Origin: a virus
Reading direction: 5' to 3' (one strand)
DNA length: 55,900 nt
Virus record (IMG/VR): IMGVR_UViG_3300047667_000954
Location: 1 to 55,900 of that record
Below the pieces are notes generated by a model that worked only from the letters and a program-made list of their open reading frames with translations, did no database searches and had not been told where the DNA came from. Made by a program: the position numbers and the translations under genes. Positions 1 to 55,900 of the stretch are shown here, piece by piece (position 1 is the first letter of the stretch; each line of letters begins with the position of its first letter).

Positions 1-1
1 T

Positions 2-949
2 ATAGGTGAAGCAATGCATCACGAATTGTATTCATTAAAACGTCTTGGCCTCATTAACTTTAAACAAACAGGTGAAGACGGGTATAACCTGACTTTTAAA
101 ATGAAGTTGACGCCAAAGGCAACTACTAATGAGGCAACACAAGCAGACTTGGATGAAAATAAACCAATTATTGCTACAGGTGTCAAGGGTATGAAGAGCA
201 CTAGTTTCCGCAAGAAATTCCGTAATATGGCAGCATATGATAAGTGGACTGATAGTGATGCATATGATGACTTTGATGTGCAATATGTCTTTAACGAAAG
301 TGCAAAGCCAAGCAAAAAAATTAACGAAGGTGTACTTGACGATATGGACGACGATGGTTTCATGGCAAAGCGTCAGTTATATGACCTTGCCAAGTACAGC
401 GTTGAACTACATCGTATGATCCAGGACACTGATAATTTGGAACCCTGGGTGCAAGCAAAAATTACAAAGGCGGCAGATTATATTTCTACTGTAAAGCACT
501 ATCTGGAATACCAAGGTGTTCGTGATGGTAGTGACATGGCTGATGAAATTGGATTTGATGACATGGCTGGTGTTGATTCATCACTTGACACAATGGCGCC
601 AGATATGCCAACTGAAGAAGTTATGGAATTTGAAGAAGAAGAAGAGGATGTGCGCATAGACGGTTATGATGTATTGCGTTACGCAAAACTTCGCAACATT
701 ATTAGTCAAGAGCAGTGCGATAACCCAAGCCCTGAAGTAGAAGAAATTGCACATTGGATTGCTGATAGCCACTTTGAATTGGGTTATGAGGTTGGTAGCA
801 GCGACATTACAAATGCTATGAAACAGTTCTGCCAAGACATGGTGCAAGCAGGGCAGATATGTGACGGTAAAGACGCATACCTTTATGAATCAGCAAACAC
901 GGCGCGGGCCATCTATAATAAGATGATTAGCGGTTTAAGAGGAAAATAA
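2..949 (+). CDS. Acidic phage protein of unknown function (5' partial)
   Basis: The reading frame is open to the left edge of the window, so the first ATG at 14 may be internal and the gene may be truncated. The visible ~315 residues have a basic N-terminal part, a central acidic run (EFEEEEED, around residue 210 counting from that ATG) and a C-terminal region rich in helix-forming residues. No family was recognised. It is followed one base later by the next gene, so the first three genes probably form one transcript. No function is assigned. Confidence 0.8.
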   Translation: MGEAMHHELYSLKRLGLINFKQTGEDGYNLTFKMKLTPKATTNEATQADLDENKPIIATGVKGMKSTSFRKKFRNMAAYDKWTDSDAYDDFDVQYVFNESAKPSKKINEGVLDDMDDDGFMAKRQLYDLAKYSVELHRMIQDTDNLEPWVQAKITKAADYISTVKHYLEYQGVRDGSDMADEIGFDDMAGVDSSLDTMAPDMPTEEVMEFEEEEEDVRIDGYDVLRYAKLRNIISQEQCDNPSPEVEEIAHWIADSHFELGYEVGSSDITNAMKQFCQDMVQAGQICDGKDAYLYESANTARAIYNKMISGLRGK

Positions 950-950
950 T

Positions 951-1745
951 ATGAAACCCACAAGACTTAGAAACAGAAATAAGCGTGTACTTACCAAAAA
1001 TTTAGGAACACTATCTAATAGGAATGTAGACCCAGTGGAGGAATCACCAACAGGTCTTAAGCCTGATGCGTCTGCCCGTGATTATATGAGTCAAATGGAT
1101 CAAGCACATGCAATGCAACGTAGTGGCGATGTACAACGGCCACCAGCCAGCCTTATGCAGGCAATACGTGATTCTGAAGCAGAGCGCCGTGACCGTAAAA
1201 AAACGCAGGAATCAGCTTGGTCGACAGAGCAAACTACCTTCTTGCTAACACCACGTGTCAATGGCAGTGTTGATCGCAGCACTTGGTCTATGTTTGTATA
1301 TGATTCAGCAAATAGCGGTAATCCAATCCACTTGCGCAAGATGTTAACCCAACATGCTGCAAGCCTGGGGTGGGATAGCCATGATGTATTCGCGCAATGG
1401 ACCGGCGATATTGATAATAGCATTGACAACGCCAGACAGCAAGAAGCAGCATTTAAAGACAAAAAAGACAGGGCGCCGACCCAATACTGGAATGCGCATG
1501 AGCAACTAGAAAAACTCAAAACAGCAAAAGAAATTATGACTGATGGCGACGAGGTAATGCCCACAATGGACGAAGCACGTGACCCAATGCGAGTTATTAG
1601 CAAATTTTTAGACGATAAAAAATCCAGTGAAGAAAATCGTGCCCGACATGGTGAACGCCTTCGTAAGGAACGTGATGCAAAGCTTGCACAAGACCGAGAT
1701 CAGGATCCGTTTGATGAAGGTAATACAAGCAGACGTCGATATTAA
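951..1745 (+). CDS. Hypothetical phage protein, charged
   Basis: This is a 264-residue protein of unknown function. The start has a purine-rich AGAGGAAAA ribosome-binding site inside the end of the preceding gene. The N terminus is strongly basic, the middle is Ala/Gln/Asp rich and the C terminus is a highly charged, probably helical segment ending in Arg residues. There is no signal peptide, no membrane segment and no recognised motif. Its tight spacing with both neighbours suggests a shared operon with the partial gene upstream and the 107-residue gene downstream. Confidence 0.8.
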   Translation: MKPTRLRNRNKRVLTKNLGTLSNRNVDPVEESPTGLKPDASARDYMSQMDQAHAMQRSGDVQRPPASLMQAIRDSEAERRDRKKTQESAWSTEQTTFLLTPRVNGSVDRSTWSMFVYDSANSGNPIHLRKMLTQHAASLGWDSHDVFAQWTGDIDNSIDNARQQEAAFKDKKDRAPTQYWNAHEQLEKLKTAKEIMTDGDEVMPTMDEARDPMRVISKFLDDKKSSEENRARHGERLRKERDAKLAQDRDQDPFDEGNTSRRRY

Positions 1746-1750
1746 TAAGA

Positions 1751-2074
1751 ATGCGTTTAATTGAGATCAAAGACAAGGTGCGCAACACTCGTATACCCAA
1801 GGTCATTTATAATGCGCTTTGGGAGCGCGAAGTTGATACTATTGATATTGACAGTATAGACGGAAAGTACTATCTTGTTGATCAAATGCAACGCGCCATT
1901 GATGCTGGTAAAGTATTTAAGGTGCCTCTGAGTACTGAGAGCAAGAAATATTTGTTAACTACAGCTCTTCCAAATCTGATACGTATTGCCAACCACAATA
2001 TGGATCAGAAGCTACTAATGGCCCTAAAATCTTTTCAAGCACGTATGAACGCTAAATTATCAGGGGCAGATTAA
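1751..2074 (+). CDS. Hypothetical phage protein (107 aa)
   Basis: A small soluble protein with no recognised domain. It is basic at the N terminus and ends in a helical Lys/Ala/Leu-rich stretch. It starts 5 nt after the upstream gene, and its stop shares one base with the start of the nucleotidyltransferase gene (TAATG arrangement), which suggests coupled translation. No catalytic motif is visible. Confidence 0.75.
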   Translation: MRLIEIKDKVRNTRIPKVIYNALWEREVDTIDIDSIDGKYYLVDQMQRAIDAGKVFKVPLSTESKKYLLTTALPNLIRIANHNMDQKLLMALKSFQARMNAKLSGAD

Positions 2075-2703
2075 TGCTGGTTGAAGACATTGTTTCAGAG
2101 ACACAAACAGCCTATTCCAAATATGAAAAAATAGCCATTTATTCGGGCCGCTTTCAGCCACCTCATATCGGGCATCTCAAGGTATGGCAACACTTGCGAA
2201 GTGAATTTGATGATGCATTTATCGCTACAAGCGACGTAGTGTCGCCACCCCGCAGCCCTTTTAATTTCCTAGAAAAGAAAACAATGTTCAGGCATGCTGG
2301 TGTACCAGTTAACCGCATTGTACAGGTGAGGAGCCCATACCTGGCAAACGAAATAGTTAGCCGTCTTGACCCAAAGGCAACAGTTGTTATCTTTGGTGTG
2401 AGCGAAAAAGACATGCACCAGGATAAGCGATTCAGCTTCGCACCTAAAAAAGATGGCAGTCCAAGTTTCCTGCAGTCATACGAAAAAAATATCAATGAAC
2501 TGGCGCCTATTGGTAAACATGCGTATGTAACAATTGTGCCCACAGTTAGCTTTAATATAAATGGTAAAAAAATGACCAGCGCGACTGAGTTTCGCGCAAA
2601 CTTTAGCAAGGCAAACGATAGTGCCCAAGCACAGATGATCCAAGACCTATATGGAAAATATAGTGACAAAATACATGCCCTCATGCGTGAAAAAATTGTA
2701 TAA
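2074..2703 (+). CDS. Nucleotidyltransferase, NMN-adenylyltransferase-like
   Basis: A 209-residue protein with the cytidylyltransferase-like (HIGH) superfamily signature. GRFQPPHIGH around residues 27-36 is the ATP-binding loop, and TSATEFRANF near residue 170 resembles the ISxTxxR-type second motif of NMN adenylyltransferases. By family it would transfer AMP from ATP to a mononucleotide, most plausibly NMN to give NAD, as in NadM/NadR-type enzymes carried by some large T4-like phages. The substrate is inferred. No nicotinamide phosphoribosyltransferase partner is present in the window. The start overlaps the preceding stop by one base. Confidence 0.75.
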   Translation: MLVEDIVSETQTAYSKYEKIAIYSGRFQPPHIGHLKVWQHLRSEFDDAFIATSDVVSPPRSPFNFLEKKTMFRHAGVPVNRIVQVRSPYLANEIVSRLDPKATVVIFGVSEKDMHQDKRFSFAPKKDGSPSFLQSYEKNINELAPIGKHAYVTIVPTVSFNINGKKMTSATEFRANFSKANDSAQAQMIQDLYGKYSDKIHALMREKIV

Positions 2704-3355
2704 CTGTGAATTTGATCATGAAGCATACGTAAGATATCCTAACCAACACTGGGTATACAATAAGCTGATATTAAGTGAAAGATTGGGATACAACACAGGT
2801 CCTGGTGGAGTCAGTGTATTGTATGACGGTGAATATGTGATACGCCCAATAATGAATTTAAGTGGCATGGGAGTTGGTGCCCGAAGTATGCGACTTACCA
2901 GGGGCGATTATTCGTCTGTGCCCCCAGGATATTTTTGGTGCGAATATTTCAGTGGGTTACATACGACTATTGATTATGAATGGGATCTGTTACTGGGAGC
3001 TATGGTTCTAAAACCGGTATTTGCGGCCAATGGCTTTAGGACCAGCCATGACCTATATCGTTTCAATGCATGGAAGAGAATAGATCCCCCATTGTTTAAG
3101 TTACCTGAATGGATAAGTGAGCTTAACACAGTGCCCAAAATTAATATTGAATTTATAAATGGCCAAATAATCGAAATACATCTGCGGTCCGGCGTTGACT
3201 TTCCAGATTACGCGACAGAAATTATACCACGTTGGAGTGACATGTCTGATGCTGATTGTGAAATCTTCATGCGTTTGGGATACAATTATCAAACTGACTT
3301 TGATGATGCTGACGGCCATTTAGCAATATCACGACTGGGATTCTTCTTTAAATAG
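2675..3355 (+). CDS. Conserved phage protein of unknown function
   Basis: A protein of about 226 residues that overlaps the end of the nucleotidyltransferase gene. In-frame starts at 2651 (ATG), 2675 (ATG) and 2687 (GTG) are possible and none has a clear ribosome-binding site. It carries RYPNQHWVYNKL near the N terminus and a central PGYFWCEYFSGLHTTIDYEW block that I associate with an uncharacterised family seen in marine T4-like phages. An ATP-grasp-like fold is conceivable but not demonstrated. A late-promoter-like AATAAATA follows the gene. Confidence 0.7.
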   Translation: MPSCVKKLYNCEFDHEAYVRYPNQHWVYNKLILSERLGYNTGPGGVSVLYDGEYVIRPIMNLSGMGVGARSMRLTRGDYSSVPPGYFWCEYFSGLHTTIDYEWDLLLGAMVLKPVFAANGFRTSHDLYRFNAWKRIDPPLFKLPEWISELNTVPKINIEFINGQIIEIHLRSGVDFPDYATEIIPRWSDMSDADCEIFMRLGYNYQTDFDDADGHLAISRLGFFFK

Positions 3356-3363
3356 AATAAATA
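3356..3363 (+). promoter_or_regulatory. Possible T4-type late promoter (AATAAATA)
   Basis: AATAAATA lies 28 nt before the endolysin start. T4 and its relatives use TATAAATA-type late promoters read with a phage sigma factor and the sliding clamp. Lysis genes are normally late, which fits. Based on the motif and position only. Confidence 0.4.
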
Positions 3364-3390
3364 CTCATATAATGATAGGGAACATTTAAC

Positions 3391-4188
3391 ATGACAGTCA
3401 TAAAAAATCACCGTGTAGACGGAGCAGCATATGTTGCATCACCAAATAAAAGTGGAAAAATTAATCCACTCTTTATTGTACAGCACTATACAGCAGGATA
3501 TTCAGCCAGCTCAGCAATTGATGTACTAACTCGCCGCGGCAGCAACGTAAGTGCGCATGTAACGGTTGACTTTGATGGTACAATAACACAACATGTACCA
3601 TTTAATGTCAAGGCATGGCATGCAGGCCCATCAGCACATATGGGATACACAGGCCTTAACAACTATTCAATTGGTATTGAAATTGTCAACATCGGTTGGT
3701 TGCGCCAATTAAGTAACGGATACTTGCAAGATGCATATGGTAATACAAAGAATGAAGACGATTTCCCACATGGAATTGTATATGCCCCATGTGTTAGAGC
3801 AGGAAGCGGTACGTTTGCATGGCCGCGATATACTCCAGAACAGTTATCCGCAGTGGACGATTTGACGGCAGCATTATGTCAAAAATATTCAATCATGGAC
3901 ATTGTATCTCATGAGGAGATTGACACACGCGGTTGGAAAACAGATCCAGGACCTGCATTTCCAATGCAGCTAGTAAAACGCCATCTAACCACTGACAGGG
4001 GCAATGATTTTGAGAAATGGGAAGTTACCGCAAGTTCACTTCGTGTACGATCAGGCCCAGGATCACAATATGAAACTGTCAGAAGTTTGGTCACAGGGCA
4101 GCAAGTGGAAGTTATCAATCGCAATAGTGAATGGGTACAAATTGATAATGACGGCTGGGTGCATGGCGGGTATCTACGTCGCGTTTGA
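3391..4188 (+). CDS. Endolysin: N-acetylmuramoyl-L-alanine amidase with SH3 domain
   Basis: A 265-residue protein with an Amidase_2 (PGRP-like) catalytic domain at about residues 20-195. His residues of the zinc site are visible in QHYTAGYS (about 31-38) and AWHAGPSAHMG (about 73-83), and a later DPGPAF segment follows the expected third-ligand region. Residues about 206-264 form a bacterial SH3-like cell-wall binding domain (LRVRSGPGS, WVQIDNDGWVHGGYL). It cleaves the amide bond between MurNAc and the stem peptide to lyse the host. There is no signal peptide, so release needs a holin, which was not found here. The ribosome-binding site is AGGGA. Confidence 0.93.
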   Translation: MTVIKNHRVDGAAYVASPNKSGKINPLFIVQHYTAGYSASSAIDVLTRRGSNVSAHVTVDFDGTITQHVPFNVKAWHAGPSAHMGYTGLNNYSIGIEIVNIGWLRQLSNGYLQDAYGNTKNEDDFPHGIVYAPCVRAGSGTFAWPRYTPEQLSAVDDLTAALCQKYSIMDIVSHEEIDTRGWKTDPGPAFPMQLVKRHLTTDRGNDFEKWEVTASSLRVRSGPGSQYETVRSLVTGQQVEVINRNSEWVQIDNDGWVHGGYLRRV

Positions 4189-4213
4189 CAATACTAGTGG
4201 CGTGTGCTAAATT
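4185..4213 (+). promoter_or_regulatory. Sigma70-type promoter overlapping a stop codon
   Basis: TTGACA (4185-4190), 17-nt spacer, TAAATT (4208-4213). The TGA of the endolysin stop lies inside the -35 box. Transcription would start at or next to the ATG at 4220, giving a leaderless or nearly leaderless mRNA. Confidence 0.5.
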
Positions 4214-4219
4214 AAAAGC

Positions 4220-4711
4220 ATGCCACTAGAACCAACCTTTTCTAATCTTACATACACATGCGAGCCAGAGAGCTTCTCCTGGACATCAGGTGGGATCTTT
4301 GCGAATAATCGTCAGGAATGGAAATGGAATGGTTTCCTACATAGTGTTGATGATCATCCAGCAGTAGTAATTGAAGAATTAGATGAGAAACAATGGTACA
4401 AACACGGGCAGCGACATCGGGCCGAGCATTTGGGACCAGCTTGGTCAAAAGGTACCCCGTATTGGGATGCGTATTATAATAGCGGAGTACTGCATCGAGT
4501 AAATGGCCCTGCTATGATAAATCCCCATGTTGAGAAATGGTATCAATTTAATGAGCGTCACAGAGCAGATGGCCCTGCAGTTGAACATGTGAATGGTACC
4601 AAAGAATGGTGGCTATCAGGCCGGCACTTTAATAAGTTAGACGACTGGTTAACATATAATAAAACTATATCAGATGATATGAAACTGATGATAAAAATAA
4701 CGTACGGTTGA
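4220..4711 (+). CDS. HRTDGPA-type modular repeat protein (YwqK/MORN_2-like), solitary copy
   Basis: A 163-residue protein of the same family as the twelve-gene array at 25.4-29.4 kb. It contains degenerate modules such as LHRVNGPA and RHRADGPAVEHVNGTKEW and the family C terminus (WLTYNKT...KLMIKITYG). Its length fits five 23-residue modules plus the constant ends. Pfam MORN_2/YwqK repeats are often annotated as toxin-antitoxin antitoxins, but there is no experimental function to transfer here. Its modules are more diverged than those of the array, so it may be an older copy. No ribosome-binding site is visible before the ATG. Confidence 0.8.
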   Translation: MPLEPTFSNLTYTCEPESFSWTSGGIFANNRQEWKWNGFLHSVDDHPAVVIEELDEKQWYKHGQRHRAEHLGPAWSKGTPYWDAYYNSGVLHRVNGPAMINPHVEKWYQFNERHRADGPAVEHVNGTKEWWLSGRHFNKLDDWLTYNKTISDDMKLMIKITYG

Positions 4712-4736
4712 CGTACGGCAAAGGAAACTAATATAA

Positions 4737-4964
4737 ATGTGTGAACTATGTGCTGCAAATGAGCGAAATATTCTTGAGCAATCGCTCAAAAACTATCTTA
4801 GGCCTGGGGTACGTATAATGGTCAAACATTCGTTGGATGATCATGACAGTACGGAAATTGCGTTGGTAAATGACGTAGACGGTACAAACATCACATTGTC
4901 AACAGTTGGGCAATTTTGCTGGGAATCAGAGCAGCATAACAACATAGTAAGGTTTCCTGGTTAG
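4737..4964 (+). CDS. Hypothetical small protein (75 aa)
   Basis: The start has a good AAGGAAAC ribosome-binding site. The N terminus contains CELCA, then a helical segment, then a short beta-rich region (VRIMVKHS, GTNITLSTVGQF). With only two Cys close together it is not a convincing zinc finger. No family was recognised. It lies between the solitary repeat protein and DsbA. Confidence 0.65.
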   Translation: MCELCAANERNILEQSLKNYLRPGVRIMVKHSLDDHDSTEIALVNDVDGTNITLSTVGQFCWESEQHNNIVRFPG

Positions 4965-4974
4965 GTATAACATA

Positions 4975-5003
4975 TTGACATTGTTGATGATATTTGTTAT
5001 TGT
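4975..5003 (+). promoter_or_regulatory. Sigma70-type promoter
   Basis: TTGACA (4975-4980), 17-nt spacer, TATTGT (4998-5003), in the 91-nt gap before the DsbA-like gene. The ribosome-binding site AAAGGA lies just upstream of that gene's start. Confidence 0.55.
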
Positions 5004-5055
5004 TATAGAACAGTTTATATCTGTCTCATAAAATTACACATTTAAAGGATACAAT

Positions 5056-5313
5056 ATGTCTAGAAATTTTTCTGAAGAAGAAAAGACCAAGCTTAAAACA
5101 ATTATAACTGAAGGCGTCCAAGTCTTTACTGAACTTGACACTCTCAAAAGCGCATTAAACGATACTGTTAAGGCTATTGCTGATGAACTTGATATCAAGC
5201 CAGCAATCCTTAACAAAGCTATTCGAACTGCTTATAAAGTAGACCTTGCAGATAAGCAAGAAGTATTGAGTGATGTGGAAGATATCCTTGTCGCAGTTGG
5301 CCGTGATTTTTAA
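5056..5313 (+). CDS. dsbA: DsbA-like double-stranded DNA-binding protein
   Basis: An 85-residue, all-helical charged protein (EEEKTKLKTIITEGVQVFTELDTL near the N terminus, then ADELDIKPAILNKAIRTAYK). Size, composition and the ILNKAIRTAYK segment resemble T4 DsbA, a small dsDNA-binding protein that modulates late transcription. It has its own sigma70-type promoter and is followed by a perfect 13-bp hairpin, so it may be a monocistronic unit. It lies directly upstream of the polymerase. The assignment is by resemblance; no defining catalytic motif exists in this family. Confidence 0.6.
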   Translation: MSRNFSEEEKTKLKTIITEGVQVFTELDTLKSALNDTVKAIADELDIKPAILNKAIRTAYKVDLADKQEVLSDVEDILVAVGRDF

Positions 5314-5317
5314 TTAA

Positions 5318-5352
5318 GAGTAACGCATGGGCTGTCTGTCCATGCGTTACTC
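5318..5352. terminator. Perfect 13-bp inverted repeat after dsbA
   Basis: GAGTAACGCATGG (5318-5330) pairs with CCATGCGTTACTC (5340-5352) around a 9-nt loop. No T-run follows, so it may be a terminator of reduced efficiency, an RNA stability element or an operator. It sits between dsbA and the polymerase gene. Confidence 0.5.
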
Positions 5353-5450
5353 AACCTGCGGTAACACAATACCACTATATGCGAGTGATTAATAGTCTAA
5401 TGAAAGCATAATAATGACAATTAGGAGAAACTAAGATTTACGTTGACGCA

Positions 5451-8222
5451 ATGCACAATCGTGAAAACGATACAATTTATGTAGTAGAGCGTGATGCCGT
5501 CGGCACCCGCGTTTACACACAACACCCAGCACATTATGTATTCTACTACCCTGATAAAAAGGGCAAGTTTACTAGTATCTTTGGCGAGTCACTGGGGAGA
5601 TTTACAACAAATAGTGGTAAAGCATTTAATCAAGAGAAAAAATCATTTTACGGTAAGAAACTGTATGAAAGCGATGTTAATGCAGTATTTCGCTGTATCT
5701 CAGATCATTACCTTGATGCACCTGTACCAAAATTAAATATTGGCTTCTTCGACATTGAGGTTGACTTTGATAAGGAACTGGGGTTCGCACCACCTGATGA
5801 TCCGTTTAATATGATCACAGCGGTTGGTGTACACCTTAATTGGCTTGACAAAACAATTTGCCTTGTTATTAAACCAAAAGGTATGACTAAAGAAGAAGCC
5901 GTACAAACTGTGGGCGAATTTGATAGTGTTCTCCTCATGGATACTGAAGAAGAGCTGCTAAAAACATTCTTAGATTTAATTGAAGACACTGACATTCTTA
6001 GCGGATGGAACAGTGACAAGTTCGACATTCCGTATATTACAAACCGGATTGCGCGCGTGTTGGGCAAGGAATATACCAAACATCTTTGTTTATGGAATCA
6101 ATATCCCAAACGGCGCAAATATGAGGAATATGGTAAAGAACATGAAACGTTTGACTTGTCAGGCCGCGTCCACTTGGACTACATGCATCTCTACAAAAAA
6201 TACACCTATCATGAAATGCATAGCTATTCACTAAATGCCATCTCAGAGCAAGAGCTTGGTGATATGAAGATTGCATACGAAGGCACATTGGATCAGTTGT
6301 ATAATAATGACTTTAAAAAGTTTATTGAGTATAACATACAAGATACTGAGCTATTACGCAAGCTAGATGATAAATTACAATTTATTGATTTAAGCAATGT
6401 GTTGGCCCATGCTAACGGCGTGCTGTTACCTACTACAATGGGCGCTGTTGCCCAAACTGACCAGGCTATTGTCAACGAGGCGCATTCACGTGGACTTATT
6501 GTCCCTGATAAGGTGCGCGGGCAGGATCATACACGGGCAGCTGGTGCATATGTTGCCAGCCCTGTTAAAGGTATGCACAGGGATATTGGTAGCATCGACC
6601 TTAAGTCGCTATACCCATCAATTCTTCGTGCATGTAATATGAGCCCAGAGTGTATTATTGGGCAAGTCAGGCATACAATAACTGACCCAGAGATTGAAGA
6701 AGCCAAGAAAAAGTGGAAAGAAAACCCAATTGCAAAATACTGGGAAGGCAAGTTCTCCTGCAAAGAGTTTGATCTTGTAACAGAACGGGACCGTGAAACA
6801 GTATTAACACTTGATTTTGAAGATGGTAAAAGTTACACTGCAACCGGCTCAGAAGTCCATGATCTGGTATTTAACAATGGTAAACCTTGGTGTATTACCA
6901 GCAACGGTACAATCTTTACGTTTGAAAAGAAGGGCGTCATTCCTGGATTGCTGGCCCGCTGGTATGCAGAGCGCAAAATACTACAACGCCCTGCAGGCAT
7001 TTGGTATAAGCTGTATGAAGGCGAAGCTATTGACGACGGCGCGCTAGCAGATCTGGTTGGGGATGTCGATAGTGCAGAGTTTGCGATAGCCAATCACATT
7101 ACACACAATGGCGAAGGCTGGGTATGTACTGATAACGCATATGCAGCTATTGTCTTTGGATTTTGGGATAAGCGACAGCTGGTTAAAAAGATTAACCTTA
7201 ACTCGTTATATGGTGCGCTGCTTAACCCTGGTAGTAGATTCTTTGATCAGAGGCTCGGACAGAGCACGACACTAAATGGAAGAGGCATTGCTAGACATAT
7301 GTCTGCCGCAACTAATGAATCTATGTCTGGCGTATACGACCATACTGGAAAAGCAATTATCTATGGTGACACTGACTCTGTATATTTTAGTGCGTACCCA
7401 ATATATGCTGACCAAATTGCCAGTGGTGAATTCAAATGGGACAAGGATACAGTCATTGAACTTTATGACGCTGTTGGTGCGCAAGTAAATTCCACCTTTG
7501 CAGGATATATGGAAGAGGCACATAATTGTCCTGATCAGTATGGAAAAATTATTGCTGCTAACCGAGAAACTGTTAGTGAAAAGGGTATTTTTATTAGTAA
7601 GAAACGTTATGGACTATTGGTTTATGATGATGAAGGTACCCGTGTTGACACAGACGGCAAGCGTGGCAAGCTAAAAGTCATGGGACTTGAGATTAAACGA
7701 AGCGACACACCAGGTTACATGCAAGAGTTTCTAAAAGAAATACTAAGCAAAACACTTGAAGGCGCATCAGAGGCAGACATGATTGCACGTATCCTGGAAT
7801 TTCGCAGTGAGTTCAGGGACATGCCAGCCTGGGAAAAGGGAACACCAAAACGTGTTAACAATCTAACCAAATACACAAAAGAATGGAAAAGGACAGGCAA
7901 ATGTCGAGTAGGTCATGTGACGGCAGCAATTAACTACAATCGCCTGCGTGAACTACATAAAGACAAATATAGTTTGGAAATTGTTGATGGTATGAAAACT
8001 ATCGTATGCAAGCTAAAAAATAATCTTTTAGGTATGACAAGTATTGGTATCCCCACTGATGAAAAGCGTATTCCAGAGTGGTACAAGGAACTTCCGTTTG
8101 ATAATGAGTTAATGGAAGAAACAATTGTGACTAAGAAGATCAGTAACTTGCTTGGTACATTGTCCTGGGATCTTACCAGAGCTGAAAGTAGAACCACATT
8201 CAATACTTTGTTTGATTTTTAG
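5451..8222 (+). CDS. 43: DNA polymerase, family B (T4 gp43 type)
   Basis: A 923-residue replicative polymerase. The 3'-5' exonuclease domain has Exo I FFDIEVDFD (about residues 98-106), Exo II SGWNSDKFDIPY (about 185-196) and Exo III YNIQDTELL (about 288-296). The polymerase domain has motif A DLKSLYPSI (about 382-390), motif B NLNSLYGA (about 580-587) and motif C YGDTDSVY (about 638-645). All catalytic acidic residues are present. The first ATG lacks a ribosome-binding site. AGGAGA (5424-5429) instead sits 6 nt before an in-frame ATT at 5436, which would add the residues IYVDA. Translation may therefore begin at AUU, giving 928 residues. Confidence 0.97.
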   Translation: MHNRENDTIYVVERDAVGTRVYTQHPAHYVFYYPDKKGKFTSIFGESLGRFTTNSGKAFNQEKKSFYGKKLYESDVNAVFRCISDHYLDAPVPKLNIGFFDIEVDFDKELGFAPPDDPFNMITAVGVHLNWLDKTICLVIKPKGMTKEEAVQTVGEFDSVLLMDTEEELLKTFLDLIEDTDILSGWNSDKFDIPYITNRIARVLGKEYTKHLCLWNQYPKRRKYEEYGKEHETFDLSGRVHLDYMHLYKKYTYHEMHSYSLNAISEQELGDMKIAYEGTLDQLYNNDFKKFIEYNIQDTELLRKLDDKLQFIDLSNVLAHANGVLLPTTMGAVAQTDQAIVNEAHSRGLIVPDKVRGQDHTRAAGAYVASPVKGMHRDIGSIDLKSLYPSILRACNMSPECIIGQVRHTITDPEIEEAKKKWKENPIAKYWEGKFSCKEFDLVTERDRETVLTLDFEDGKSYTATGSEVHDLVFNNGKPWCITSNGTIFTFEKKGVIPGLLARWYAERKILQRPAGIWYKLYEGEAIDDGALADLVGDVDSAEFAIANHITHNGEGWVCTDNAYAAIVFGFWDKRQLVKKINLNSLYGALLNPGSRFFDQRLGQSTTLNGRGIARHMSAATNESMSGVYDHTGKAIIYGDTDSVYFSAYPIYADQIASGEFKWDKDTVIELYDAVGAQVNSTFAGYMEEAHNCPDQYGKIIAANRETVSEKGIFISKKRYGLLVYDDEGTRVDTDGKRGKLKVMGLEIKRSDTPGYMQEFLKEILSKTLEGASEADMIARILEFRSEFRDMPAWEKGTPKRVNNLTKYTKEWKRTGKCRVGHVTAAINYNRLRELHKDKYSLEIVDGMKTIVCKLKNNLLGMTSIGIPTDEKRIPEWYKELPFDNELMEETIVTKKISNLLGTLSWDLTRAESRTTFNTLFDF

Positions 8223-8230
8223 GAGGCATT

Positions 8231-8419
8231 ATGACAGCCACTGAAAATCAAACTACTCACACCTGGTCGTTTTGCACCCACTGTGATCACATGGTAGTGA
8301 TTTGCAGCAAGTGCGGTAATAATACATGCAATGCAGGATACGGCACAATAGACGGCGTTGACTGTGATGCATGTGAATCAGCATATACACTTTATTTTGG
8401 TAATGTCAACAACAAATGA
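8231..8419 (+). CDS. Small Cys-rich protein, probable zinc-binding
   Basis: A 62-residue protein with four Cys pairs or near-pairs: FCTHCDH, ICSKCGNNTC and DCDACES. The CxxC spacing suggests one or two zinc knuckles. The gene follows the polymerase by 8 nt with AGGAGGC as ribosome-binding site. Small zinc-ribbon proteins are common in T4-like phages with unknown roles. Its 3' end overlaps an ATG in the next reading frame. Confidence 0.7.
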   Translation: MTATENQTTHTWSFCTHCDHMVVICSKCGNNTCNAGYGTIDGVDCDACESAYTLYFGNVNNK

Positions 8420-8433
8420 TTTCTGGAGATAGC

Positions 8434-8664
8434 ATGAACCTTGATACTGCAATAAACAACGCATTAAAACAGCTGATCCACCGCCCTGAATACCGAGCAG
8501 GAATATGTAATTTCAACGACTGGTTGAAGGCTAACTATAAAATGCAAGTTCAACTTATTGGCCGTGATCAAGACCAAGTACGTTGGCCTGAGGGCTACAA
8601 ATGGGAAGTGGTGATGCTAGATGATGAAGGTCTTGCCACAATGTTCAAATTACAATATGGATAA
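8434..8664 (+). CDS. Hypothetical small protein ending in FKLQYG
   Basis: A 76-residue protein if started at 8434, which has TGGAGA 5 nt upstream. An in-frame ATG at 8416 lacks a site. It carries a helical N terminus (LDTAINNALKQLIH) and a C-terminal beta-rich half ending in TMFKLQYG, the same ending used by the modular repeat proteins and close to the FKL endings of two genes near 31.5 kb. Function is unknown. Confidence 0.7.
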   Translation: MNLDTAINNALKQLIHRPEYRAGICNFNDWLKANYKMQVQLIGRDQDQVRWPEGYKWEVVMLDDEGLATMFKLQYG

Positions 8665-8672
8665 AATAATGC

Positions 8673-8701
8673 TTGCAATTAAAAAACCCTTATGTTACAA
8701 T
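8673..8701 (+). promoter_or_regulatory. Sigma70-type promoter for the sliding clamp
   Basis: TTGCAA (8673-8678), 17-nt spacer, TACAAT (8696-8701), in the 118-nt gap before the clamp gene. The leader downstream is AT-rich. Confidence 0.5.
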
Positions 8702-8782
8702 GGGTTATAACCTAAATTTAAACAAATTAACAACCGTAACTGTGTGATTATCACAGATTACATTATATAAGAAGGATTGATT

Positions 8783-9526
8783 ATGGATATCAAATCAGTA
8801 TTACTTGACATTATTAAGCACACTAATGGACTTGGAATTATGGAAAACATTAAAGTCTCTGGTGACGACACAAGTACCAAGCTGGCAGCGATGGACCCAA
8901 ATAAAACTGTTATCATGACAGCAGAACTACATGATGTTGTTCCTGAATTCCAAGGCGAATTTGGCATGGGAAGTTTGGGCTTGCTAAGCAGCTTAACAAA
9001 GCTCAGCAACTATCAAGAACCAGGTGCAACAATTGAAGTGCAACGTAGTGAGCGGCAGGGCGAAGATTTGCCCACCACACTTGTATTTAAAGATACTGGT
9101 GGCGGCAAGGACCAATATCGCTTTATGAGCAAGAAAATTGTTGATGAGGCCATGCGAGTTGCTACGTTCAAAGGCGCTTCATGGGACGTGCAAGTTCAGC
9201 CAACCCAGCGACGGGTGTCACAGTTGGCTGAGGTGTCTGCTATCTACTCTGGTGTAGACCCTGCGTTTTCCGTTAAAACAGAAGATGGTAATTTGGTGTT
9301 TGAAGTTGGTAGCACTGAAGGTGGTGTTATTGGGCGCCGGGTTTTTGCAGACAATGTAGGCGGATCACTTTCCAGTCAATGGCAGTTTCCACTTTCTCAA
9401 TTCCTGGCAATTATCAAGCTTGGCGGTACAATTCTTGTCAGCTTTAGCAATCAAGGTGCCTGCCAGATTGAAGTAGACAGCGGAATTGGTATTTATAAGT
9501 ACATTATGCCTGCAATGACTGGTTAA
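8783..9526 (+). CDS. 45: Sliding clamp (T4 gp45-like)
   Basis: A protein of about 247 residues resembling T4 gp45, the trimeric DNA sliding clamp that confers processivity on gp43 and activates late transcription. It has alternating beta-strand segments typical of clamp folds and the right length (T4 gp45 is 228 residues). ATG 8783 is preferred over TTG 8777 because AAGAAGGA precedes it at suitable distance. It lies one promoter downstream of the polymerase region. A clamp-dependent late transcription system would fit the ATAAATA motifs elsewhere in the window. No motif is absolute, so the call rests on overall resemblance and context. Confidence 0.75.
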   Translation: MDIKSVLLDIIKHTNGLGIMENIKVSGDDTSTKLAAMDPNKTVIMTAELHDVVPEFQGEFGMGSLGLLSSLTKLSNYQEPGATIEVQRSERQGEDLPTTLVFKDTGGGKDQYRFMSKKIVDEAMRVATFKGASWDVQVQPTQRRVSQLAEVSAIYSGVDPAFSVKTEDGNLVFEVGSTEGGVIGRRVFADNVGGSLSSQWQFPLSQFLAIIKLGGTILVSFSNQGACQIEVDSGIGIYKYIMPAMTG

Positions 9527-9554
9527 TAATTACAATTATACTAGGAGCAACACA

Positions 9555-9794
9555 ATGGTAACCAAAATTACACCATCTGATGATACATTAGAAAACATCA
9601 TTGAACCAACATTCCAGTCCAAAATGCTAGAATATATGCAAGCTATGGACTGGAAGTTATGGGAACTGCTTAAAATTGAGCAGGCCCGTGCCATTAAAGA
9701 AGATCTTAACCTTAACCAGCTACCTGTTTCGCCATCAGTCAATACGTCAGACTGGCCAGAAGACTTTAGCCCAATCATCATAGAAGAAGAATAA
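9555..9794 (+). CDS. Hypothetical small acidic protein (79 aa)
   Basis: An acidic, mostly helical protein with no recognised motif. The ribosome-binding site AGGAG precedes the start. It directly abuts the QueD-like gene (stop at 9794, next ATG at 9795), so the two are probably co-translated. Nothing in the sequence shows its role. Confidence 0.7.
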   Translation: MVTKITPSDDTLENIIEPTFQSKMLEYMQAMDWKLWELLKIEQARAIKEDLNLNQLPVSPSVNTSDWPEDFSPIIIEEE

Positions 9795-10211
9795 ATGCAT
9801 CAACTCAAACTTGTAAAATCCTATATTTGGGTAACCTTCCAAAAAGAAGGTATCCATTTATATCCAGCAGCTAATAACGATCCCTTACTGGCAACTGGAG
9901 ATGAATTCGACGTTAGCTTCTTAGGGTATGCACATCGCCATAACTTTCATTTTAAGGTTGGAATTGAAGTTTTCCATGATGATCGTGACCTGGAATTCAT
10001 ACAATTTAAACGTTGGCTTGAAAAGCTATACGCAGAAGGCACAATCATACTAAACCACAAAAGTTGTGAGATGATTGCTACAGACCTAGCAGAATCCATT
10101 CATGCAAAATATCCTGGCCGCGCCATGGCAATCACAGTTAGCGAAGACGGCGAAAATGGCGCAACACTAAACTTTAGTTCAACATCAACAGATGCCAATA
10201 GCATCGCATAA
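9795..10211 (+). CDS. queD: QueD-like 6-carboxytetrahydropterin synthase family protein
   Basis: A 138-residue protein of the 6-pyruvoyl-tetrahydropterin synthase/QueD fold. Visible features are FLGYAHRHNFHFKV (about residues 41-54, the paired metal-binding His region), FHDDRDLEFIQFK (about 60-72), LNHKSCEMIA (about 85-94) and VSEDGENGA (about 114-122), matching the Glu-rich pterin-binding end. QueD turns dihydroneopterin triphosphate into 6-carboxytetrahydropterin, step two of 7-deazaguanine synthesis. FolE, QueE and DpdA-like genes lie within 8 kb on the same strand, which supports the role. It is divergent from bacterial QueD, so substrate identity is inferred. Confidence 0.7.
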   Translation: MHQLKLVKSYIWVTFQKEGIHLYPAANNDPLLATGDEFDVSFLGYAHRHNFHFKVGIEVFHDDRDLEFIQFKRWLEKLYAEGTIILNHKSCEMIATDLAESIHAKYPGRAMAITVSEDGENGATLNFSSTSTDANSIA

Positions 10212-10222
10212 GGACAATAATA

Positions 10223-10513
10223 ATGGCAAAAGCAATTAGCCTAAACGATATTAAATTTGATCTACTTAAGATCATTGAACCCTGGGATGGTGTGCTTGAA
10301 TCAACCAACCCGCGCCCAGTGCGCCAATTGTTTATTGCATACCTCAACGACTTACAGCGTGAGAAGATGATTTATGATTTCGCAATTGATACAAGCGAGC
10401 GCCCGGCAGCATTTACATTTGATATAAATGTACGTATGGGGCCTACCCGTAGCCCTAAAAAGCTAAAGATCCATATCAGAGCATTTACACAACCATGGTG
10501 TGATGCTGCATGA
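10223..10513 (+). CDS. Hypothetical protein (96 aa)
   Basis: A small basic protein between queD and dpdA, with AAGGACA as ribosome-binding site. It has an N-terminal helical part (LNDIKFDLLKIIEPWDGV) and a later beta-rich, basic part (KKLKIHIRAFTQPW). Its position inside the 7-deazaguanine block suggests co-expression, but no family was recognised. Confidence 0.7.
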   Translation: MAKAISLNDIKFDLLKIIEPWDGVLESTNPRPVRQLFIAYLNDLQREKMIYDFAIDTSERPAAFTFDINVRMGPTRSPKKLKIHIRAFTQPWCDAA

Positions 10514-10541
10514 ATGAAGCTTATATATTTTAGGATTTATT

Positions 10542-12044
10542 ATGAACAAACCACTTATTGACCTGAGTACAGCTAACAAAGACTATGCTGTATTTTTACC
10601 TAGTATTAGCAGTTTTTATGTTAATACTTTGGTACATCCTGACACACGGTCCCCATCAGGATTTGAACTAGGGCTTAACGGATTAGACTTCCTCAAGCCT
10701 ACTGACAACTATTTTAGTTATAAATGGGGACTATACTCTGCTGGTCATGCTAAACTTGACATTGCCAAAAGCAATGCTGAGGAAGTAATGATTCAGCAGC
10801 GTGATCGAAAGAATAGCTTTATCCTTGGTGACTCAGGTGGATTCCAAATTATTACTGGTATCCTGAAATGTGACTGGACAAACTTTTACACAGACGATTC
10901 ACTGCGACATAAGATTCTGGATTGGCTGGAAAATACTGCTGATTATAGTATGGGTCTTGATGTGCCAACTCTAGCCGCTAGTGAGCCATTTAGTTCGCGC
11001 AACGGCATCACAAGCTTCCAGCAATGTCTTGATTATACGAAGTTTAATAATGACTGGTTTGTTAAAAACCGTAAGTATCAGACTAAGTTTTTAAATTCAA
11101 TGCAGGGACGCACTGTTGACGAGGCGAAACATTGGTTTGATGAAGTTAAAGATGTTCCGTTTGACGGGTTTGGCTTTGGTGGATCAACAAGCAAAAACCT
11201 GGTTGTTATGCTCAAGCTTCTGATCTGGATGAGAGATCATGGGCTGATGCAAAAGGGCGAACAAGATTGGTTACACTTCCTTGGTGTAAGTCGCGTTGAG
11301 TATGCAAGCTACTATACCACCATTAAACGTATGCTTCAAGAAACAGTGAACAGTGACATCAATATTAGTTATGATGCGGCAAGTGCATTTATTATGGCTA
11401 CAAAAGGCCAGCACTATGATAACATTGTGCTCAACAACAAAAAGTTTATTGCCAGCAGTTCACCAGTAATTGATGATAAGCGTTATGCAGGATCTGACTT
11501 GGCCATGCCCAACATGAGCCCAATTTATGATCGTCTTACTGCTGGTGACTTGTGTGTTTATGATAATGGAGTGCCAGATTTAGCAGCGCTTGAAGCAGCA
11601 GGTATTGATTTTGATGATGTGTTTACAGACAAAGCACTACTGAATGACCCAACACTTTGGGTTACACAGGGCCGTATGAACAAGATCAACAAGGTTGGCA
11701 AGACTAGCTGGGACACTTCCAGCTACCTGTATGTAATGGCGCATAATGTGTTTAAGACGATTGAAACACTACAACAGGTTAATCAGACTGTTGATTTGAG
11801 CCGTGTTGAAGTAGGTGACTTTGACCACCATGACTTTACCACAATGGCAGCACGTAAAGGCAGACTGGATATTAGTCAATATGCCCCAACCAACATCATC
11901 GTCACAAACAAGATCATTGAAGAAGTGTTTAGAAGTGAAACACCAATGGACGTGATTGACGGTGCAGCACAGTATTTGGATAGCCAGAGTATTGTCAAGG
12001 GTTATCGTGATACTAAAAACACATTTAAAAACTTATTTGAATAA
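10542..12044 (+). CDS. dpdA: DpdA-like DNA-guanine transglycosylase
   Basis: A 500-residue protein with the tRNA-guanine transglycosylase barrel signature. LGDSGGFQI (about residues 94-102) carries the catalytic Asp region, GLDVPTL follows at about 137, then GFGFGGSTSKN (about 209-219), FLGVSRVEYA (about 246-255) and ISYDAASAF (about 274-282) with the likely nucleophile Asp. Phage DpdA proteins of this family exchange guanine in DNA for preQ0 or derivatives, protecting against restriction. Neighbouring queD, folE and queE support a DNA rather than tRNA role. The C-terminal third (about 330-500) has no assigned function. Which 7-deazaguanine is inserted cannot be told from sequence. Confidence 0.85.
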   Translation: MNKPLIDLSTANKDYAVFLPSISSFYVNTLVHPDTRSPSGFELGLNGLDFLKPTDNYFSYKWGLYSAGHAKLDIAKSNAEEVMIQQRDRKNSFILGDSGGFQIITGILKCDWTNFYTDDSLRHKILDWLENTADYSMGLDVPTLAASEPFSSRNGITSFQQCLDYTKFNNDWFVKNRKYQTKFLNSMQGRTVDEAKHWFDEVKDVPFDGFGFGGSTSKNLVVMLKLLIWMRDHGLMQKGEQDWLHFLGVSRVEYASYYTTIKRMLQETVNSDINISYDAASAFIMATKGQHYDNIVLNNKKFIASSSPVIDDKRYAGSDLAMPNMSPIYDRLTAGDLCVYDNGVPDLAALEAAGIDFDDVFTDKALLNDPTLWVTQGRMNKINKVGKTSWDTSSYLYVMAHNVFKTIETLQQVNQTVDLSRVEVGDFDHHDFTTMAARKGRLDISQYAPTNIIVTNKIIEEVFRSETPMDVIDGAAQYLDSQSIVKGYRDTKNTFKNLFE

Positions 12045-12053
12045 GGAAATACC

Positions 12054-12866
12054 ATGAAGATTGTCGTAACATCAGGTGGATTTGATCCTGTGCATAGCGG
12101 GCATATTAAACTGTTTACAGCGGCCAAAAGTCTGGGAGATGTTTTACTTGTAGGTGTGAATAGCAATGAATGGCTGACCCGTAAGAAAGGACAGCCATTC
12201 ATGCCCTTTGCTGAGCGGCTAAATATTGTTAATAGCATGACATGTGTGCATGACGCATTTGGATTTGATGATAGTGATGGTAGCGCAAGTGACGCAATAC
12301 GCATATGTCGGTGGCGCTATCCAGAAGCACATATTATATTTGCAAATGGTGGTGATCGGACTGAAGGTAATATTCCAGAAATGGTTGATTATATAGGGCA
12401 AGATCAAGTTAGCTTTGAATTTGGTGTGGGCGGTAATGATAAATCTAATAGCTCTAGCTGGATACTAAGTGAATGGAAGAGTCCCAGAACCCAACGGCCG
12501 TGGGGATATTACCGCAATCTGCATCAGGACGGTCCCAACACTCGTGTGAAAGAGCTAGCAGTTAATCCTGGTGCAAAGTTGAGTATGCAACGGCATAGGT
12601 TGCGCAGCGAACACTGGATGGTAACACATGGTAAAGCTACTGTATTACTAGCACATACCAATCAGCAACTGATAGCACCTGACGCTCTACTACTGGGCAC
12701 ACACGATAGCTTGGACATTCCAGTTGGCACCTGGCACCAACTAATAAACGACACAGACGACGTAGTTAGAATTACTGAAATTCAATACGGCGAAAACTGT
12801 ATGGAAGAAGACATTGAACGCATTGGCGTTGATGAAAATTATGGAGCAAGTTTATATGACAACTAA
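12054..12866 (+). CDS. Nucleotidyltransferase fused to a mannose-6-phosphate isomerase-type cupin
   Basis: A 270-residue two-domain protein. The N-terminal domain (about 1-130) is a cytidylyltransferase-like nucleotidyltransferase with GGFDPVHSGH (about 8-17) and GDRTEGNIPE (about 99-108), as in glycerol-3-phosphate cytidylyltransferase and ADP-heptose synthase. The C-terminal domain (about 145-255) is a type II cupin like the isomerase end of GDP-mannose pyrophosphorylase (RPWGYYRNLH, SMQRHRLRSEHW, VPVGTWHQL). This suggests synthesis of an activated sugar. Next genes include a glycosyltransferase. An AAGGAAA site precedes the start 9 nt after dpdA. Confidence 0.8.
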   Translation: MKIVVTSGGFDPVHSGHIKLFTAAKSLGDVLLVGVNSNEWLTRKKGQPFMPFAERLNIVNSMTCVHDAFGFDDSDGSASDAIRICRWRYPEAHIIFANGGDRTEGNIPEMVDYIGQDQVSFEFGVGGNDKSNSSSWILSEWKSPRTQRPWGYYRNLHQDGPNTRVKELAVNPGAKLSMQRHRLRSEHWMVTHGKATVLLAHTNQQLIAPDALLLGTHDSLDIPVGTWHQLINDTDDVVRITEIQYGENCMEEDIERIGVDENYGASLYDN

Positions 12867-13386
12867 TATTATTACTACATCTAAAGACGAATGGGCACAA
12901 TCAGTACAGAGTAGACCTACGATTGACGGTATGGACCATAGTAATTGGCCCAATACTTCTACGGACCCCTGTTATTTTATGACAGCGCCTTCTGGCTTAT
13001 TCGATGGCAAGGTCATTGTATCAAAGACACATAAGTTTGATTCGGTAGATGAGGTCAACACACTATTTGCAAATAAAAATATTGCACTATATGAGATGTG
13101 GTTTACAGATTCTCTCTGCAATAATATTTTTGTTAGGTACGCTGACATTTCAACAGAACACGACACCATTCCATTGACTGATTTTTTAGCAGATTTCAAA
13201 GATGCAACTGAAACTGACAGCTCATCTAGATTTACACACGCAACAAAAGAAGGTATTACTGCCCAAATTGCAGAGTTTGATGATGACGATATTGCTATAC
13301 TAATCTTTTTTAGTCCCCATACTCCCGTAACCACGTTTAGACTTGAGAAGTCCGTATATTTCAAAGGAATGATATATGGCAAGTAA
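12856..13386 (+). CDS. Hypothetical protein (176 aa)
   Basis: An acidic protein without a recognised domain, overlapping the preceding gene by 11 nt and the glycosyltransferase by 11 nt. ATG 12856 is preferred because GGAGCAAG precedes it; upstream in-frame ATG and TTG codons lack sites. It has a central acidic region (DDDDIAILIFF around residue 140) and a beta-rich C terminus. The tight overlaps place it in the same operon as the sugar-nucleotide fusion protein and the glycosyltransferase. Confidence 0.7.
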   Translation: MTTNIITTSKDEWAQSVQSRPTIDGMDHSNWPNTSTDPCYFMTAPSGLFDGKVIVSKTHKFDSVDEVNTLFANKNIALYEMWFTDSLCNNIFVRYADISTEHDTIPLTDFLADFKDATETDSSSRFTHATKEGITAQIAEFDDDDIAILIFFSPHTPVTTFRLEKSVYFKGMIYGK

Positions 13387-14431
13387 AATTATCATCTTTG
13401 CCCTTGAACCACTTGACAATCGATACACAAAGCAATGGTTCACAGAGATTCCAACACAACTTGAGGCACAAAATGCAGATGTAATGACTGTGATGGGCAA
13501 GCAACGATCATCTACAACAACAGCAGGTGCGTTTTTAGACTTTGCTGACACAAATCACTGGAAAAGTTCGCAGCTTTGCGATTTTGTTCTGGCATTGGAG
13601 CAGGGGCAGGTGCCTGATGATGCTACTATTTTGTTTACAGATTTTTGGAATCCAGCACTTATCCAAGTTGCATATATGCGTGACTTACTGGGCAAACAAT
13701 GGAAGATCCATGGCATCGCCCATGCTGGAGCATATGATCCCAGTGATATTCTTGGCTTAAAAATGCGACCTGAATGGCCCAAGCATTTTGAAAGATCGCT
13801 ATTCTACGCTAGTGATGTAACATACTTTGCCAGTGAATTTCATCGCACAATGTTCTTGCAAAATCTTGATATTAATGTAAAATATCATGACAGGGCTGTA
13901 TTAAGTGGGCAACCACACAGTGCAATTATTTCGCACATGGCAGGCATTACTGTACCAGAAAACAAGTCACGTCAGGTGATTTGGCCACATCGTTACAACG
14001 AGGACAAGCAACCTGAAATTGCTGAGGACCTTGCCAACGACTTTGATATGGTAATCACACAGAAGCTGGATCTTAGCAAAGATGAGTTTTATCGTACAAT
14101 GGCAGACACTACGGTGCTGTTTAGTTGCGCGTTGCATGAAAATTTGGGTATCAGTGTTATGGAAGGTGTGCTTATTGGTGCAATTCCGTTGTTACCAGAT
14201 CGTTGCAGCTATGCAGAAATGTATCTACCGGAATTTAAGTATCCAAGCATTTGGACAGAAAGTTATGAAAATTTCATAGCTTATCGTCCTGAATTGGTAA
14301 ATCGTCTAAATAGTATACTAGCCGATCCTACAGCTTATGCAGAATTAATGCAACAGCAAAAAGATATTCTAATCTCTAACTACCTGTCAGCTGACGAAAT
14401 GATCGGCCGCCTAACAGGTTCAAGTCAATAA
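13376..14431 (+). CDS. Glycosyltransferase, GT-B fold (GT4-like)
   Basis: A 351-residue protein with the C-terminal donor-binding signature of GT4-type glycosyltransferases, CALHENLGISVMEGVLIGAI (about residues 248-267), an E-x7-E-like arrangement. VIWPHRYNEDKQPE near residue 200 matches the start of the second Rossmann domain. It would transfer a sugar from a nucleotide donor to an unknown acceptor. Its position after dpdA and the sugar-nucleotide fusion protein, and before folE, raises the possibility that it glycosylates DNA or a base intermediate; a surface glycan or protein acceptor is equally possible. Confidence 0.75.
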   Translation: MASKIIIFALEPLDNRYTKQWFTEIPTQLEAQNADVMTVMGKQRSSTTTAGAFLDFADTNHWKSSQLCDFVLALEQGQVPDDATILFTDFWNPALIQVAYMRDLLGKQWKIHGIAHAGAYDPSDILGLKMRPEWPKHFERSLFYASDVTYFASEFHRTMFLQNLDINVKYHDRAVLSGQPHSAIISHMAGITVPENKSRQVIWPHRYNEDKQPEIAEDLANDFDMVITQKLDLSKDEFYRTMADTTVLFSCALHENLGISVMEGVLIGAIPLLPDRCSYAEMYLPEFKYPSIWTESYENFIAYRPELVNRLNSILADPTAYAELMQQQKDILISNYLSADEMIGRLTGSSQ

Positions 14432-14444
14432 AGGACAAACTGTT

Positions 14445-15140
14445 ATGAAAAAATCACAAGAAATTATTAAACGACTACAAGATTCTAACGTACGATACTG
14501 GGCAGGAGATAATATCTTCGAAGTATTGGAAGATGGTGATAAGGAACAACTCATTGATGAAGCTACTGCCGCTTTTGAGAATGTACTTGACTCCTTGATT
14601 ATTGATAGACATAATGATCCAAACTCAAAGGACACTGGCAGACGTTTGGCAAAAATGTATTATAATGAAATTATGAGCGGGCGTTATGACAAAATTCCTG
14701 ATGCCACTGCGTTCCCCAATACTGGCGAAGATTGCTACACTGGTATGTTGGTTGTCCGTTCAGAGCTAAAGAGTATGTGCTCTCATCACCACCAACCAGT
14801 AACTGGTGTTGCGTATATAGGTATTATTGCAGCAGAGCAATTAATTGGCCTATCAAAGTATACTCGTATTGCCCAATGGTGCTCATTACGCGGTACGTTG
14901 CAAGAAGAACTAGCCAACGATATTGCACGTGAAATAAAGAAGGCCACAGGCGCGGTAGACATAGGCGTTCACATTGGGGCTGAACATGGGTGCTGCACTA
15001 ATAGAGGCATCATGGCACAAAGCAGTTTAACACAGACAACTGTACTCAAAGGCAGATTTATGGAAGACGCCAGCACCAAGAAGGAGTTTTTCGACAACAT
15101 CAAACTACAACAGACGTCTGGCGGACGTGGTGTTTATTAA
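14445..15140 (+). CDS. folE: GTP cyclohydrolase I
   Basis: A 231-residue GTP cyclohydrolase I with the zinc and active-site motif MCSHHHQPVTG (about residues 110-120) and GAEHGCCTNRG (about 178-188), giving the expected Cys, His, Cys metal ligands. It converts GTP to 7,8-dihydroneopterin triphosphate, the first step for both folate and 7-deazaguanine synthesis. Proximity to queD, dpdA and queE makes the latter likely here, although a DHFR/thymidylate synthase pair exists 20 kb away. The start is supported by AAAGGACA. Confidence 0.95.
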   Translation: MKKSQEIIKRLQDSNVRYWAGDNIFEVLEDGDKEQLIDEATAAFENVLDSLIIDRHNDPNSKDTGRRLAKMYYNEIMSGRYDKIPDATAFPNTGEDCYTGMLVVRSELKSMCSHHHQPVTGVAYIGIIAAEQLIGLSKYTRIAQWCSLRGTLQEELANDIAREIKKATGAVDIGVHIGAEHGCCTNRGIMAQSSLTQTTVLKGRFMEDASTKKEFFDNIKLQQTSGGRGVY

Positions 15141-15152
15141 AGGAATAACAAC

Positions 15153-15368
15153 ATGAGAACAGCACTAACATCAACGACTAAAATATCAGATGTAGAAAGT
15201 AACGAGATTGCAGATATTCACGCCCAGATTGACCAATTAATTGTGCAATTTACAGCAATAGTTGAGAAAATACAACATATTGAAACCACTGTTGCTGCAA
15301 TACGAGAAGATGCCAGACAGGATATGGTTAATATGCAGGATGCTCGCGCTAATGCCAGGAACACTTAA
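15153..15368 (+). CDS. Small coiled-coil protein (71 aa)
   Basis: A 71-residue, probably helical protein with heptad-like spacing of Ile, Leu and Val (AQIDQLIVQFTAIVEKIQHIETTV), preceded by AAAGGAATAA. It overlaps the start of the thymidine kinase gene by 17 nt, which suggests translational coupling. No family was recognised. A structural or chaperone role is possible but unsupported. Confidence 0.6.
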   Translation: MRTALTSTTKISDVESNEIADIHAQIDQLIVQFTAIVEKIQHIETTVAAIREDARQDMVNMQDARANARNT

Positions 15369-15903
15369 AACATTTACCGGCCCAATGTACGCCGGTAAAA
15401 CTTCTGCTATATTAGAGAAAATACTTTGGATTAAACATTGCAATAACAACGTATTAGTAATTAAACCACAAATTGATAGCAGATATAGTCAAGACCATAT
15501 TGCAACGCATAATCGTCTAGTTTTCCCCTGCTTTGCAATGAAAGACTGGAAACACGTACTTGACAACTACAATTTAAAGCTGTACAATTACCACACAGTA
15601 GTTATAGACGAAGTACAATTCATGCATGTAAAGGATACATTGGATGTTGTGACAGATTTGCTAGTTCAGGGTATTAACGTAATAGCTGCAGGACTCAATC
15701 AGGATAGCAGGGGCATACCATTTGAAACAACTGCAATGTTACTTGCAATGAGTGATGAAATTACGTTAATTCAGTCTGTGTGCAATACATGTGGGCAACC
15801 AGCAACAAAGACACAACGCATTGACCAGACTGACTCCAGGGTCGTGGTGGGCAGTGTGGGTATGTACGAACCAAGATGTTTATTACATTGGACTCCGAAA
15901 TGA
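15352..15903 (+). CDS. tdk: Thymidine kinase
   Basis: A type II thymidine kinase of about 183 residues if started at 15352. The P-loop GPMYAGKTS (about residues 8-16), the Walker-B-like VVIDEVQF (about 83-90), and the zinc motif CNTCG (about 143-147) with a later CLLH are all visible. It phosphorylates thymidine for phage DNA synthesis. The frame stays open upstream to 15262 but that part lies over the previous gene. The stop overlaps the start of the following 50-residue gene (ATGA). Confidence 0.93.
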   Translation: MPGTLKTFTGPMYAGKTSAILEKILWIKHCNNNVLVIKPQIDSRYSQDHIATHNRLVFPCFAMKDWKHVLDNYNLKLYNYHTVVIDEVQFMHVKDTLDVVTDLLVQGINVIAAGLNQDSRGIPFETTAMLLAMSDEITLIQSVCNTCGQPATKTQRIDQTDSRVVVGSVGMYEPRCLLHWTPK

Positions 15904-16052
15904 CTGATCAAGACTCCCTTAAACAATACGCGCGCTGGATCATGATGCTCATGGATGGCGACACACATCATATTGGTGATATGATGTATACGTTGCAGCG
16001 AGATGGATTTATTGACAAAAATGGTGAAATTATTCAAGGACAAGAAGAATGA
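15900..16052 (+). CDS. Very small hypothetical protein (50 aa)
   Basis: A 50-codon gene whose ATG overlaps the thymidine kinase stop (ATGA) and whose TGA overlaps the deformylase start (ATGA), so all three are coupled. The product is acidic and Met-rich (RWIMMLMDGDTHHIGDMMY), with a winged-helix-like tail (LQRDGFIDKNGEI). No family was recognised. The perfect double overlap is the main evidence that it is real. Confidence 0.65.
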   Translation: MTDQDSLKQYARWIMMLMDGDTHHIGDMMYTLQRDGFIDKNGEIIQGQEE

Positions 16053-16612
16053 ACAGTGATACAACACCCCAAACGAATGAACTAGACATGACTGCGTACC
16101 AACTGGTGTATGCCCCACATCAAATGCTGGAAACACAGGTGCAGCCATTTATTTTTGATAAACCAGAATATCGACAAGCTGTAAGCTACCACATGCAAAA
16201 TTTGTGTCGTAACCATAAAGGGTTAGGGCTAGCTGCAAACCAGATTAATCTCAATGCTGCGGTGTTTGTGGTTCATGTACAAAAAGATCTGGTTACAATG
16301 TTCAATCCCCAAATCCATGGGGTAAGCGACGATAAAGTGCTAATGAGCGAGGGCTGCTTGAGCGATCCTGGCATGTATCTCAAAGTTAAACGCCCAGATA
16401 TGGTTACAGCAAGCTGGGAAGATGAAACTGGTAAACGTTCACAGGCAACATTATTTGGTATGGATTGTCGAGTCTTTTTGCATGAATATGATCACTTGCA
16501 AGGTATTATGTTTACGGACCGCGTGGGCAATACCAAACTAAAAATGGCGCGAAAAAAGCAAGGCGCAGCCCTTAACAGAGCTGCCCAACGTATCATGGCA
16601 AATATGGCGTGA
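16049..16612 (+). CDS. def: Peptide deformylase
   Basis: A 187-residue deformylase with all three family motifs: GLGLAANQ (about residues 56-63), EGCLS (about 101-105) and HEYDHLQG (about 145-152, the HExxH-type metal site). It removes the formyl group from N-terminal methionine. Phage deformylases are known in marine T4-like phages, where they are thought to sustain turnover or processing of host or phage proteins during infection. The start overlaps the stop of the 50-residue gene by 4 nt. Confidence 0.93.
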   Translation: MNSDTTPQTNELDMTAYQLVYAPHQMLETQVQPFIFDKPEYRQAVSYHMQNLCRNHKGLGLAANQINLNAAVFVVHVQKDLVTMFNPQIHGVSDDKVLMSEGCLSDPGMYLKVKRPDMVTASWEDETGKRSQATLFGMDCRVFLHEYDHLQGIMFTDRVGNTKLKMARKKQGAALNRAAQRIMANMA

Positions 16613-16661
16613 TTGATTTGAATTATTCCATGTTGTATAATGCTGTATAATGTTGTATAAT
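16613..16661 (+). promoter_or_regulatory. Promoter with three tandem -10 boxes at 10-bp spacing
   Basis: TTGATT (16613-16618) is 17 nt before TATAAT (16636-16641). Two more TATAAT boxes follow at 16646-16651 and 16656-16661, in a thrice-repeated 10-bp unit (TGNTGTATAA). The following gene starts at 16667. Confidence 0.6.
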
Positions 16662-16666
16662 AACGC

Positions 16667-16948
16667 ATGATAGATAAAGAATCAGTTAATTCCGTAGCAC
16701 ATTATTTTAAACATCCTTCAGATCCCCATACAATCACTGTGTCGCCTGCAGATAGATATTTACTACAGGACAATGGTTACACATTTGATCATCTGCATGA
16801 TGGTGTATATGAATGGTTTGTGACCGACGCCGGCTTCTCACCAGACTCTTTTGTTATTATCATTGGTAATGGGACGCAGCTGGTGGCCGACGTTACCTTT
16901 GTTAATGATGGTATTGTAATGGCAAAACTACATGGATATATTGACTGA
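16667..16948 (+). CDS. Hypothetical protein (93 aa)
   Basis: A soluble acidic protein with aromatic residues, starting just after three tandem -10 boxes and lacking an obvious ribosome-binding site. The C-terminal half looks beta-rich (FVIIIGNGTQLVADVTFVNDGIVMAKL). No family was recognised. It lies between the deformylase and queE. Confidence 0.7.
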   Translation: MIDKESVNSVAHYFKHPSDPHTITVSPADRYLLQDNGYTFDHLHDGVYEWFVTDAGFSPDSFVIIIGNGTQLVADVTFVNDGIVMAKLHGYID

Positions 16949-17016
16949 TGTTTTTACACACGTCACAAAAACAAAATCTGCCGCAAGCGCAGTATATTTA
17001 CTAAGGGATTAAAATT

Positions 17017-17925
17017 ATGTTCGGAACTAATGAAATTGTGGGGAAAAAGTATTTCAAAGATGCTGCCCTGGATCAAATGATGGTAACATCAATGTTTATG
17101 ACACTTCAAGGCGAAGGGCCATATCGCGGCGAGCCTGCATTCTTTATCAGACTTGCAAAGTGCAATCTGGACTGTCAATTCTGTGACACATTCTTTGACG
17201 ATGGCGACTGGTTAACATTTGACCAAATTGCGGAACGTATTGAAGAAACAATTGACAAGTTCTATGCAGACCAGGGCATGGACCGTCCTGTTTGGACTAA
17301 TCATACGGTTGGTGTACGTGGAGAATTTGCAGATGATGACATCCAAACTATCCGTAAGAAGATGGTGCTTGTAATGACTGGCGGCGAGCCCATGTTGCAA
17401 GATAATATTAATCCATTCCTCGCACGTATGCAGTCTATCTTTGCAAAGACACAGATTGAAAGCAATGGTACTCAAGCAACTGCAATTCCTGATAGTACAA
17501 CACTTGTATGCTCACCAAAGTGTCTGGAAAAGAAAAAGATTGCAGTGCGTTACTTGAAGCCACGTGTTGAAATCCTTGAACGTGCAGATTGTTTGAAGTT
17601 TGTTATGGAAGCCAATCCAGATAGCCCATATTCAGACATTCCAGACTGGGCGCATGAATGGGCCGAACAGACAGGCAAACAGGTATATATCAGTCCTATG
17701 AATGTGTATAACTCTGTACCACTGGAAAGCAAAAAGTTACGTTTAAATTCAAATAGCACAACACTTGCAGAGCGAAGCACAATTGACGAAGTGGTTAGCT
17801 TTTGGGAGCCTGAGCTACTAGATATGAAGGCAAATCAAATCAATCATGAGTATGCCGCGCAATTTTGTGTAAAGAACGGATTTATTCTTAATTTACAGAT
17901 TCATCTATATGCCTCACTTGCATAA
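17017..17925 (+). CDS. queE: 7-carboxy-7-deazaguanine synthase (radical SAM)
   Basis: A 302-residue radical-SAM protein of the QueE type. TLQGEGPYRG (about residues 29-38) is the family N-terminal signature, CNLDCQFC (about 49-56) binds the 4Fe-4S cluster, and TGGEP (about 120-124) binds SAM. QueE converts 6-carboxytetrahydropterin to 7-carboxy-7-deazaguanine using SAM and Mg2+. It is longer than many bacterial QueE proteins because of an insertion between the cluster motif and GGEP. SAM synthetase is encoded about 0.4 kb downstream. It follows folE, queD and dpdA on the same strand. Confidence 0.92.
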   Translation: MFGTNEIVGKKYFKDAALDQMMVTSMFMTLQGEGPYRGEPAFFIRLAKCNLDCQFCDTFFDDGDWLTFDQIAERIEETIDKFYADQGMDRPVWTNHTVGVRGEFADDDIQTIRKKMVLVMTGGEPMLQDNINPFLARMQSIFAKTQIESNGTQATAIPDSTTLVCSPKCLEKKKIAVRYLKPRVEILERADCLKFVMEANPDSPYSDIPDWAHEWAEQTGKQVYISPMNVYNSVPLESKKLRLNSNSTTLAERSTIDEVVSFWEPELLDMKANQINHEYAAQFCVKNGFILNLQIHLYASLA

Positions 17926-17947
17926 TAACAATTAAAGGAAACAAATT

Positions 17948-18157
17948 ATGACCAAAACTCCAAAAATAGATGTAAAACCATCAGCACAAAGTATGAAAAC
18001 GGGGCAATTAACTGACGAAGAGTTTGGGGATGACATCGCTTATTTTCAGGAGAAGTTAGATAACCTAAACAAAGACGTAGCGATTACTGAAAAGCAGCTT
18101 GTATTGCTCAAGGACGCTGCGATAGTTTACCGCCTCCACAGTAACAGCAGAATTTAA
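17948..18157 (+). CDS. Small helical protein (69 aa)
   Basis: A 69-residue, charged protein with a probable C-terminal coiled coil (FQEKLDNLNKDVAITEKQLVLLKDAA). AAAGGAAAC precedes the start. It lies between queE and metK in one run of same-strand genes. Nothing indicates a specific function. Confidence 0.65.
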   Translation: MTKTPKIDVKPSAQSMKTGQLTDEEFGDDIAYFQEKLDNLNKDVAITEKQLVLLKDAAIVYRLHSNSRI

Positions 18158-18169
18158 TAAAGGAAACGA

Positions 18170-18337
18170 ATGACAATTGTTTTTACAGAAATGAAGAAGA
18201 AAGAGCCTGAGCTGCTTTGCATGGAAATAATTGCCTCGGCAATTCGTTCAATGCAGCGATCACCTGATTATTTACAGCTAGTCTCAGATTATAGCTATAG
18301 CTTAGGCAAAGTAAGAGTACTATCGGAGAAAAAATGA
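18170..18337 (+). CDS. Very small hypothetical protein (55 aa)
   Basis: A 55-codon gene with AAAGGAAACG as ribosome-binding site, ending in an ATGA overlap with metK. The product is helical and basic at both ends (EMKKKEPELLCMEIIASAIRSM). Translational coupling to metK is the clearest feature. No family was recognised. Confidence 0.65.
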   Translation: MTIVFTEMKKKEPELLCMEIIASAIRSMQRSPDYLQLVSDYSYSLGKVRVLSEKK

Positions 18338-19428
18338 CTAGAAATTATACATTTACATCAGAAAGCGCAGGCATCGGACACCCAGACAAGGTTGCTGATC
18401 AAATTTCAGATGCATTAGTTGATGCAGCACTTAAACGTGGTAATCAAACTACACGATGTGGAATTGAAACGCTTGTTACTACAAATATGGTTACACTTGC
18501 AGGCGAAGTTAAAAACTTCAATCTTACACCATCAGAAGTTGAACAAATTGTACGCGATACAGTACAGAGTGTGGGATACCCAGCTACTGGTAATTTTGAA
18601 TGGGACAAGCTACAGGTCTTTAACTATATCCATGCACAATCAGCAGATATTGCATTAGGGACAGATGACCTGGGCGCTGGTGACCAGGGAATTATGTTTG
18701 GATATGCAAGCAATGGCAACGCTGATTATATGCCTGCACCGGTTTACTATGCACACATGCTGCTTAAAAAGCTCAATACTATGAGGCAACATGGTGATGA
18801 ATTCCTATTCCCAGACGCTAAAAGTCAGATATCAGTTGAATATGAAAACGACACAGTCAGGCGCATTAGTGCGATTGTAGTCAGCCACCAACACGCCGCA
18901 GGGGCACTACAATCTGTCTACCAAGCTGTTAAACATGCTGCTCATGAAATTTTTGGACATCTGATTGATGATGGCACAGTGTGGCATATTAACCCAACAG
19001 GTAACTTTGAAATCGGAGGACCTGACGGCGACGCTGGTCTAACAGGCCGTAAAATCATTATAGATACTTATGGTGGGTGGGCCCCACATGGTGGCGGCGC
19101 ATTTAGTGGAAAAGACCCTACCAAAGTTGACCGCAGTGCGTCGTATGCTGCTCGGTGGGTAGCTAAAAATGTAGTTGCTGATGACATGGCTGATTGGTGC
19201 CAGGTACAACTATCATACGCTATTGGGATAAAAGAGCCAATAAGTATATATGTAGACAGCAATGGCCATAATAAATCAATTGAGCGGTTCATCCGTGATA
19301 ATATTGATCTTACTCCCAAGGGTATTATTGATCGATTTGATTTATTTAATTTTACTGATTACAGTAAAAATTGTGTCTTTGGCCATTTTGGTGACAAAGA
19401 CGTCCCTTGGGAAAAGTTAGGATGGTAA
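18334..19428 (+). CDS. metK: S-adenosylmethionine synthetase
   Basis: A 364-residue methionine adenosyltransferase. GHPDKVADQISDA (about residues 15-27) is the ATP/Mg region, GDQGIMFGYA (about 113-122) is the signature near the active site, GPDGDAGLTGRK (about 230-241) binds phosphate, and GGGAFSGKDPTKVDRSA (about 252-268) is the second family signature. It is slightly shorter than E. coli MetK (384 residues), mainly at the C terminus. It makes SAM from methionine and ATP, cofactor for QueE, the radical-SAM cluster and the methyltransferases in this window. A metK gene is uncommon in phages. Confidence 0.96.
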   Translation: MTRNYTFTSESAGIGHPDKVADQISDALVDAALKRGNQTTRCGIETLVTTNMVTLAGEVKNFNLTPSEVEQIVRDTVQSVGYPATGNFEWDKLQVFNYIHAQSADIALGTDDLGAGDQGIMFGYASNGNADYMPAPVYYAHMLLKKLNTMRQHGDEFLFPDAKSQISVEYENDTVRRISAIVVSHQHAAGALQSVYQAVKHAAHEIFGHLIDDGTVWHINPTGNFEIGGPDGDAGLTGRKIIIDTYGGWAPHGGGAFSGKDPTKVDRSASYAARWVAKNVVADDMADWCQVQLSYAIGIKEPISIYVDSNGHNKSIERFIRDNIDLTPKGIIDRFDLFNFTDYSKNCVFGHFGDKDVPWEKLGW

Positions 19429-19775
19429 TGTTTAAGAAATTATTTGGTATTGACAAATTAGAAGAGCGGCTTGCAGTATTTGAAGCAGAAAAGACTGCAC
19501 TAGAAGCAGAAAAGACTGCACTAGAAGAACAACTTGCGCAAAAAGAAAAGACACCAAAAGAAATCGCCAATGAGGCAGGTGAACCGTTTGTTCATGTGGT
19601 TAAGACCACATTTGAAGATAAGGACAAGCCCGGCACTGGATATTTTGAATTGGACTGGAATGAGCTTTTTGTAAAGAATTTAATTACTGCTGGCTACAGT
19701 GGTCGCACTGACGACGAAGTTGTAGACATGTGGTTTAACGACCTATGCAGAGGCATTATTGGTGATAAGATTTGA
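19428..19775 (+). CDS. Phage protein with N-terminal coiled coil (115 aa)
   Basis: ATG 19428 overlaps the last base of the metK stop (TAATG) with AGGA upstream. Residues about 10-45 form a coiled coil containing an exact duplicated heptad (EAEKTAL twice, from a 21-bp tandem repeat). The C-terminal domain (about 50-115) is acidic and aromatic (YFELDWNELFVKNL, DDEVVDMWFNDLCR) and resembles uncharacterised T4-like phage proteins. Its TGA stop is embedded in the -35 box of the next promoter. Confidence 0.7.
   Translation: MFKKLFGIDKLEERLAVFEAEKTALEAEKTALEEQLAQKEKTPKEIANEAGEPFVHVVKTTFEDKDKPGTGYFELDWNELFVKNLITAGYSGRTDDEVVDMWFNDLCRGIIGDKI
19482..19523. repeat. 21-bp exact tandem repeat (two copies)
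   Basis: Copies at 19482-19502 and 19503-19523 are identical, beginning GAAGCAGAAAAG. They encode the duplicated coiled-coil heptad EAEKTAL. Probably a recent slippage duplication. Confidence 0.85.
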
Positions 19776-19800
19776 CATTCATCGACAATGTAGCTATAAT
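19772..19800 (+). promoter_or_regulatory. Perfect-consensus sigma70-type promoter
   Basis: TTGACA (19772-19777), 17-nt spacer, TATAAT (19795-19800), all 12 positions matching consensus. It drives the 5' nuclease gene starting at 19825. The preceding gene's TGA stop is inside the -35 box. Confidence 0.8.
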
Positions 19801-19824
19801 TAAACTATCAAAGGAAACTATTTT

Positions 19825-20823
19825 ATGACCTATATCCTGGTGGACGCCGCCAACATGTTTTTCCGTGCACGGCACGTGGTGCGGGGCGACACAGAAACTA
19901 AAGTCGCCATGGCGATGCATATCATCTTTGCAAGCATTAACAAATGCTGGCGTGACCTAAATGGTAGCCACGTTGTTGTTTGCTTTGAAGGACGATCCTG
20001 GCGCAAAGATGTATATGCACCATATAAGGCGCAGCGCAGAGAAAAAACAGCAAAAATGTCGCCAGCAGACGTTGAAGAAGATCGTGCCTTTTTTGCTGCA
20101 TTTGATACCTTTCGTGAATTCTTACATGAAAAGACAAATGTAACAGTATTACAGGCGGCTGGCTGCGAAGCTGATGACTTTATCGCCAGATGGATCCAAA
20201 CACATCCAGATGATAAGCATGTTATTGTATCAACAGATAGTGACTTTTACCAACTAATTGGCGAAAATGTCAAGCAATACAATGGTGTAGACAACAAACT
20301 CATATCAATTGATTCAATCGTGAACGACCGAGGCAAGGCAATAATTGACAAAAAGTCAGGCGAGCCAAAGCAAATTGGCGATCCAGAATGGTTGCTATTT
20401 GAAAAATGTATCCGTGGTGACGTAAGCGACAATATCTTTTCGGCATACCCTGGTGCCCTCACCAAAGGATCAAAGAACAGAATTGGTATGCTTGACGCAT
20501 TTTCGGACAGAAAAGGCATGGGCTTTAACTGGAACAACTTTATGTTACATCGGTGGACAGATATTGACGGTAACGAAAATGTTGTGCGTGACGTATATCT
20601 CCGCAATAAAACATTGATTGATTTAACTGCGCAGCCTTTTGAAATCAAAGAGGTACTTGATGCGTCGATTGTTGATGCAGCACAGGCAGAACGCAAAGGG
20701 AATGTGGGTATCCACTTTATGCGGTTCTGCGGTGCAAACAATCTAATACGCATGAGCGACCAATGTGATGCACATGCCCGTTATTTAGGAGCAAGTTATG
20801 CCCAAAAAGCTACGAGCAGTTGA
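19825..20823 (+). CDS. rnh: RNase H / 5'-3' exonuclease (T4 Rnh, FEN-like)
   Basis: A 332-residue flap-endonuclease-family nuclease. Metal-binding acidic residues are visible in VDAANMFFRAR (about residues 6-16), AGCEADDFIARW (about 112-123) and STDSDFYQL (about 136-144). KCIRGDVSDNI (about 195-205) marks the helix-hairpin-helix DNA-binding region. In T4, Rnh removes RNA primers from Okazaki fragments. It has a perfect-consensus promoter and AAAGGAAAC as ribosome-binding site. It overlaps the next gene by 26 nt. Confidence 0.88.
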   Translation: MTYILVDAANMFFRARHVVRGDTETKVAMAMHIIFASINKCWRDLNGSHVVVCFEGRSWRKDVYAPYKAQRREKTAKMSPADVEEDRAFFAAFDTFREFLHEKTNVTVLQAAGCEADDFIARWIQTHPDDKHVIVSTDSDFYQLIGENVKQYNGVDNKLISIDSIVNDRGKAIIDKKSGEPKQIGDPEWLLFEKCIRGDVSDNIFSAYPGALTKGSKNRIGMLDAFSDRKGMGFNWNNFMLHRWTDIDGNENVVRDVYLRNKTLIDLTAQPFEIKEVLDASIVDAAQAERKGNVGIHFMRFCGANNLIRMSDQCDAHARYLGASYAQKATSS

Positions 20824-21271
20824 AGTAATAACTGATAAACTTTGGATTACATATGATAACAAAGGTAATAAATCAGGAACACTATCAGGGAACTCAAACT
20901 CATTCACTTGGCTAAAAGTTGACGGCAGTAAGGTGGATCTTACCAGCAGTGAATCATTGCTGGTCTTTGAATTTGAGCATAAAAATACACTTAGTAGTTG
21001 GCATCAAGAATATGTATTTGGTTACCCTGTATTACAAACTGCCACATTCAATGCACAAGAAAAAGATAATTTACCGTGCTTTACCAAGACGGAAACCAGC
21101 ACTATATTATTTGCTGCTGGATACTATGGTATCAATTTTGATAATGGTGGTTGGCTTGATGCATGTTGCCCTAAGTTTACAACGTTATGTAAATATGAGT
21201 ATATGGGACCGTTTAAGACTGAAGTTGATGTGCAAATTGCCATCAAAAGAAAAGTACGAACCGACACATAA
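20798..21271 (+). CDS. Hypothetical phage protein (157 aa)
   Basis: Overlaps the nuclease gene by 26 nt, with TTAGGAGC as ribosome-binding site. The protein looks mainly beta (KLWITYDNKGNKSGTLSG, YVFGYPVLQTATF). No family motif was recognised. A cysteine pair (DACCPKF) near residue 127 is notable but isolated. Its coupling to the 5' nuclease suggests expression with replication genes. Confidence 0.7.
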   Translation: MPKKLRAVEVITDKLWITYDNKGNKSGTLSGNSNSFTWLKVDGSKVDLTSSESLLVFEFEHKNTLSSWHQEYVFGYPVLQTATFNAQEKDNLPCFTKTETSTILFAAGYYGINFDNGGWLDACCPKFTTLCKYEYMGPFKTEVDVQIAIKRKVRTDT

Positions 21272-21292
21272 ACCTATTTTCTTCATTTTTAG

Positions 21293-21299
21293 CTAAATA
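21293..21299 (+). promoter_or_regulatory. Possible late promoter (CTAAATA)
   Basis: CTAAATA is a variant of the T4/cyanophage late promoter motif, located 29 nt before the start of the next gene in a short intergenic gap. Motif only. Confidence 0.3.
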
Positions 21300-21327
21300 A
21301 TTATAGTTAGACTTAATGGAGAATAAT

Positions 21328-21654
21328 ATGGCCAGGCCCAAGCCCACAGTACTTTTAGAATACACAGATCAAAATTTCCGCAGCGAGCAGGTATTGGATG
21401 CAGATGCAATTTGGGCAGTGTTTTTGGACGACAAACCAATAAATCTTAAGAGCTCCAATAGTTTGGTTGATGCTCCAGGAGCAAAATATAAAAAGACCAG
21501 CTTTAGTAACAGCGGCCATGCATTTAACTTAGCTGACCGTTTAAATAAAAAGTTTAAAACGACAAAATTTACAGTGGTGAAACTTACAAATGGTGAACGA
21601 ATTCAAGAAAAAGTTGACGTCAGAGATTACAGTTTGGCTCCAAAACGAACTTAA
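21328..21654 (+). CDS. Conserved small phage protein (108 aa)
   Basis: Start 21328 is preferred over 21316 because the sequence between them (ATGGAGAATAAT) supplies the GGAGA ribosome-binding site. The product is basic and beta-rich (TVLLEYTDQNFRSEQVLDAD, TTKFTVVKLTNGERI). I recall similar short proteins in marine T4-like phages, but no function is known. It overlaps the next gene by 65 nt. Confidence 0.65.
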   Translation: MARPKPTVLLEYTDQNFRSEQVLDADAIWAVFLDDKPINLKSSNSLVDAPGAKYKKTSFSNSGHAFNLADRLNKKFKTTKFTVVKLTNGERIQEKVDVRDYSLAPKRT

Positions 21655-21961
21655 CAGTACCAATGATAGCTTAATTAAAGATGCACTGGGCGGCATCAGC
21701 TACAAGGCAACTGATTATTTCTACCATGCTGACAGTCTACGACTACGATCAGCAGGGTATCGTCTACTCAAGACATATTTTGACTGTGAAGAGTTTAAAC
21801 ACAGTAGGTACTTTTATACTGGTGAAATACTAACACTCAGCACCCACATGAACGCACCATTTTTTATCTCAGAAAATGCAATTGTATTATTCAGCCAAGA
21901 AAATATTATAATGTGTAAAATGGCAGGTAGCGTGGCACTTTGGCTTGATATCTTTCCTTGA
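21590..21961 (+). CDS. Hypothetical phage protein (123 aa)
   Basis: A 123-residue protein overlapping the previous gene by 65 nt in another frame. Residues about 75-120 (GEILTLSTHMNAPFFISENAIVLFSQENIIMCKMAG) look like a short beta-rich domain found in unnamed phage proteins. The start could be later, because the first 20 codons lie in the overlap. No function is assigned. Confidence 0.6.
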   Translation: MVNEFKKKLTSEITVWLQNELNSTNDSLIKDALGGISYKATDYFYHADSLRLRSAGYRLLKTYFDCEEFKHSRYFYTGEILTLSTHMNAPFFISENAIVLFSQENIIMCKMAGSVALWLDIFP

Positions 21962-21989
21962 CCAGGGCGGTAATATAGTATATCTTGTA

Positions 21990-21996
21990 CTAAATA
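21990..21996 (+). promoter_or_regulatory. Possible late promoter (CTAAATA)
   Basis: CTAAATA in the 76-nt gap before the 58-residue gene at 22038. Same motif as at 21293. Motif only. Confidence 0.3.
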
Positions 21997-22037
21997 GTAT
22001 CACATGTCATTAAGACAGTATTAGCAGGAGAAGCAGG

Positions 22038-22214
22038 ATGCGCACTGAAACAACTTTTGAAACATTTGCAAAAGGACTAATTCCACTTAAATTACTACCT
22101 GATCCTGTAACATTGCGGTTGGCCCGCATTTGGTATACCCAATTTGCTGGCACACATGCAGTAACAATGGATGACCGTGAATTAGTTGAGATCTACCAAA
22201 AACTACACTACTAA
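22038..22214 (+). CDS. Very small hypothetical protein (58 aa)
   Basis: A 58-codon gene with AGCAGGAGAAGCAGG as a strong ribosome-binding site. The product is basic and helical (FAKGLIPLKLLPDPVTLRLAR), ending in DDRELVEIYQKLHY. A rho-independent terminator follows 17 nt after the stop, so this gene closes its transcription unit. No family was recognised. Confidence 0.7.
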   Translation: MRTETTFETFAKGLIPLKLLPDPVTLRLARIWYTQFAGTHAVTMDDRELVEIYQKLHY

Positions 22215-22231
22215 AAATAATAAGAAAGTAA

Positions 22232-22260
22232 ATATCGCCTATAATAGGCGATATTTTCTT
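22232..22260 (+). terminator. Rho-independent terminator
   Basis: A perfect 10-bp stem (ATATCGCCTA / TAGGCGATAT), a 3-nt loop and a T-rich tail (TTTTCTT, 22254-22260). The tail runs directly into the -35 box of the next promoter. Confidence 0.85.
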
Positions 22261-22287
22261 GACATACGATTATGCCTTTGCTACAGT
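22259..22287 (+). promoter_or_regulatory. Sigma70-type promoter abutting a terminator
   Basis: TTGACA (22259-22264), 17-nt spacer, TACAGT (22282-22287). The first two bases overlap the T-tail of the upstream terminator, so one transcription unit ends where the next begins. Confidence 0.6.
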
Positions 22288-22314
22288 TATCACAAAGTAT
22301 TGATGGAGAATATA

Positions 22315-22539
22315 ATGGTATCGCCTAATATTATGAGCGACCCTGGGCATCGTGCAGTTGGCTCACTGTCTAGCAATTGGCTAGGGCATTGTTTGTCGTG
22401 CTCAGAAAAAGCGACGCACGTCGGCGTTATGAACGGAATAATCTCTGATTGTTTTTGCAAGTGTTGTGTAACCTTATGGAAATTTAATCCAGTAAAATGG
22501 CATGTAAAATTGATGCAACATCTAAAGGAGACAAAATAA
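22315..22539 (+). CDS. Small Cys-rich protein (74 aa)
   Basis: Start 22315 has GATGGAGAA as ribosome-binding site downstream of the promoter at 22259; the frame is open further upstream but crosses the terminator. The product has CLSCSEK and SDCFCKCC clusters, consistent with a small zinc-binding fold. It ends with a basic helix (VKWHVKLMQHLKETK). Function is unknown. AAAGGAG for the next gene lies in its 3' end. Confidence 0.65.
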   Translation: MVSPNIMSDPGHRAVGSLSSNWLGHCLSCSEKATHVGVMNGIISDCFCKCCVTLWKFNPVKWHVKLMQHLKETK

Positions 22540-22541
22540 TG

Positions 22542-22790
22542 ATCGTATCTGCCGCATTAAAAATGGACAACGGTGCAGTTATCTCTTTGCCAGCACCTGC
22601 TCGGCATGGTGACGTCATTGCTGCTCTTTCACGCCTGGGTATGTGTGGTGCAGTTGCATTAGATGCAGAACAAGGATTCTTAACTTCAGGCGGAACCTTT
22701 GCGGATCGCCGTCTTGCGCATCGTATAGCGTTCAAGGCAGGGCAAGTTGCAATTATGGAAGGCGAGCTTTATAGTGAGGATTTGTGGTGA
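22542..22790 (+). CDS. Conserved small phage protein ending in SEDLW (82 aa)
   Basis: ATG 22542 has AAAGGAGACAAAATA upstream, a near-ideal ribosome-binding site. An earlier in-frame ATG at 22497 lacks one. The sequence pattern GFLTSGGTFADRRLAHRIAFKAGQ...LYSEDLW is one I recognise from short uncharacterised phage and prophage proteins. Role unknown. Confidence 0.75.
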   Translation: MVSAALKMDNGAVISLPAPARHGDVIAALSRLGMCGAVALDAEQGFLTSGGTFADRRLAHRIAFKAGQVAIMEGELYSEDLW

Positions 22791-22810
22791 TTAATTTAAA
22801 GGAAAGCCAA

Positions 22811-22927
22811 ATGAAGTTGGATAAATGTAGCTACGCGAGTAAGTACAGGGCTATTTACAGGCCCACATGTGGATGTAATTTTTGCGCTGACATGTGGACC
22901 AAGGCAAATACGGAGGAGGCTGAATAG
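22811..22927 (+). CDS. Very small Cys-containing protein (38 aa)
   Basis: A 38-codon gene with AAAGGAAAGC upstream. The product has three Cys in CGCNFC, a knuckle-like arrangement. It ends TAG, immediately followed by ATG of the next gene, and its last codons contain that gene's GGAGGAGG ribosome-binding site. It is short, so confidence rests on spacing. Confidence 0.5.
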   Translation: MKLDKCSYASKYRAIYRPTCGCNFCADMWTKANTEEAE

Positions 22928-23239
22928 ATGTTAAAAGCAAAGAAAATTGACTTTGTTTGGACGCACGACGAACACAGCCCAAACCCAACTTGTTGGCGTA
23001 CAATTGGCAACGGGTATTCGGCTTATGTTTTGATCCCATACGATCAAGGCAATGACCCCCAGACTGAGCAAGGCACTTGGAACGGCGTTGCTCAAAACAG
23101 AGGCCAGACGGAATTTAGGTCAAAGGACGATGCAACAGCCTACTGCGAAAAAACGATTCGAGACTTTGCACAAGTTGCCGTTAATAGCGCCTCAAACTTC
23201 TTGGACATTGACGCATTAAAGGAGGGCAAAGGTGAGTAA
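22928..23239 (+). CDS. Hypothetical protein (103 aa)
   Basis: Starts on the base after the previous TAG. The 103-residue product is polar with aromatic residues (IDFVWTHDEHSPNPTCWRTIGNGYSAYVLIPYDQG) and looks like a mixed alpha/beta fold. Its C terminus (DALKEGKGE) is encoded by sequence that doubles as the AAAGGAGGG ribosome-binding site of the following GTG-started gene. No family was recognised. Confidence 0.7.
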   Translation: MLKAKKIDFVWTHDEHSPNPTCWRTIGNGYSAYVLIPYDQGNDPQTEQGTWNGVAQNRGQTEFRSKDDATAYCEKTIRDFAQVAVNSASNFLDIDALKEGKGE

Positions 23240-23423
23240 AATTACAACCGACCAATATTTTCGGATCAAAGAATTGACCCTGCATCCAGATCGTAAGTTT
23301 ACGCCAGAAGACATTGAGTTACTGCCGGGTTTACACGACTGTCCAGAATGGGACGGACCCATATTTTCTGGAATGTCAGAGTGGGAATCCTGCGGGTGTG
23401 CAATTAAAGCAAAGGAGCTATAA
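23232..23423 (+). CDS. Hypothetical small protein (63 aa), GTG start
   Basis: A GTG-started gene overlapping the previous one by 8 nt, with AAAGGAGGG upstream. The product is acidic and Pro-rich (PDRKFTPEDIELLPGLHDCPEWDGP) and ends CGCAIKAKEL. The codons for the last residues form the AAAGGAG ribosome-binding site of the next gene. Function unknown. Confidence 0.6.
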   Translation: MSKITTDQYFRIKELTLHPDRKFTPEDIELLPGLHDCPEWDGPIFSGMSEWESCGCAIKAKEL

Positions 23424-23425
23424 GC

Positions 23426-23539
23426 ATGAAGATATATCCAGACACCCCGCTTAAAAAGCAGGTTCGAGATTACAGCCAGACCCAATCGGCGGTTAGTGTA
23501 ATCGTCGCAGCTTTCGTTGCAGCAAAGGGGGTCGAGTAG
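23426..23539 (+). CDS. Very small hypothetical protein (37 aa)
   Basis: A 37-codon gene with AAAGGAG upstream, ending TAG directly before the next ATG. The C-terminal half is hydrophobic (AVSVIVAAFVAAKGVE) and could be a short membrane-associating helix, though shorter than a normal transmembrane segment. Supported by spacing only. Confidence 0.45.
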   Translation: MKIYPDTPLKKQVRDYSQTQSAVSVIVAAFVAAKGVE

Positions 23540-23713
23540 ATGAGTAACGGTATTTCCATTGCGATTGAAATTTCTGGTCCGTTTGTGTTTTTTCCAAGGG
23601 TCGGCCGCACTGGGCCAATTCTTAAATTGCAATGGGCGTGGTTCGGTGTCTACCTGATTAATTATGGGTTCATACGGATGCTTAATAAAATTGCAGCAAA
23701 GGAGGACAAATAG
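23540..23713 (+). CDS. Small hydrophobic protein (57 aa)
   Basis: Starts on the base after the previous TAG and ends in TAG directly before the next ATG. The product is hydrophobic and basic, with WAWFGVYLINYGFIRML (about residues 32-48) as a possible membrane-associated helix. AAAGGGGGT precedes the start. The codons for its end (AAKEDK) contain the AAAGGAGGA ribosome-binding site of the next gene. Confidence 0.5.
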   Translation: MSNGISIAIEISGPFVFFPRVGRTGPILKLQWAWFGVYLINYGFIRMLNKIAAKEDK

Positions 23714-24256
23714 ATGCTTGATCATTGGGAAATAGATAAGGTTAGATTTATCATGGCTAAACACTTGGGCATTTCTGCCGATTTAGTGCATTGGGCACTA
23801 AATCAGGCCATGCGCGAAATGCCGGATCGACCTGCACCCAGGTTAAAAATAGTTTCTGAGAATGTACTGCCTCTTAAGGCCATTGACCCAAACACTACCA
23901 CACAGGAAGCCATTGTAGCTGCACAAACAGGCGATACGATTTCTTTTTCTTCATTGGTCGAAAGGGATGCTGCGGTTGAAAGGGATGCTGACTTGAATAC
24001 TAAAATATCATTGGACGGCACCTCTTGGGGTGATATAGAATGGAAAGACTCTGCCATTGAAGAACCACATGATTTACAGGTTTGTGTTGGTTGGGATGAT
24101 GATACCCAGTCTGTAGTGTTTGTGCAGTGGTTGGCAGGACCCCAGGGCTTTTTTGACGCGAATGTTACTTGGCAAGATACCGTAACGCATTGGAAGCCAT
24201 TGACTTTTCAAACCAACATGGCAGTCTCCAAACAGCACCCAGATAACAATGGATAA
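23714..24256 (+). CDS. Hypothetical protein (180 aa)
   Basis: A 180-residue acidic protein with a very strong AAAGGAGG site. The N-terminal 40 residues are helical (VHWALNQAMREM). A duplicated VERDAxVERDA sits near residue 85 (an 18-bp imperfect tandem repeat). The C-terminal half is Trp-rich and beta-like (QVCVGWDDDTQSVVFVQWLAG, TVTHWKPLTF). No family was recognised. It overlaps the next gene by 8 nt. Confidence 0.7.
   Translation: MLDHWEIDKVRFIMAKHLGISADLVHWALNQAMREMPDRPAPRLKIVSENVLPLKAIDPNTTTQEAIVAAQTGDTISFSSLVERDAAVERDADLNTKISLDGTSWGDIEWKDSAIEEPHDLQVCVGWDDDTQSVVFVQWLAGPQGFFDANVTWQDTVTHWKPLTFQTNMAVSKQHPDNNG
23957..23992. repeat. 18-bp imperfect tandem repeat
   Basis: Copies at 23957-23974 and 23975-23992 share GAAAGGGATGCTG and encode VERDAA / VERDAD inside the 180-residue protein. 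Confidence 0.6.
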
Positions 24257-24467
24257 TATATGCAAAGTTTGTGGTGGTGTTGCGCCTGTATGCCATAACA
24301 TATGTGTATCTTGTCTTACACAAGAACTCAATGCAATGACTTATGATGATATTTCCGTTGTGTTAACCACAATGGCTGCGGCGATGGAACCACTAGGGGC
24401 AGAGTTTGAGAAGGTGTGGGACGACAATGTTGACATTCTTTATAAAAACAATAAGGAAGACAAATAG
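24249..24467 (+). CDS. Small zinc-finger-like protein (72 aa)
   Basis: A 72-residue protein with two CxxC pairs, CKVCGG (about residues 5-10) and CVSCLT (about 19-24), plus CHN between them, a plausible zinc knuckle. The C-terminal part is an acidic helix (AEFEKVWDDNVDIL). It overlaps the previous gene by 8 nt and is the last of the TAG-ending block. Function unknown. Confidence 0.65.
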   Translation: MDNICKVCGGVAPVCHNICVSCLTQELNAMTYDDISVVLTTMAAAMEPLGAEFEKVWDDNVDILYKNNKEDK

Positions 24468-24478
24468 TCGTAATTGGG

Positions 24479-24528
24479 TTGACAACCAATGCGCTTTACC
24501 GTACAACGTATGAGTAAGCAAAAAGGAA
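24479..24528 (+). promoter_or_regulatory. Duplicated promoter and RBS cassette, copy 1
   Basis: This 50-bp segment is identical to 24779-24828. It holds TTGACA (24479-24484), a 17-nt spacer, TACAAC (24502-24507) and AAAAAGGAA as ribosome-binding site. The expected transcript starts near 24514 and would serve a GTG start at 24536. Confidence 0.65.
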
Positions 24529-24782
24529 TACCCAAGTGGCTACTATACCTAGCACAGTTTCAGAGTTCAACGCCGACAGTTGGTACTTGGACACAGATAA
24601 TGTTTGATATTCGTGTAATGGAGGGCGACCAGATAATCGGCCATATGACACCTGATGAATTTCGGCGTAGCACCAAGCCCAGCTCACATGAATTCCTAAG
24701 CGATACTGTCGCGAAATTTAACTCTGCTCGAAAAGACCAGGGTGACCCAACACATGTGAAAATTGTGTTTAAAAAAGCTTGA
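24489..24782 (+). CDS. Hypothetical small protein, start uncertain, possible frameshift
   Basis: The longest frame runs from ATG 24489, but that ATG lies inside the promoter cassette, upstream of the expected transcription start. A GTG at 24536, 9 nt after AAAAAGGA and in the position matching the ATG of the next gene, opens a 23-codon frame (MATIPSTVSEFNADSWYLDTDNV) that stops at TGA 24605-24607. A +1 shift there, at GTT-TGA, joins it to the frame encoding DIRVMEGDQIIGHMTPDEF to the end. This may be a frameshifted gene or programmed recoding. Only the part after 24600 is confidently coding. Confidence 0.45.
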   Translation: MRFTVQRMSKQKGIPKWLLYLAQFQSSTPTVGTWTQIMFDIRVMEGDQIIGHMTPDEFRRSTKPSSHEFLSDTVAKFNSARKDQGDPTHVKIVFKKA

Positions 24783-24828
24783 CAACCAATGCGCTTTACC
24801 GTACAACGTATGAGTAAGCAAAAAGGAA
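24779..24828 (+). promoter_or_regulatory. Duplicated promoter and RBS cassette, copy 2
   Basis: Identical to 24479-24528 at exactly 300 bp distance. TTGACA (24779-24784) contains the TGA stop of the previous gene; TACAAC is at 24802-24807 and AAAAAGGAA precedes the ATG at 24835. Confidence 0.65.
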
Positions 24829-24834
24829 CACGAT

Positions 24835-25122
24835 ATGACAAGCATTGCAAAAATTATCCAAACGCAAATCAAGCAACTTGATCCAATGTCTTTTTGGGCA
24901 TGGGGAACAACGGAATTGGTTGCGATGCCTGACGGCCTAAAGTTTAAAACTACAGGCGCAGTAAAGTGGAAGGGCTATGTGTATATCAAGTACGACGCAG
25001 GGCAAGACCTTTACAATCTTGATTTCTTCAAAATCCGCAAAATGGAAGTTGTATATACCGAACAGCTTGAGGGTGTTTTTGTTGAAGACTTGGTACGTTT
25101 GATTGACGAGGTAGTAGGCTAA
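24835..25122 (+). CDS. Conserved small phage protein (95 aa)
   Basis: A 95-residue protein with the layout of a widespread small phage family of unknown function: a helical start (IAKIIQTQIKQLDPMSFWAWGTTEL), a central beta hairpin (WKGYVYIKYDAGQDLYNLDFFKIRKM) and a C-terminal helix (VEDLVRLIDEVVG). It has its own copy of the duplicated promoter cassette. The stop overlaps the next start (TAATG). Confidence 0.75.
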   Translation: MTSIAKIIQTQIKQLDPMSFWAWGTTELVAMPDGLKFKTTGAVKWKGYVYIKYDAGQDLYNLDFFKIRKMEVVYTEQLEGVFVEDLVRLIDEVVG

Positions 25123-25400
25123 TGGCAAGTTTCCCCATTGCACTAGATAGTGACCAAATTGCGCAACTGCAATTTAAGGAGAATGAAATGATCTTTGATA
25201 TTGAAGTGGTGATCCCCAAGCCATATGCCCAGCGCATCTATGGCATTACCTGCGATATTATCATCCTGGACGAACTAGGTGATTTCAATCTGTTCAAGCA
25301 GGTAACACCTGACTGGAAACAAACTACATTTGTTTCTGGGCCGCCCACGCCACCTGATGCTGCAAAGCGCGCAAAACTTCGTGCTAAGAGAAAGAAATAG
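25122..25400 (+). CDS. Hypothetical basic protein (92 aa)
   Basis: A start at 25122 is coupled to the previous stop, but an in-frame ATG at 25188 has TAAGGAGAATGAA upstream and may be the real or a second start. The product has a beta-rich body (FDIEVVIPKPYAQRIYGITCDIIILDELG) and a basic tail (AKRAKLRAKRKK). It ends in TAG, after which the modular-repeat array begins. No function assigned. Confidence 0.6.
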   Translation: MASFPIALDSDQIAQLQFKENEMIFDIEVVIPKPYAQRIYGITCDIIILDELGDFNLFKQVTPDWKQTTFVSGPPTPPDAAKRAKLRAKRKK

Positions 25401-25428
25401 GGGCGCATAACGTTACCCTACGCGATAG

Positions 25429-25461
25429 CATAAAGTTATGATGAGGCTGCAATATGGATAA
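25429..25461 (+). pseudogene. Remnant 3' end of a deleted array gene
   Basis: This fragment reads HKVMMRLQYG-stop, the constant C terminus of the array family, and overlaps the first array gene by the same 8 nt (ATGGATAA) as every internal junction. An in-frame TAG precedes it. It therefore looks like the tail of a lost upstream paralogue. Confidence 0.6.
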
Positions 25462-26077
25462 TCCAAAAATCGATGCATCAGGCAACAAGAGATGGTGGTC
25501 AAATGGCCATCTGCACAGAACAGATGGCCCTGCTATTGAACATGCAGATGGTGGGACGGAATGGCGGCTTGATGGCAATTTACATAGAACAGATGGGCCT
25601 GCTGTTGAATGGCCAAGTGGTACCAAGGAATGGTTTGTAAATAGTGTGCGACATAGAACAGATGGTCCTGCAACTGAACATGCAGATGGCACTAAGTCTT
25701 GGTTTCAAAATGGGGCACGCCACAGAACAGATGGCCCGGCTGTTGAACATGCAGATGGTGGGACGGAATGGCGGCTAAATGGCAATTTACATAGAACAGA
25801 TGGCCCTGCAATTGAATTTACAAATGGTTCGTATTTTTGGTACTTAGATAATAATCGCCATAGAACAGATGGACCTGCATGTATACATGCAGATGGTACG
25901 AAGTTTTGGTACGTGAATGGTCGGCGGCATAGAACAGATGGTCCTGCAACTGAATATCCAGATGGTAGGAAGTCTTGGTTTTTACATTCCAAAAAATATA
26001 CATTTGATGAATGGCTTGAAGTAAATACATACTTGACAGATGGCGAAAAAGTTATGATGAAGTTAACACATGGATAA
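25454..26077 (+). CDS. Array gene 1, HRTDGPA repeat protein with 7 modules
   Basis: A 207-residue member, the longest of the array. It starts MDNPKID and carries seven HRTDGPA modules, each 23 residues with a Trp-containing strand (EWRLDGNL, SWFQNGAR, FWYVNGRR). It ends with FDEWLEVN and KVMMKLTHG. The modules resemble YwqK/MORN_2 repeats, predicted to form a stack of beta hairpins. Two of its own modules are almost identical (around 25549-25610 and 25748-25802), indicating internal duplication. No signal peptide or catalytic site is visible. Function unknown; a binding or scaffold role is inferred from the repeat architecture. Confidence 0.85.
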   Translation: MDNPKIDASGNKRWWSNGHLHRTDGPAIEHADGGTEWRLDGNLHRTDGPAVEWPSGTKEWFVNSVRHRTDGPATEHADGTKSWFQNGARHRTDGPAVEHADGGTEWRLNGNLHRTDGPAIEFTNGSYFWYLDNNRHRTDGPACIHADGTKFWYVNGRRHRTDGPATEYPDGRKSWFLHSKKYTFDEWLEVNTYLTDGEKVMMKLTHG

Positions 26078-26555
26078 TCCAAGAATCAATAAAGCTGGCG
26101 ACAGGCATTGGTATTTAAATGCCAAACTGCACAGAACTGACGGACCTGCAGTTGAACATGTAAATGGTACCAAAGAATGGTGGCTATATGGTGGAATGCA
26201 TAGAACAGATGGCCCTGCTATTATAGATAGAAATGGTACCAAGGGATGGTACTTTAATAACAATCTGCACAGAACAGATGGGCCTGCTGTTGAATATGCA
26301 GATGGTACTAAGTCTTGGTTTCAAAATGGGCGCCGCCACAGAACAGATGGGCCAGCTATTGAATTTGCATCAGGTGACAAGGAGTGGATTATAAATGGGC
26401 AACGTCACAGAACAGATGGTGCTGCTATTGAATATGCAGATGGTCATAAGAAGTGGTATTTAAATAATCAGGAGTATACATTTGATCAATGGCTTGAAGT
26501 AAATACATACTTGACATATGAGCAAAAAGTTATTATGAAGTTGCAATATGGATAA
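26070..26555 (+). CDS. Array gene 2, HRTDGPA repeat protein with 5 modules
   Basis: A 161-residue member starting MDNPRIN, with five modules (the last reads HRTDGAA) and the end FDQWLEVN...KLQYG. It overlaps both neighbours by 8 nt. No ribosome-binding site stands out before the ATG, so termination-reinitiation from the upstream gene is likely. The first module's segment HVNGTKEWWLYG closely matches one in the solitary paralogue at 4.2 kb, showing shared ancestry. Confidence 0.85.
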   Translation: MDNPRINKAGDRHWYLNAKLHRTDGPAVEHVNGTKEWWLYGGMHRTDGPAIIDRNGTKGWYFNNNLHRTDGPAVEYADGTKSWFQNGRRHRTDGPAIEFASGDKEWIINGQRHRTDGAAIEYADGHKKWYLNNQEYTFDQWLEVNTYLTYEQKVIMKLQYG

Positions 26556-26889
26556 TCCAGAAATTGATCGCACAGGCACTAAGACTTGGTTTGGAAAATC
26601 TCACCTCATAACAAATGGTGCTGTTAAATACACAGATGGTACCAATACTTGGTGGTTAAATGGAGATCTGCATAAAACGGATGGGCCTGCTATTGATCGG
26701 GAAAATGGTCATAAGGAATGGTGGGTGCATGGCAAGCTGCATAGATCAGATGGTCCTGCTGTTGAATATGCAGATGGTCGCAAGAGTTGGTACTTTAATA
26801 ACCATATCTATACATTTGATCAATGGCTTAAAGAAAATACATACTTGACACATGAAGAAAAAGTTATTATGAAGCTGCAATATGGGTAA
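26548..26889 (+). CDS. Array gene 3, HRTDGPA repeat protein with 3 modules
   Basis: A 113-residue member. The first module is degenerate (SHLITNGAVKYTDGTNTWW) and lacks the HRTDGPA core. The other two read LHKTDGPA and LHRSDGPA. The constant end FDQWLKEN...KLQYG is intact. Overlaps both neighbours by 8 nt. Confidence 0.83.
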   Translation: MDNPEIDRTGTKTWFGKSHLITNGAVKYTDGTNTWWLNGDLHKTDGPAIDRENGHKEWWVHGKLHRSDGPAVEYADGRKSWYFNNHIYTFDQWLKENTYLTHEEKVIMKLQYG

Positions 26890-27094
26890 TCCACTAATTA
26901 GTAGTATAGGTACCAAGAGATGGGTGTTAAATCATCAGCTGCACAGAACAGATGGTCCCGCTGTTGAATGGTCAAATGGCCATGTACAATGGTTTTTAGA
27001 TGGTGAAGTGTTTTATACATTTGATCACTGGCTTGAAGAAAATACATACTTGACAGATGGTGAAAAAGTTATGATGAAGTTGCAGTATGGATAA
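26882..27094 (+). CDS. Array gene 4, single-module repeat protein
   Basis: A 70-residue member with one module (LHRTDGPAVEWSNGHVQWFL), showing the minimal architecture: start (MGNPLIS, where the array consensus is MDNP), one module, then FDHWLEEN...KLQYG. It defines the constant part of the family as about 47 residues. Coupled by 8-nt overlaps. Confidence 0.83.
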   Translation: MGNPLISSIGTKRWVLNHQLHRTDGPAVEWSNGHVQWFLDGEVFYTFDHWLEENTYLTDGEKVMMKLQYG

Positions 27095-27296
27095 TCCAGA
27101 AATTGATCGGTTTGGTAACAAGACTTGGTACTTAAATGGTCAGCGTCATAGAACAGATGGACCTGCTTGTGAATGGTCAGATGGCAGCAAGAGTTGGTAC
27201 CTGCATGATCACTTTTATCTATTTGATCAATGGCTTAAAGTAAATCCAGCCCTGACACATGAACAAAAAGTTATGATAAAGTTGCAATATGGATAA
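27087..27296 (+). CDS. Array gene 5, single-module repeat protein
   Basis: A 69-residue member with one module (RHRTDGPACEWSDGSKSW) between MDNPEID and FDQWLKVN...KLQYG. It has a Cys in the module (GPACEW), a variant also seen in genes 7 and 8. Coupled by 8-nt overlaps on both sides. Confidence 0.83.
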   Translation: MDNPEIDRFGNKTWYLNGQRHRTDGPACEWSDGSKSWYLHDHFYLFDQWLKVNPALTHEQKVMIKLQYG

Positions 27297-27570
27297 TCCA
27301 AAAATCGATCAGTTTGGTAACAAGAGATATTACGTAAATGGTGCACGGCATAGAACAGATGGGCCTGCTTTTGAGTTTGCATCAGGTACCAAGTCTTGGT
27401 GGTTAAATGATTGCAGGCACAGAACAGACGGACCTGCTGTTGAATATGCAGATGGTCGAACGGGTTGGTATTTAGATGGTGAAGTGTTTTTTACATTTGA
27501 TGAATGGCTAGATGAAAATTCATACTTGACACATGAGCAAAAAGTTATTATGAAGCTGCAATATGGATAA
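27289..27570 (+). CDS. Array gene 6, two-module repeat protein
   Basis: A 93-residue member with two modules (RHRTDGPAFEFASGTKSWW and RHRTDGPAVEYADGRTGWY) between MDNPKID and FDEWLDEN...KLQYG. It shares the GEVFxTFD segment before the end with gene 4, suggesting exchange of 3' portions between members. Coupled by 8-nt overlaps. Confidence 0.83.
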   Translation: MDNPKIDQFGNKRYYVNGARHRTDGPAFEFASGTKSWWLNDCRHRTDGPAVEYADGRTGWYLDGEVFFTFDEWLDENSYLTHEQKVIMKLQYG

Positions 27571-27841
27571 TCCAGAAATTGACGAAGATGGTAGTAAGTC
27601 TTGGTACTTAGATGGTCGCCTGCACAGGACAGATGGACCTGCTATTGAAAATGCAGATGGTAGTAAGACTTGGTGGTTAAATGGCTTTCTGCACAGAACA
27701 GATGGTGCTGCTTGTGAATGGTCAGATGGCGACCTGTGGTGGTACCTAAATGGCGAAAAGTATAAATTTGATGAATGGCTTGAAATAAATTCATACTTGA
27801 CACATGAGCAAAAAGTTATTATGAAGCTGCAATATGGATAA
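27563..27841 (+). CDS. Array gene 7, two-module repeat protein
   Basis: A 92-residue member with two modules (LHRTDGPAIENADGSKTWW, LHRTDGAACEWSDGDLWWY) between MDNPEIDEDGSK and FDEWLEINS...KLQYG. Its start and end are nearly the same as gene 8, so these two probably arose by a recent duplication. Coupled by 8-nt overlaps. Confidence 0.83.
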   Translation: MDNPEIDEDGSKSWYLDGRLHRTDGPAIENADGSKTWWLNGFLHRTDGAACEWSDGDLWWYLNGEKYKFDEWLEINSYLTHEQKVIMKLQYG

Positions 27842-28118
27842 TCCAGAAATTGATGAAGATGGTAGTAAGTTTTGGTGGGTTGGTCTACAACTGCACAGAA
27901 TAGACGGGCCTGCTATTGAATGGGCAGATGATGGCAAGGAGTGGTGGGTGAGTGGTATTCGGCACAGAACAGATGGGCCTGCTTGCGAATGGCCAGATGG
28001 CCGCGTAACTCAACGCTGGTACCTAAATGGCGAAAAGTATAAATTTGATGAATGGCTTGATGTAAATTCAGACTTGACACATGAACAAAAAGTTATGATG
28101 AAGTTGACACATGGATAA
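27834..28118 (+). CDS. Array gene 8, two-module repeat protein
   Basis: A 94-residue member with two modules (LHRIDGPAIEWADDGKEWW, RHRTDGPACEWPDGRVTQRWY); the second has a two-residue insertion relative to the 23-residue norm. The start MDNPEIDEDGSK matches gene 7, and the end is KLTHG as in gene 1. Coupled by 8-nt overlaps. Confidence 0.83.
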   Translation: MDNPEIDEDGSKFWWVGLQLHRIDGPAIEWADDGKEWWVSGIRHRTDGPACEWPDGRVTQRWYLNGEKYKFDEWLDVNSDLTHEQKVMMKLTHG

Positions 28119-28389
28119 TCCAAGAATTGATCTAACAGGCAACAAGAGATGGTGGTCAAATGGCAAGGTGCATAGAACAGATGGCCCTGCTATTGAATAT
28201 ACAGATGGTACTAAGTTTTGGGTTTTAAATGGCGATGTGCATAGAACAGACGGACCTGCTGTTGAATGGCCATCTGGCCATGTACAATGGTTTTTAAATA
28301 GGCAAGGGTATACATTTGATACATGGCTTGAAATGAATACAGATCTGACACATGAACAAAAAGTTATTATGAAGCTACAATATGGCTAA
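28111..28389 (+). CDS. Array gene 9, two-module repeat protein
   Basis: A 92-residue member with two modules (VHRTDGPAIEYTDGTKFWV, VHRTDGPAVEWPSGHVQWFL) between MDNPRIDLTGNKRWWSNG and FDTWLEMN...KLQYG. Its start segment matches gene 1 (GNKRWWSNG). Coupled by 8-nt overlaps. Confidence 0.83.
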   Translation: MDNPRIDLTGNKRWWSNGKVHRTDGPAIEYTDGTKFWVLNGDVHRTDGPAVEWPSGHVQWFLNRQGYTFDTWLEMNTDLTHEQKVIMKLQYG

Positions 28390-28741
28390 TATGCAACCAA
28401 CAATATCAATAGATGTACATGGCAACAAGAGATTCTGGGCAAATGGTCACCTGCACAGAACAGATGGGCCTGCAATCGAATATGCAGGTGGCGACAATTT
28501 TTGGTTGTTAAATGGAGATCTGCACAGAACAGATGGACCTGCTATTGAATATGCAGATGGTACTAAGTCTTGGTTTCAAAATGGGGCACGCCACAGAACA
28601 GATGGCCCTGCTGTTGAATATGCAAATGGGACCCCCATCTGGTTTTTAAATAATCAGAAGTATACATTTGATGAATGGCTGGACGCAAATTCAGACCTAA
28701 CACATGGTGAAAAAGTTATTATGAAGTTGCAGTATGGATAA
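28382..28741 (+). CDS. Array gene 10, three-module repeat protein
   Basis: A 119-residue member with three modules and an altered N terminus (MANMQPTISIDVHGNKRFW) in place of MDNPxID. It shares 47 identical bases with gene 1 across the SWFQNGARHRTDGPA region. Coupled by 8-nt overlaps, here ATGGCTAA rather than ATGGATAA. Confidence 0.83.
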   Translation: MANMQPTISIDVHGNKRFWANGHLHRTDGPAIEYAGGDNFWLLNGDLHRTDGPAIEYADGTKSWFQNGARHRTDGPAVEYANGTPIWFLNNQKYTFDEWLDANSDLTHGEKVIMKLQYG

Positions 28742-29081
28742 TCCAGAAATTGATAAATTAGGTACCAAGAGATGGCGGGTAAATGGTCGGTTGCATAGAA
28801 CAGATGGGCCTGCTGTTGAGTTTACATCAGGTACCAAGACTTGGTGGACAAATGGAGAGCTGCACAGAACAGATGGACCTGCACGTGAACATGCAGATGG
28901 AAGCTCCAGCTGGTGGTTGCATAATAGACACCATAGAACAGATGGACCTGCTATTGAATATGCAGATGGTCGCAAGAGTTGGTACATACACGGGCAAGAG
29001 TATTCAGTTGATGAATGGCTTGATGTAAATCCAGACTTGACACATGAACAAAAAGTTATGATGAAATTGCAATATGGATAA
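28734..29081 (+). CDS. Array gene 11, three-module repeat protein
   Basis: A 115-residue member with three modules (LHRTDGPAVEFTSGTKTWW, LHRTDGPAREHADGSSSWW, HHRTDGPAIEYADGRKSWY) between MDNPEIDKLGTKRWRVNG and VDEWLDVN...KLQYG. Coupled by 8-nt overlaps. Confidence 0.83.
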   Translation: MDNPEIDKLGTKRWRVNGRLHRTDGPAVEFTSGTKTWWTNGELHRTDGPAREHADGSSSWWLHNRHHRTDGPAIEYADGRKSWYIHGQEYSVDEWLDVNPDLTHEQKVMMKLQYG

Positions 29082-29352
29082 TCCAAGAATTGATAATATG
29101 GGCACCAAGAGATGGTGGGTAAATGGTAGACGGCATAGAACAGATGGTCCTGCTATTGAATATGCAGATGGTACAAAGTTGTGGTATATAAATGGTAAAC
29201 AGCACAGAACAGATGGGCCTGCTATTGAGTGGTGGGATGGCCAGATGGATTGGTATTTAAACGATCATATCTATTCATTTGATGACTGGCTGGATGCAAA
29301 TACAGACCTGACAGATGGTGAAAAAGTTATGATGAAGTTAAAATTTGCTTGA
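29074..29352 (+). CDS. Array gene 12, two-module repeat protein (last)
   Basis: A 92-residue member with two modules (RHRTDGPAIEYADGTKLWY, QHRTDGPAIEWWDGQMDWY). The constant end is altered to KVMMKLKFA, and instead of overlapping a further paralogue its TGA lies inside the -35 box of the next promoter. This marks the right boundary of the array. Confidence 0.83.
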   Translation: MDNPRIDNMGTKRWWVNGRRHRTDGPAIEYADGTKLWYINGKQHRTDGPAIEWWDGQMDWYLNDHIYSFDDWLDANTDLTDGEKVMMKLKFA

Positions 29353-29377
29353 CAAGTAACTTTTGCCATTGTAGTTT
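29349..29377 (+). promoter_or_regulatory. Sigma70-type promoter at array end
   Basis: TTGACA (29349-29354), 17-nt spacer, weak -10 TAGTTT (29372-29377), 54 nt before the next ATG. The TGA stop of the last array gene lies in the -35 box. Confidence 0.4.
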
Positions 29378-29431
29378 AACAGCATAAGCAACGCAGATAC
29401 GCTGCCTAGCAAGTATTGGGAAAATACGCCA

Positions 29432-29806
29432 ATGTCCACAACCTCCTATATTGGGATCGAGCAAATAGACGGAACCGTAAGCGTGGTATATAGCCATCAC
29501 AACGGGCATATTGCAGGGGTTGGGTCAGCATTGCACAATAACTATAACACGCATGACGCCGCCGTTGAGCTTGTGTCAGGCGGTGATATGACCTTCCCAG
29601 GGGCAAGTTATAGTAGTCAAGGCGAATGCTTGGCAGACACTGCACCATCAATAAATCAAAACAGAGGGCACTTTGCAGTACAATACAAGAAACAATATCG
29701 TTACCTGTATTGCATTCAAACCCAAAGCTGGGCGGTGATGGCGCCTGGAGAACAGCATGTTTGGTTGGGATTGCGTCATGCACTCCTACCTGCGCGCAAA
29801 AATTAA
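29432..29806 (+). CDS. Conserved small phage protein (124 aa)
   Basis: The N-terminal part, SYIGIEQIDGTVSVVYSHHN followed by GHIAGVGSALHNNY, matches a pattern I recognise in short uncharacterised proteins of phages and bacteria (SxIGI..DGTV..IY.H..G). The middle holds a Gly-rich stretch and the C terminus is basic. No catalytic motif is evident. It lies between the array and the AAA+ operon with its own weak promoter. Confidence 0.7.
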   Translation: MSTTSYIGIEQIDGTVSVVYSHHNGHIAGVGSALHNNYNTHDAAVELVSGGDMTFPGASYSSQGECLADTAPSINQNRGHFAVQYKKQYRYLYCIQTQSWAVMAPGEQHVWLGLRHALLPARKN

Positions 29807-29819
29807 ATTTACTAACTAC

Positions 29820-29849
29820 CACAATATTTGAAAATAATTAAATATTGTG
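29820..29849. promoter_or_regulatory. 10-bp palindrome touching a -35 box
   Basis: CACAATATTT (29820-29829) pairs with AAATATTGTG (29840-29849) around a 10-nt AT-rich loop. It ends one base before TTGACA, so it could be an operator for the AAA+ promoter or a weak terminator for the gene upstream. Confidence 0.45.
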
Positions 29850-29876
29850 TTGACACCTACCCTAACTTTGTATAAG
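29850..29876 (+). promoter_or_regulatory. Sigma70-type promoter for the AAA+ ATPase
   Basis: TTGACA (29850-29855) with TATAAG (29871-29876) at a short 15-nt spacer, or TAAGTT at 17 nt. It precedes the ATPase start at 29916 with CAGGAGATT as ribosome-binding site. Confidence 0.5.
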
Positions 29877-29915
29877 TTAGTTTTACGATACATGAAGCCA
29901 GACCAGGAGATTAAC

Positions 29916-31166
29916 ATGGCCGAGACTAATATTGAACGACACATGATCCGACTTAGCGAAGCTAAGAAGTATATTAACCACGTTGCTGTACGCCGTAAGC
30001 GCCCAGTATTTTTGTGGGGCGCACCAGGCGTTGGTAAATCCGATGTTATTGAGTCAATTGTAAAAGATGCAATTGCTGCAGGCAAGGACGCCAAGCTGTA
30101 CGACATGCGTTTGAGCATGTGTGAACCTACTGATATTATGGGCATTCCATATTTTGACAGTGGTGCAAACATCGACGCCAAGGTCATGACTAAAATGTTC
30201 CAAGAGCAGATGAAGAGCTTGGACCGTAATGATGTGAACGCGATTGCAACAGCACAGGCTGAATTTGCTGCAAAGGTTGAAGCAGTATTTGGGCAAGCTG
30301 GCGGAACAATGAAATGGGCACCCCCATCCTTGCTTCCAAAGTTGGAAGATGCTGGCCGCGACCTTGTTGTTCTTTTCCTAGACGAAATGAACGGTGCTGC
30401 TCCAGCGGTACAAGCCGCTGCATACCAGCTGGTGCTTAACCGCCGCGTTGGCGAATATATGTTGCCTGATAACGTGGCTGTTGTTGCTGCTGGTAACCGT
30501 GACACAGACAAAGGTGTTACCTACCGTATGCCCAAGCCACTTTCCAACCGCTTCGTCCACTTTGAAGTGCGCGTTGACTTTGGTGATTGGGTAGAGTGGG
30601 CGACAAACAACGGTGTATCTGCAGATGTTGTTGGTTACTTGACTGTTAAGAAGAATGACCTTAACAGGTTCGATCCCAAGAGCCCAGACCATGCATTCCC
30701 TACTCCGCGTAGCTGGGTGTTTGTATCCGACATCCTTCAGGACTCAGAAGGGTTTACTGATGGTGAAATTACTGATATGATTATTGGTACAATTGGCCAA
30801 GGCACCGCGCTATCCTTTGCAGCCCACCGCAAAATTAGTTCGTTACTGCCTGATCCTACTTTGATCCTCAAAGGGCAAATTACGGAGCTCAAGACCAAGG
30901 AGATCTCAGCAATGTACTCACTAGCTACATCGTTGGCATACGAGCTCAAGGCACAGAAGAATTTGATTGGCCGTGAGATTGATGAAGACACTATGCAGGA
31001 GTATATCAACAACACACTCGGCTTTTGGATGGCACACTTCGAACCAGAGATGATTGTTGCGTCCTTCCGTATGCTTATTAAATATGGTATTAAGCCTGAT
31101 ATGCAGCGGCTCTCCAACTGGAAAGCGTTCCTAAAGCGTTACGGCGACCTGGTCCGCGCTGCTTAA
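29916..31166 (+). CDS. MoxR-type AAA+ ATPase
   Basis: A 416-residue AAA+ protein. Walker A GAPGVGKSD (about residues 34-42), Walker B LVVLFLDEMNGA (about 149-160), sensor VVAAGNRDTD (about 187-196) and an arginine-finger region near LSNRFVHFEV (about 207-216) are all present. MoxR ATPases act as chaperones with VWA-domain partners, and the next large gene encodes such a partner. ATG 29916 is chosen for its CAGGAG site; the frame continues upstream into the promoter. Two tandem hairpins follow the stop, so it is terminated before the small genes that follow. Confidence 0.9.
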   Translation: MAETNIERHMIRLSEAKKYINHVAVRRKRPVFLWGAPGVGKSDVIESIVKDAIAAGKDAKLYDMRLSMCEPTDIMGIPYFDSGANIDAKVMTKMFQEQMKSLDRNDVNAIATAQAEFAAKVEAVFGQAGGTMKWAPPSLLPKLEDAGRDLVVLFLDEMNGAAPAVQAAAYQLVLNRRVGEYMLPDNVAVVAAGNRDTDKGVTYRMPKPLSNRFVHFEVRVDFGDWVEWATNNGVSADVVGYLTVKKNDLNRFDPKSPDHAFPTPRSWVFVSDILQDSEGFTDGEITDMIIGTIGQGTALSFAAHRKISSLLPDPTLILKGQITELKTKEISAMYSLATSLAYELKAQKNLIGREIDEDTMQEYINNTLGFWMAHFEPEMIVASFRMLIKYGIKPDMQRLSNWKAFLKRYGDLVRAA

Positions 31167-31213
31167 GGACGGTGTCCTTAAGACCTGGCGGGGGCAATGC
31201 CCCCGCCATTTTC
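31162..31213 (+). terminator. Two tandem hairpins, the second a rho-independent terminator
   Basis: Hairpin 1: CTTAAGGAC / GTCCTTAAG with a 3-nt loop (31162-31182), overlapping the ATPase stop. Hairpin 2: a GC-rich 10-bp stem TGGCGGGGGC / GCCCCCGCCA (31186-31208) followed by TTTTC. A strong termination site. Confidence 0.88.
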
Positions 31214-31227
31214 ATATAGTGAATTAC

Positions 31228-31617
31228 ATGAACCATATATCATCTACACCACAGAAACCACATCACACATCTAGTGTTAGATTGAAAATGTGGGAAGAAA
31301 AATTTCCAGGATGTGGTGATGATTTTATAGAATTTTTAGATAGCAGGATGCCAACTATGGGAGTGATAGCCACATGGAAATCAGAGTGGATAGAAACGTC
31401 ACCTTATAGAATGACTATTATGTACAATGGTAGTATTGCAGCGTACCATGACACAGGTAAAAAATTATCGTTGCGTAAACAAGTTTCCAACGTAACAGAG
31501 CAAGCCAAAATACATCCATATTTTTGGGACCTAATCGGGCGGTGGCCATACCGGGATCGTTTTGAAGTGGTCTTTTTTAAGGAAGAACATCTCGTAATGT
31601 TTAAACTATCATGGTAG
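31228..31617 (+). CDS. Hypothetical protein ending in FKLSW (129 aa)
   Basis: A protein of about 129 residues; an in-frame GTG at 31219 would add three residues, and neither start has a ribosome-binding site. It shares a layout with the next gene: a WK..W.(D/E)TS segment, a helical middle and an ending of two strands closing in MFKLSW. The two are probably distant paralogues. No function is known. Confidence 0.65.
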   Translation: MNHISSTPQKPHHTSSVRLKMWEEKFPGCGDDFIEFLDSRMPTMGVIATWKSEWIETSPYRMTIMYNGSIAAYHDTGKKLSLRKQVSNVTEQAKIHPYFWDLIGRWPYRDRFEVVFFKEEHLVMFKLSW

Positions 31618-31916
31618 CGGCCCGTAAAACTAAAGAGCGGTACAGTAATGCGGCTCTCATGGATGTTTTTGGTTCAATTGGAGCCAGCCCAACTGCAATC
31701 GTAAGATGGAAACAACAATGGCGCGACACGTCAGGAAAAGTGGAGGTCAGTAGCTTTCATTCAGCCGTTGTTCTACTCAGACAGTATGAAATTGACCCGC
31801 TGTACTATCAGTTTATAAGTTATACTGACGGCATCATGAGTCCATCCTTACACTACATCGTCTTTTATAAGATGGAACATGAGGTTATATTTAAACTCAC
31901 TAGTGGTATTACTTGA
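31611..31916 (+). CDS. Hypothetical protein ending in FKLTSG (101 aa)
   Basis: A 101-residue protein overlapping the previous gene by 7 nt. It shares VRWKQQWRDTSG and the ending YIVFYKMEHEVIFKL with its neighbour's WKSEWIETS and FEVVFFKEEHLVMFKL. Its TGA is inside the -35 box of the following promoter. Function unknown. Confidence 0.65.
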   Translation: MVAARKTKERYSNAALMDVFGSIGASPTAIVRWKQQWRDTSGKVEVSSFHSAVVLLRQYEIDPLYYQFISYTDGIMSPSLHYIVFYKMEHEVIFKLTSGIT

Positions 31917-31941
31917 CAAGCAAGGAATAATACCATATTAT
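31913..31941 (+). promoter_or_regulatory. Sigma70-type promoter for the VWA-like protein
   Basis: TTGACA (31913-31918), 17-nt spacer, TATTAT (31936-31941). The stop of the preceding gene is in the -35 box. The next gene starts at 31968 with GAGGTATG as ribosome-binding site. Confidence 0.7.
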
Positions 31942-31967
31942 ATATTAGAACGCAATAGAGGTATGAC

Positions 31968-33284
31968 ATGACCAAAAAAGCATCCAAGACTGCACATGCA
32001 GACAAAGCCTACATGACACGAGAAATTGACGATGAATTGATTCAAGAATCACTGAATTGCATTATCAAATCTCGTATGACTATGCTGTTTAAGCACCCGT
32101 TCTTTGGTCAGCTTGCGCTGCGCCTTAAGTTGGTGCCTTCCTCACGCGATTGGTGCCCTACAGCGGCAACAGACGGTCGTAACTTTTATTTTAACCCTGC
32201 TTTTATTGCAGAGCTAGACGCCAAGGAAAATGTATTCCTTGTTGCACATGAGCTTGGCCATTGCATTTACGAACACTTTATGCGTGGTGGCGGCAGAGAT
32301 CCAAAGCTATTCAACATTGCAGGCGACTACATTATTAACAATACGCTGGACACTGAACTTGTGAAGCCAGGTGGTGATTATGCCCGTATCATTACATATG
32401 TTAAGCCTTACTTGAATCACAAGTATGATGGTTGGACAACTGAAGAAGTTTATGATGATCTCCAGCAACAGAAAGATAGTGGCGGTAAGCCAGAAGAAGA
32501 TGGCGAGTTAATCGATGTACACATTGATGTGAGCGGCAGTGGCAGCGGAGATGAGGACGGCGTCGAAACTCAAGGCGATCCGGGGCTGTCTGGTAAGCCA
32601 GAAAAATTAGATGAAGAAGCTCAGAAGCAGTTGGGCAACGAGATGAAAGATGCTCTTATCCAAGCTGCCGCCGCTGCTGGTGCAGCCAATGTACCGGCTG
32701 ATATGAAGCGTTTGATTAAAGACTTGCTGGAGCCTGAAATGGACTGGCGCGAAATTATTCGCGCGCAAGTTGAAAGCTCGTTGAAGTCCAATTACACGTT
32801 TTTGCGGCCAAACCGTAAAGGCTGGCACCTGGCCGCAATCCTGCCAGGTATGGACCGTGATGTAAAGATTGATGTTTCGCTTGCAATTGATACTTCAGGT
32901 TCCATTAGCCAGTCAATGCTTACAGAGTTTGTAAGCGAAATTGCTGGTATTATGGATCAATACGACCAATATCGTATCCGTATTTGGCAGTTCGACACGG
33001 CAGTGTATGGATATGAAGAGTTTTCATCAGACGATGGTAATGACATCCGCGAGTACAACATCAGAGGTGGCGGCGGTACCAGCTTTCAGGCCAACTGGGA
33101 TTACATGGTAAAAAATGAAATTGAGCCAGACCAGTTCATCGTATTTACTGATGGTATGCCACATGGTGGATGGGGCAATCCAGACTATTGCGACACTGTA
33201 TTCCTAATCCACACAGAATACGGTCGCCCAGTTGCACCCTTTGGGCAGTCTGTTTACTATGAAGCCAAGAAAGTAAAAAACTAA
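31968..33284 (+). CDS. Metallopeptidase-like and VWA-like domain protein (DUF2201 type)
   Basis: A 438-residue protein with two parts. Residues about 1-180 contain AHELGHCIYEH (about 93-103), a zinc-metallopeptidase HExxH variant, in the putative metallopeptidase domain of DUF2201. A Gly/Asp-rich linker follows. Residues about 300-430 form a VWA-like fold starting SLAIDTSGSISQS (about 304-316), with a DxSxS metal-ion adhesion site, and ending with FTDGMPHGG. Such proteins pair with MoxR ATPases as a remodelling chaperone. The ATPase lies 0.8 kb upstream. Whether the peptidase site is active is not known. Confidence 0.88.
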   Translation: MTKKASKTAHADKAYMTREIDDELIQESLNCIIKSRMTMLFKHPFFGQLALRLKLVPSSRDWCPTAATDGRNFYFNPAFIAELDAKENVFLVAHELGHCIYEHFMRGGGRDPKLFNIAGDYIINNTLDTELVKPGGDYARIITYVKPYLNHKYDGWTTEEVYDDLQQQKDSGGKPEEDGELIDVHIDVSGSGSGDEDGVETQGDPGLSGKPEKLDEEAQKQLGNEMKDALIQAAAAAGAANVPADMKRLIKDLLEPEMDWREIIRAQVESSLKSNYTFLRPNRKGWHLAAILPGMDRDVKIDVSLAIDTSGSISQSMLTEFVSEIAGIMDQYDQYRIRIWQFDTAVYGYEEFSSDDGNDIREYNIRGGGGTSFQANWDYMVKNEIEPDQFIVFTDGMPHGGWGNPDYCDTVFLIHTEYGRPVAPFGQSVYYEAKKVKN

Positions 33285-33286
33285 TA

Positions 33287-33568
33287 ATGCGATGGCAAAC
33301 GCACAAAGAACTAAGTCGGGCCGACATTGATTTAATGGTCGGCTCGACTACTTTGACAAAGATGATGAGGAATAAACTCATTATTAAATTTACTAACGTA
33401 GAATCTATTATCTCATATAAAAAAATGGGTCTTCAAGATTGCACTGGGTTGTATCATATTCGAAAGATACAACCTGATGGGATGGTATTAGAGATTATGT
33501 TTGAGTTAAAAAAAGACAGCATACGCGTACAAGAGCAGTTATCTATTTGCAAAATAAGCATGGATTAA
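33287..33568 (+). CDS. Hypothetical small protein (93 aa)
   Basis: A basic 93-residue protein beginning 3 nt after the VWA-like gene, so probably co-transcribed with it. The N-terminal 30 residues are helical (LSRADIDLMVGSTTLTKMM); the rest is beta-rich and ends near MVLEIMFELKKD, reminiscent of the FKL endings of neighbouring small proteins. Function unknown. Confidence 0.65.
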   Translation: MRWQTHKELSRADIDLMVGSTTLTKMMRNKLIIKFTNVESIISYKKMGLQDCTGLYHIRKIQPDGMVLEIMFELKKDSIRVQEQLSICKISMD

Positions 33569-33571
33569 CTG

Positions 33572-33597
33572 CTACGTTTATGCATAAATAAACGTAG
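33572..33597. promoter_or_regulatory. Hairpin enclosing a late-promoter-like CATAAATA
   Basis: CTACGTTTAT (33572-33581) pairs with ATAAACGTAG (33588-33597). CATAAATA (33583-33590), a near match to the T4 late promoter, lies across the loop and second arm. The next gene starts at 33609 with AGGAGAA. Confidence 0.45.
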
Positions 33598-33608
33598 GAG
33601 AACTAACA

Positions 33609-33887
33609 ATGACAGCTAAAAAAGAAATCGAACCAACTATGCCAGAGAACGTGGAATCAGAAGTTACACAACAGGAGGCAATGCAATCTGCCCCTGATCT
33701 TGGTCCTGTATTGGATATGCAAGACCTGGCACAAACATTAAATCTCGTCTTTATCGCAATCAAACGCGGTGCGTATGAGAGATCAGAGCTTCGTGGTGTC
33801 CTTGACATCACCGACAAGCTTGAAAAGTTTCTGGAATACCAGGCAAAAGCCCGGGCAGAGGCACAGGCAACACAAGGAGAATTATAA
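33609..33887 (+). CDS. Conserved small phage protein (92 aa)
   Basis: An acidic, helical protein (LDMQDLAQTLNLVFIAIKRGAYERSELRGVLDITDKLEKFLEY about residues 36-78). AGGAGAACTAAC precedes the start. Its stop overlaps the next start by one base. It resembles small conserved proteins in marine T4-like phages but no function is known. Confidence 0.7.
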   Translation: MTAKKEIEPTMPENVESEVTQQEAMQSAPDLGPVLDMQDLAQTLNLVFIAIKRGAYERSELRGVLDITDKLEKFLEYQAKARAEAQATQGEL

Positions 33888-34543
33888 TGGCTACATTTAA
33901 GCACGTAGGACGAGTTAAAAACACTGGACGTAAATGCGTTGTAGTGTTCCGAGAAATTTACAACGATGTCGGTACAGTTATTGACGAGCACAACTGCTTG
34001 GTATTTGAAACTGAAACATTGCCTGATGCAGAACATCAGGAATTAATGCGCATGGTTGAAAGTTCACAAGCGCAGGAAACTGGCGACTTGTATAATGTAC
34101 TTGGTCGGAATCGCCTGGGCAACGGACTCCAGGCATTAGCATGGCTGTCTTCAAGTAACCGCCTGCGCAAGTTTCCATGCACAAATGTTGAGCTAACACC
34201 AGACTCTCGCACTACAATTGGACTAGAGACGCTAAATAAGATTGTGAAGATGCAAAAGTCAGGCGCGACACAAAATGAAATCGAAAATGTTCTACGCAAT
34301 GATACTGATTCCTCACCACGTGATGTGACAGAGACTGCCAATAGCATAGTTACTACGCCTGAATTATCAGCTACACCAACGACAGGCGACGTAGTATTGG
34401 ATGATGCTGCACTAGCAGCTACCTTTATCGACCAAGCGAAAACCTTCGAGGCGCAAGCTAAAGGTCTTCGTGCACAGGCTAAAGCACTAAAGCCAGTAGC
34501 AAAAAAGCGATCCACTGCAACAAAGAAGCCTGCTAACCAATAA
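33887..34543 (+). CDS. Conserved phage protein with Lys-rich tail (218 aa)
   Basis: A 218-residue protein. The N-terminal 125 residues are ordered (KCVVVFREIYNDVGTVIDEHNCLVFE, LPDAEHQELMRMVESSQAQETGDLYNVL) and resemble an uncharacterised family I associate with marine T4-like phages. A low-complexity linker follows, then a coiled region (KTFEAQAKGLRAQAKALK) and a basic tail (KKRSTATKKP) that could contact nucleic acid. It is translationally coupled to the previous gene. Confidence 0.72.
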   Translation: MATFKHVGRVKNTGRKCVVVFREIYNDVGTVIDEHNCLVFETETLPDAEHQELMRMVESSQAQETGDLYNVLGRNRLGNGLQALAWLSSSNRLRKFPCTNVELTPDSRTTIGLETLNKIVKMQKSGATQNEIENVLRNDTDSSPRDVTETANSIVTTPELSATPTTGDVVLDDAALAATFIDQAKTFEAQAKGLRAQAKALKPVAKKRSTATKKPANQ

Positions 34544-34555
34544 GGCTAAAGCCAA

Positions 34556-34855
34556 ATGGCAATATATCAACGTGACCGCGATTTCCACCAAATGTTTGCA
34601 GATATTGAAGTAGATGTTGTTCCACTTAGGTTTGTCAAAGACATTACTTGCCATCTTAACGATGGTACCAAGGTTGTCTTGCACGAAAGTGATTTTACCC
34701 AAGAGGAACTTGAAACAGGCGACATCGAGACTATCATTAGAGGCTTACACTTCTATGATAGTCTGACAGATCTACAAGTGCGTATTGATTATGACCGTGT
34801 AGAAAAAGATGTTGTAATTGATGTAGACATACTCTTAAACAAGTTGAAAAAATGA
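34556..34855 (+). CDS. Conserved small phage protein (99 aa)
   Basis: A 99-residue acidic protein with alternating strands (LRFVKDITCHLNDGTKVVLHESD) and a C-terminal helical/strand part (LQVRIDYDRVEKDVVIDVDILL). I recognise the general pattern from T4-like cyanophage hypothetical proteins. Its end overlaps the DHFR start (ATGA), linking it to nucleotide metabolism genes by expression only. Confidence 0.7.
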   Translation: MAIYQRDRDFHQMFADIEVDVVPLRFVKDITCHLNDGTKVVLHESDFTQEELETGDIETIIRGLHFYDSLTDLQVRIDYDRVEKDVVIDVDILLNKLKK

Positions 34856-35364
34856 TCAGAGCAATAGTAGCATGTGACGCCTTGGGCGGCATAGCAAAAG
34901 ACGGGATCATGCCATGGCCACATAACATGGCTGATCTCAAACACTTTAAACAATTGACAACTGACGCAATAGTTGTCATGGGCAGGAAAACGTGGGAGGC
35001 ACCTGACATGCCTTCCCCCCTGCCTAATAGGACAAATGTTGTGGTTACCCGCAACACAGACTATCAACTAAATGAAGCCAGTGTGTTGAGTGATAACATA
35101 TCTTTACGCTTGACATCACTTGCGCAAACTAATAAAGTATTTGTAATTGGCGGCGCTGCTCTTTTTGAGCAAGTGATTGATGATATTTCTATATTGCATC
35201 TGACACGCGTTGCTGGCGACCATGACTGTGACACATTTTTGCCAATGGACAAGATTGCTGCACAGTTTGTACTAATTGATAGTGTTGAAATAGACAGAAC
35301 CACAAAGTTTGAAATTTACCTTACAAGGAAACTATATGACCTTTCTATCGGAACAACAATTTGA
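34852..35364 (+). CDS. folA: Dihydrofolate reductase
   Basis: A 170-residue DHFR. MPWPHNMADLKHFKQLT (about residues 20-36) holds the substrate loop and the catalytic acidic residue, VVMGRKTWEA (about 41-50) and VVVTRN (about 63-68) bind NADPH, and VFVIGGAALFEQ (about 98-109) is the dinucleotide GG motif. It regenerates tetrahydrofolate consumed by thymidylate synthase, encoded 600 bp downstream. It overlaps the preceding gene by 4 nt and the next by 29 nt. Confidence 0.92.
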   Translation: MIRAIVACDALGGIAKDGIMPWPHNMADLKHFKQLTTDAIVVMGRKTWEAPDMPSPLPNRTNVVVTRNTDYQLNEASVLSDNISLRLTSLAQTNKVFVIGGAALFEQVIDDISILHLTRVAGDHDCDTFLPMDKIAAQFVLIDSVEIDRTTKFEIYLTRKLYDLSIGTTI

Positions 35365-35968
35365 CGAACACGGTAACATCGAAGTTTTTGTCAAAAAGCG
35401 TAAAATCCTTGAAACATTTGACCAACAGGCTGACGGTACAGTCAAAGGCCAGGCGCGCATCAAATTTGAGTATGGTAACTGCACTCGTGATGATGTTCTT
35501 GTTGTGGGTAACCTAGCCGCAGCCGAAGCAATGGTACTTGATGAAGGTGTGGTTTTTCCATGCTATGGTAGTCCGCCACTTAATCATATCGATGCAGATA
35601 GCCGCCTTGCACATTTGATTAGTATGGCGGCTGCTAATATCGGCACATTCAGCAAGCGTGGCAATGGTAATACAATTGTATGTCATCCAAGTTTAACAGA
35701 AACAGTGCGCGATTGCTTCACAAAAATTAAAACAATTCAACAATATGACGAAGAATCAGAAGACATGATTGATGTTGAGGCGCCATACTTCGCATCAGAG
35801 CCTGAAATTATCGAGACTGCTCTGGCCAGTAACGAGCAAGTTCTGGTACTTTATCGCGGCACTGATGACAGTGACCAGCCACTTATCTATGTACACGGCG
35901 AAGGATTGTTACTTAATAACAAAATTGCCGAAGTACACTATTACGGAAAGTTTGTAGATCTACCATGA
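35336..35968 (+). CDS. Hypothetical phage protein (210 aa)
   Basis: ATG 35336 has AAGGAAAC upstream; the frame is open to a TTG at 35309 without a site. The product has a beta-rich N-terminal half (NIEVFVKKRKILETFDQQ), an AADSRLAHLISMAAAN-like helical middle (ADSRLAHLISMAAAN about residues 85-99) and a second beta-rich part (EQVLVLYRGTD). It sits between DHFR and thymidylate synthase with overlaps on both sides, yet shows no enzyme motif. Function unknown. Confidence 0.7.
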   Translation: MTFLSEQQFDEHGNIEVFVKKRKILETFDQQADGTVKGQARIKFEYGNCTRDDVLVVGNLAAAEAMVLDEGVVFPCYGSPPLNHIDADSRLAHLISMAAANIGTFSKRGNGNTIVCHPSLTETVRDCFTKIKTIQQYDEESEDMIDVEAPYFASEPEIIETALASNEQVLVLYRGTDDSDQPLIYVHGEGLLLNNKIAEVHYYGKFVDLP

Positions 35969-36837
35969 AGCAATACCACAACCAATTACAACAAATTCTA
36001 GACAACGGAGAAACAAGGACAGACAGAACTAATACAGGGACCAAAAGTATTTTTGGTATGCAAACACGTTACAATCTAAAAGACGGGTTTCCAGCTGTAA
36101 CAACTAAGAAGCTTGCATGGCGCGCTGTCGTCAGCGAGCTTCTTTGGTTCTTGGAAGGCAGCACAGATGAGCGGCGCCTGGCAGAAATCCTGTATGGCGA
36201 TCGTGACCCAGCTACCAACACGATATGGACTGCTAATGCGCTTAACCAGGCAGTGGCATTGGGATATACAGTTAACGACGATTATCGCGCCCTGGGGCCA
36301 ATTTATGGAAAACAATGGCGAAGTTGGGGAGCAGATGTTACTCGCAGTGGCGCCCATTTGGATCAAATTTCATCATTGCTACAGCAACTTCGTAATAATC
36401 CATATTCGCGACGCCACATACTTTCTGCATGGAACGTGGGAGATGTGCCAGACATGGCATTACCACCTTGCCATGTGTTAGTACAATTCTATGTGAGTGT
36501 TAATAACGAACTTAGCTGTCACCTATATCAGCGCAGCGCAGACATGTTCTTGGGAGTTCCGTTTAATATTGCAAGCTATGCGCTTTTGACACATATTATG
36601 GCACAGTTGACAGGATTAAAGGTTGGCGAGTTTGTACATTCCACAGGTGATACGCATATCTACTTGAATCATATCGACCAAGTAAAGTTACAACTGACCA
36701 GAGAACCAAAGAAGTTGCCCAAAATTATTATGCCGTCGTTTACTACCCTTGATGAGCTAATAGCTTTGCCTGTTGATGCATTCAAGTTGATGGGATATGA
36801 TCCTCACCCAACCATTACAGCGCCAATGGCTGTATAA
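35965..36837 (+). CDS. thyA: Thymidylate synthase
   Basis: A 290-residue ThyA. RTDRTNTGTKSIFG (about residues 18-31) binds phosphate, ELLWFLEGSTD (about 58-68) and RRHILSAWNVGD (about 151-162) are family signatures, PPCHVLVQFYV (about 169-179) has the catalytic Cys, and LYQRSADMFLGVPFNIASYA (about 188-207) and GDTHIYLNH (about 229-237) complete the active site. It makes dTMP from dUMP using methylene-tetrahydrofolate. The presence of ThyA with normal motifs argues against hydroxymethyl pyrimidines. Overlaps the previous gene by 4 nt. Confidence 0.97.
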   Translation: MKQYHNQLQQILDNGETRTDRTNTGTKSIFGMQTRYNLKDGFPAVTTKKLAWRAVVSELLWFLEGSTDERRLAEILYGDRDPATNTIWTANALNQAVALGYTVNDDYRALGPIYGKQWRSWGADVTRSGAHLDQISSLLQQLRNNPYSRRHILSAWNVGDVPDMALPPCHVLVQFYVSVNNELSCHLYQRSADMFLGVPFNIASYALLTHIMAQLTGLKVGEFVHSTGDTHIYLNHIDQVKLQLTREPKKLPKIIMPSFTTLDELIALPVDAFKLMGYDPHPTITAPMAV

Positions 36838-36868
36838 CCGGTGCACAAAACGTAATCAGGAGATGCAA

Positions 36869-37474
36869 ATGCAACCCAACGTAGCCGAAATATATAATAC
36901 TCTTGCTGTTGACTATGAAGAAAAATATGTTAATGGTGAAGATAATGCGTATTTGCGTGACGAAAAGCTTGCTAGCTTTCATTGGCAGATGTCAGGCCTG
37001 GGCGGCGACATTGTAAGCCTTGGTGTTGGGTCTGGACAAGATATTGAAATCCTTGGTAGGCCATTTCCTGCCCAATTTCGCGGTTTTGACATCTCACAAG
37101 GTATGCTGGACAATGCAATGATTAAATTTCCTGACTATAAATTTTATTTGCATGACTGTGAAACTCAACTACCAAGTGACCAGGGTGATGCTGACGTTCT
37201 AGTTTCGTTATTCGGCGCTGCCAATTATTTGGGCGTGGGCAAGCTACTTGAACAATATACCAGACTAAATTGTACTGGTGCATTCTTTGTATTCTATAAT
37301 GAACAATATCAAGATGGTGTTGTTGACAGTGACCATTACAACTTGTATTCAGAATCTAAATTGCAAGACAAATTTGCTAAATACTTGCCTGTTGTTGAAC
37401 CTTTAGAAGAAAATAGCAATTATTATGTGGTGTGGTGGAATGAAGGTCGAGATTTACAATCCAGTAAAGCATGA
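36869..37474 (+). CDS. SAM-dependent methyltransferase, class I
   Basis: A 201-residue methyltransferase-like protein. VSLGVGSGQDIEIL (about residues 43-56) is the SAM-binding motif I, FRGFDISQGMLDNA (about 64-77) is motif II with the acidic residue, and ADVLVSLFGAANYLG (about 101-115) follows motif III/IV. ATG 36869 is preferred because CAGGAG precedes it. The substrate is unknown. It lies next to the minus-strand cluster that has further methyltransferases, but on the other strand, overlapping the next gene by 35 nt. Confidence 0.78.
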   Translation: MQPNVAEIYNTLAVDYEEKYVNGEDNAYLRDEKLASFHWQMSGLGGDIVSLGVGSGQDIEILGRPFPAQFRGFDISQGMLDNAMIKFPDYKFYLHDCETQLPSDQGDADVLVSLFGAANYLGVGKLLEQYTRLNCTGAFFVFYNEQYQDGVVDSDHYNLYSESKLQDKFAKYLPVVEPLEENSNYYVVWWNEGRDLQSSKA

Positions 37475-37976
37475 AGATGCAATTAATAGATTTTTTGATG
37501 AAAGTGATGTGGAAAATAATATCAGCATCGCTTCATTAGCTATTGACAAACGCGAAGACTCTGGTTTATTTTTGGTAATTGACGACGGTAAGATAGCTGC
37601 AATGAGTTACACCCACGATTTCAGCAATTATAGAATTGGTGGTTGGCGCGTGTTCACTAGGACTGCAACTCATCCTGCATATCGTAGCAAGGGCTTCCCC
37701 CACCAACGCAATCTGGTCAGCGCGGCAGGCCTGTCAGCTTATACACTACCCATGCAAGTTATGTGGGCACGGCTGCATGGTGCCACGAGTTTCTGGTTTA
37801 CAACCAACTACAATGCAGGTATGGCCAGCAGTGACCGTCTGGGACAGTTCCTGGACAAAATTGTGGACGGAGATCCGCGCTTCTCGTTTTCTAGCGTGGA
37901 GACAATATATTATACACCACAACGAGTTTGGCAACTTCATTATGGATCAATCTTGCCATTGGGCGATCCGCTTTAA
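37440..37976 (+). CDS. GNAT-like acetyltransferase family protein
   Basis: A 178-residue protein. LFLVIDDGKIAAMSYTHDF (about residues 39-57) followed by TRTATHPAYRSKGFPHQRNLV (about 70-90) matches the N-terminal strands and the acetyl-CoA-binding (R/Q)-x-x-G-x-(G/A) region of GNAT enzymes, here RSKGFP, which is imperfect. It may acetylate a small molecule or a protein. Start 37440 is chosen over 37425. It converges on the next gene, ending within 4 nt of it. Confidence 0.5.
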   Translation: MKVEIYNPVKHEDAINRFFDESDVENNISIASLAIDKREDSGLFLVIDDGKIAAMSYTHDFSNYRIGGWRVFTRTATHPAYRSKGFPHQRNLVSAAGLSAYTLPMQVMWARLHGATSFWFTTNYNAGMASSDRLGQFLDKIVDGDPRFSFSSVETIYYTPQRVWQLHYGSILPLGDPL

Positions 37977-38623
37977 TCATAAATTGCGTAATCACCATAT
38001 CGGGCCAGGCTACGCGCAATAAGGTCTTGGTGCGCTGCATGATCCAAAATTCCCACAACACTTAATAAAATTTTAACACCAATTGGTTCTGTTGCGCCAT
38101 GCAGTGCGTCCACACTGTTAAATGCAAACGCGCGGCAATGCTCTGGTAATTGGATAGCAACTTGTTCACCTGTTGTCTTTTGCAAGTAGAAGGTGTTGCC
38201 CTCTGGTTCAGTTAGATAGAACATGTATCTGCGCGGCTCAAGAGGCATCGTCGGGTCTGGTGTATCAGTATGTGGCTCAATAGTTTTCAGCTGCTTGAGC
38301 ATACCCGCCGCCCCAATCTCAGTGAATGGCAACTGTGCAATAGCGCGAGCCAAATCAGGAAATTCTTCAGCAAACGATGGATTGAACGTGGTGGTTGCAT
38401 TATCGCGAGTGAGATTAGATTGATCTAACCAGTCCACATAAGGCTTGATTCGGTCCCATCGCGACGGAGTATGATTTGTCGCAGTTAGCGCCCATTCATG
38501 GCGCCCTTCTTTAAATACCCAAAAGTCAGGATCGTCAATCTTATTCGCATCAAACCAATCAATTACTTTTGATGGTGCAGGAATATCAAAGTCTATGTCA
38601 AGAGGAAGGTAAAGTAATGCCAT
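37973..38623 (-). CDS. Aspartyl/asparaginyl beta-hydroxylase-like 2-oxoglutarate oxygenase
   Basis: A 216-residue protein if started at 38623. PHTDTPDP (His118 and Asp120) supplies the HxD iron ligands, RRYMFYL follows at about 131-137, and DALHGATEP (His175) gives the distal His. The spacing and the RRY segment suit the aspartyl/asparaginyl beta-hydroxylase-like branch of Fe(II)/2-oxoglutarate dioxygenases. Target unknown. It diverges from the QueC-like gene with only 22 bp between start codons. Confidence 0.7.
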   Translation of the reverse strand: MALLYLPLDIDFDIPAPSKVIDWFDANKIDDPDFWVFKEGRHEWALTATNHTPSRWDRIKPYVDWLDQSNLTRDNATTTFNPSFAEEFPDLARAIAQLPFTEIGAAGMLKQLKTIEPHTDTPDPTMPLEPRRYMFYLTEPEGNTFYLQKTTGEQVAIQLPEHCRAFAFNSVDALHGATEPIGVKILLSVVGILDHAAHQDLIARSLARYGDYAIYD

Positions 38624-38632
38624 GTTGTATCC

Positions 38633-38640
38633 AATAAATA
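38633..38640 (+). promoter_or_regulatory. Possible late promoter (AATAAATA) between divergent genes
   Basis: AATAAATA lies in the 22-bp gap between two divergent genes, only 6 nt before the QueC-like start at 38646. That is very close, so it may instead serve an earlier start or be chance. Confidence 0.25.
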
Positions 38641-38645
38641 ATGCT

Positions 38646-39293
38646 ATGCACAACTTCCATATTCCTGAACAGTATCAATCTATCGCAGTCTTATTCAGCG
38701 GAGGCATGGATAGCACCTTGTTATTATACTTAGCTGGGTTACGCTACCCACATCGTCGGATAATTGCAGTCACAGCGGGTTGCAGCTACATAAACAACCG
38801 TGTACATCTTGAGTGGGCGAATAAAGCGTTTGCGCAAACTATTAAGCGGTTACCGCCTGGTGCAATTGATTACCATATTACCCATTACCATGATGACAGA
38901 GAAACCCACCACTGCAATCAAGCTATGGTTGAATTAAAGGATTTGGCTGATGTCTGGTTAATTGGACAAAACGCTTCGCCACCACAAGGTGCTGTTGTTT
39001 GTGATCACATAGGGAAAGAAGTTGATCTGTATGACGCATGTCCACTACCGCACAGACGCGCCAGAGATCATTCTGAATGGGCAGAGCAACATGGCTTACC
39101 TGTATATCGACCATTAGCCAATATTGACAAACAAGACGAAGTTCGTATGTTTAAAGAGTTGAAAGTGTTTGACTTAATCCAAAGCACTCGCTCGTGTCCA
39201 GGCCAATGGGCTGATCAAGAACTTATCGACTTTGTGCCCCATTGCGGGTATTGCTGGTGGTGCCTTGAACGCCAGTGGGGCTTGATGGTGTGA
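38646..39293 (+). CDS. PP-loop ATPase, QueC-like
   Basis: A 215-residue adenine-nucleotide alpha hydrolase (PP-loop) protein. AVLFSGGMDSTLLL (about residues 14-27) is the ATP-pyrophosphatase motif. The C terminus has SCPGQ (about 184-188) and HCGYCWWCLER (about 201-211), the C...CxxCxxC zinc site typical of QueC, which turns 7-carboxy-7-deazaguanine into preQ0. The internal YVPGRN-type segment of bacterial QueC was not seen, so the assignment is tentative. It is the only plus-strand gene in this part of the cluster. ATG 38622 is an alternative start. Confidence 0.7.
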   Translation: MHNFHIPEQYQSIAVLFSGGMDSTLLLYLAGLRYPHRRIIAVTAGCSYINNRVHLEWANKAFAQTIKRLPPGAIDYHITHYHDDRETHHCNQAMVELKDLADVWLIGQNASPPQGAVVCDHIGKEVDLYDACPLPHRRARDHSEWAEQHGLPVYRPLANIDKQDEVRMFKELKVFDLIQSTRSCPGQWADQELIDFVPHCGYCWWCLERQWGLMV

Positions 39294-39307
39294 TATACTG
39301 CACCATT

Positions 39308-40561
39308 TTATCTTAATAGTTTGATCTTTGGTTCCGGCGCCAATTGGTAATACTCATCTAATTCAGGAAAATGTAATGGCATGTATGAATTGCGCACTGC
39401 ATCCAGAGTTTTTAATTCTTGAATCCCTTTTAGAAATTCATCATTTGAACCTTGTGGGCTTAATAAAATTTGCTCAATCCTATCATAAGGTAACCAATTC
39501 AATTGTGATATCTCGTGCTTTTTTAGTTTTTCAAGATATTTGGCCTTAATGTGATCTGGCAGATTAACTGCTCGCCATTTTGCTGGACTTGTGACAACGT
39601 TATTCCAGTTGATACGTTTATACGGTATTCCTAAATCATACACCAAATAATCATAAATGTCACCCAGATAACCTATATTAAGCATCTGGGTAGCGACCAA
39701 AAAGCTGGTAGAAATGTGCGGGTGATTTTGATAGATGCGAATATTTTTGTCAAATGTATTCCACTTTAGTCCGCTACGAACATATGCTCCACGTTCGGCC
39801 ACACCATCAATACTGCACAACATGGACACACTATTAAACCGATGAGCATTATCAAGAACAATTGGAGGAACCATTGTACCGTTTGTAATAATAGTTAGAT
39901 TTAAATTCTTGGCATTGGGATTATTAATGAATCGTTCAAATAAACTAACAAAGTCAGGGTGAATCATATTTTCACCACCTACCAGATTAAATTTGTTCAC
40001 GCTACTAATAATCTTGTCAATCTCATCAAAGTATTGTTCTCTGTTATTGGTATCAAATGGATTCAGTTCAACATAATTGTCTGCATCACCAGTAAAGAAC
40101 TTTTTTCTTTCTGCTGCAATTTTACTGCTGGCGCTGGGCCCGCACATAATGCATTTTAGGTTACAGATGTTTCCAAGCACTTTAAAGTTGACATAGAGCA
40201 AGTCTTCGTATATATAGCTTTCTCCATTATTATGTTTGCGAACATTATCTGCAACATGCGTATAATCACTATACATGTCATTTTCTTGTATTCTACGGTG
40301 TGTAATTTTGCTGTGGGTATTACTAATACATTGCCCGCATGAATGCTTGGTCGCTTGTGTAAATTGGTCAGGATCATTTTTAAGCATGTCTGCTCTAACT
40401 TGCTGCATATGACCAGAATTAAAGAACTCCAATGGCGTCATGTTTTGTGTATTCATCGCGGCGCTGCGATCAACCTCACCGATACAGCAAACACGATAAA
40501 ATCCGTCTGCTGTATGTGCCATTTGTATAAATGGATCAACGCACCATGGTTTATTTTCCAT
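39308..40561 (-). CDS. Radical SAM protein with N-terminal auxiliary-cluster (twitch/SPASM-like) domain
   Basis: A 417-residue protein. Residues 1-100 hold the auxiliary domain: PWCVDPF (Cys7), RVCCIGE (Cys25/26) and SCGQC (Cys75, Cys78). The radical SAM core follows: CNLKCIMC (Cys133/137/140), VGGEN (about 194-198, replacing GGEP) and later strands. Such domain order is typical of twitch-domain radical SAM enzymes, whose substrates are mostly unknown. It ends 14 bp from the QueC-like gene in convergent arrangement and overlaps the stop of the PP-loop gene upstream. Confidence 0.85.
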   Translation of the reverse strand: MENKPWCVDPFIQMAHTADGFYRVCCIGEVDRSAAMNTQNMTPLEFFNSGHMQQVRADMLKNDPDQFTQATKHSCGQCISNTHSKITHRRIQENDMYSDYTHVADNVRKHNNGESYIYEDLLYVNFKVLGNICNLKCIMCGPSASSKIAAERKKFFTGDADNYVELNPFDTNNREQYFDEIDKIISSVNKFNLVGGENMIHPDFVSLFERFINNPNAKNLNLTIITNGTMVPPIVLDNAHRFNSVSMLCSIDGVAERGAYVRSGLKWNTFDKNIRIYQNHPHISTSFLVATQMLNIGYLGDIYDYLVYDLGIPYKRINWNNVVTSPAKWRAVNLPDHIKAKYLEKLKKHEISQLNWLPYDRIEQILLSPQGSNDEFLKGIQELKTLDAVRNSYMPLHFPELDEYYQLAPEPKIKLLR

Positions 40562-41295
40562 TAGATAATTCTACCAAATGCATAAAATCGTTCTGAGCAA
40601 AACCAACACTGCTCGCAGTGTACATGATCATCTGACGCACGTGGGTCGTAAAAATTATCACCAGGGCGTGTCTCGCAGCTATACGTGAACGGATAGAGCG
40701 TGTCTATTACACCATAATAGTCATAGGCTTCAAACGTAACCATTTTGTCCCGCTGAATGAACGGTCGGATACGGTGACACCCTGTGTCGTCGATGCTAAA
40801 GTTCTTCCAATTTGGCGCATTGTCACGTGATAGATCGCGACCTGGTACGTGAACCAAGAACTCTTTAAGATTGCGTGAGCCTGCTCCATGCACTTGCGTC
40901 AAACGCGACGTCATTTCATCAATGTTAGGGTTTAGTGTTATACCATTGTATAGCGCATTAAGATTATACTCTGCTATGGCCCTGGTGGTCATACGTTCTT
41001 GACCAATAATATATTCTTGACCAGAATCGTGTGAGTTATGCAGGGCAGTGTAATCAACAATATGGCCTGCACAAGCTTTTCCTGTTAATTCTTCAGTTAT
41101 ACGGATCACATCAGCCGCAAAATCACCATACCATGGCTTCCATTCAGAATTTAATGAGAGTGCATAAATGTTGACATCGTCTCTGTCTTTATAATAATCA
41201 CAAGCTGCATAATAAATTATACTGCTATCAGCGCCGCCAGACAACATTATGCCTATATTGTTCCAATCATCCTGGAATTTCATTGTTTCAAACAC
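40561..41295 (-). CDS. PP-loop ATPase with QueC-like zinc site
   Basis: A 245-residue protein if started at the GTG 41295, which has AAAAGGAA at 7 nt; ATG 41283 is an alternative. GIMLSGGADSSIIYY (about residues 15-29) is the PP-loop. The C terminus has SCETRPG and HCEQCWFCSERFYAFGR, a C...CxxCxxC zinc site like QueC. The body is otherwise unlike QueC, with a TRLTQVHGAGSRNLKEFLVH segment, so it may activate a different carboxylate for amide or nitrile formation. It sits between radical SAM genes in the minus-strand cluster. Confidence 0.7.
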   Translation of the reverse strand: MFETMKFQDDWNNIGIMLSGGADSSIIYYAACDYYKDRDDVNIYALSLNSEWKPWYGDFAADVIRITEELTGKACAGHIVDYTALHNSHDSGQEYIIGQERMTTRAIAEYNLNALYNGITLNPNIDEMTSRLTQVHGAGSRNLKEFLVHVPGRDLSRDNAPNWKNFSIDDTGCHRIRPFIQRDKMVTFEAYDYYGVIDTLYPFTYSCETRPGDNFYDPRASDDHVHCEQCWFCSERFYAFGRII

Positions 41296-41308
41296 GCATA
41301 TATTCCTT

Positions 41309-42202
41309 TTATAAATGTTTAATTTCCACTCGGTCCATTGTATTGTATTCACAAATCAATTGCACCAATTGTTGTTCGCTATATTTAGTGATGAGCTTAC
41401 CCACTGGAATATATCCCATTGCGTTGCGGGGATCACCTTTTGTAAATCCTAATGCAGTTAGGTAATTGTCATTTCTGTCCCACCATTCATTCATCCCATT
41501 TTCAAAGTTTTGAATACTGGACAAGGACCGATTATGAAAATAGCATGTAAAGTCTGGACTGTAAAAACGTAATGGTCGAATATTATCTTCACCAACTATG
41601 TCATCATTATCTTTGTATACGTCATAGATGGGTTTACCCACTTCACAGTAATTGATGTAGAGTTCACCAAAATACCGTTCAAATGTAAAATGCTGGTAAT
41701 CTTTATCCATTAATGGATAACGTTGGCGGTTATGGAATCTAGAAACAATTCGTGGATATACCCCTTGCTTGGTGTGCCCACTGTAAAAGTTTTCTGCCCG
41801 GTGAATAATAACATTGTACCTGTCAAGGCAATCACGTTGTAACGCATTTGCACTTTTATAATAACTGCCTGGTGATAAAACTCCGCCACGTAAATTTTCA
41901 AAATAATGATGCAAGTTATTTAATTGCTCTTGTGGCATTCCCACAAATGCACGGTGTGAGATTACCTGGCTATATCGATTGAGCACGTCAATGCAACTAT
42001 TCAGTTCATTAACGATCATTTCTTCAGTCCATTGCCCATCAGGAAAATTGTACAGTCGGTCTGGCTCTATTATACGATTATCGCGCTGACATTGGTCATA
42101 TAGTGCCATGGACCAACGGTCACTAATTGAATTGTCATATGACTCAAACTCAATTTCAAATTCATCATTATTGCTATTTAAAAATATAAGAGAGAAAATC
42201 AT
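41309..42202 (-). CDS. Hypothetical protein in the modification cluster (297 aa)
   Basis: A 297-residue protein of unknown function. It begins with two strands (IFSLIFLNSNNDEFEIEFESYDN), has a helical middle (LNNLHHYFENLRGG) and an aromatic C-terminal half (HFTFERYFGELYINYCEVGKPIYDV). No catalytic signature was found. It overlaps the upstream radical SAM gene by 4 nt, so it is likely co-translated with it. Confidence 0.7.
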   Translation of the reverse strand: MIFSLIFLNSNNDEFEIEFESYDNSISDRWSMALYDQCQRDNRIIEPDRLYNFPDGQWTEEMIVNELNSCIDVLNRYSQVISHRAFVGMPQEQLNNLHHYFENLRGGVLSPGSYYKSANALQRDCLDRYNVIIHRAENFYSGHTKQGVYPRIVSRFHNRQRYPLMDKDYQHFTFERYFGELYINYCEVGKPIYDVYKDNDDIVGEDNIRPLRFYSPDFTCYFHNRSLSSIQNFENGMNEWWDRNDNYLTALGFTKGDPRNAMGYIPVGKLITKYSEQQLVQLICEYNTMDRVEIKHL

Positions 42203-43290
42203 GTTTTTATTTCCTTTGTTTGTGTAACTCGTAAATCAATCATGTTGTTCTGTCCACATGTTTTATGGCATTCCACCATTGGGTTTGATGATGTCCATGA
42301 ATTCTCAATTGCTGTAAACGCGTGTGTATCAAAAATTTGTTCAATCTTAAAATCATCTAAACTATTAAAATTAGATGGCAATCCTAATTCGTCATGTAGC
42401 ATAATATGCAGGTCACTAACAACATCGTTCCACTCATGTCGAGTATGATATATTGCTAACCAACAACATGGCCAAAGCTTAAAATCTGCCGAAATAAAGA
42501 TTTGATCATGCTTTTTTGCTCTACAGCTAATGGTTTTCTTTTCTGTTATGATTGGGATAGGAGCAGCAATTCCACCATCGTAACTTTTATAAGAGTCTGC
42601 ATCTCGTGGATCATCAGGCATGAGTTTAAACTCATGTGCTATATTCGTGGAAGGCTCTATCACGTATTTAACTTTAAAATCTTTGTCCACACATTTGGTA
42701 TTCTTTTTGGGCCACCTGGTAGATGGCGCGCTCTTAAATACAACAAAGCCCATCTCATTTGCCAGTTTTTCGCATTTGTCAATTTGATGTTCGTTATGTT
42801 TAAATACAACCATAGACCAAGTGGCGTGGCCGCCCGCAGCAATATATGCTTTTGCATTTTTCATTATTGTATCGAATCTGGTATTGCGTCGATATAAATG
42901 ATGCGTGTCTTCCAACCCGTCAATACCAAACTCAACTTTTACATTTGAGTTTGTTCCCAACCAGGACCAAAAACTAGTGGATAACGCGCTGCCTGTTGTA
43001 TTGATCTTAATAGTATGCAAATCAAACAACATGATTGCCTCTATAAATTCCTTTGGCTTGGTATGCATTACAATATCACCAAAGTTACCATTCAATAGCA
43101 CATTGTTAACCTCTGATAACATTGGATCAGACATGGCCTTATATATTTGCTCAGGTGAGATTTCTGTTATGTTTAATTTGGGATGGGCCAACAGTGATGC
43201 ACCAAATGTCCTAACGCATTGTGGACATCTGGAATTGCACTCAGATGTTGGTTCAATATGTATCGATGTAATTCGATTAAAAATGTTCAT
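42199..43290 (-). CDS. Radical SAM/SPASM protein
   Basis: A 363-residue enzyme with the radical SAM core at the N terminus: EPTSECNSRCPQC (Cys18/22/25), NGNFGD in place of GGEP, and TIKINTTGSALS as the following strand. The C-terminal part has a SPASM-like set of cysteines (ISCRAKK, WPCCW, VECHKTCG). This order (core then SPASM) differs from the other four, in which the auxiliary cluster comes first. Substrate unknown; SPASM enzymes commonly modify peptides or proteins. Confidence 0.85.
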   Translation of the reverse strand: MNIFNRITSIHIEPTSECNSRCPQCVRTFGASLLAHPKLNITEISPEQIYKAMSDPMLSEVNNVLLNGNFGDIVMHTKPKEFIEAIMLFDLHTIKINTTGSALSTSFWSWLGTNSNVKVEFGIDGLEDTHHLYRRNTRFDTIMKNAKAYIAAGGHATWSMVVFKHNEHQIDKCEKLANEMGFVVFKSAPSTRWPKKNTKCVDKDFKVKYVIEPSTNIAHEFKLMPDDPRDADSYKSYDGGIAAPIPIITEKKTISCRAKKHDQIFISADFKLWPCCWLAIYHTRHEWNDVVSDLHIMLHDELGLPSNFNSLDDFKIEQIFDTHAFTAIENSWTSSNPMVECHKTCGQNNMIDLRVTQTKEIKT

Positions 43291-43304
43291 TGCTTATATC
43301 CTAT

Positions 43305-43511
43305 CTACTTGGTGCCTGACGTGTTTAAACATGACAACGTTTCGCCTGGCTCTGCAACTGGCTCAGCAGGCCCCACACATGCTATCTGCAACGTCGGCCC
43401 ATCGAACCTGCTGCTTACATAGATGGTTAGTGCTAGCATGGCCACAGACACTAAAAATACCCTTAGCGTGTCTACCACAAATTCCTGCCAACTCTGCCCA
43501 CTATTTAACAT
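43305..43511 (-). CDS. Small single-pass membrane protein (68 aa)
   Basis: A 68-residue protein with one transmembrane helix (VDTLRVFLVSVAMLALTIYVSS, about residues 13-34) and a short Pro/Glu-containing tail with two Cys. AGGAATTAG precedes the ATG at about 10 nt. It lies between the SPASM and methyltransferase genes with very short gaps. It could anchor a partner at the membrane, but this is inference. Confidence 0.55.
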   Translation of the reverse strand: MLNSGQSWQEFVVDTLRVFLVSVAMLALTIYVSSRFDGPTLQIACVGPAEPVAEPGETLSCLNTSGTK

Positions 43512-43514
43512 TTG

Positions 43515-44471
43515 TTATCTAATTCCTATTCGCATAAACCGTGTATATTTTTCTAATTTCATTTCACCATCATATAGCACTTTGGCCAAGGGTGTTTGTA
43601 ATCTAAATGCATCAAGGTCATGCGATGTATTTACATGTTCAACAATGTCTGCATAATCATTGCTCTGCAATATTACTATTTTGCCTGTGGGGATTTTGTC
43701 ATACCATTTATCAAAGTCAATAATATGTTCGCAGCTTGTGTTAATGATCGTGTCTGGGGTATCTGTAATGGGCTTGCTACAACGATCATTTGCATTGCTC
43801 CAAGCAGTCCATCTATGACTGTTGAAATTAATATTGTGTATGTCGTCTGTAATAGCCTTAAATTGCCAGTTGTCCTGCCAGGGGGCGTTAAACTTATCAG
43901 CAACAGCTACAACAGCTGGATCCATGTCAAAGCTGCGAACCTTGTCAAGTGCAATGCCATGCTCAAACATCAGTGTTGCTAAAATACCATACCAACCGGC
44001 GCATAAGAACACAGTTCCCAGGTTGATGTCAAGTGTTTTTATTGCATTAATCAACCACATCTTGCTTCTGAGTTGGCCTTGACTCAGACTATCATTATCG
44101 AAACGTGTGCCACTTGCATGGCAGCTTTTAATTGTACGCACAATTTGATTATCTTGTAAGTCAAGTAACAATCTATACATGCTCCAAGTATTATCTTCTA
44201 ACAGGAATTTACGCAAGTCCCCTGATCCCATTTCGTCTCGTGGATTGAATTCAGGCTTCCAGGATCCATCTATCAGATGGAATAGTTTATGCCAATTGTC
44301 GTCACGCAACGCGATCCGTAAATTGTCAAGCTCGTCGCCATGAAAATTAATAATGGAACGATGTATGCTGTTTGGGTCACGATCAATATACGCACGTCGC
44401 AAATCCGCAAATCGTGTGTCGTGGGGATAGAGTATTTCCATCCTGTCAAGAAGCTGTTCTCTAGTTAGCAT
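43515..44471 (-). CDS. Methyltransferase-like protein
   Basis: A 318-residue protein. Residues about 145-175 (TVFLCAGWYGILATLMFEH and KVRSFDMDPAVVAVADKFN) resemble a class I SAM-binding fold, with the acidic residue of motif II in FDMDP. The N-terminal 120 residues are helical and unassigned. ATG 44471 is the likely start, overlapping the glycosyltransferase-like gene by 11 nt; a TTG at 44480 is also in frame. Substrate unknown. Confidence 0.6.
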   Translation of the reverse strand: MLTREQLLDRMEILYPHDTRFADLRRAYIDRDPNSIHRSIINFHGDELDNLRIALRDDNWHKLFHLIDGSWKPEFNPRDEMGSGDLRKFLLEDNTWSMYRLLLDLQDNQIVRTIKSCHASGTRFDNDSLSQGQLRSKMWLINAIKTLDINLGTVFLCAGWYGILATLMFEHGIALDKVRSFDMDPAVVAVADKFNAPWQDNWQFKAITDDIHNINFNSHRWTAWSNANDRCSKPITDTPDTIINTSCEHIIDFDKWYDKIPTGKIVILQSNDYADIVEHVNTSHDLDAFRLQTPLAKVLYDGEMKLEKYTRFMRIGIR

Positions 44472-45171
44472 GTTTATCAAACATTTCTTTTAACCAATCA
44501 AAGTCATTAATCTTATTAAGGATGTCTGTCCGAGCAGCATAGCGTTGTCCAAAGTCTCTGCCCTGTAATGCCCCCAGCCTACAAAAGTCAGCAAACGGCC
44601 GGCGCTTTGTCACAGTCTGACACCATTTTTGTAAGCGATACATGTTGTCTGTATTGTCTCCATTGGGAATGATAGCAGATGACAATTTTGTACACTCTCT
44701 AAATGCACTCTTCCATGTATTAAAGGGGCAAGTATTAAATGCAGTAGTGTTGCTGATCTGAAATTTAGGCACAAACGTAGCACCAATACTCGTGGTCATA
44801 TCTACATTCCACTGGGTGGCGTCAAGAAGTTTTTGTTTTGGAAATAGTTTTGCTGCTCCATACCCATATATTAAGTCATTGACAGGGTTCCTGGACCGCC
44901 ATACAAATACACATTCAGTTTCTGGAATTGTTTCGTATACAAACCGATCAGACTGTGGTGTAAATTTAAAACTAAATTCTTCTTCAATTATTGCGTCAGC
45001 GTCTACCACATAAAAATGTGATGTCTTGCTTTGTCGAGCACATTCTTGATGAGCTTCAAAAATACCTTTGATACCATGTACTCGCTTTGCGTTTGGTGCA
45101 AACAGTTGTAGCAATTTAAAGTTGTCGTCAGCAAACGGTTCATCGTAGCTTAGAAAAAATACATCAAGCAT
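44461..45171 (-). CDS. Glycosyltransferase-like protein, GT-A type (SYDEP family)
   Basis: A 236-residue protein. DVFFLSYDEPFADDN (about residues 3-17) and FYVVDADAIIEEEF (about 53-66) with a DxD metal site suggest a GT-A nucleotide-sugar transferase. It is a clear paralogue of the protein at 52.5-53.4 kb (FISYDEPNANNN, TIDADNIVDAEFF, and shared AFRE / WLxxxxFxxH segments). It has a minus-strand promoter and AAAAAAGGACC as ribosome-binding site. Acceptor unknown. Confidence 0.6.
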   Translation of the reverse strand: MLDVFFLSYDEPFADDNFKLLQLFAPNAKRVHGIKGIFEAHQECARQSKTSHFYVVDADAIIEEEFSFKFTPQSDRFVYETIPETECVFVWRSRNPVNDLIYGYGAAKLFPKQKLLDATQWNVDMTTSIGATFVPKFQISNTTAFNTCPFNTWKSAFRECTKLSSAIIPNGDNTDNMYRLQKWCQTVTKRRPFADFCRLGALQGRDFGQRYAARTDILNKINDFDWLKEMFDKHAN

Positions 45172-45188
45172 AATTGGTCCTTTTTTAT

Positions 45189-45217
45189 AGTATACAATAT
45201 CCTGGGCGTGATGTCAA
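45189..45217 (-). promoter_or_regulatory. Sigma70-type promoter on the minus strand
   Basis: On the minus strand, TTGACA (45217-45212), 17-nt spacer, TATACT (45194-45189). It drives the genes from 45171 leftwards and splits the modification cluster into at least two units. Confidence 0.7.
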
Positions 45218-45230
45218 ATGTAAGAATCTA

Positions 45231-46550
45231 CTAGCCATAATTCTTCCAAATAAAGTCAAGCTCAGGAAATGTGCCCGGCGTGTCTTCGCCACGTATAGTA
45301 TCAAGTGCTCTGGTTTTATTAACAAATTCTGTCAGGTGGCTGTCTGGTAATTGATGTGCATCCATAAATGTCAACGTGTGATCGATTGTGCCAAATACAG
45401 TGTTTAGTTTAGCAGGGTCATAATTATCATTCAGATGTTTTTTATAATCCATCCATTTTTCACGTATTTGCTGTTTCATATGAACTGGTAACGCTTGTAT
45501 ATTATGATGTTGTGGTGTACTTAAAATATTATAAAAACAGTCATTTGCCCCAAGCAATCCTCGCTGCAAAAAATCCAAGTGCAATTCTGGTAATTGAAAG
45601 ATAGACAAAATTTGTACAGTTGGCGCAATTCTAAACCAGACATTAGGTGCCTCATTTTTAATACGATGACTGTTATCAATTATGTCTTGCCACACTGTAT
45701 CTTTTCGCAATATTTCTGCTCTTGCACCTGATGCATCAATACTAGCAACACATTCTACCCATTCAAAATCTTTCCATAGCTCAACTATATCCTTGCGTTT
45801 GTATATTAACTTGGCCAAGTTTGTACTGTAACGTATTTTTGTTTTGAATAATTTGTTGGTGTGTAAATATTCAATAATACGATAATGCTCGTCCATAATT
45901 AACGGCTCACCACCTGCAAAATACAATTCCTCTACATTAGGCAAATATTCTTCTAACCTATCCAATAAGCCATTTGAATCCTTTACACTATGCATAATTG
46001 CCTTATCACTATTTCCTGTTAGATACTGGTTATCATTATAGTCTTTTTTTAGTTTTTTTGCATCTGCAAACCAGCGGCTACTAGAAAAATGACCACACAT
46101 TCGACACCGCATGTTGCATATATTACTAAAACGGATATCCCAGTAAATGGGTTTGCTGTCAGTGCTAGTACCGTCTGGTGCGGTATTCAGAACCCAGGGT
46201 GCAACAGTTTTTTGAAACTTATTAATTCCATCGATTCGTTGACTCCAATTACCTGTAGCTTCCTTTTCATAACAGGACTTGCAACTTTTATGTTTTTTGT
46301 CAGCCATCATGCTTTGTCGGAACTCACGCATTCCTTCGCCATTCCAAATTTCATCATAGGATAGTTCATTAATATTGCCCATGCTATGCTTATAATCTGC
46401 AATACAACATGGTAACACATCCCCAGAAGTTGCAACGTGCAAATGTGCCCAGGGCATTACACAATAAGCTTTTGTGTTTTCAATAATATCCGCAGAAGTG
46501 GCATTATTTTCAATTAGACTTTTTAAGTCTGTTTTGGAGTCATTTGCCAT
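45231..46550 (-). CDS. Radical SAM protein with N-terminal auxiliary-cluster (twitch/SPASM-like) domain
   Basis: A 439-residue protein. The auxiliary domain has YCVMPWAHLHVATSG (Cys30), LPCCIAD (Cys48/49) and SCKSC (Cys90, Cys93). The radical SAM core has SNICNMRCRMC (Cys145/149/152) and FAGGEPL (about 213-219), the SAM-binding motif. ATG 46550 is preferred because GAAGGCAC precedes it; it overlaps the upstream radical SAM gene by 11 nt. Substrate unknown, but strongly resembling the protein at 50.9-52.4 kb in layout. Confidence 0.87.
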   Translation of the reverse strand: MANDSKTDLKSLIENNATSADIIENTKAYCVMPWAHLHVATSGDVLPCCIADYKHSMGNINELSYDEIWNGEGMREFRQSMMADKKHKSCKSCYEKEATGNWSQRIDGINKFQKTVAPWVLNTAPDGTSTDSKPIYWDIRFSNICNMRCRMCGHFSSSRWFADAKKLKKDYNDNQYLTGNSDKAIMHSVKDSNGLLDRLEEYLPNVEELYFAGGEPLIMDEHYRIIEYLHTNKLFKTKIRYSTNLAKLIYKRKDIVELWKDFEWVECVASIDASGARAEILRKDTVWQDIIDNSHRIKNEAPNVWFRIAPTVQILSIFQLPELHLDFLQRGLLGANDCFYNILSTPQHHNIQALPVHMKQQIREKWMDYKKHLNDNYDPAKLNTVFGTIDHTLTFMDAHQLPDSHLTEFVNKTRALDTIRGEDTPGTFPELDFIWKNYG

Positions 46551-47748
46551 TAAGTGCCTTCTCTCTGTATGGTAATACATTCCCCAAGCTAACCTTATGG
46601 TAGGCAAAAATTGGGTCCTTTAGTATTTGTGTAAATTCGTCATGATTGGGATGGGTGGTCTTCCATATACATTTTTCTTCATATGCTGCGGCATCCCAAG
46701 TGCCCCAATCTGTAACAAGATTAAAACTCAGGCTGGTTGCATTATTATAACGGGACCTGATTAAATCCACAAAGGCAGGCATCTCTCTGAAGTTATCATT
46801 TTGCACTACAAAGTCGTAAGATAGTTTCATGTTTGGATATTCAATTTGGCGTGCATTCAAAAAATCACAATTCTCTAATAATAGATCCCATTTTCCACCA
46901 AGGCGGGTAACATTTTCGTATGTGTGCTTTTGTGCAGCATCATAACTGATTCGGATGTAGCCTAAATTATCATGTATATTTTTAATTTTATCCCACATTT
47001 TAGGAGTAAACATAATACCATTACATTGCATGTTAACGACTAGATTGGGGAAATCACTGCCTTTTAGCGATGTCAACATGTCTCTATAAATCTTACTAGC
47101 AAATGGATCACCGCTGCCTGTAACATGAATACTAAATTTACGGTCAGTAGGCGTGGTTAGAAAATCAGCAATAAGTCGATCGTTTATATGCTTGCGCTTA
47201 TCATACTCTTTGCCAGATGTAAACAATATTTTTCCGATACGACAACTGGGGCATTTCAAATTGCAACTTTCATCATTACTAAAATTAATCTTTGTGGGCA
47301 GTTCTTCCACTATAGTTGACCTATTGGACACCGCTTTAAATTCTGGTATTGCAGATGGGTATTTTCCAGACTCAATAGATTCCAGTGTGGGCAGGCTACC
47401 ATCTTGTATATGTGGACACTGTATATGATTACAATAGTTCCATTTGCCATTAAAAACTTGTTGTCGTAATTGCTGCGCTTTTTCACTATTCCATATTGTT
47501 TTCATATCGTCTTCAAGAATATTACCAATGGAATAAGGAAGCCAGGACGGACAACACATCCATACACGCCCATACATATCTATCTCAACCCAGGTAAATG
47601 GTTTACTGCAATATCGCCCTGTTAAATCTTTTTGCTCAGCAACACTGCCGTTACTGTCTTTTATCCAAACGTCTCCAAAGTCTGGAGTTGATGTTTGGCT
47701 ATTATTCTGCGGCGCAAATGGCCGTATATTAGGTGTGTTCTTGGTCAT
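46540..47748 (-). CDS. Radical SAM protein with N-terminal auxiliary-cluster (SPASM-like) domain
   Basis: A 402-residue protein. RYCSKPFTWVEIDMYG (Cys47) and VWMCCPSW (Cys65/66) form the auxiliary domain, with further Cys at 106 and 111. The core motif is SCNLKCPSC (Cys162/166/169), and VTGSGDPF (about 220-227) replaces GGEP, as in some divergent radical SAM enzymes. It is the first gene of a minus-strand run that overlaps 45.2-46.6 kb. Substrate unknown. Confidence 0.85.
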   Translation of the reverse strand: MTKNTPNIRPFAPQNNSQTSTPDFGDVWIKDSNGSVAEQKDLTGRYCSKPFTWVEIDMYGRVWMCCPSWLPYSIGNILEDDMKTIWNSEKAQQLRQQVFNGKWNYCNHIQCPHIQDGSLPTLESIESGKYPSAIPEFKAVSNRSTIVEELPTKINFSNDESCNLKCPSCRIGKILFTSGKEYDKRKHINDRLIADFLTTPTDRKFSIHVTGSGDPFASKIYRDMLTSLKGSDFPNLVVNMQCNGIMFTPKMWDKIKNIHDNLGYIRISYDAAQKHTYENVTRLGGKWDLLLENCDFLNARQIEYPNMKLSYDFVVQNDNFREMPAFVDLIRSRYNNATSLSFNLVTDWGTWDAAAYEEKCIWKTTHPNHDEFTQILKDPIFAYHKVSLGNVLPYREKALNGK

Positions 47749-47805
47749 TTCAATGTTCCTGCAGTGCGTGGTAAAAACTTATATTTGTGATCCACGCAAT
47801 TTGTA

Positions 47806-48402
47806 TTACTTTACCCATAATGATCCTGGACTGCAATTACGATTATGTGATGAAAATCCTCGCATAATATCTGCATCTGCCCAGGAAAAATAAGTGTCGC
47901 CTGATTTAAATCTGTCCCCAAATCCAATAGTTCGTTCGTCATATTTAAGTTTCATGCAATATGGATGTTCGTAATTAATGTGCATCCATGTTGCACCGTG
48001 AACATGCATCGCCTGTGCTTCAGCATTAAATTCAGTCATTGCTGCATTGATAAATTGTGTTTGTGTGCGCAACCTGTCAGGGACTGTGACATCAGGTGCG
48101 TCTGGAAACACATCAAAATTAGTTGCGGTGGCGCGCCAGGGTGTGTTGCCTGAATATGTACTATTGCTTCGTAGTTGGTTAATAAAATCATCATGGAATT
48201 TAGATGATTCACTTGCACCTGGTACTACATCACCATTTAACGCATCTCGTGTAACATGTGCTGAGTCCAGTCCGATATTGGCCACTAGCATCCAGCCGCC
48301 GCCATCAGATGTCATGTCACACCAAATATAATATCCCTGTATCTCATACCAACCAGTAACTGCATTTGGATAAAGTTGTTTGATTTGCCATGCATTATTC
48401 AT
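47806..48402 (-). CDS. Fibrinogen-like domain protein
   Basis: A 198-residue protein whose N-terminal half matches the start of fibrinogen-like globular domains: GYYIWCDMTSDGGGWMLV (about residues 23-40), with YxxWCDMTSDGGGW as the diagnostic segment. The C terminus (about 170-198) has SWADADIMRGFSSHNRNCSPGSLWVK. Such domains bind sugars or proteins. In a phage an adhesin or substrate-recognition role is plausible. It overlaps the upstream oxygenase gene. ATG 48402 is chosen; ATG 48372-type internal starts are not excluded. Confidence 0.75.
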   Translation of the reverse strand: MNNAWQIKQLYPNAVTGWYEIQGYYIWCDMTSDGGGWMLVANIGLDSAHVTRDALNGDVVPGASESSKFHDDFINQLRSNSTYSGNTPWRATATNFDVFPDAPDVTVPDRLRTQTQFINAAMTEFNAEAQAMHVHGATWMHINYEHPYCMKLKYDERTIGFGDRFKSGDTYFSWADADIMRGFSSHNRNCSPGSLWVK

Positions 48403-48976
48403 ATTCAGTATAACCTTCCATATCCCAACCATGCGCTTCTTTTAGCTTTTTATTATAAAAGAAACATAGCATGGCTTTGCGACGGTGCGCTTCTAATTGT
48501 ATTTCGTTACCATGCCAATTTTCAAATCCACACGGAAATATAATTCCTGTGTTGGGCAAGTAAGGTGCGTAGTCGACGACTCTGAAATCGTTGTCGACCT
48601 TACGGTAAACACTGGTGCCTAACCAAGGATGTCTGTCATGTTCAGGTTGATATATTACCATAGAAAACACTCTGGGACCGCCGTCCAGATGTGGCCTGTA
48701 ACTGTATCCTTGGTCCCATTCAGTTAATTGCAAATTAAAGCTCTTGACTTCAGGATCCTTTACATGTGTAAATAATTGGTAAAAATATGATTGCAACGGT
48801 GCCATAGCGGCTGCTAGATCAGTACGATCATAGGTAGCATGGTCCAGGCTTCGGTTATATTCCTCTATGGGAAGAATATCCTTTATTACCATATACTCAA
48901 ATGGGGCAGTAATCAATACAGAATTGTTAAATCTGTCAACAATAAAATTATTTAGATAATTTTGATATTCGTTCAT
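48395..48976 (-). CDS. 2-oxoglutarate/Fe(II)-dependent dioxygenase
   Basis: A 193-residue protein with the prolyl-4-hydroxylase-like signature: RPHLDGGPRVFSMVIYQP (His96, Asp98 as iron ligands), FENWHGNE (His155) and HRRKAMLCFF (Arg165 or 166 binding 2-oxoglutarate). It would hydroxylate a protein side chain, nucleotide or sugar. It overlaps both neighbours (8 nt downstream, 29 nt upstream), so it is translated with them. A second oxygenase-like protein lies at 38.0-38.6 kb. Confidence 0.8.
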   Translation of the reverse strand: MNEYQNYLNNFIVDRFNNSVLITAPFEYMVIKDILPIEEYNRSLDHATYDRTDLAAAMAPLQSYFYQLFTHVKDPEVKSFNLQLTEWDQGYSYRPHLDGGPRVFSMVIYQPEHDRHPWLGTSVYRKVDNDFRVVDYAPYLPNTGIIFPCGFENWHGNEIQLEAHRRKAMLCFFYNKKLKEAHGWDMEGYTEYE

Positions 48977-49592
48977 GGCTGCTCTTTAAAATCTGTTGTT
49001 GAATAGATGCATCTATGCACAATGCTATTGCGCCCAAGTCGTCCACTTCAACCTTATGCCAAAATTCGCTATATAATGACGATAGATTTTCAACTGTTGA
49101 AAATCTATCGTAGTCAAAACAAACAATATTGCCATTATAGTTAATTGCATTAAACAATTTGTAATCGTGTGCTATAATATATTTATTACCAATTTGGCAG
49201 GCTGCATTTGATTCGATTGCCTGATATGCTGCAACAATACTATCTACTGCAAAATCAATTGAGAAATTATTAATAAGTGAAAATAACAGATCACTGCCTG
49301 GTATCATTTTAAATTGAAAGTACATATGTCCGTTTTTAGTTTTGGTATCTATCCAGATATCATTTAAATAAATGTTCCCAGCATTTTTGAAAGTCATCAT
49401 TGTTTGAAAAAGATGCTGCCCATATAATTCAGTATATGCCTTGACTTTATAGGTATCATCCCAATAGGTATGATGTTGACTTTCCATACCATTCAAGTTA
49501 TCAAACTGTGCAACCTCCCCATTGGGGAATTGTCTGTATTGGCTATTGCTATCAAATGTAGTATTAAATAATTCATTTATGACATCAATCAT
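48948..49592 (-). CDS. Hypothetical protein with a kinase-like HDxKLxN motif
   Basis: A 214-residue protein. YIIAHDYKLFNAINYNG (about residues 138-154) followed by IVCFDYDRF (about 155-163) resembles the catalytic HxDxxxxN and DFD-type motifs of aminoglycoside phosphotransferase and protein-kinase-like folds. No clear N-terminal ATP-binding lysine loop was found, so this could be coincidence or a degenerate kinase. It is linked to the oxygenase by a 29-nt overlap. Confidence 0.5.
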   Translation of the reverse strand: MIDVINELFNTTFDSNSQYRQFPNGEVAQFDNLNGMESQHHTYWDDTYKVKAYTELYGQHLFQTMMTFKNAGNIYLNDIWIDTKTKNGHMYFQFKMIPGSDLLFSLINNFSIDFAVDSIVAAYQAIESNAACQIGNKYIIAHDYKLFNAINYNGNIVCFDYDRFSTVENLSSLYSEFWHKVEVDDLGAIALCIDASIQQQILKSSHERISKLSK

Positions 49593-49594
49593 AA

Positions 49595-50875
49595 TTATAC
49601 CATACTACTGAATGGCGGAACCTTACCATCATAATAAAGGCTACCAATGTGCTTTTCAACTTGCGCGCGCCAATCATTATAGTCTTGCTCGCTGTATCTA
49701 AATTGATGCCAATCCCATGCATTGCTGGTCCAAACATAAGCAGTTGTGGGGGCGTTGTTTGTATGCTTGCGCACAAGATCTAACACTGTATCAACTTCAT
49801 CAATAATGTTACTTACCTTATAGATTTTTTCAGCTTGCTGATATGTATGCCACATTGTTTCCCATTCACTATCAGTTATATTTAGGAACTCACGTTCTTT
49901 CCTAATAGTGCTACCTATTAAGTTAATATCACTGCGAATAAAATCACAACTTGGATTGTCTTTTTGATATTGAACATACATGTCTGTCAACGCTGCATCA
50001 GTTATATCTGTATAGTAATGTTGATCAAAATGTTTACGCCAATGAATTTCGCGCGGGCTAATATCAGCATATATCACTCTGGTATCAGTTGTAAATCCAA
50101 ACTTGCACAAGGTATAATATGGTTTAAATCCTGCCGCCACACCAATCCAATAATCCAAAACAAAGTCCTTGTGCATTGTTTTGCCAATATTGTCCAGGGG
50201 CTCTGTATTGGTGACGTAGATCCATTCCAACATTTCTTCTACAGGATAACTTGGCGATTGCAGGCCAGTATATGTGGGATTAACTGGTAGGAGAGTACGC
50301 TGCGGTTTTGCAGTTTGTTTTGATTGTGCATTATCATTTAGGTTAATTTCAAATATTACCCGCTTATTCATTCCATAAAAACTGTCAGGCAATTGCACCA
50401 TATGTTCTTTGTGGTAGAATGTAGATTTAAGGGCGGCAAAATCAGCAGGCCAAAAATGTGCAGGGTTGTCATAATGAATATCACATATTAAGATTAGTTT
50501 TGGATTATAACGAGCAATATAGGCATCAATTATTTCCACAACACGATCTTTATTGTAATAGAACATGCCGCCAAAAATCAAACAATCATAAGATCCCTGG
50601 AAGGGAGGATTATCCCAATCACCTTCTTTCCAATCTGTGTTGGGATATTTTGCGCCTGGGTATTTGGTTGCAAGCCTGTCAGGCACATCAGGCACAATAT
50701 CAAATCCGTGATATGTTATGTTGGTGTCAAGCCATTCCAACGGACGGGCCAAACGACAACCAACATCCAATACACTATTGATACCATGTTGCTGTATTAT
50801 CTGTGCCTGAAGTTTAAACATTGAATTTGCATCAATAGTGTCAAGCGGTTCAAATCTGTCCTCAGGATGGGCCAT
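49595..50875 (-). CDS. Two-domain protein with an N-terminal SAM methyltransferase
   Basis: A 426-residue protein. Residues about 34-175 form a class I methyltransferase (SVLDVGCRLARPLEWLD, YHGFDIVPDV, CLIFGGMFYYN). After a linker near residue 190, a second domain (about 210-426) has YWIGVAAGFKPYYTLCKFG and TRVIYADISPREIHWRKHF, which again looks Rossmann-like but without a clear SAM motif. The fusion may methylate a product bound by the second domain. Substrate unknown. Confidence 0.7.
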   Translation of the reverse strand: MAHPEDRFEPLDTIDANSMFKLQAQIIQQHGINSVLDVGCRLARPLEWLDTNITYHGFDIVPDVPDRLATKYPGAKYPNTDWKEGDWDNPPFQGSYDCLIFGGMFYYNKDRVVEIIDAYIARYNPKLILICDIHYDNPAHFWPADFAALKSTFYHKEHMVQLPDSFYGMNKRVIFEINLNDNAQSKQTAKPQRTLLPVNPTYTGLQSPSYPVEEMLEWIYVTNTEPLDNIGKTMHKDFVLDYWIGVAAGFKPYYTLCKFGFTTDTRVIYADISPREIHWRKHFDQHYYTDITDAALTDMYVQYQKDNPSCDFIRSDINLIGSTIRKEREFLNITDSEWETMWHTYQQAEKIYKVSNIIDEVDTVLDLVRKHTNNAPTTAYVWTSNAWDWHQFRYSEQDYNDWRAQVEKHIGSLYYDGKVPPFSSMV

Positions 50876-52431
50876 TATAGTTCTTCTTTTGCTTGCTTAC
50901 ATGCTGCATAAAATTCTGTCATTTCAGGAAACACTGCGAGGAAATCAGTATTACGTCTTTTGTCAAGCGTATTTATATAGTCGTAAAATTTGGCTCTGGC
51001 CACACGGATATCTGCATGGCCTTCCCGTTCTGGTGCATTCTTCTTGTTAAAGTACAGCCTATGGTTTACAATCCTAGCAAGTTTGTCCAGTTCATGTGTT
51101 TCAAATCCACCAGGTAGCGGCCAACCTTCAGTAACTGAATGCGCTCCCATGTATTCAATTGCTGGCAACAAATGATCTTCCACCAATTGATGTGTTGCAA
51201 AATGTGCATCCATTTGCTCAGGGTGTCTCAAGTAAGGGATATCCAAACTTACTGTGGTCATATGTGACTTGTTTTTGAGCTTGTGCGTCGCAAAATCCTT
51301 GTTTCCGATTTTGAACCCAGTTTTTTCAGATAATTGTGCAATGGAATTATTTGGACTATGTAGTAGCTTGAGTGCATGGACCCATTCCAACATCTGTTTG
51401 AAGCTAGTAATACTCAGGATATTAAACGCTGACATGATTGTCAGTCTGATGTTATCCATTGCAGCAATTTCTTCAGACCTGGCTTTTAATAGTTCAAAGT
51501 CCAGTCCTGTGCGAGCATACTCTGCACGCGGTCCCCAACCTTCAATACTAGTATACAATGTAATTTTTTTAACACAATCTGTATCACGCATACGTGTTAT
51601 CAATTCTATAAATTGCGCCCATAGTTTGTCTGGCACACTAAAGTTGCTGTTAATTGAAAACTCCATATCAGGTTTTGGATTCGCAATTAACCATTCCATA
51701 ATTTTAAATGTGTCTTTGCTCATTAATGGTTCGCCACCTGTAATACGAAAGTGTTTGAGGTTTGGCATTACATCAGGAACCCATTTCCAAAATGCTTCAA
51801 TGTATGGATTGTGGTCTCGTTTTTTGTAATTCAATGCATCAAGATCAGCGTGGTTATGTTGTTCTGTTTCGTGTGCTGTACCTTCAAGCAACTTGATTGG
51901 CCCATCTTTTTTAAGCTCCTCAACCCATTTGCTGCTAAACTCAGGACCACAATACGTGCATTTTAAATTGCACACATTACTAAAGCTAACCTCAAGATAG
52001 GATGGGTAGATGTTTTCGTCACCAGACAACTTAGTTATTTGATCATGTTGCTCATTTGCCCAGGGTTCAATACTTTTATAAACACGGTCACTGGTGCCGC
52101 CATCATCCTCAATGCGCCAACAATAATCACATTCACTTGGACGGTCATTATTTAACATCTGTTTTCTAGCTTTTTTCAGATGTGAAGTATTGAACAATGC
52201 ACTTGGACTTTTTGCCAATTCATCTAGTGGGATTTTATGTGGTGTAGGATGATGACAACTATGCGTCATTCCTGTACCCAGATGCAATGTAACCTGTGTA
52301 AACTTGGCCAGGCAAAAACCACACCCTGTTGAATCCAACAGGTCGCGCATGTTCGTATTATTATTTGCATTGTTCTGTATCATACCATGGGAATATCGAT
52401 CCCATTTGACATCAGTAAATTTTTTGGCCAT
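50875..52431 (-). CDS. Radical SAM protein with N-terminal auxiliary-cluster (twitch/SPASM-like) domain
   Basis: A 518-residue protein, the largest of the five. The auxiliary domain has CGFC (Cys37, Cys40), HSCHHP (Cys59) and ECDYC (Cys101, Cys104). The core has SNVCNLKCTYC (Cys154/158/161) and ITGGEPL (about 230-236). A further C-terminal region is unassigned. Its stop shares a base with the start of the methyltransferase gene. Substrate unknown; the layout matches the 45.2-46.6 kb protein. Confidence 0.87.
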   Translation of the reverse strand: MAKKFTDVKWDRYSHGMIQNNANNNTNMRDLLDSTGCGFCLAKFTQVTLHLGTGMTHSCHHPTPHKIPLDELAKSPSALFNTSHLKKARKQMLNNDRPSECDYCWRIEDDGGTSDRVYKSIEPWANEQHDQITKLSGDENIYPSYLEVSFSNVCNLKCTYCGPEFSSKWVEELKKDGPIKLLEGTAHETEQHNHADLDALNYKKRDHNPYIEAFWKWVPDVMPNLKHFRITGGEPLMSKDTFKIMEWLIANPKPDMEFSINSNFSVPDKLWAQFIELITRMRDTDCVKKITLYTSIEGWGPRAEYARTGLDFELLKARSEEIAAMDNIRLTIMSAFNILSITSFKQMLEWVHALKLLHSPNNSIAQLSEKTGFKIGNKDFATHKLKNKSHMTTVSLDIPYLRHPEQMDAHFATHQLVEDHLLPAIEYMGAHSVTEGWPLPGGFETHELDKLARIVNHRLYFNKKNAPEREGHADIRVARAKFYDYINTLDKRRNTDFLAVFPEMTEFYAACKQAKEEL

Positions 52432-52456
52432 ATCTTTTCCGTTTCAATTGGGTATC

Positions 52457-53449
52457 TTATATAAAATTAACTACTTGTTCTTCTCGCACCATTGGAGCGG
52501 TCCTTGCAGGATTGATGTATACTTCCTTGAAGAACTTACAGTCTTGTATACTCAGGTCAGCAATCTCTAAGTCAAGTTCCTGCCTGAGTAGGTCTCCCAG
52601 TGCAATGCTACTATCTGACACCAGCATACGGTCCCAGATATATCCTGTGTATTCACATGTTTGTATGCCCATGATTAATTCTCTATGTGCTGCAAACATT
52701 GGTGCAACTTCTTTATACCAATAATTGTTCAACCATTCAAAGTCACGAACATTTTTCCAATCCCATTCATCACGGCGCAGATTCGCCATCACACAGCCCA
52801 GACGAGCGCCGTACAGCGCCCATACTCCATTTTTTGTATCAGCACCCACACTCATCCAAGTTAGCAATCTTTGATAGTTTTTACGGTGAATTTTTTTGAT
52901 GTGTGTTTTGTCCACAACATTACCAGCTTCAAGCGTCATCTTTACGCCTTCTCTGAATCCTGCGCGCCAAGCTTGTAACGGGCTGGCGTTATTATATACA
53001 TGGCTATACACGTTGTTCATTTGTACGTAGTTGATGTTCCAGCAGAAGTCAACCTGAGCACTGTGGTCATTTTCAGGTGCTGCTTCATGTGTGCGCATAC
53101 GTTCAATTACATGCTTGGGCCAGCATTTGATGCCACCGTTTCCATATATAAGTCCGTTTATTTCATTCTTAGCTGCCCAACTAATTACATCATCACGCCC
53201 AATGGTGTCCATATCAATTTCTAAATTAAAGAATTCTGCATCAACAATATTATCTGCATCAATAGTAATTAGTCTGGAGGTCTCGCTAAGCTTGGCAGCG
53301 GCTTTATGTGCGGCATCACTTCCATACACGCCATGGCTGCGCTTTGCCCAGGGACATTTATCCAATAGATCCTGCCAGTTATTATTTGCATTTGGTTCAT
53401 CATAGCTGATAAAAACAATGTCAAAATCATTAATTGGGGTAAGTGTCAT
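52457..53449 (-). CDS. Glycosyltransferase-like protein, GT-A type (SYDEP family), long form
   Basis: A 330-residue paralogue of the protein at 44.5-45.2 kb. It has DIVFISYDEPNANNN (about residues 9-23), RLITIDADNIVDAEFF (about 59-74) with a DxD site, and NGLIYGNGGIKCWPK (about 97-111), comparable to NDLIYGYGAAKLFPK in the shorter protein. The C-terminal 90 residues (about 240-330) are extra and unassigned. Acceptor unknown. Confidence 0.6.
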   Translation of the reverse strand: MTLTPINDFDIVFISYDEPNANNNWQDLLDKCPWAKRSHGVYGSDAAHKAAAKLSETSRLITIDADNIVDAEFFNLEIDMDTIGRDDVISWAAKNEINGLIYGNGGIKCWPKHVIERMRTHEAAPENDHSAQVDFCWNINYVQMNNVYSHVYNNASPLQAWRAGFREGVKMTLEAGNVVDKTHIKKIHRKNYQRLLTWMSVGADTKNGVWALYGARLGCVMANLRRDEWDWKNVRDFEWLNNYWYKEVAPMFAAHRELIMGIQTCEYTGYIWDRMLVSDSSIALGDLLRQELDLEIADLSIQDCKFFKEVYINPARTAPMVREEQVVNFI

Positions 53450-54401
53450 TTATCTTCCTTTTGGTTACTTTAAGCGTGGGATTTTGATAGATGATATTAA
53501 CGTCGTCAATATCAAAATCAACTAAAAATCTTTCCTGATGCCCCAGTCTCAGTCGACTCATGTCCATTGAAAATTCAGCCAGGTACATATCAGGAGAGTC
53601 GCCCACAACATAAAATGTCATGTGGCGGTGTAATACACCACTTGCTGTTAATTGCTCTGCACTGATATTACTACTTAGTGTAACACAATTATTGTATTGT
53701 GTAAACGCAAGATGTGAACCAGTTTGATTTTTTACAGCTTGCCAAATATGTGGCAAATTAATAGTAGTTACCAGGCTAGTGTCAACATATTCAGCATCTG
53801 TAACTTCAAAATAATAATTCTTAAAATAACGGCGTGTTAGAAAACTTAACTCATAAGGGTTGCTATATCTTGCAACATCACCAATGTGATGCACAATTTG
53901 TCCATTGTGTATAAGGTCGCTCAGGGCAAAGCTTATCGTCTGGATTAAATAATCTGGGTCACCGTCCTTGGTAATATGAAACTCAAGATTATCAGGACCA
54001 TCAATTTGAATTTCACGTCGTATATTTTGTGCAACAAGATGAGAAATCATAGCTTGATTTACTTCAAACACTAACATCTTATTCTTTTTATATAGCTTGA
54101 CCCTTATATCCCATTCTTCAAGCTTATGGTTTGGTAGCAGGTACAAAGCTTCTTCACATATGCGTAACCGCAGATATTCTGACTTGGATACTAATTCAGG
54201 TAGATTACTCACAACATAATTTTGATCACTATCGTTGCCTTTGATAATCTGATGTGCTATGTCATCTTGTGTTACCAAAAGCGGTGCAGTTATATCATTA
54301 CGTATAGCATGGCCAACAGATATTATTTCACCTGTCCAATCATTATAGTAAACATAATATTGCGGATTAGATTTAGCTCGTTTTTGTATTGTAACTGTCA
54401 T
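53430..54401 (-). CDS. Hypothetical protein in the modification cluster (323 aa)
   Basis: A 323-residue protein overlapping both neighbours (20 and 29 nt). The N-terminal third is beta-rich (QYYVYYNDWTGEIISVGH) and the rest alternates helices and strands, without a recognised motif. Position and overlaps tie its expression to the glycosyltransferase-like genes. It may be structural or a partner, but nothing shows its function. Confidence 0.7.
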   Translation of the reverse strand: MTVTIQKRAKSNPQYYVYYNDWTGEIISVGHAIRNDITAPLLVTQDDIAHQIIKGNDSDQNYVVSNLPELVSKSEYLRLRICEEALYLLPNHKLEEWDIRVKLYKKNKMLVFEVNQAMISHLVAQNIRREIQIDGPDNLEFHITKDGDPDYLIQTISFALSDLIHNGQIVHHIGDVARYSNPYELSFLTRRYFKNYYFEVTDAEYVDTSLVTTINLPHIWQAVKNQTGSHLAFTQYNNCVTLSSNISAEQLTASGVLHRHMTFYVVGDSPDMYLAEFSMDMSRLRLGHQERFLVDFDIDDVNIIYQNPTLKVTKRKINDTYPN

Positions 54402-55221
54402 TTATTTTTCGCATTATATCAGTTGTCAAGAACTGTGGGTAACCGTAATGGAATAGTCCACGCTGTCTGTGATTGTTTATTTTTACTTGCAGATTATTTG
54501 TTACCCAAACAGTGTATTGCTCTTGCCAATTTAACGGATTCTCAATTGTGGGATCAAACAAAAAATTAATTTTTAGGTCATTGTAGTTAAACAATTTTAG
54601 CTTGGGGTAATTTTCACCCAACATGCTTACAGTTATACCGCACATCAAATCAAGATCAAAGTCAGCTGGCCTATATTCAGGTAAGGTAGCATAATAGCTT
54701 TCCCGCCAGGACCGAAATACAGGATCAGCCATCTTAAAAAATTCACTTGCAATTTGACTTTTACGAAAATACACCACCTTTGCATTATATACTGCAATGT
54801 TGTTACGGACATTTGCATGTGTGCGCTCCACATCAGTACATAAAATGCTGCGAAAATCACAGGAGTCAGCAAATGCTATATCAATATCACTTGTCTGATG
54901 CCACAGCATTTCCATATTGTCCAGGGCAATACTATAATTATGTATGGCTATTGTTTCTTCAAAAGGTGTGCAATAATAGATCTGCCACCAATCAATCATT
55001 ATATCATTGTGGCTTGCTTCTGTTCTTTTGAACGGCAATTCCACAATATAATTGAATCCTTCTTCATATTCTGCAGGAACATCAAGAAAATTATTAACAA
55101 CAACGCATGTTTCGCGTAGTGGATCACTGATCTTAAGACTAAGGCTTAACGCATATGCTGCTTTAATATTTTGTATACTACCAGCAGCATCAACACCAAG
55201 AATGATATACCCTTGTTTCAT
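54373..55221 (-). CDS. Glycosyltransferase-like protein (GT-A)
   Basis: A 282-residue protein resembling phage GT-A-type proteins next to 55218. IILGVDAAGSIQNIKAAYALSLSL (about residues 6-29) is the nucleotide-binding start and DIDIAFADSCDFR (about 112-124) is a candidate donor/metal region, although no clean DxD is present. It may be catalytically altered. It overlaps the upstream gene by 4 nt. Confidence 0.55.
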   Translation of the reverse strand: MKQGYIILGVDAAGSIQNIKAAYALSLSLKISDPLRETCVVVNNFLDVPAEYEEGFNYIVELPFKRTEASHNDIMIDWWQIYYCTPFEETIAIHNYSIALDNMEMLWHQTSDIDIAFADSCDFRSILCTDVERTHANVRNNIAVYNAKVVYFRKSQIASEFFKMADPVFRSWRESYYATLPEYRPADFDLDLMCGITVSMLGENYPKLKLFNYNDLKINFLFDPTIENPLNWQEQYTVWVTNNLQVKINNHRQRGLFHYGYPQFLTTDIMRKINDSYNTKTS

Positions 55222-55900
55222 TTGCTATCCAATTTTTCTATAAGTGCAGTAAAGTTTCGATCCAAACTGCGCTTGTTCATAACATGTATATTTTCACCAG
55301 TGATACGAGTAAGAGAATTTTTCCAATTTTCTTTATTATTGTTCACCAAATAAATCCAATCATCTACTGCATTAATTTTTGCAATATCATCACGTTGGCT
55401 CATGTTTATTAGTTTACCAGGAAATTTACCAATACTACTTCCTGCCGCCATACCATCCATGATATGACGGGCAATTGAAACGCAAAAATCAGTTCTGTAC
55501 ATTCCCTTGGGGAATCCATAAAGCAATTGATAAAAATTATAATTGTCTGATATGTGTGCCCACAAGTCGAAGAATGTATTGGCGCCATCACTGTTCCGAT
55601 TAAAGTAAATGGCAGTGCTCCAAATCATCGGGATACCAGTGGTGTGCAAGAATTGTTGTGGGTCAGCTGGCGGCTCGCCTATCAAGTCTTCTGCTTCATG
55701 AAACATAATTACATCTTCATTACTATCAAAACAGTACTCGAGCTGATTGTTTTGTAGAATATAATCAGTATCCAAAAGTAACGTGCGATCGTACGGCGTG
55801 TATTCTATAATGCGATGCTTATTTGTATTCTTAAAGTCACTTACAAAGTTAGTGTACGGGGAGTCATAATGTATTCTTTTGTTATGCGTAAAATTGCTGT
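55218..55900 (-). CDS. Glycosyltransferase (GT-A, DxD), 5' truncated by window edge
   Basis: The reading frame is open to the right end of the window; the apparent start at 55775 is a TTG inside the gene. Translating upstream gives YTPYDRTLLLDTDYIL, in which DTD is the metal-binding DxD of GT-A glycosyltransferases. The visible part is about 227 residues. FFDLWAHISD and PKGMYRTDFCVSIARHIMDG are typical of phage glycosyltransferase-like proteins. The N terminus lies outside the window. Acceptor unknown. Confidence 0.75.
   Translation of the reverse strand, partial: SNFTHNKRIHYDSPYTNFVSDFKNTNKHRIIEYTPYDRTLLLDTDYILQNNQLEYCFDSNEDVIMFHEAEDLIGEPPADPQQFLHTTGIPMIWSTAIYFNRNSDGANTFFDLWAHISDNYNFYQLLYGFPKGMYRTDFCVSIARHIMDGMAAGSSIGKFPGKLINMSQRDDIAKINAVDDWIYLVNNNKENWKNSLTRITGENIHVMNKRSLDRNFTALIEKLDSK

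Follow-up and report, generated by a model that had tools for sequence, protein, structure and literature searches.

A tandem array of twelve genes for MORN-like modular repeat proteins in a probable jumbo-phage fragment

Besides binding variable partners, MORN proteins also act as scaffolds and membrane anchors. Homogeneous polyimmunity loci are bacterial runs of tandem immunity genes, whose products have SUKH or Imm-family folds and toxin targets that are known or predicted (PMC3482391), and jumbo phages G and 121Q carry similar genes in tandem arrays with more than 30 members (PMC5646251). Each of these is known singly; in the literature covered here, which lacked most subscription journals, no case was met of all three combined as recombining arrays in many phages, and neither such arrays nor their function are described. 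An array of this kind is considered here, within a 55,900-base stretch of viral DNA referred to as the window.

The window probably represents part of the genome of a jumbo-type myovirus, judging from its gene content, PolB relatives, and gene order. It encodes PolB, a MoxR AAA+ protein, and a DUF2201 metallopeptidase-VWA protein, together with QueC, S-adenosylmethionine synthetase, thymidylate synthase, thymidine kinase, and peptide deformylase; a radical-SAM protein stands where a relative has QueE. The PolB of the window has its nearest named relatives in the jumbo phages Phosso, Atu_ph07, and GAP32, gene order is partly common to Wroclawvirus MIJ3, and group 2.2 jumbo phages are described as having a MoxR-vWA pair (PMC7824862).

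The array consists of 12 intact open reading frames lying head to tail on the plus strand at positions 25454-29352: gene 1 (25454-26077; 207 aa, seven modules), gene 2 (26070-26555; 161 aa, five modules), gene 3 (26548-26889; 113 aa, two modules plus a degenerate one), gene 4 (26882-27094; 70 aa, one module), gene 5 (27087-27296; 69 aa, one module), gene 6 (27289-27570; 93 aa, two modules), gene 7 (27563-27841; 92 aa, two modules), gene 8 (27834-28118; 94 aa, two modules), gene 9 (28111-28389; 92 aa, two modules), gene 10 (28382-28741; 119 aa, three modules), gene 11 (28734-29081; 115 aa, three modules), and gene 12 (29074-29352; 92 aa, two modules, with the tail altered to KLKFA). Neighboring genes overlap by exactly 8 bases at all 11 junctions, which bears out the operon-like run of twelve paralogues described in the original prediction. 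Most junctions place the stop codon inside the next start as ATGGATAA; ATGGGTAA and ATGGCTAA are found at one junction each. A dispersed 13th homologue (4220-4711, plus strand; 163 aa) has divergent modules and a related C-cap.

Each array protein comprises an N-cap, a variable number of modules, and a C-cap. The one to seven modules per gene (32 in total) follow the consensus HRTDGPAxExxDGxxxWxxNGxx and, as predicted, have a period of 23 residues: 29 of the 32 are exactly 23 aa long, two are 24 aa, and one is 25 aa. The window has 25 copies of a 17-base DNA motif from the module, all within the array, against none for a reversed-motif control. The semi-constant N-cap has the consensus MDNPxIDxxGxKxWxxNGxx, and the conserved 26-residue C-cap has the consensus YTFDEWLxxNxxLTxEEKVMMKLQYG. 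Mean DNA identity among the 12 genes is 84% at the C-terminal end and 64% at the N-terminal end; of the two constant ends originally proposed, only the former fully deserves the term.

A Shine-Dalgarno-like GAAG lies within the C-cap codons, 7 bases upstream of the next ATG in most array genes (the spacing is 7 bases for 10 of the 12). The array had been placed at 25429-29352; its end is confirmed, but gene 1 has its start codon at 25454 and not 25429. The preceding bases, 25430-25453 on the plus strand, are non-coding and agree with the consensus of the 11 junctions at 20 of 24 positions, a match unique in the window (fewer than 18 elsewhere outside the array). By its sequence this segment is a relic of the 3' end of a C-cap, which would supply the ribosome-binding site of gene 1 through a Shine-Dalgarno-like GAGG. 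Promoter consensus sites in the window show no excess over shuffled sequence, and early expression is therefore not claimed.

The reading frames and the C-cap tail are under purifying selection. Simulated neutral evolution left all 12 frames open in 0 of 300 runs, even at 0.05 substitutions per site. The last eight codons of the C-cap (19-26) have a pN/pS of 0.22, and the tail is therefore kept as protein and not merely as a ribosome-binding site. For the modules of the window (n = 29), pN/pS is 0.15 at scaffold columns versus 0.98 elsewhere, and for those of the array in contig L025 it is 0.20 versus 0.80; these values, which are uncorrected and partly saturated proportions, reflect a conserved scaffold with relaxed constraint elsewhere and not proven positive selection.

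Structure prediction supports a MORN-type fold for the array proteins, in which consecutive beta-hairpins form a solenoid. The AF2 model of gene 11, of high confidence (pLDDT 95.4), shows short paired strands in repeated units and two helices at the C-terminus; that of gene 1 is of moderate confidence (pLDDT 87.8). For both models Foldseek ranks MORN-repeat proteins first in the PDB (MORN1, junctophilin, and radial-spoke proteins), with best E-values of 7.8e-3 (gene 11) and 2.8e-7 (gene 1) and top-match TM-scores of 0.3-0.45, and matches in a viral library include many uncharacterized phage and giant-virus proteins. A sequence search for relatives of solved structure gave none, the lone match (E 0.25) being taken as chance.

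At the sequence level, the expected YwqK/MORN_2-like repeats are only partly recovered. No match to MORN_2 (PF07661) at the curated cut-off was found among six window proteins searched against Pfam, and no window protein tested matches the YwqK or antitoxin models of NCBIfam. DUF6745 (PF20530) instead exceeds its cut-off in three window proteins (5.1e-9 for gene 1); these matches are weak and confined to a short part of the model, the best covering about 16-29 of its 206 positions, so that they fall short of a full domain. A protein from a sister array (L090, 3650-4339) does match MORN_2, with 32.9 bits against a cut-off of 29.6. Taken with the models, these results place the window proteins on a branch that is divergent in sequence and MORN-like in predicted fold.

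Comparison with related phages, proposed as a check on the original prediction, reveals extensive variation in gene and module number. In G009 and G010, which seem to be the same virus from two samples, core genes follow the order of the window, many with 65-80% amino-acid identity. In the interval bounded by the orthologues of the window genes at 25122 and 29432, G009 has three array genes (with one, one, and three modules) versus 12 in the window. Extra copies occur at two other sites: downstream of the orthologue of 4220-4711 there are three additional array genes with 8-base overlaps in G009/G010, one in G011, and none in the window, and a third site in G009 holds two array genes. A 10-gene array with the same 8-base overlap is present in G003, adjoining large genes on the opposite strand. 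Module DNA identity is equal within a gene (0.669), between genes (0.674), and between the window and L025 (0.669), a uniformity that also favors recombination.

Recombination among paralogues is seen most directly in two related strains, L027 and L030, whose array flanks are 84-89% identical. The 5' end of the L027 gene at 5348-5698 resembles one L030 gene and its 3' part resembles the next; this gene reads as a chimera of neighbors produced by in-register recombination between paralogues, which indicates that modules recombine. Such a recombinant gene, with the differing gene and module sets, agrees with the earlier view of the array as a reservoir of sequence variation. The possibility of an assembly artefact had also been raised; sister arrays in contigs from different metagenomes are 99.98-100% identical (L131, L132, and L137; L027, L028, and L029), which argues against assembly noise.

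Related arrays are widespread among contigs of large phages. Scanning IMG/VR with a profile yielded 365 confirmed stretches, and the 80 best were retained. In these 80, runs of up to 11 module genes occur in other phage contigs, and many arrays share a repeated junction (-8, -19, -26, -7, -4, +3, or +43 bases) that is nearly constant within a single array; constant, lineage-specific tails are also found, among them EQIIMWKLLQ, YWRVVKLKALW, EEEFNKRLTLSQ, and DPKDQFWWKMKS. These junctions and tails suggest that tandem expansion has been repeated in separate lineages. Single records can hold many repeat matches (105 in the 402-kb G013 and 158 in the 128-kb G020). A scan of bacterial genome contigs with the C-cap pattern, as distinct from HRxDGPA, gave no relatives.

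The neighborhood of the arrays varies from phage to phage. In the window the array stops 495 bases short of the MoxR gene and 2.6 kb short of the VWA gene. LR756501 has a module protein flanked by VWA and MoxR, and MIJ3, L095, and L112 have one close to MoxR. MoxR used as a seed for further syntenic loci gave no match. A MoxR/VWA partnership was rejected as a general explanation: MoxR is absent from 11 of 23 array-bearing records and, among the matches listed, is far from the module genes in most of the remainder. The arrays of G003 and L026 adjoin structural genes. Among the matches listed, no family accounts for more than two of 73 flanking proteins, and the sole family to reach two is ankyrin. 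No toxin family (YwqJ-type deaminase or other) was detected among the tested neighbors of the window array, nor beside other arrays among the matches listed. None of 30 array proteins matches PADLOC-DB, which models defence proteins and not their inhibitors. Neither this search nor the neighboring genes give a signal for the anti-defence decoys that were originally suggested.

The array may encode a set of MORN-type binding proteins that are interchangeable and translationally coupled, re-assorted by recombination and aimed at variable host-side targets, a reading that we hold tentatively and regard as plausible though short of probable. With a stop codon inside the next start and GAAG 7 bases before the ATG, within C-cap codons, ribosomes should pass from gene to gene. 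Each protein would be a solenoid of 23-residue modules, with an HRxDGPA-E-G-W scaffold, variable positions in between, and a two-helix C-cap. Homologous recombination between modules and caps, in the 23-codon register, would lead to gain, loss, and fusion of genes and modules, leaving related phages with different sets. Binding is the most likely mode of action, the scaffold being conserved and the remaining positions free to vary; the common C-cap may either close the fold or dock a shared partner. Since no partner gene is conserved beside the arrays among the matches listed, a fixed machine of the phage is probably not the target. The most economical guess is variable proteins on the host side, for example toxins or defence-system effectors, in which case the locus would work like a phage-borne homogeneous polyimmunity locus and its role would perhaps be counter-defence or antitoxin-like.

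The main rivals to this proposal are a generic function with copy number acting as dosage and a role in the virion or its assembly. A short repeat and a constant junction make tandem duplication easy, so the array could be a recombination-driven expansion of proteins that all do one generic job (chaperone-like or regulatory, for example), with module differences meaning little. Such an expansion is consistent with variable positions having a pN/pS near 1 and not above it, with the near-constant junctions within arrays, and with the more than 30 similar tandem genes of phages G and 121Q (PMC5646251). Dosage alone would, however, favor recent, near-identical copies, and the modules share only about 67% of their DNA while all frames are open; we give this explanation an appreciable but minor chance. 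It is unlikely that the proteins are instead virion or assembly scaffolds, that is, head or tail decorations or MoxR-VWA adaptors whose copies represent dosage or length variants. Some arrays lie beside structural genes, so a part in the virion or its assembly is conceivable, and the MoxR-vWA pair near which several module genes are located has been proposed to function in virion assembly (PMC7824862); yet, among the matches listed, this proximity is absent from most array-bearing records and no structural neighbor is conserved, and gene and module numbers vary between related phages more widely than is usual for a structural part.

A third possibility, that these are YwqK-type antitoxins or immunity proteins, each directed against a defined toxin of the same or a rival phage, appears quite improbable. 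The MORN-like predicted fold, the MORN_2 match in a sister array, and the immunity genes held by tandem polyimmunity loci (PMC3482391) point in this direction, and the unmatched YwqK and antitoxin models and the lack of toxin families beside the arrays (among the matches listed) point away from it.

An extension of the repertoire proposal is that many unrelated jumbo phages independently keep recombining MORN-type arrays as modular counter-defence, the fixed C-cap docking a shared partner and the swappable solenoid picking the target; this broader idea is doubtful, but would, if true, place the arrays beside polyimmunity loci as their phage equivalent and amount to a new general route to anti-defence specificity. 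If the members bind different host factors, the array would be a natural library for finding such factors, one in which scaffold and cap are shared, the variable positions are known, and sister strains differ by single recombination events. The array is also a clear case of viral repeat-protein diversification through recombination.

Several known systems resemble the array in part. MORN and MORN_2 proteins (MORN1, junctophilin, MORN4; PF07661) share the 23-residue period and repeated short beta-hairpins and are the best fold matches in the PDB, but the array differs in its HRxDGPA signature, its two-helix C-cap, its organization as tandem phage genes, and its window proteins lacking a MORN_2 match. 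A fragment of the DUF6745 model matches the modules; the array, however, repeats this fragment of a 206-position domain, and full-length DUF6745 is absent. HRxDGPA-type proteins of Atu_ph07, Celeribacter phage P12053L, Wroclawvirus MIJ3, and mimiviruses have the same repeat and fold, but in the cultured phages examined they are encoded by single or few dispersed genes that have neither a constant-junction array nor this C-cap. Phages G and 121Q share tandem gene amplification in a jumbo phage, although neither is among the tblastn matches to the array repeat. Polyimmunity loci offer a parallel in layout: like them, the array consists of strain-variable tandem paralogues for small, probably cytoplasmic binding proteins, here 12 in number, uninterrupted by toxin genes, and variable in relatives, whereas theirs are bacterial, adopt other folds (SUKH, Imm), and have known or predicted toxin targets.

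A tail like the one that ends the array proteins, with an M-x-K-L motif in the final 14 residues, is also found on small proteins that are otherwise unrelated. Three non-module open reading frames in the window carry such a tail (8416-8664, 16667-16948, and 31219-31617), as do small proteins at three other phage loci (L071, L072, and L077). The motif occurs there in 11 of 317 non-module open reading frames, representing about eight distinct families, against 0.9 expected from protein interiors, a count to be read as that of a motif chosen post hoc, once it had been noticed. The tail may be a C-terminal element common to this phage group.

In the 735 kb phage LR756501 (L040, 1595-4417), the gene for a two-module protein lies between the VWA-metallopeptidase and MoxR genes, overlapping the latter by 11 bases. 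In the window, a strong sigma-70-like site (TTGACA-17-TATTAT; 31913-31941) directly precedes the VWA gene; promoter-like sites in the window as a whole show no excess over shuffled sequence. The window also encodes a QueE-type radical-SAM protein (17017-17925) and QueC (38622-39293); the pair hints at synthesis of 7-deazaguanine derivatives by the phage, which might use them to modify DNA.

Genes adjoining the arrays at several loci (alignment A5) include, among the matches listed, homing endonuclease, transposase, and ankyrin-repeat families. Two other phage records show extreme expansion of the module repeat family: G020 (128,541 bases; locus L131) has 158 repeat matches, with open frames of up to 762 residues, and G013 (402,383 bases; locus L140) has 105.
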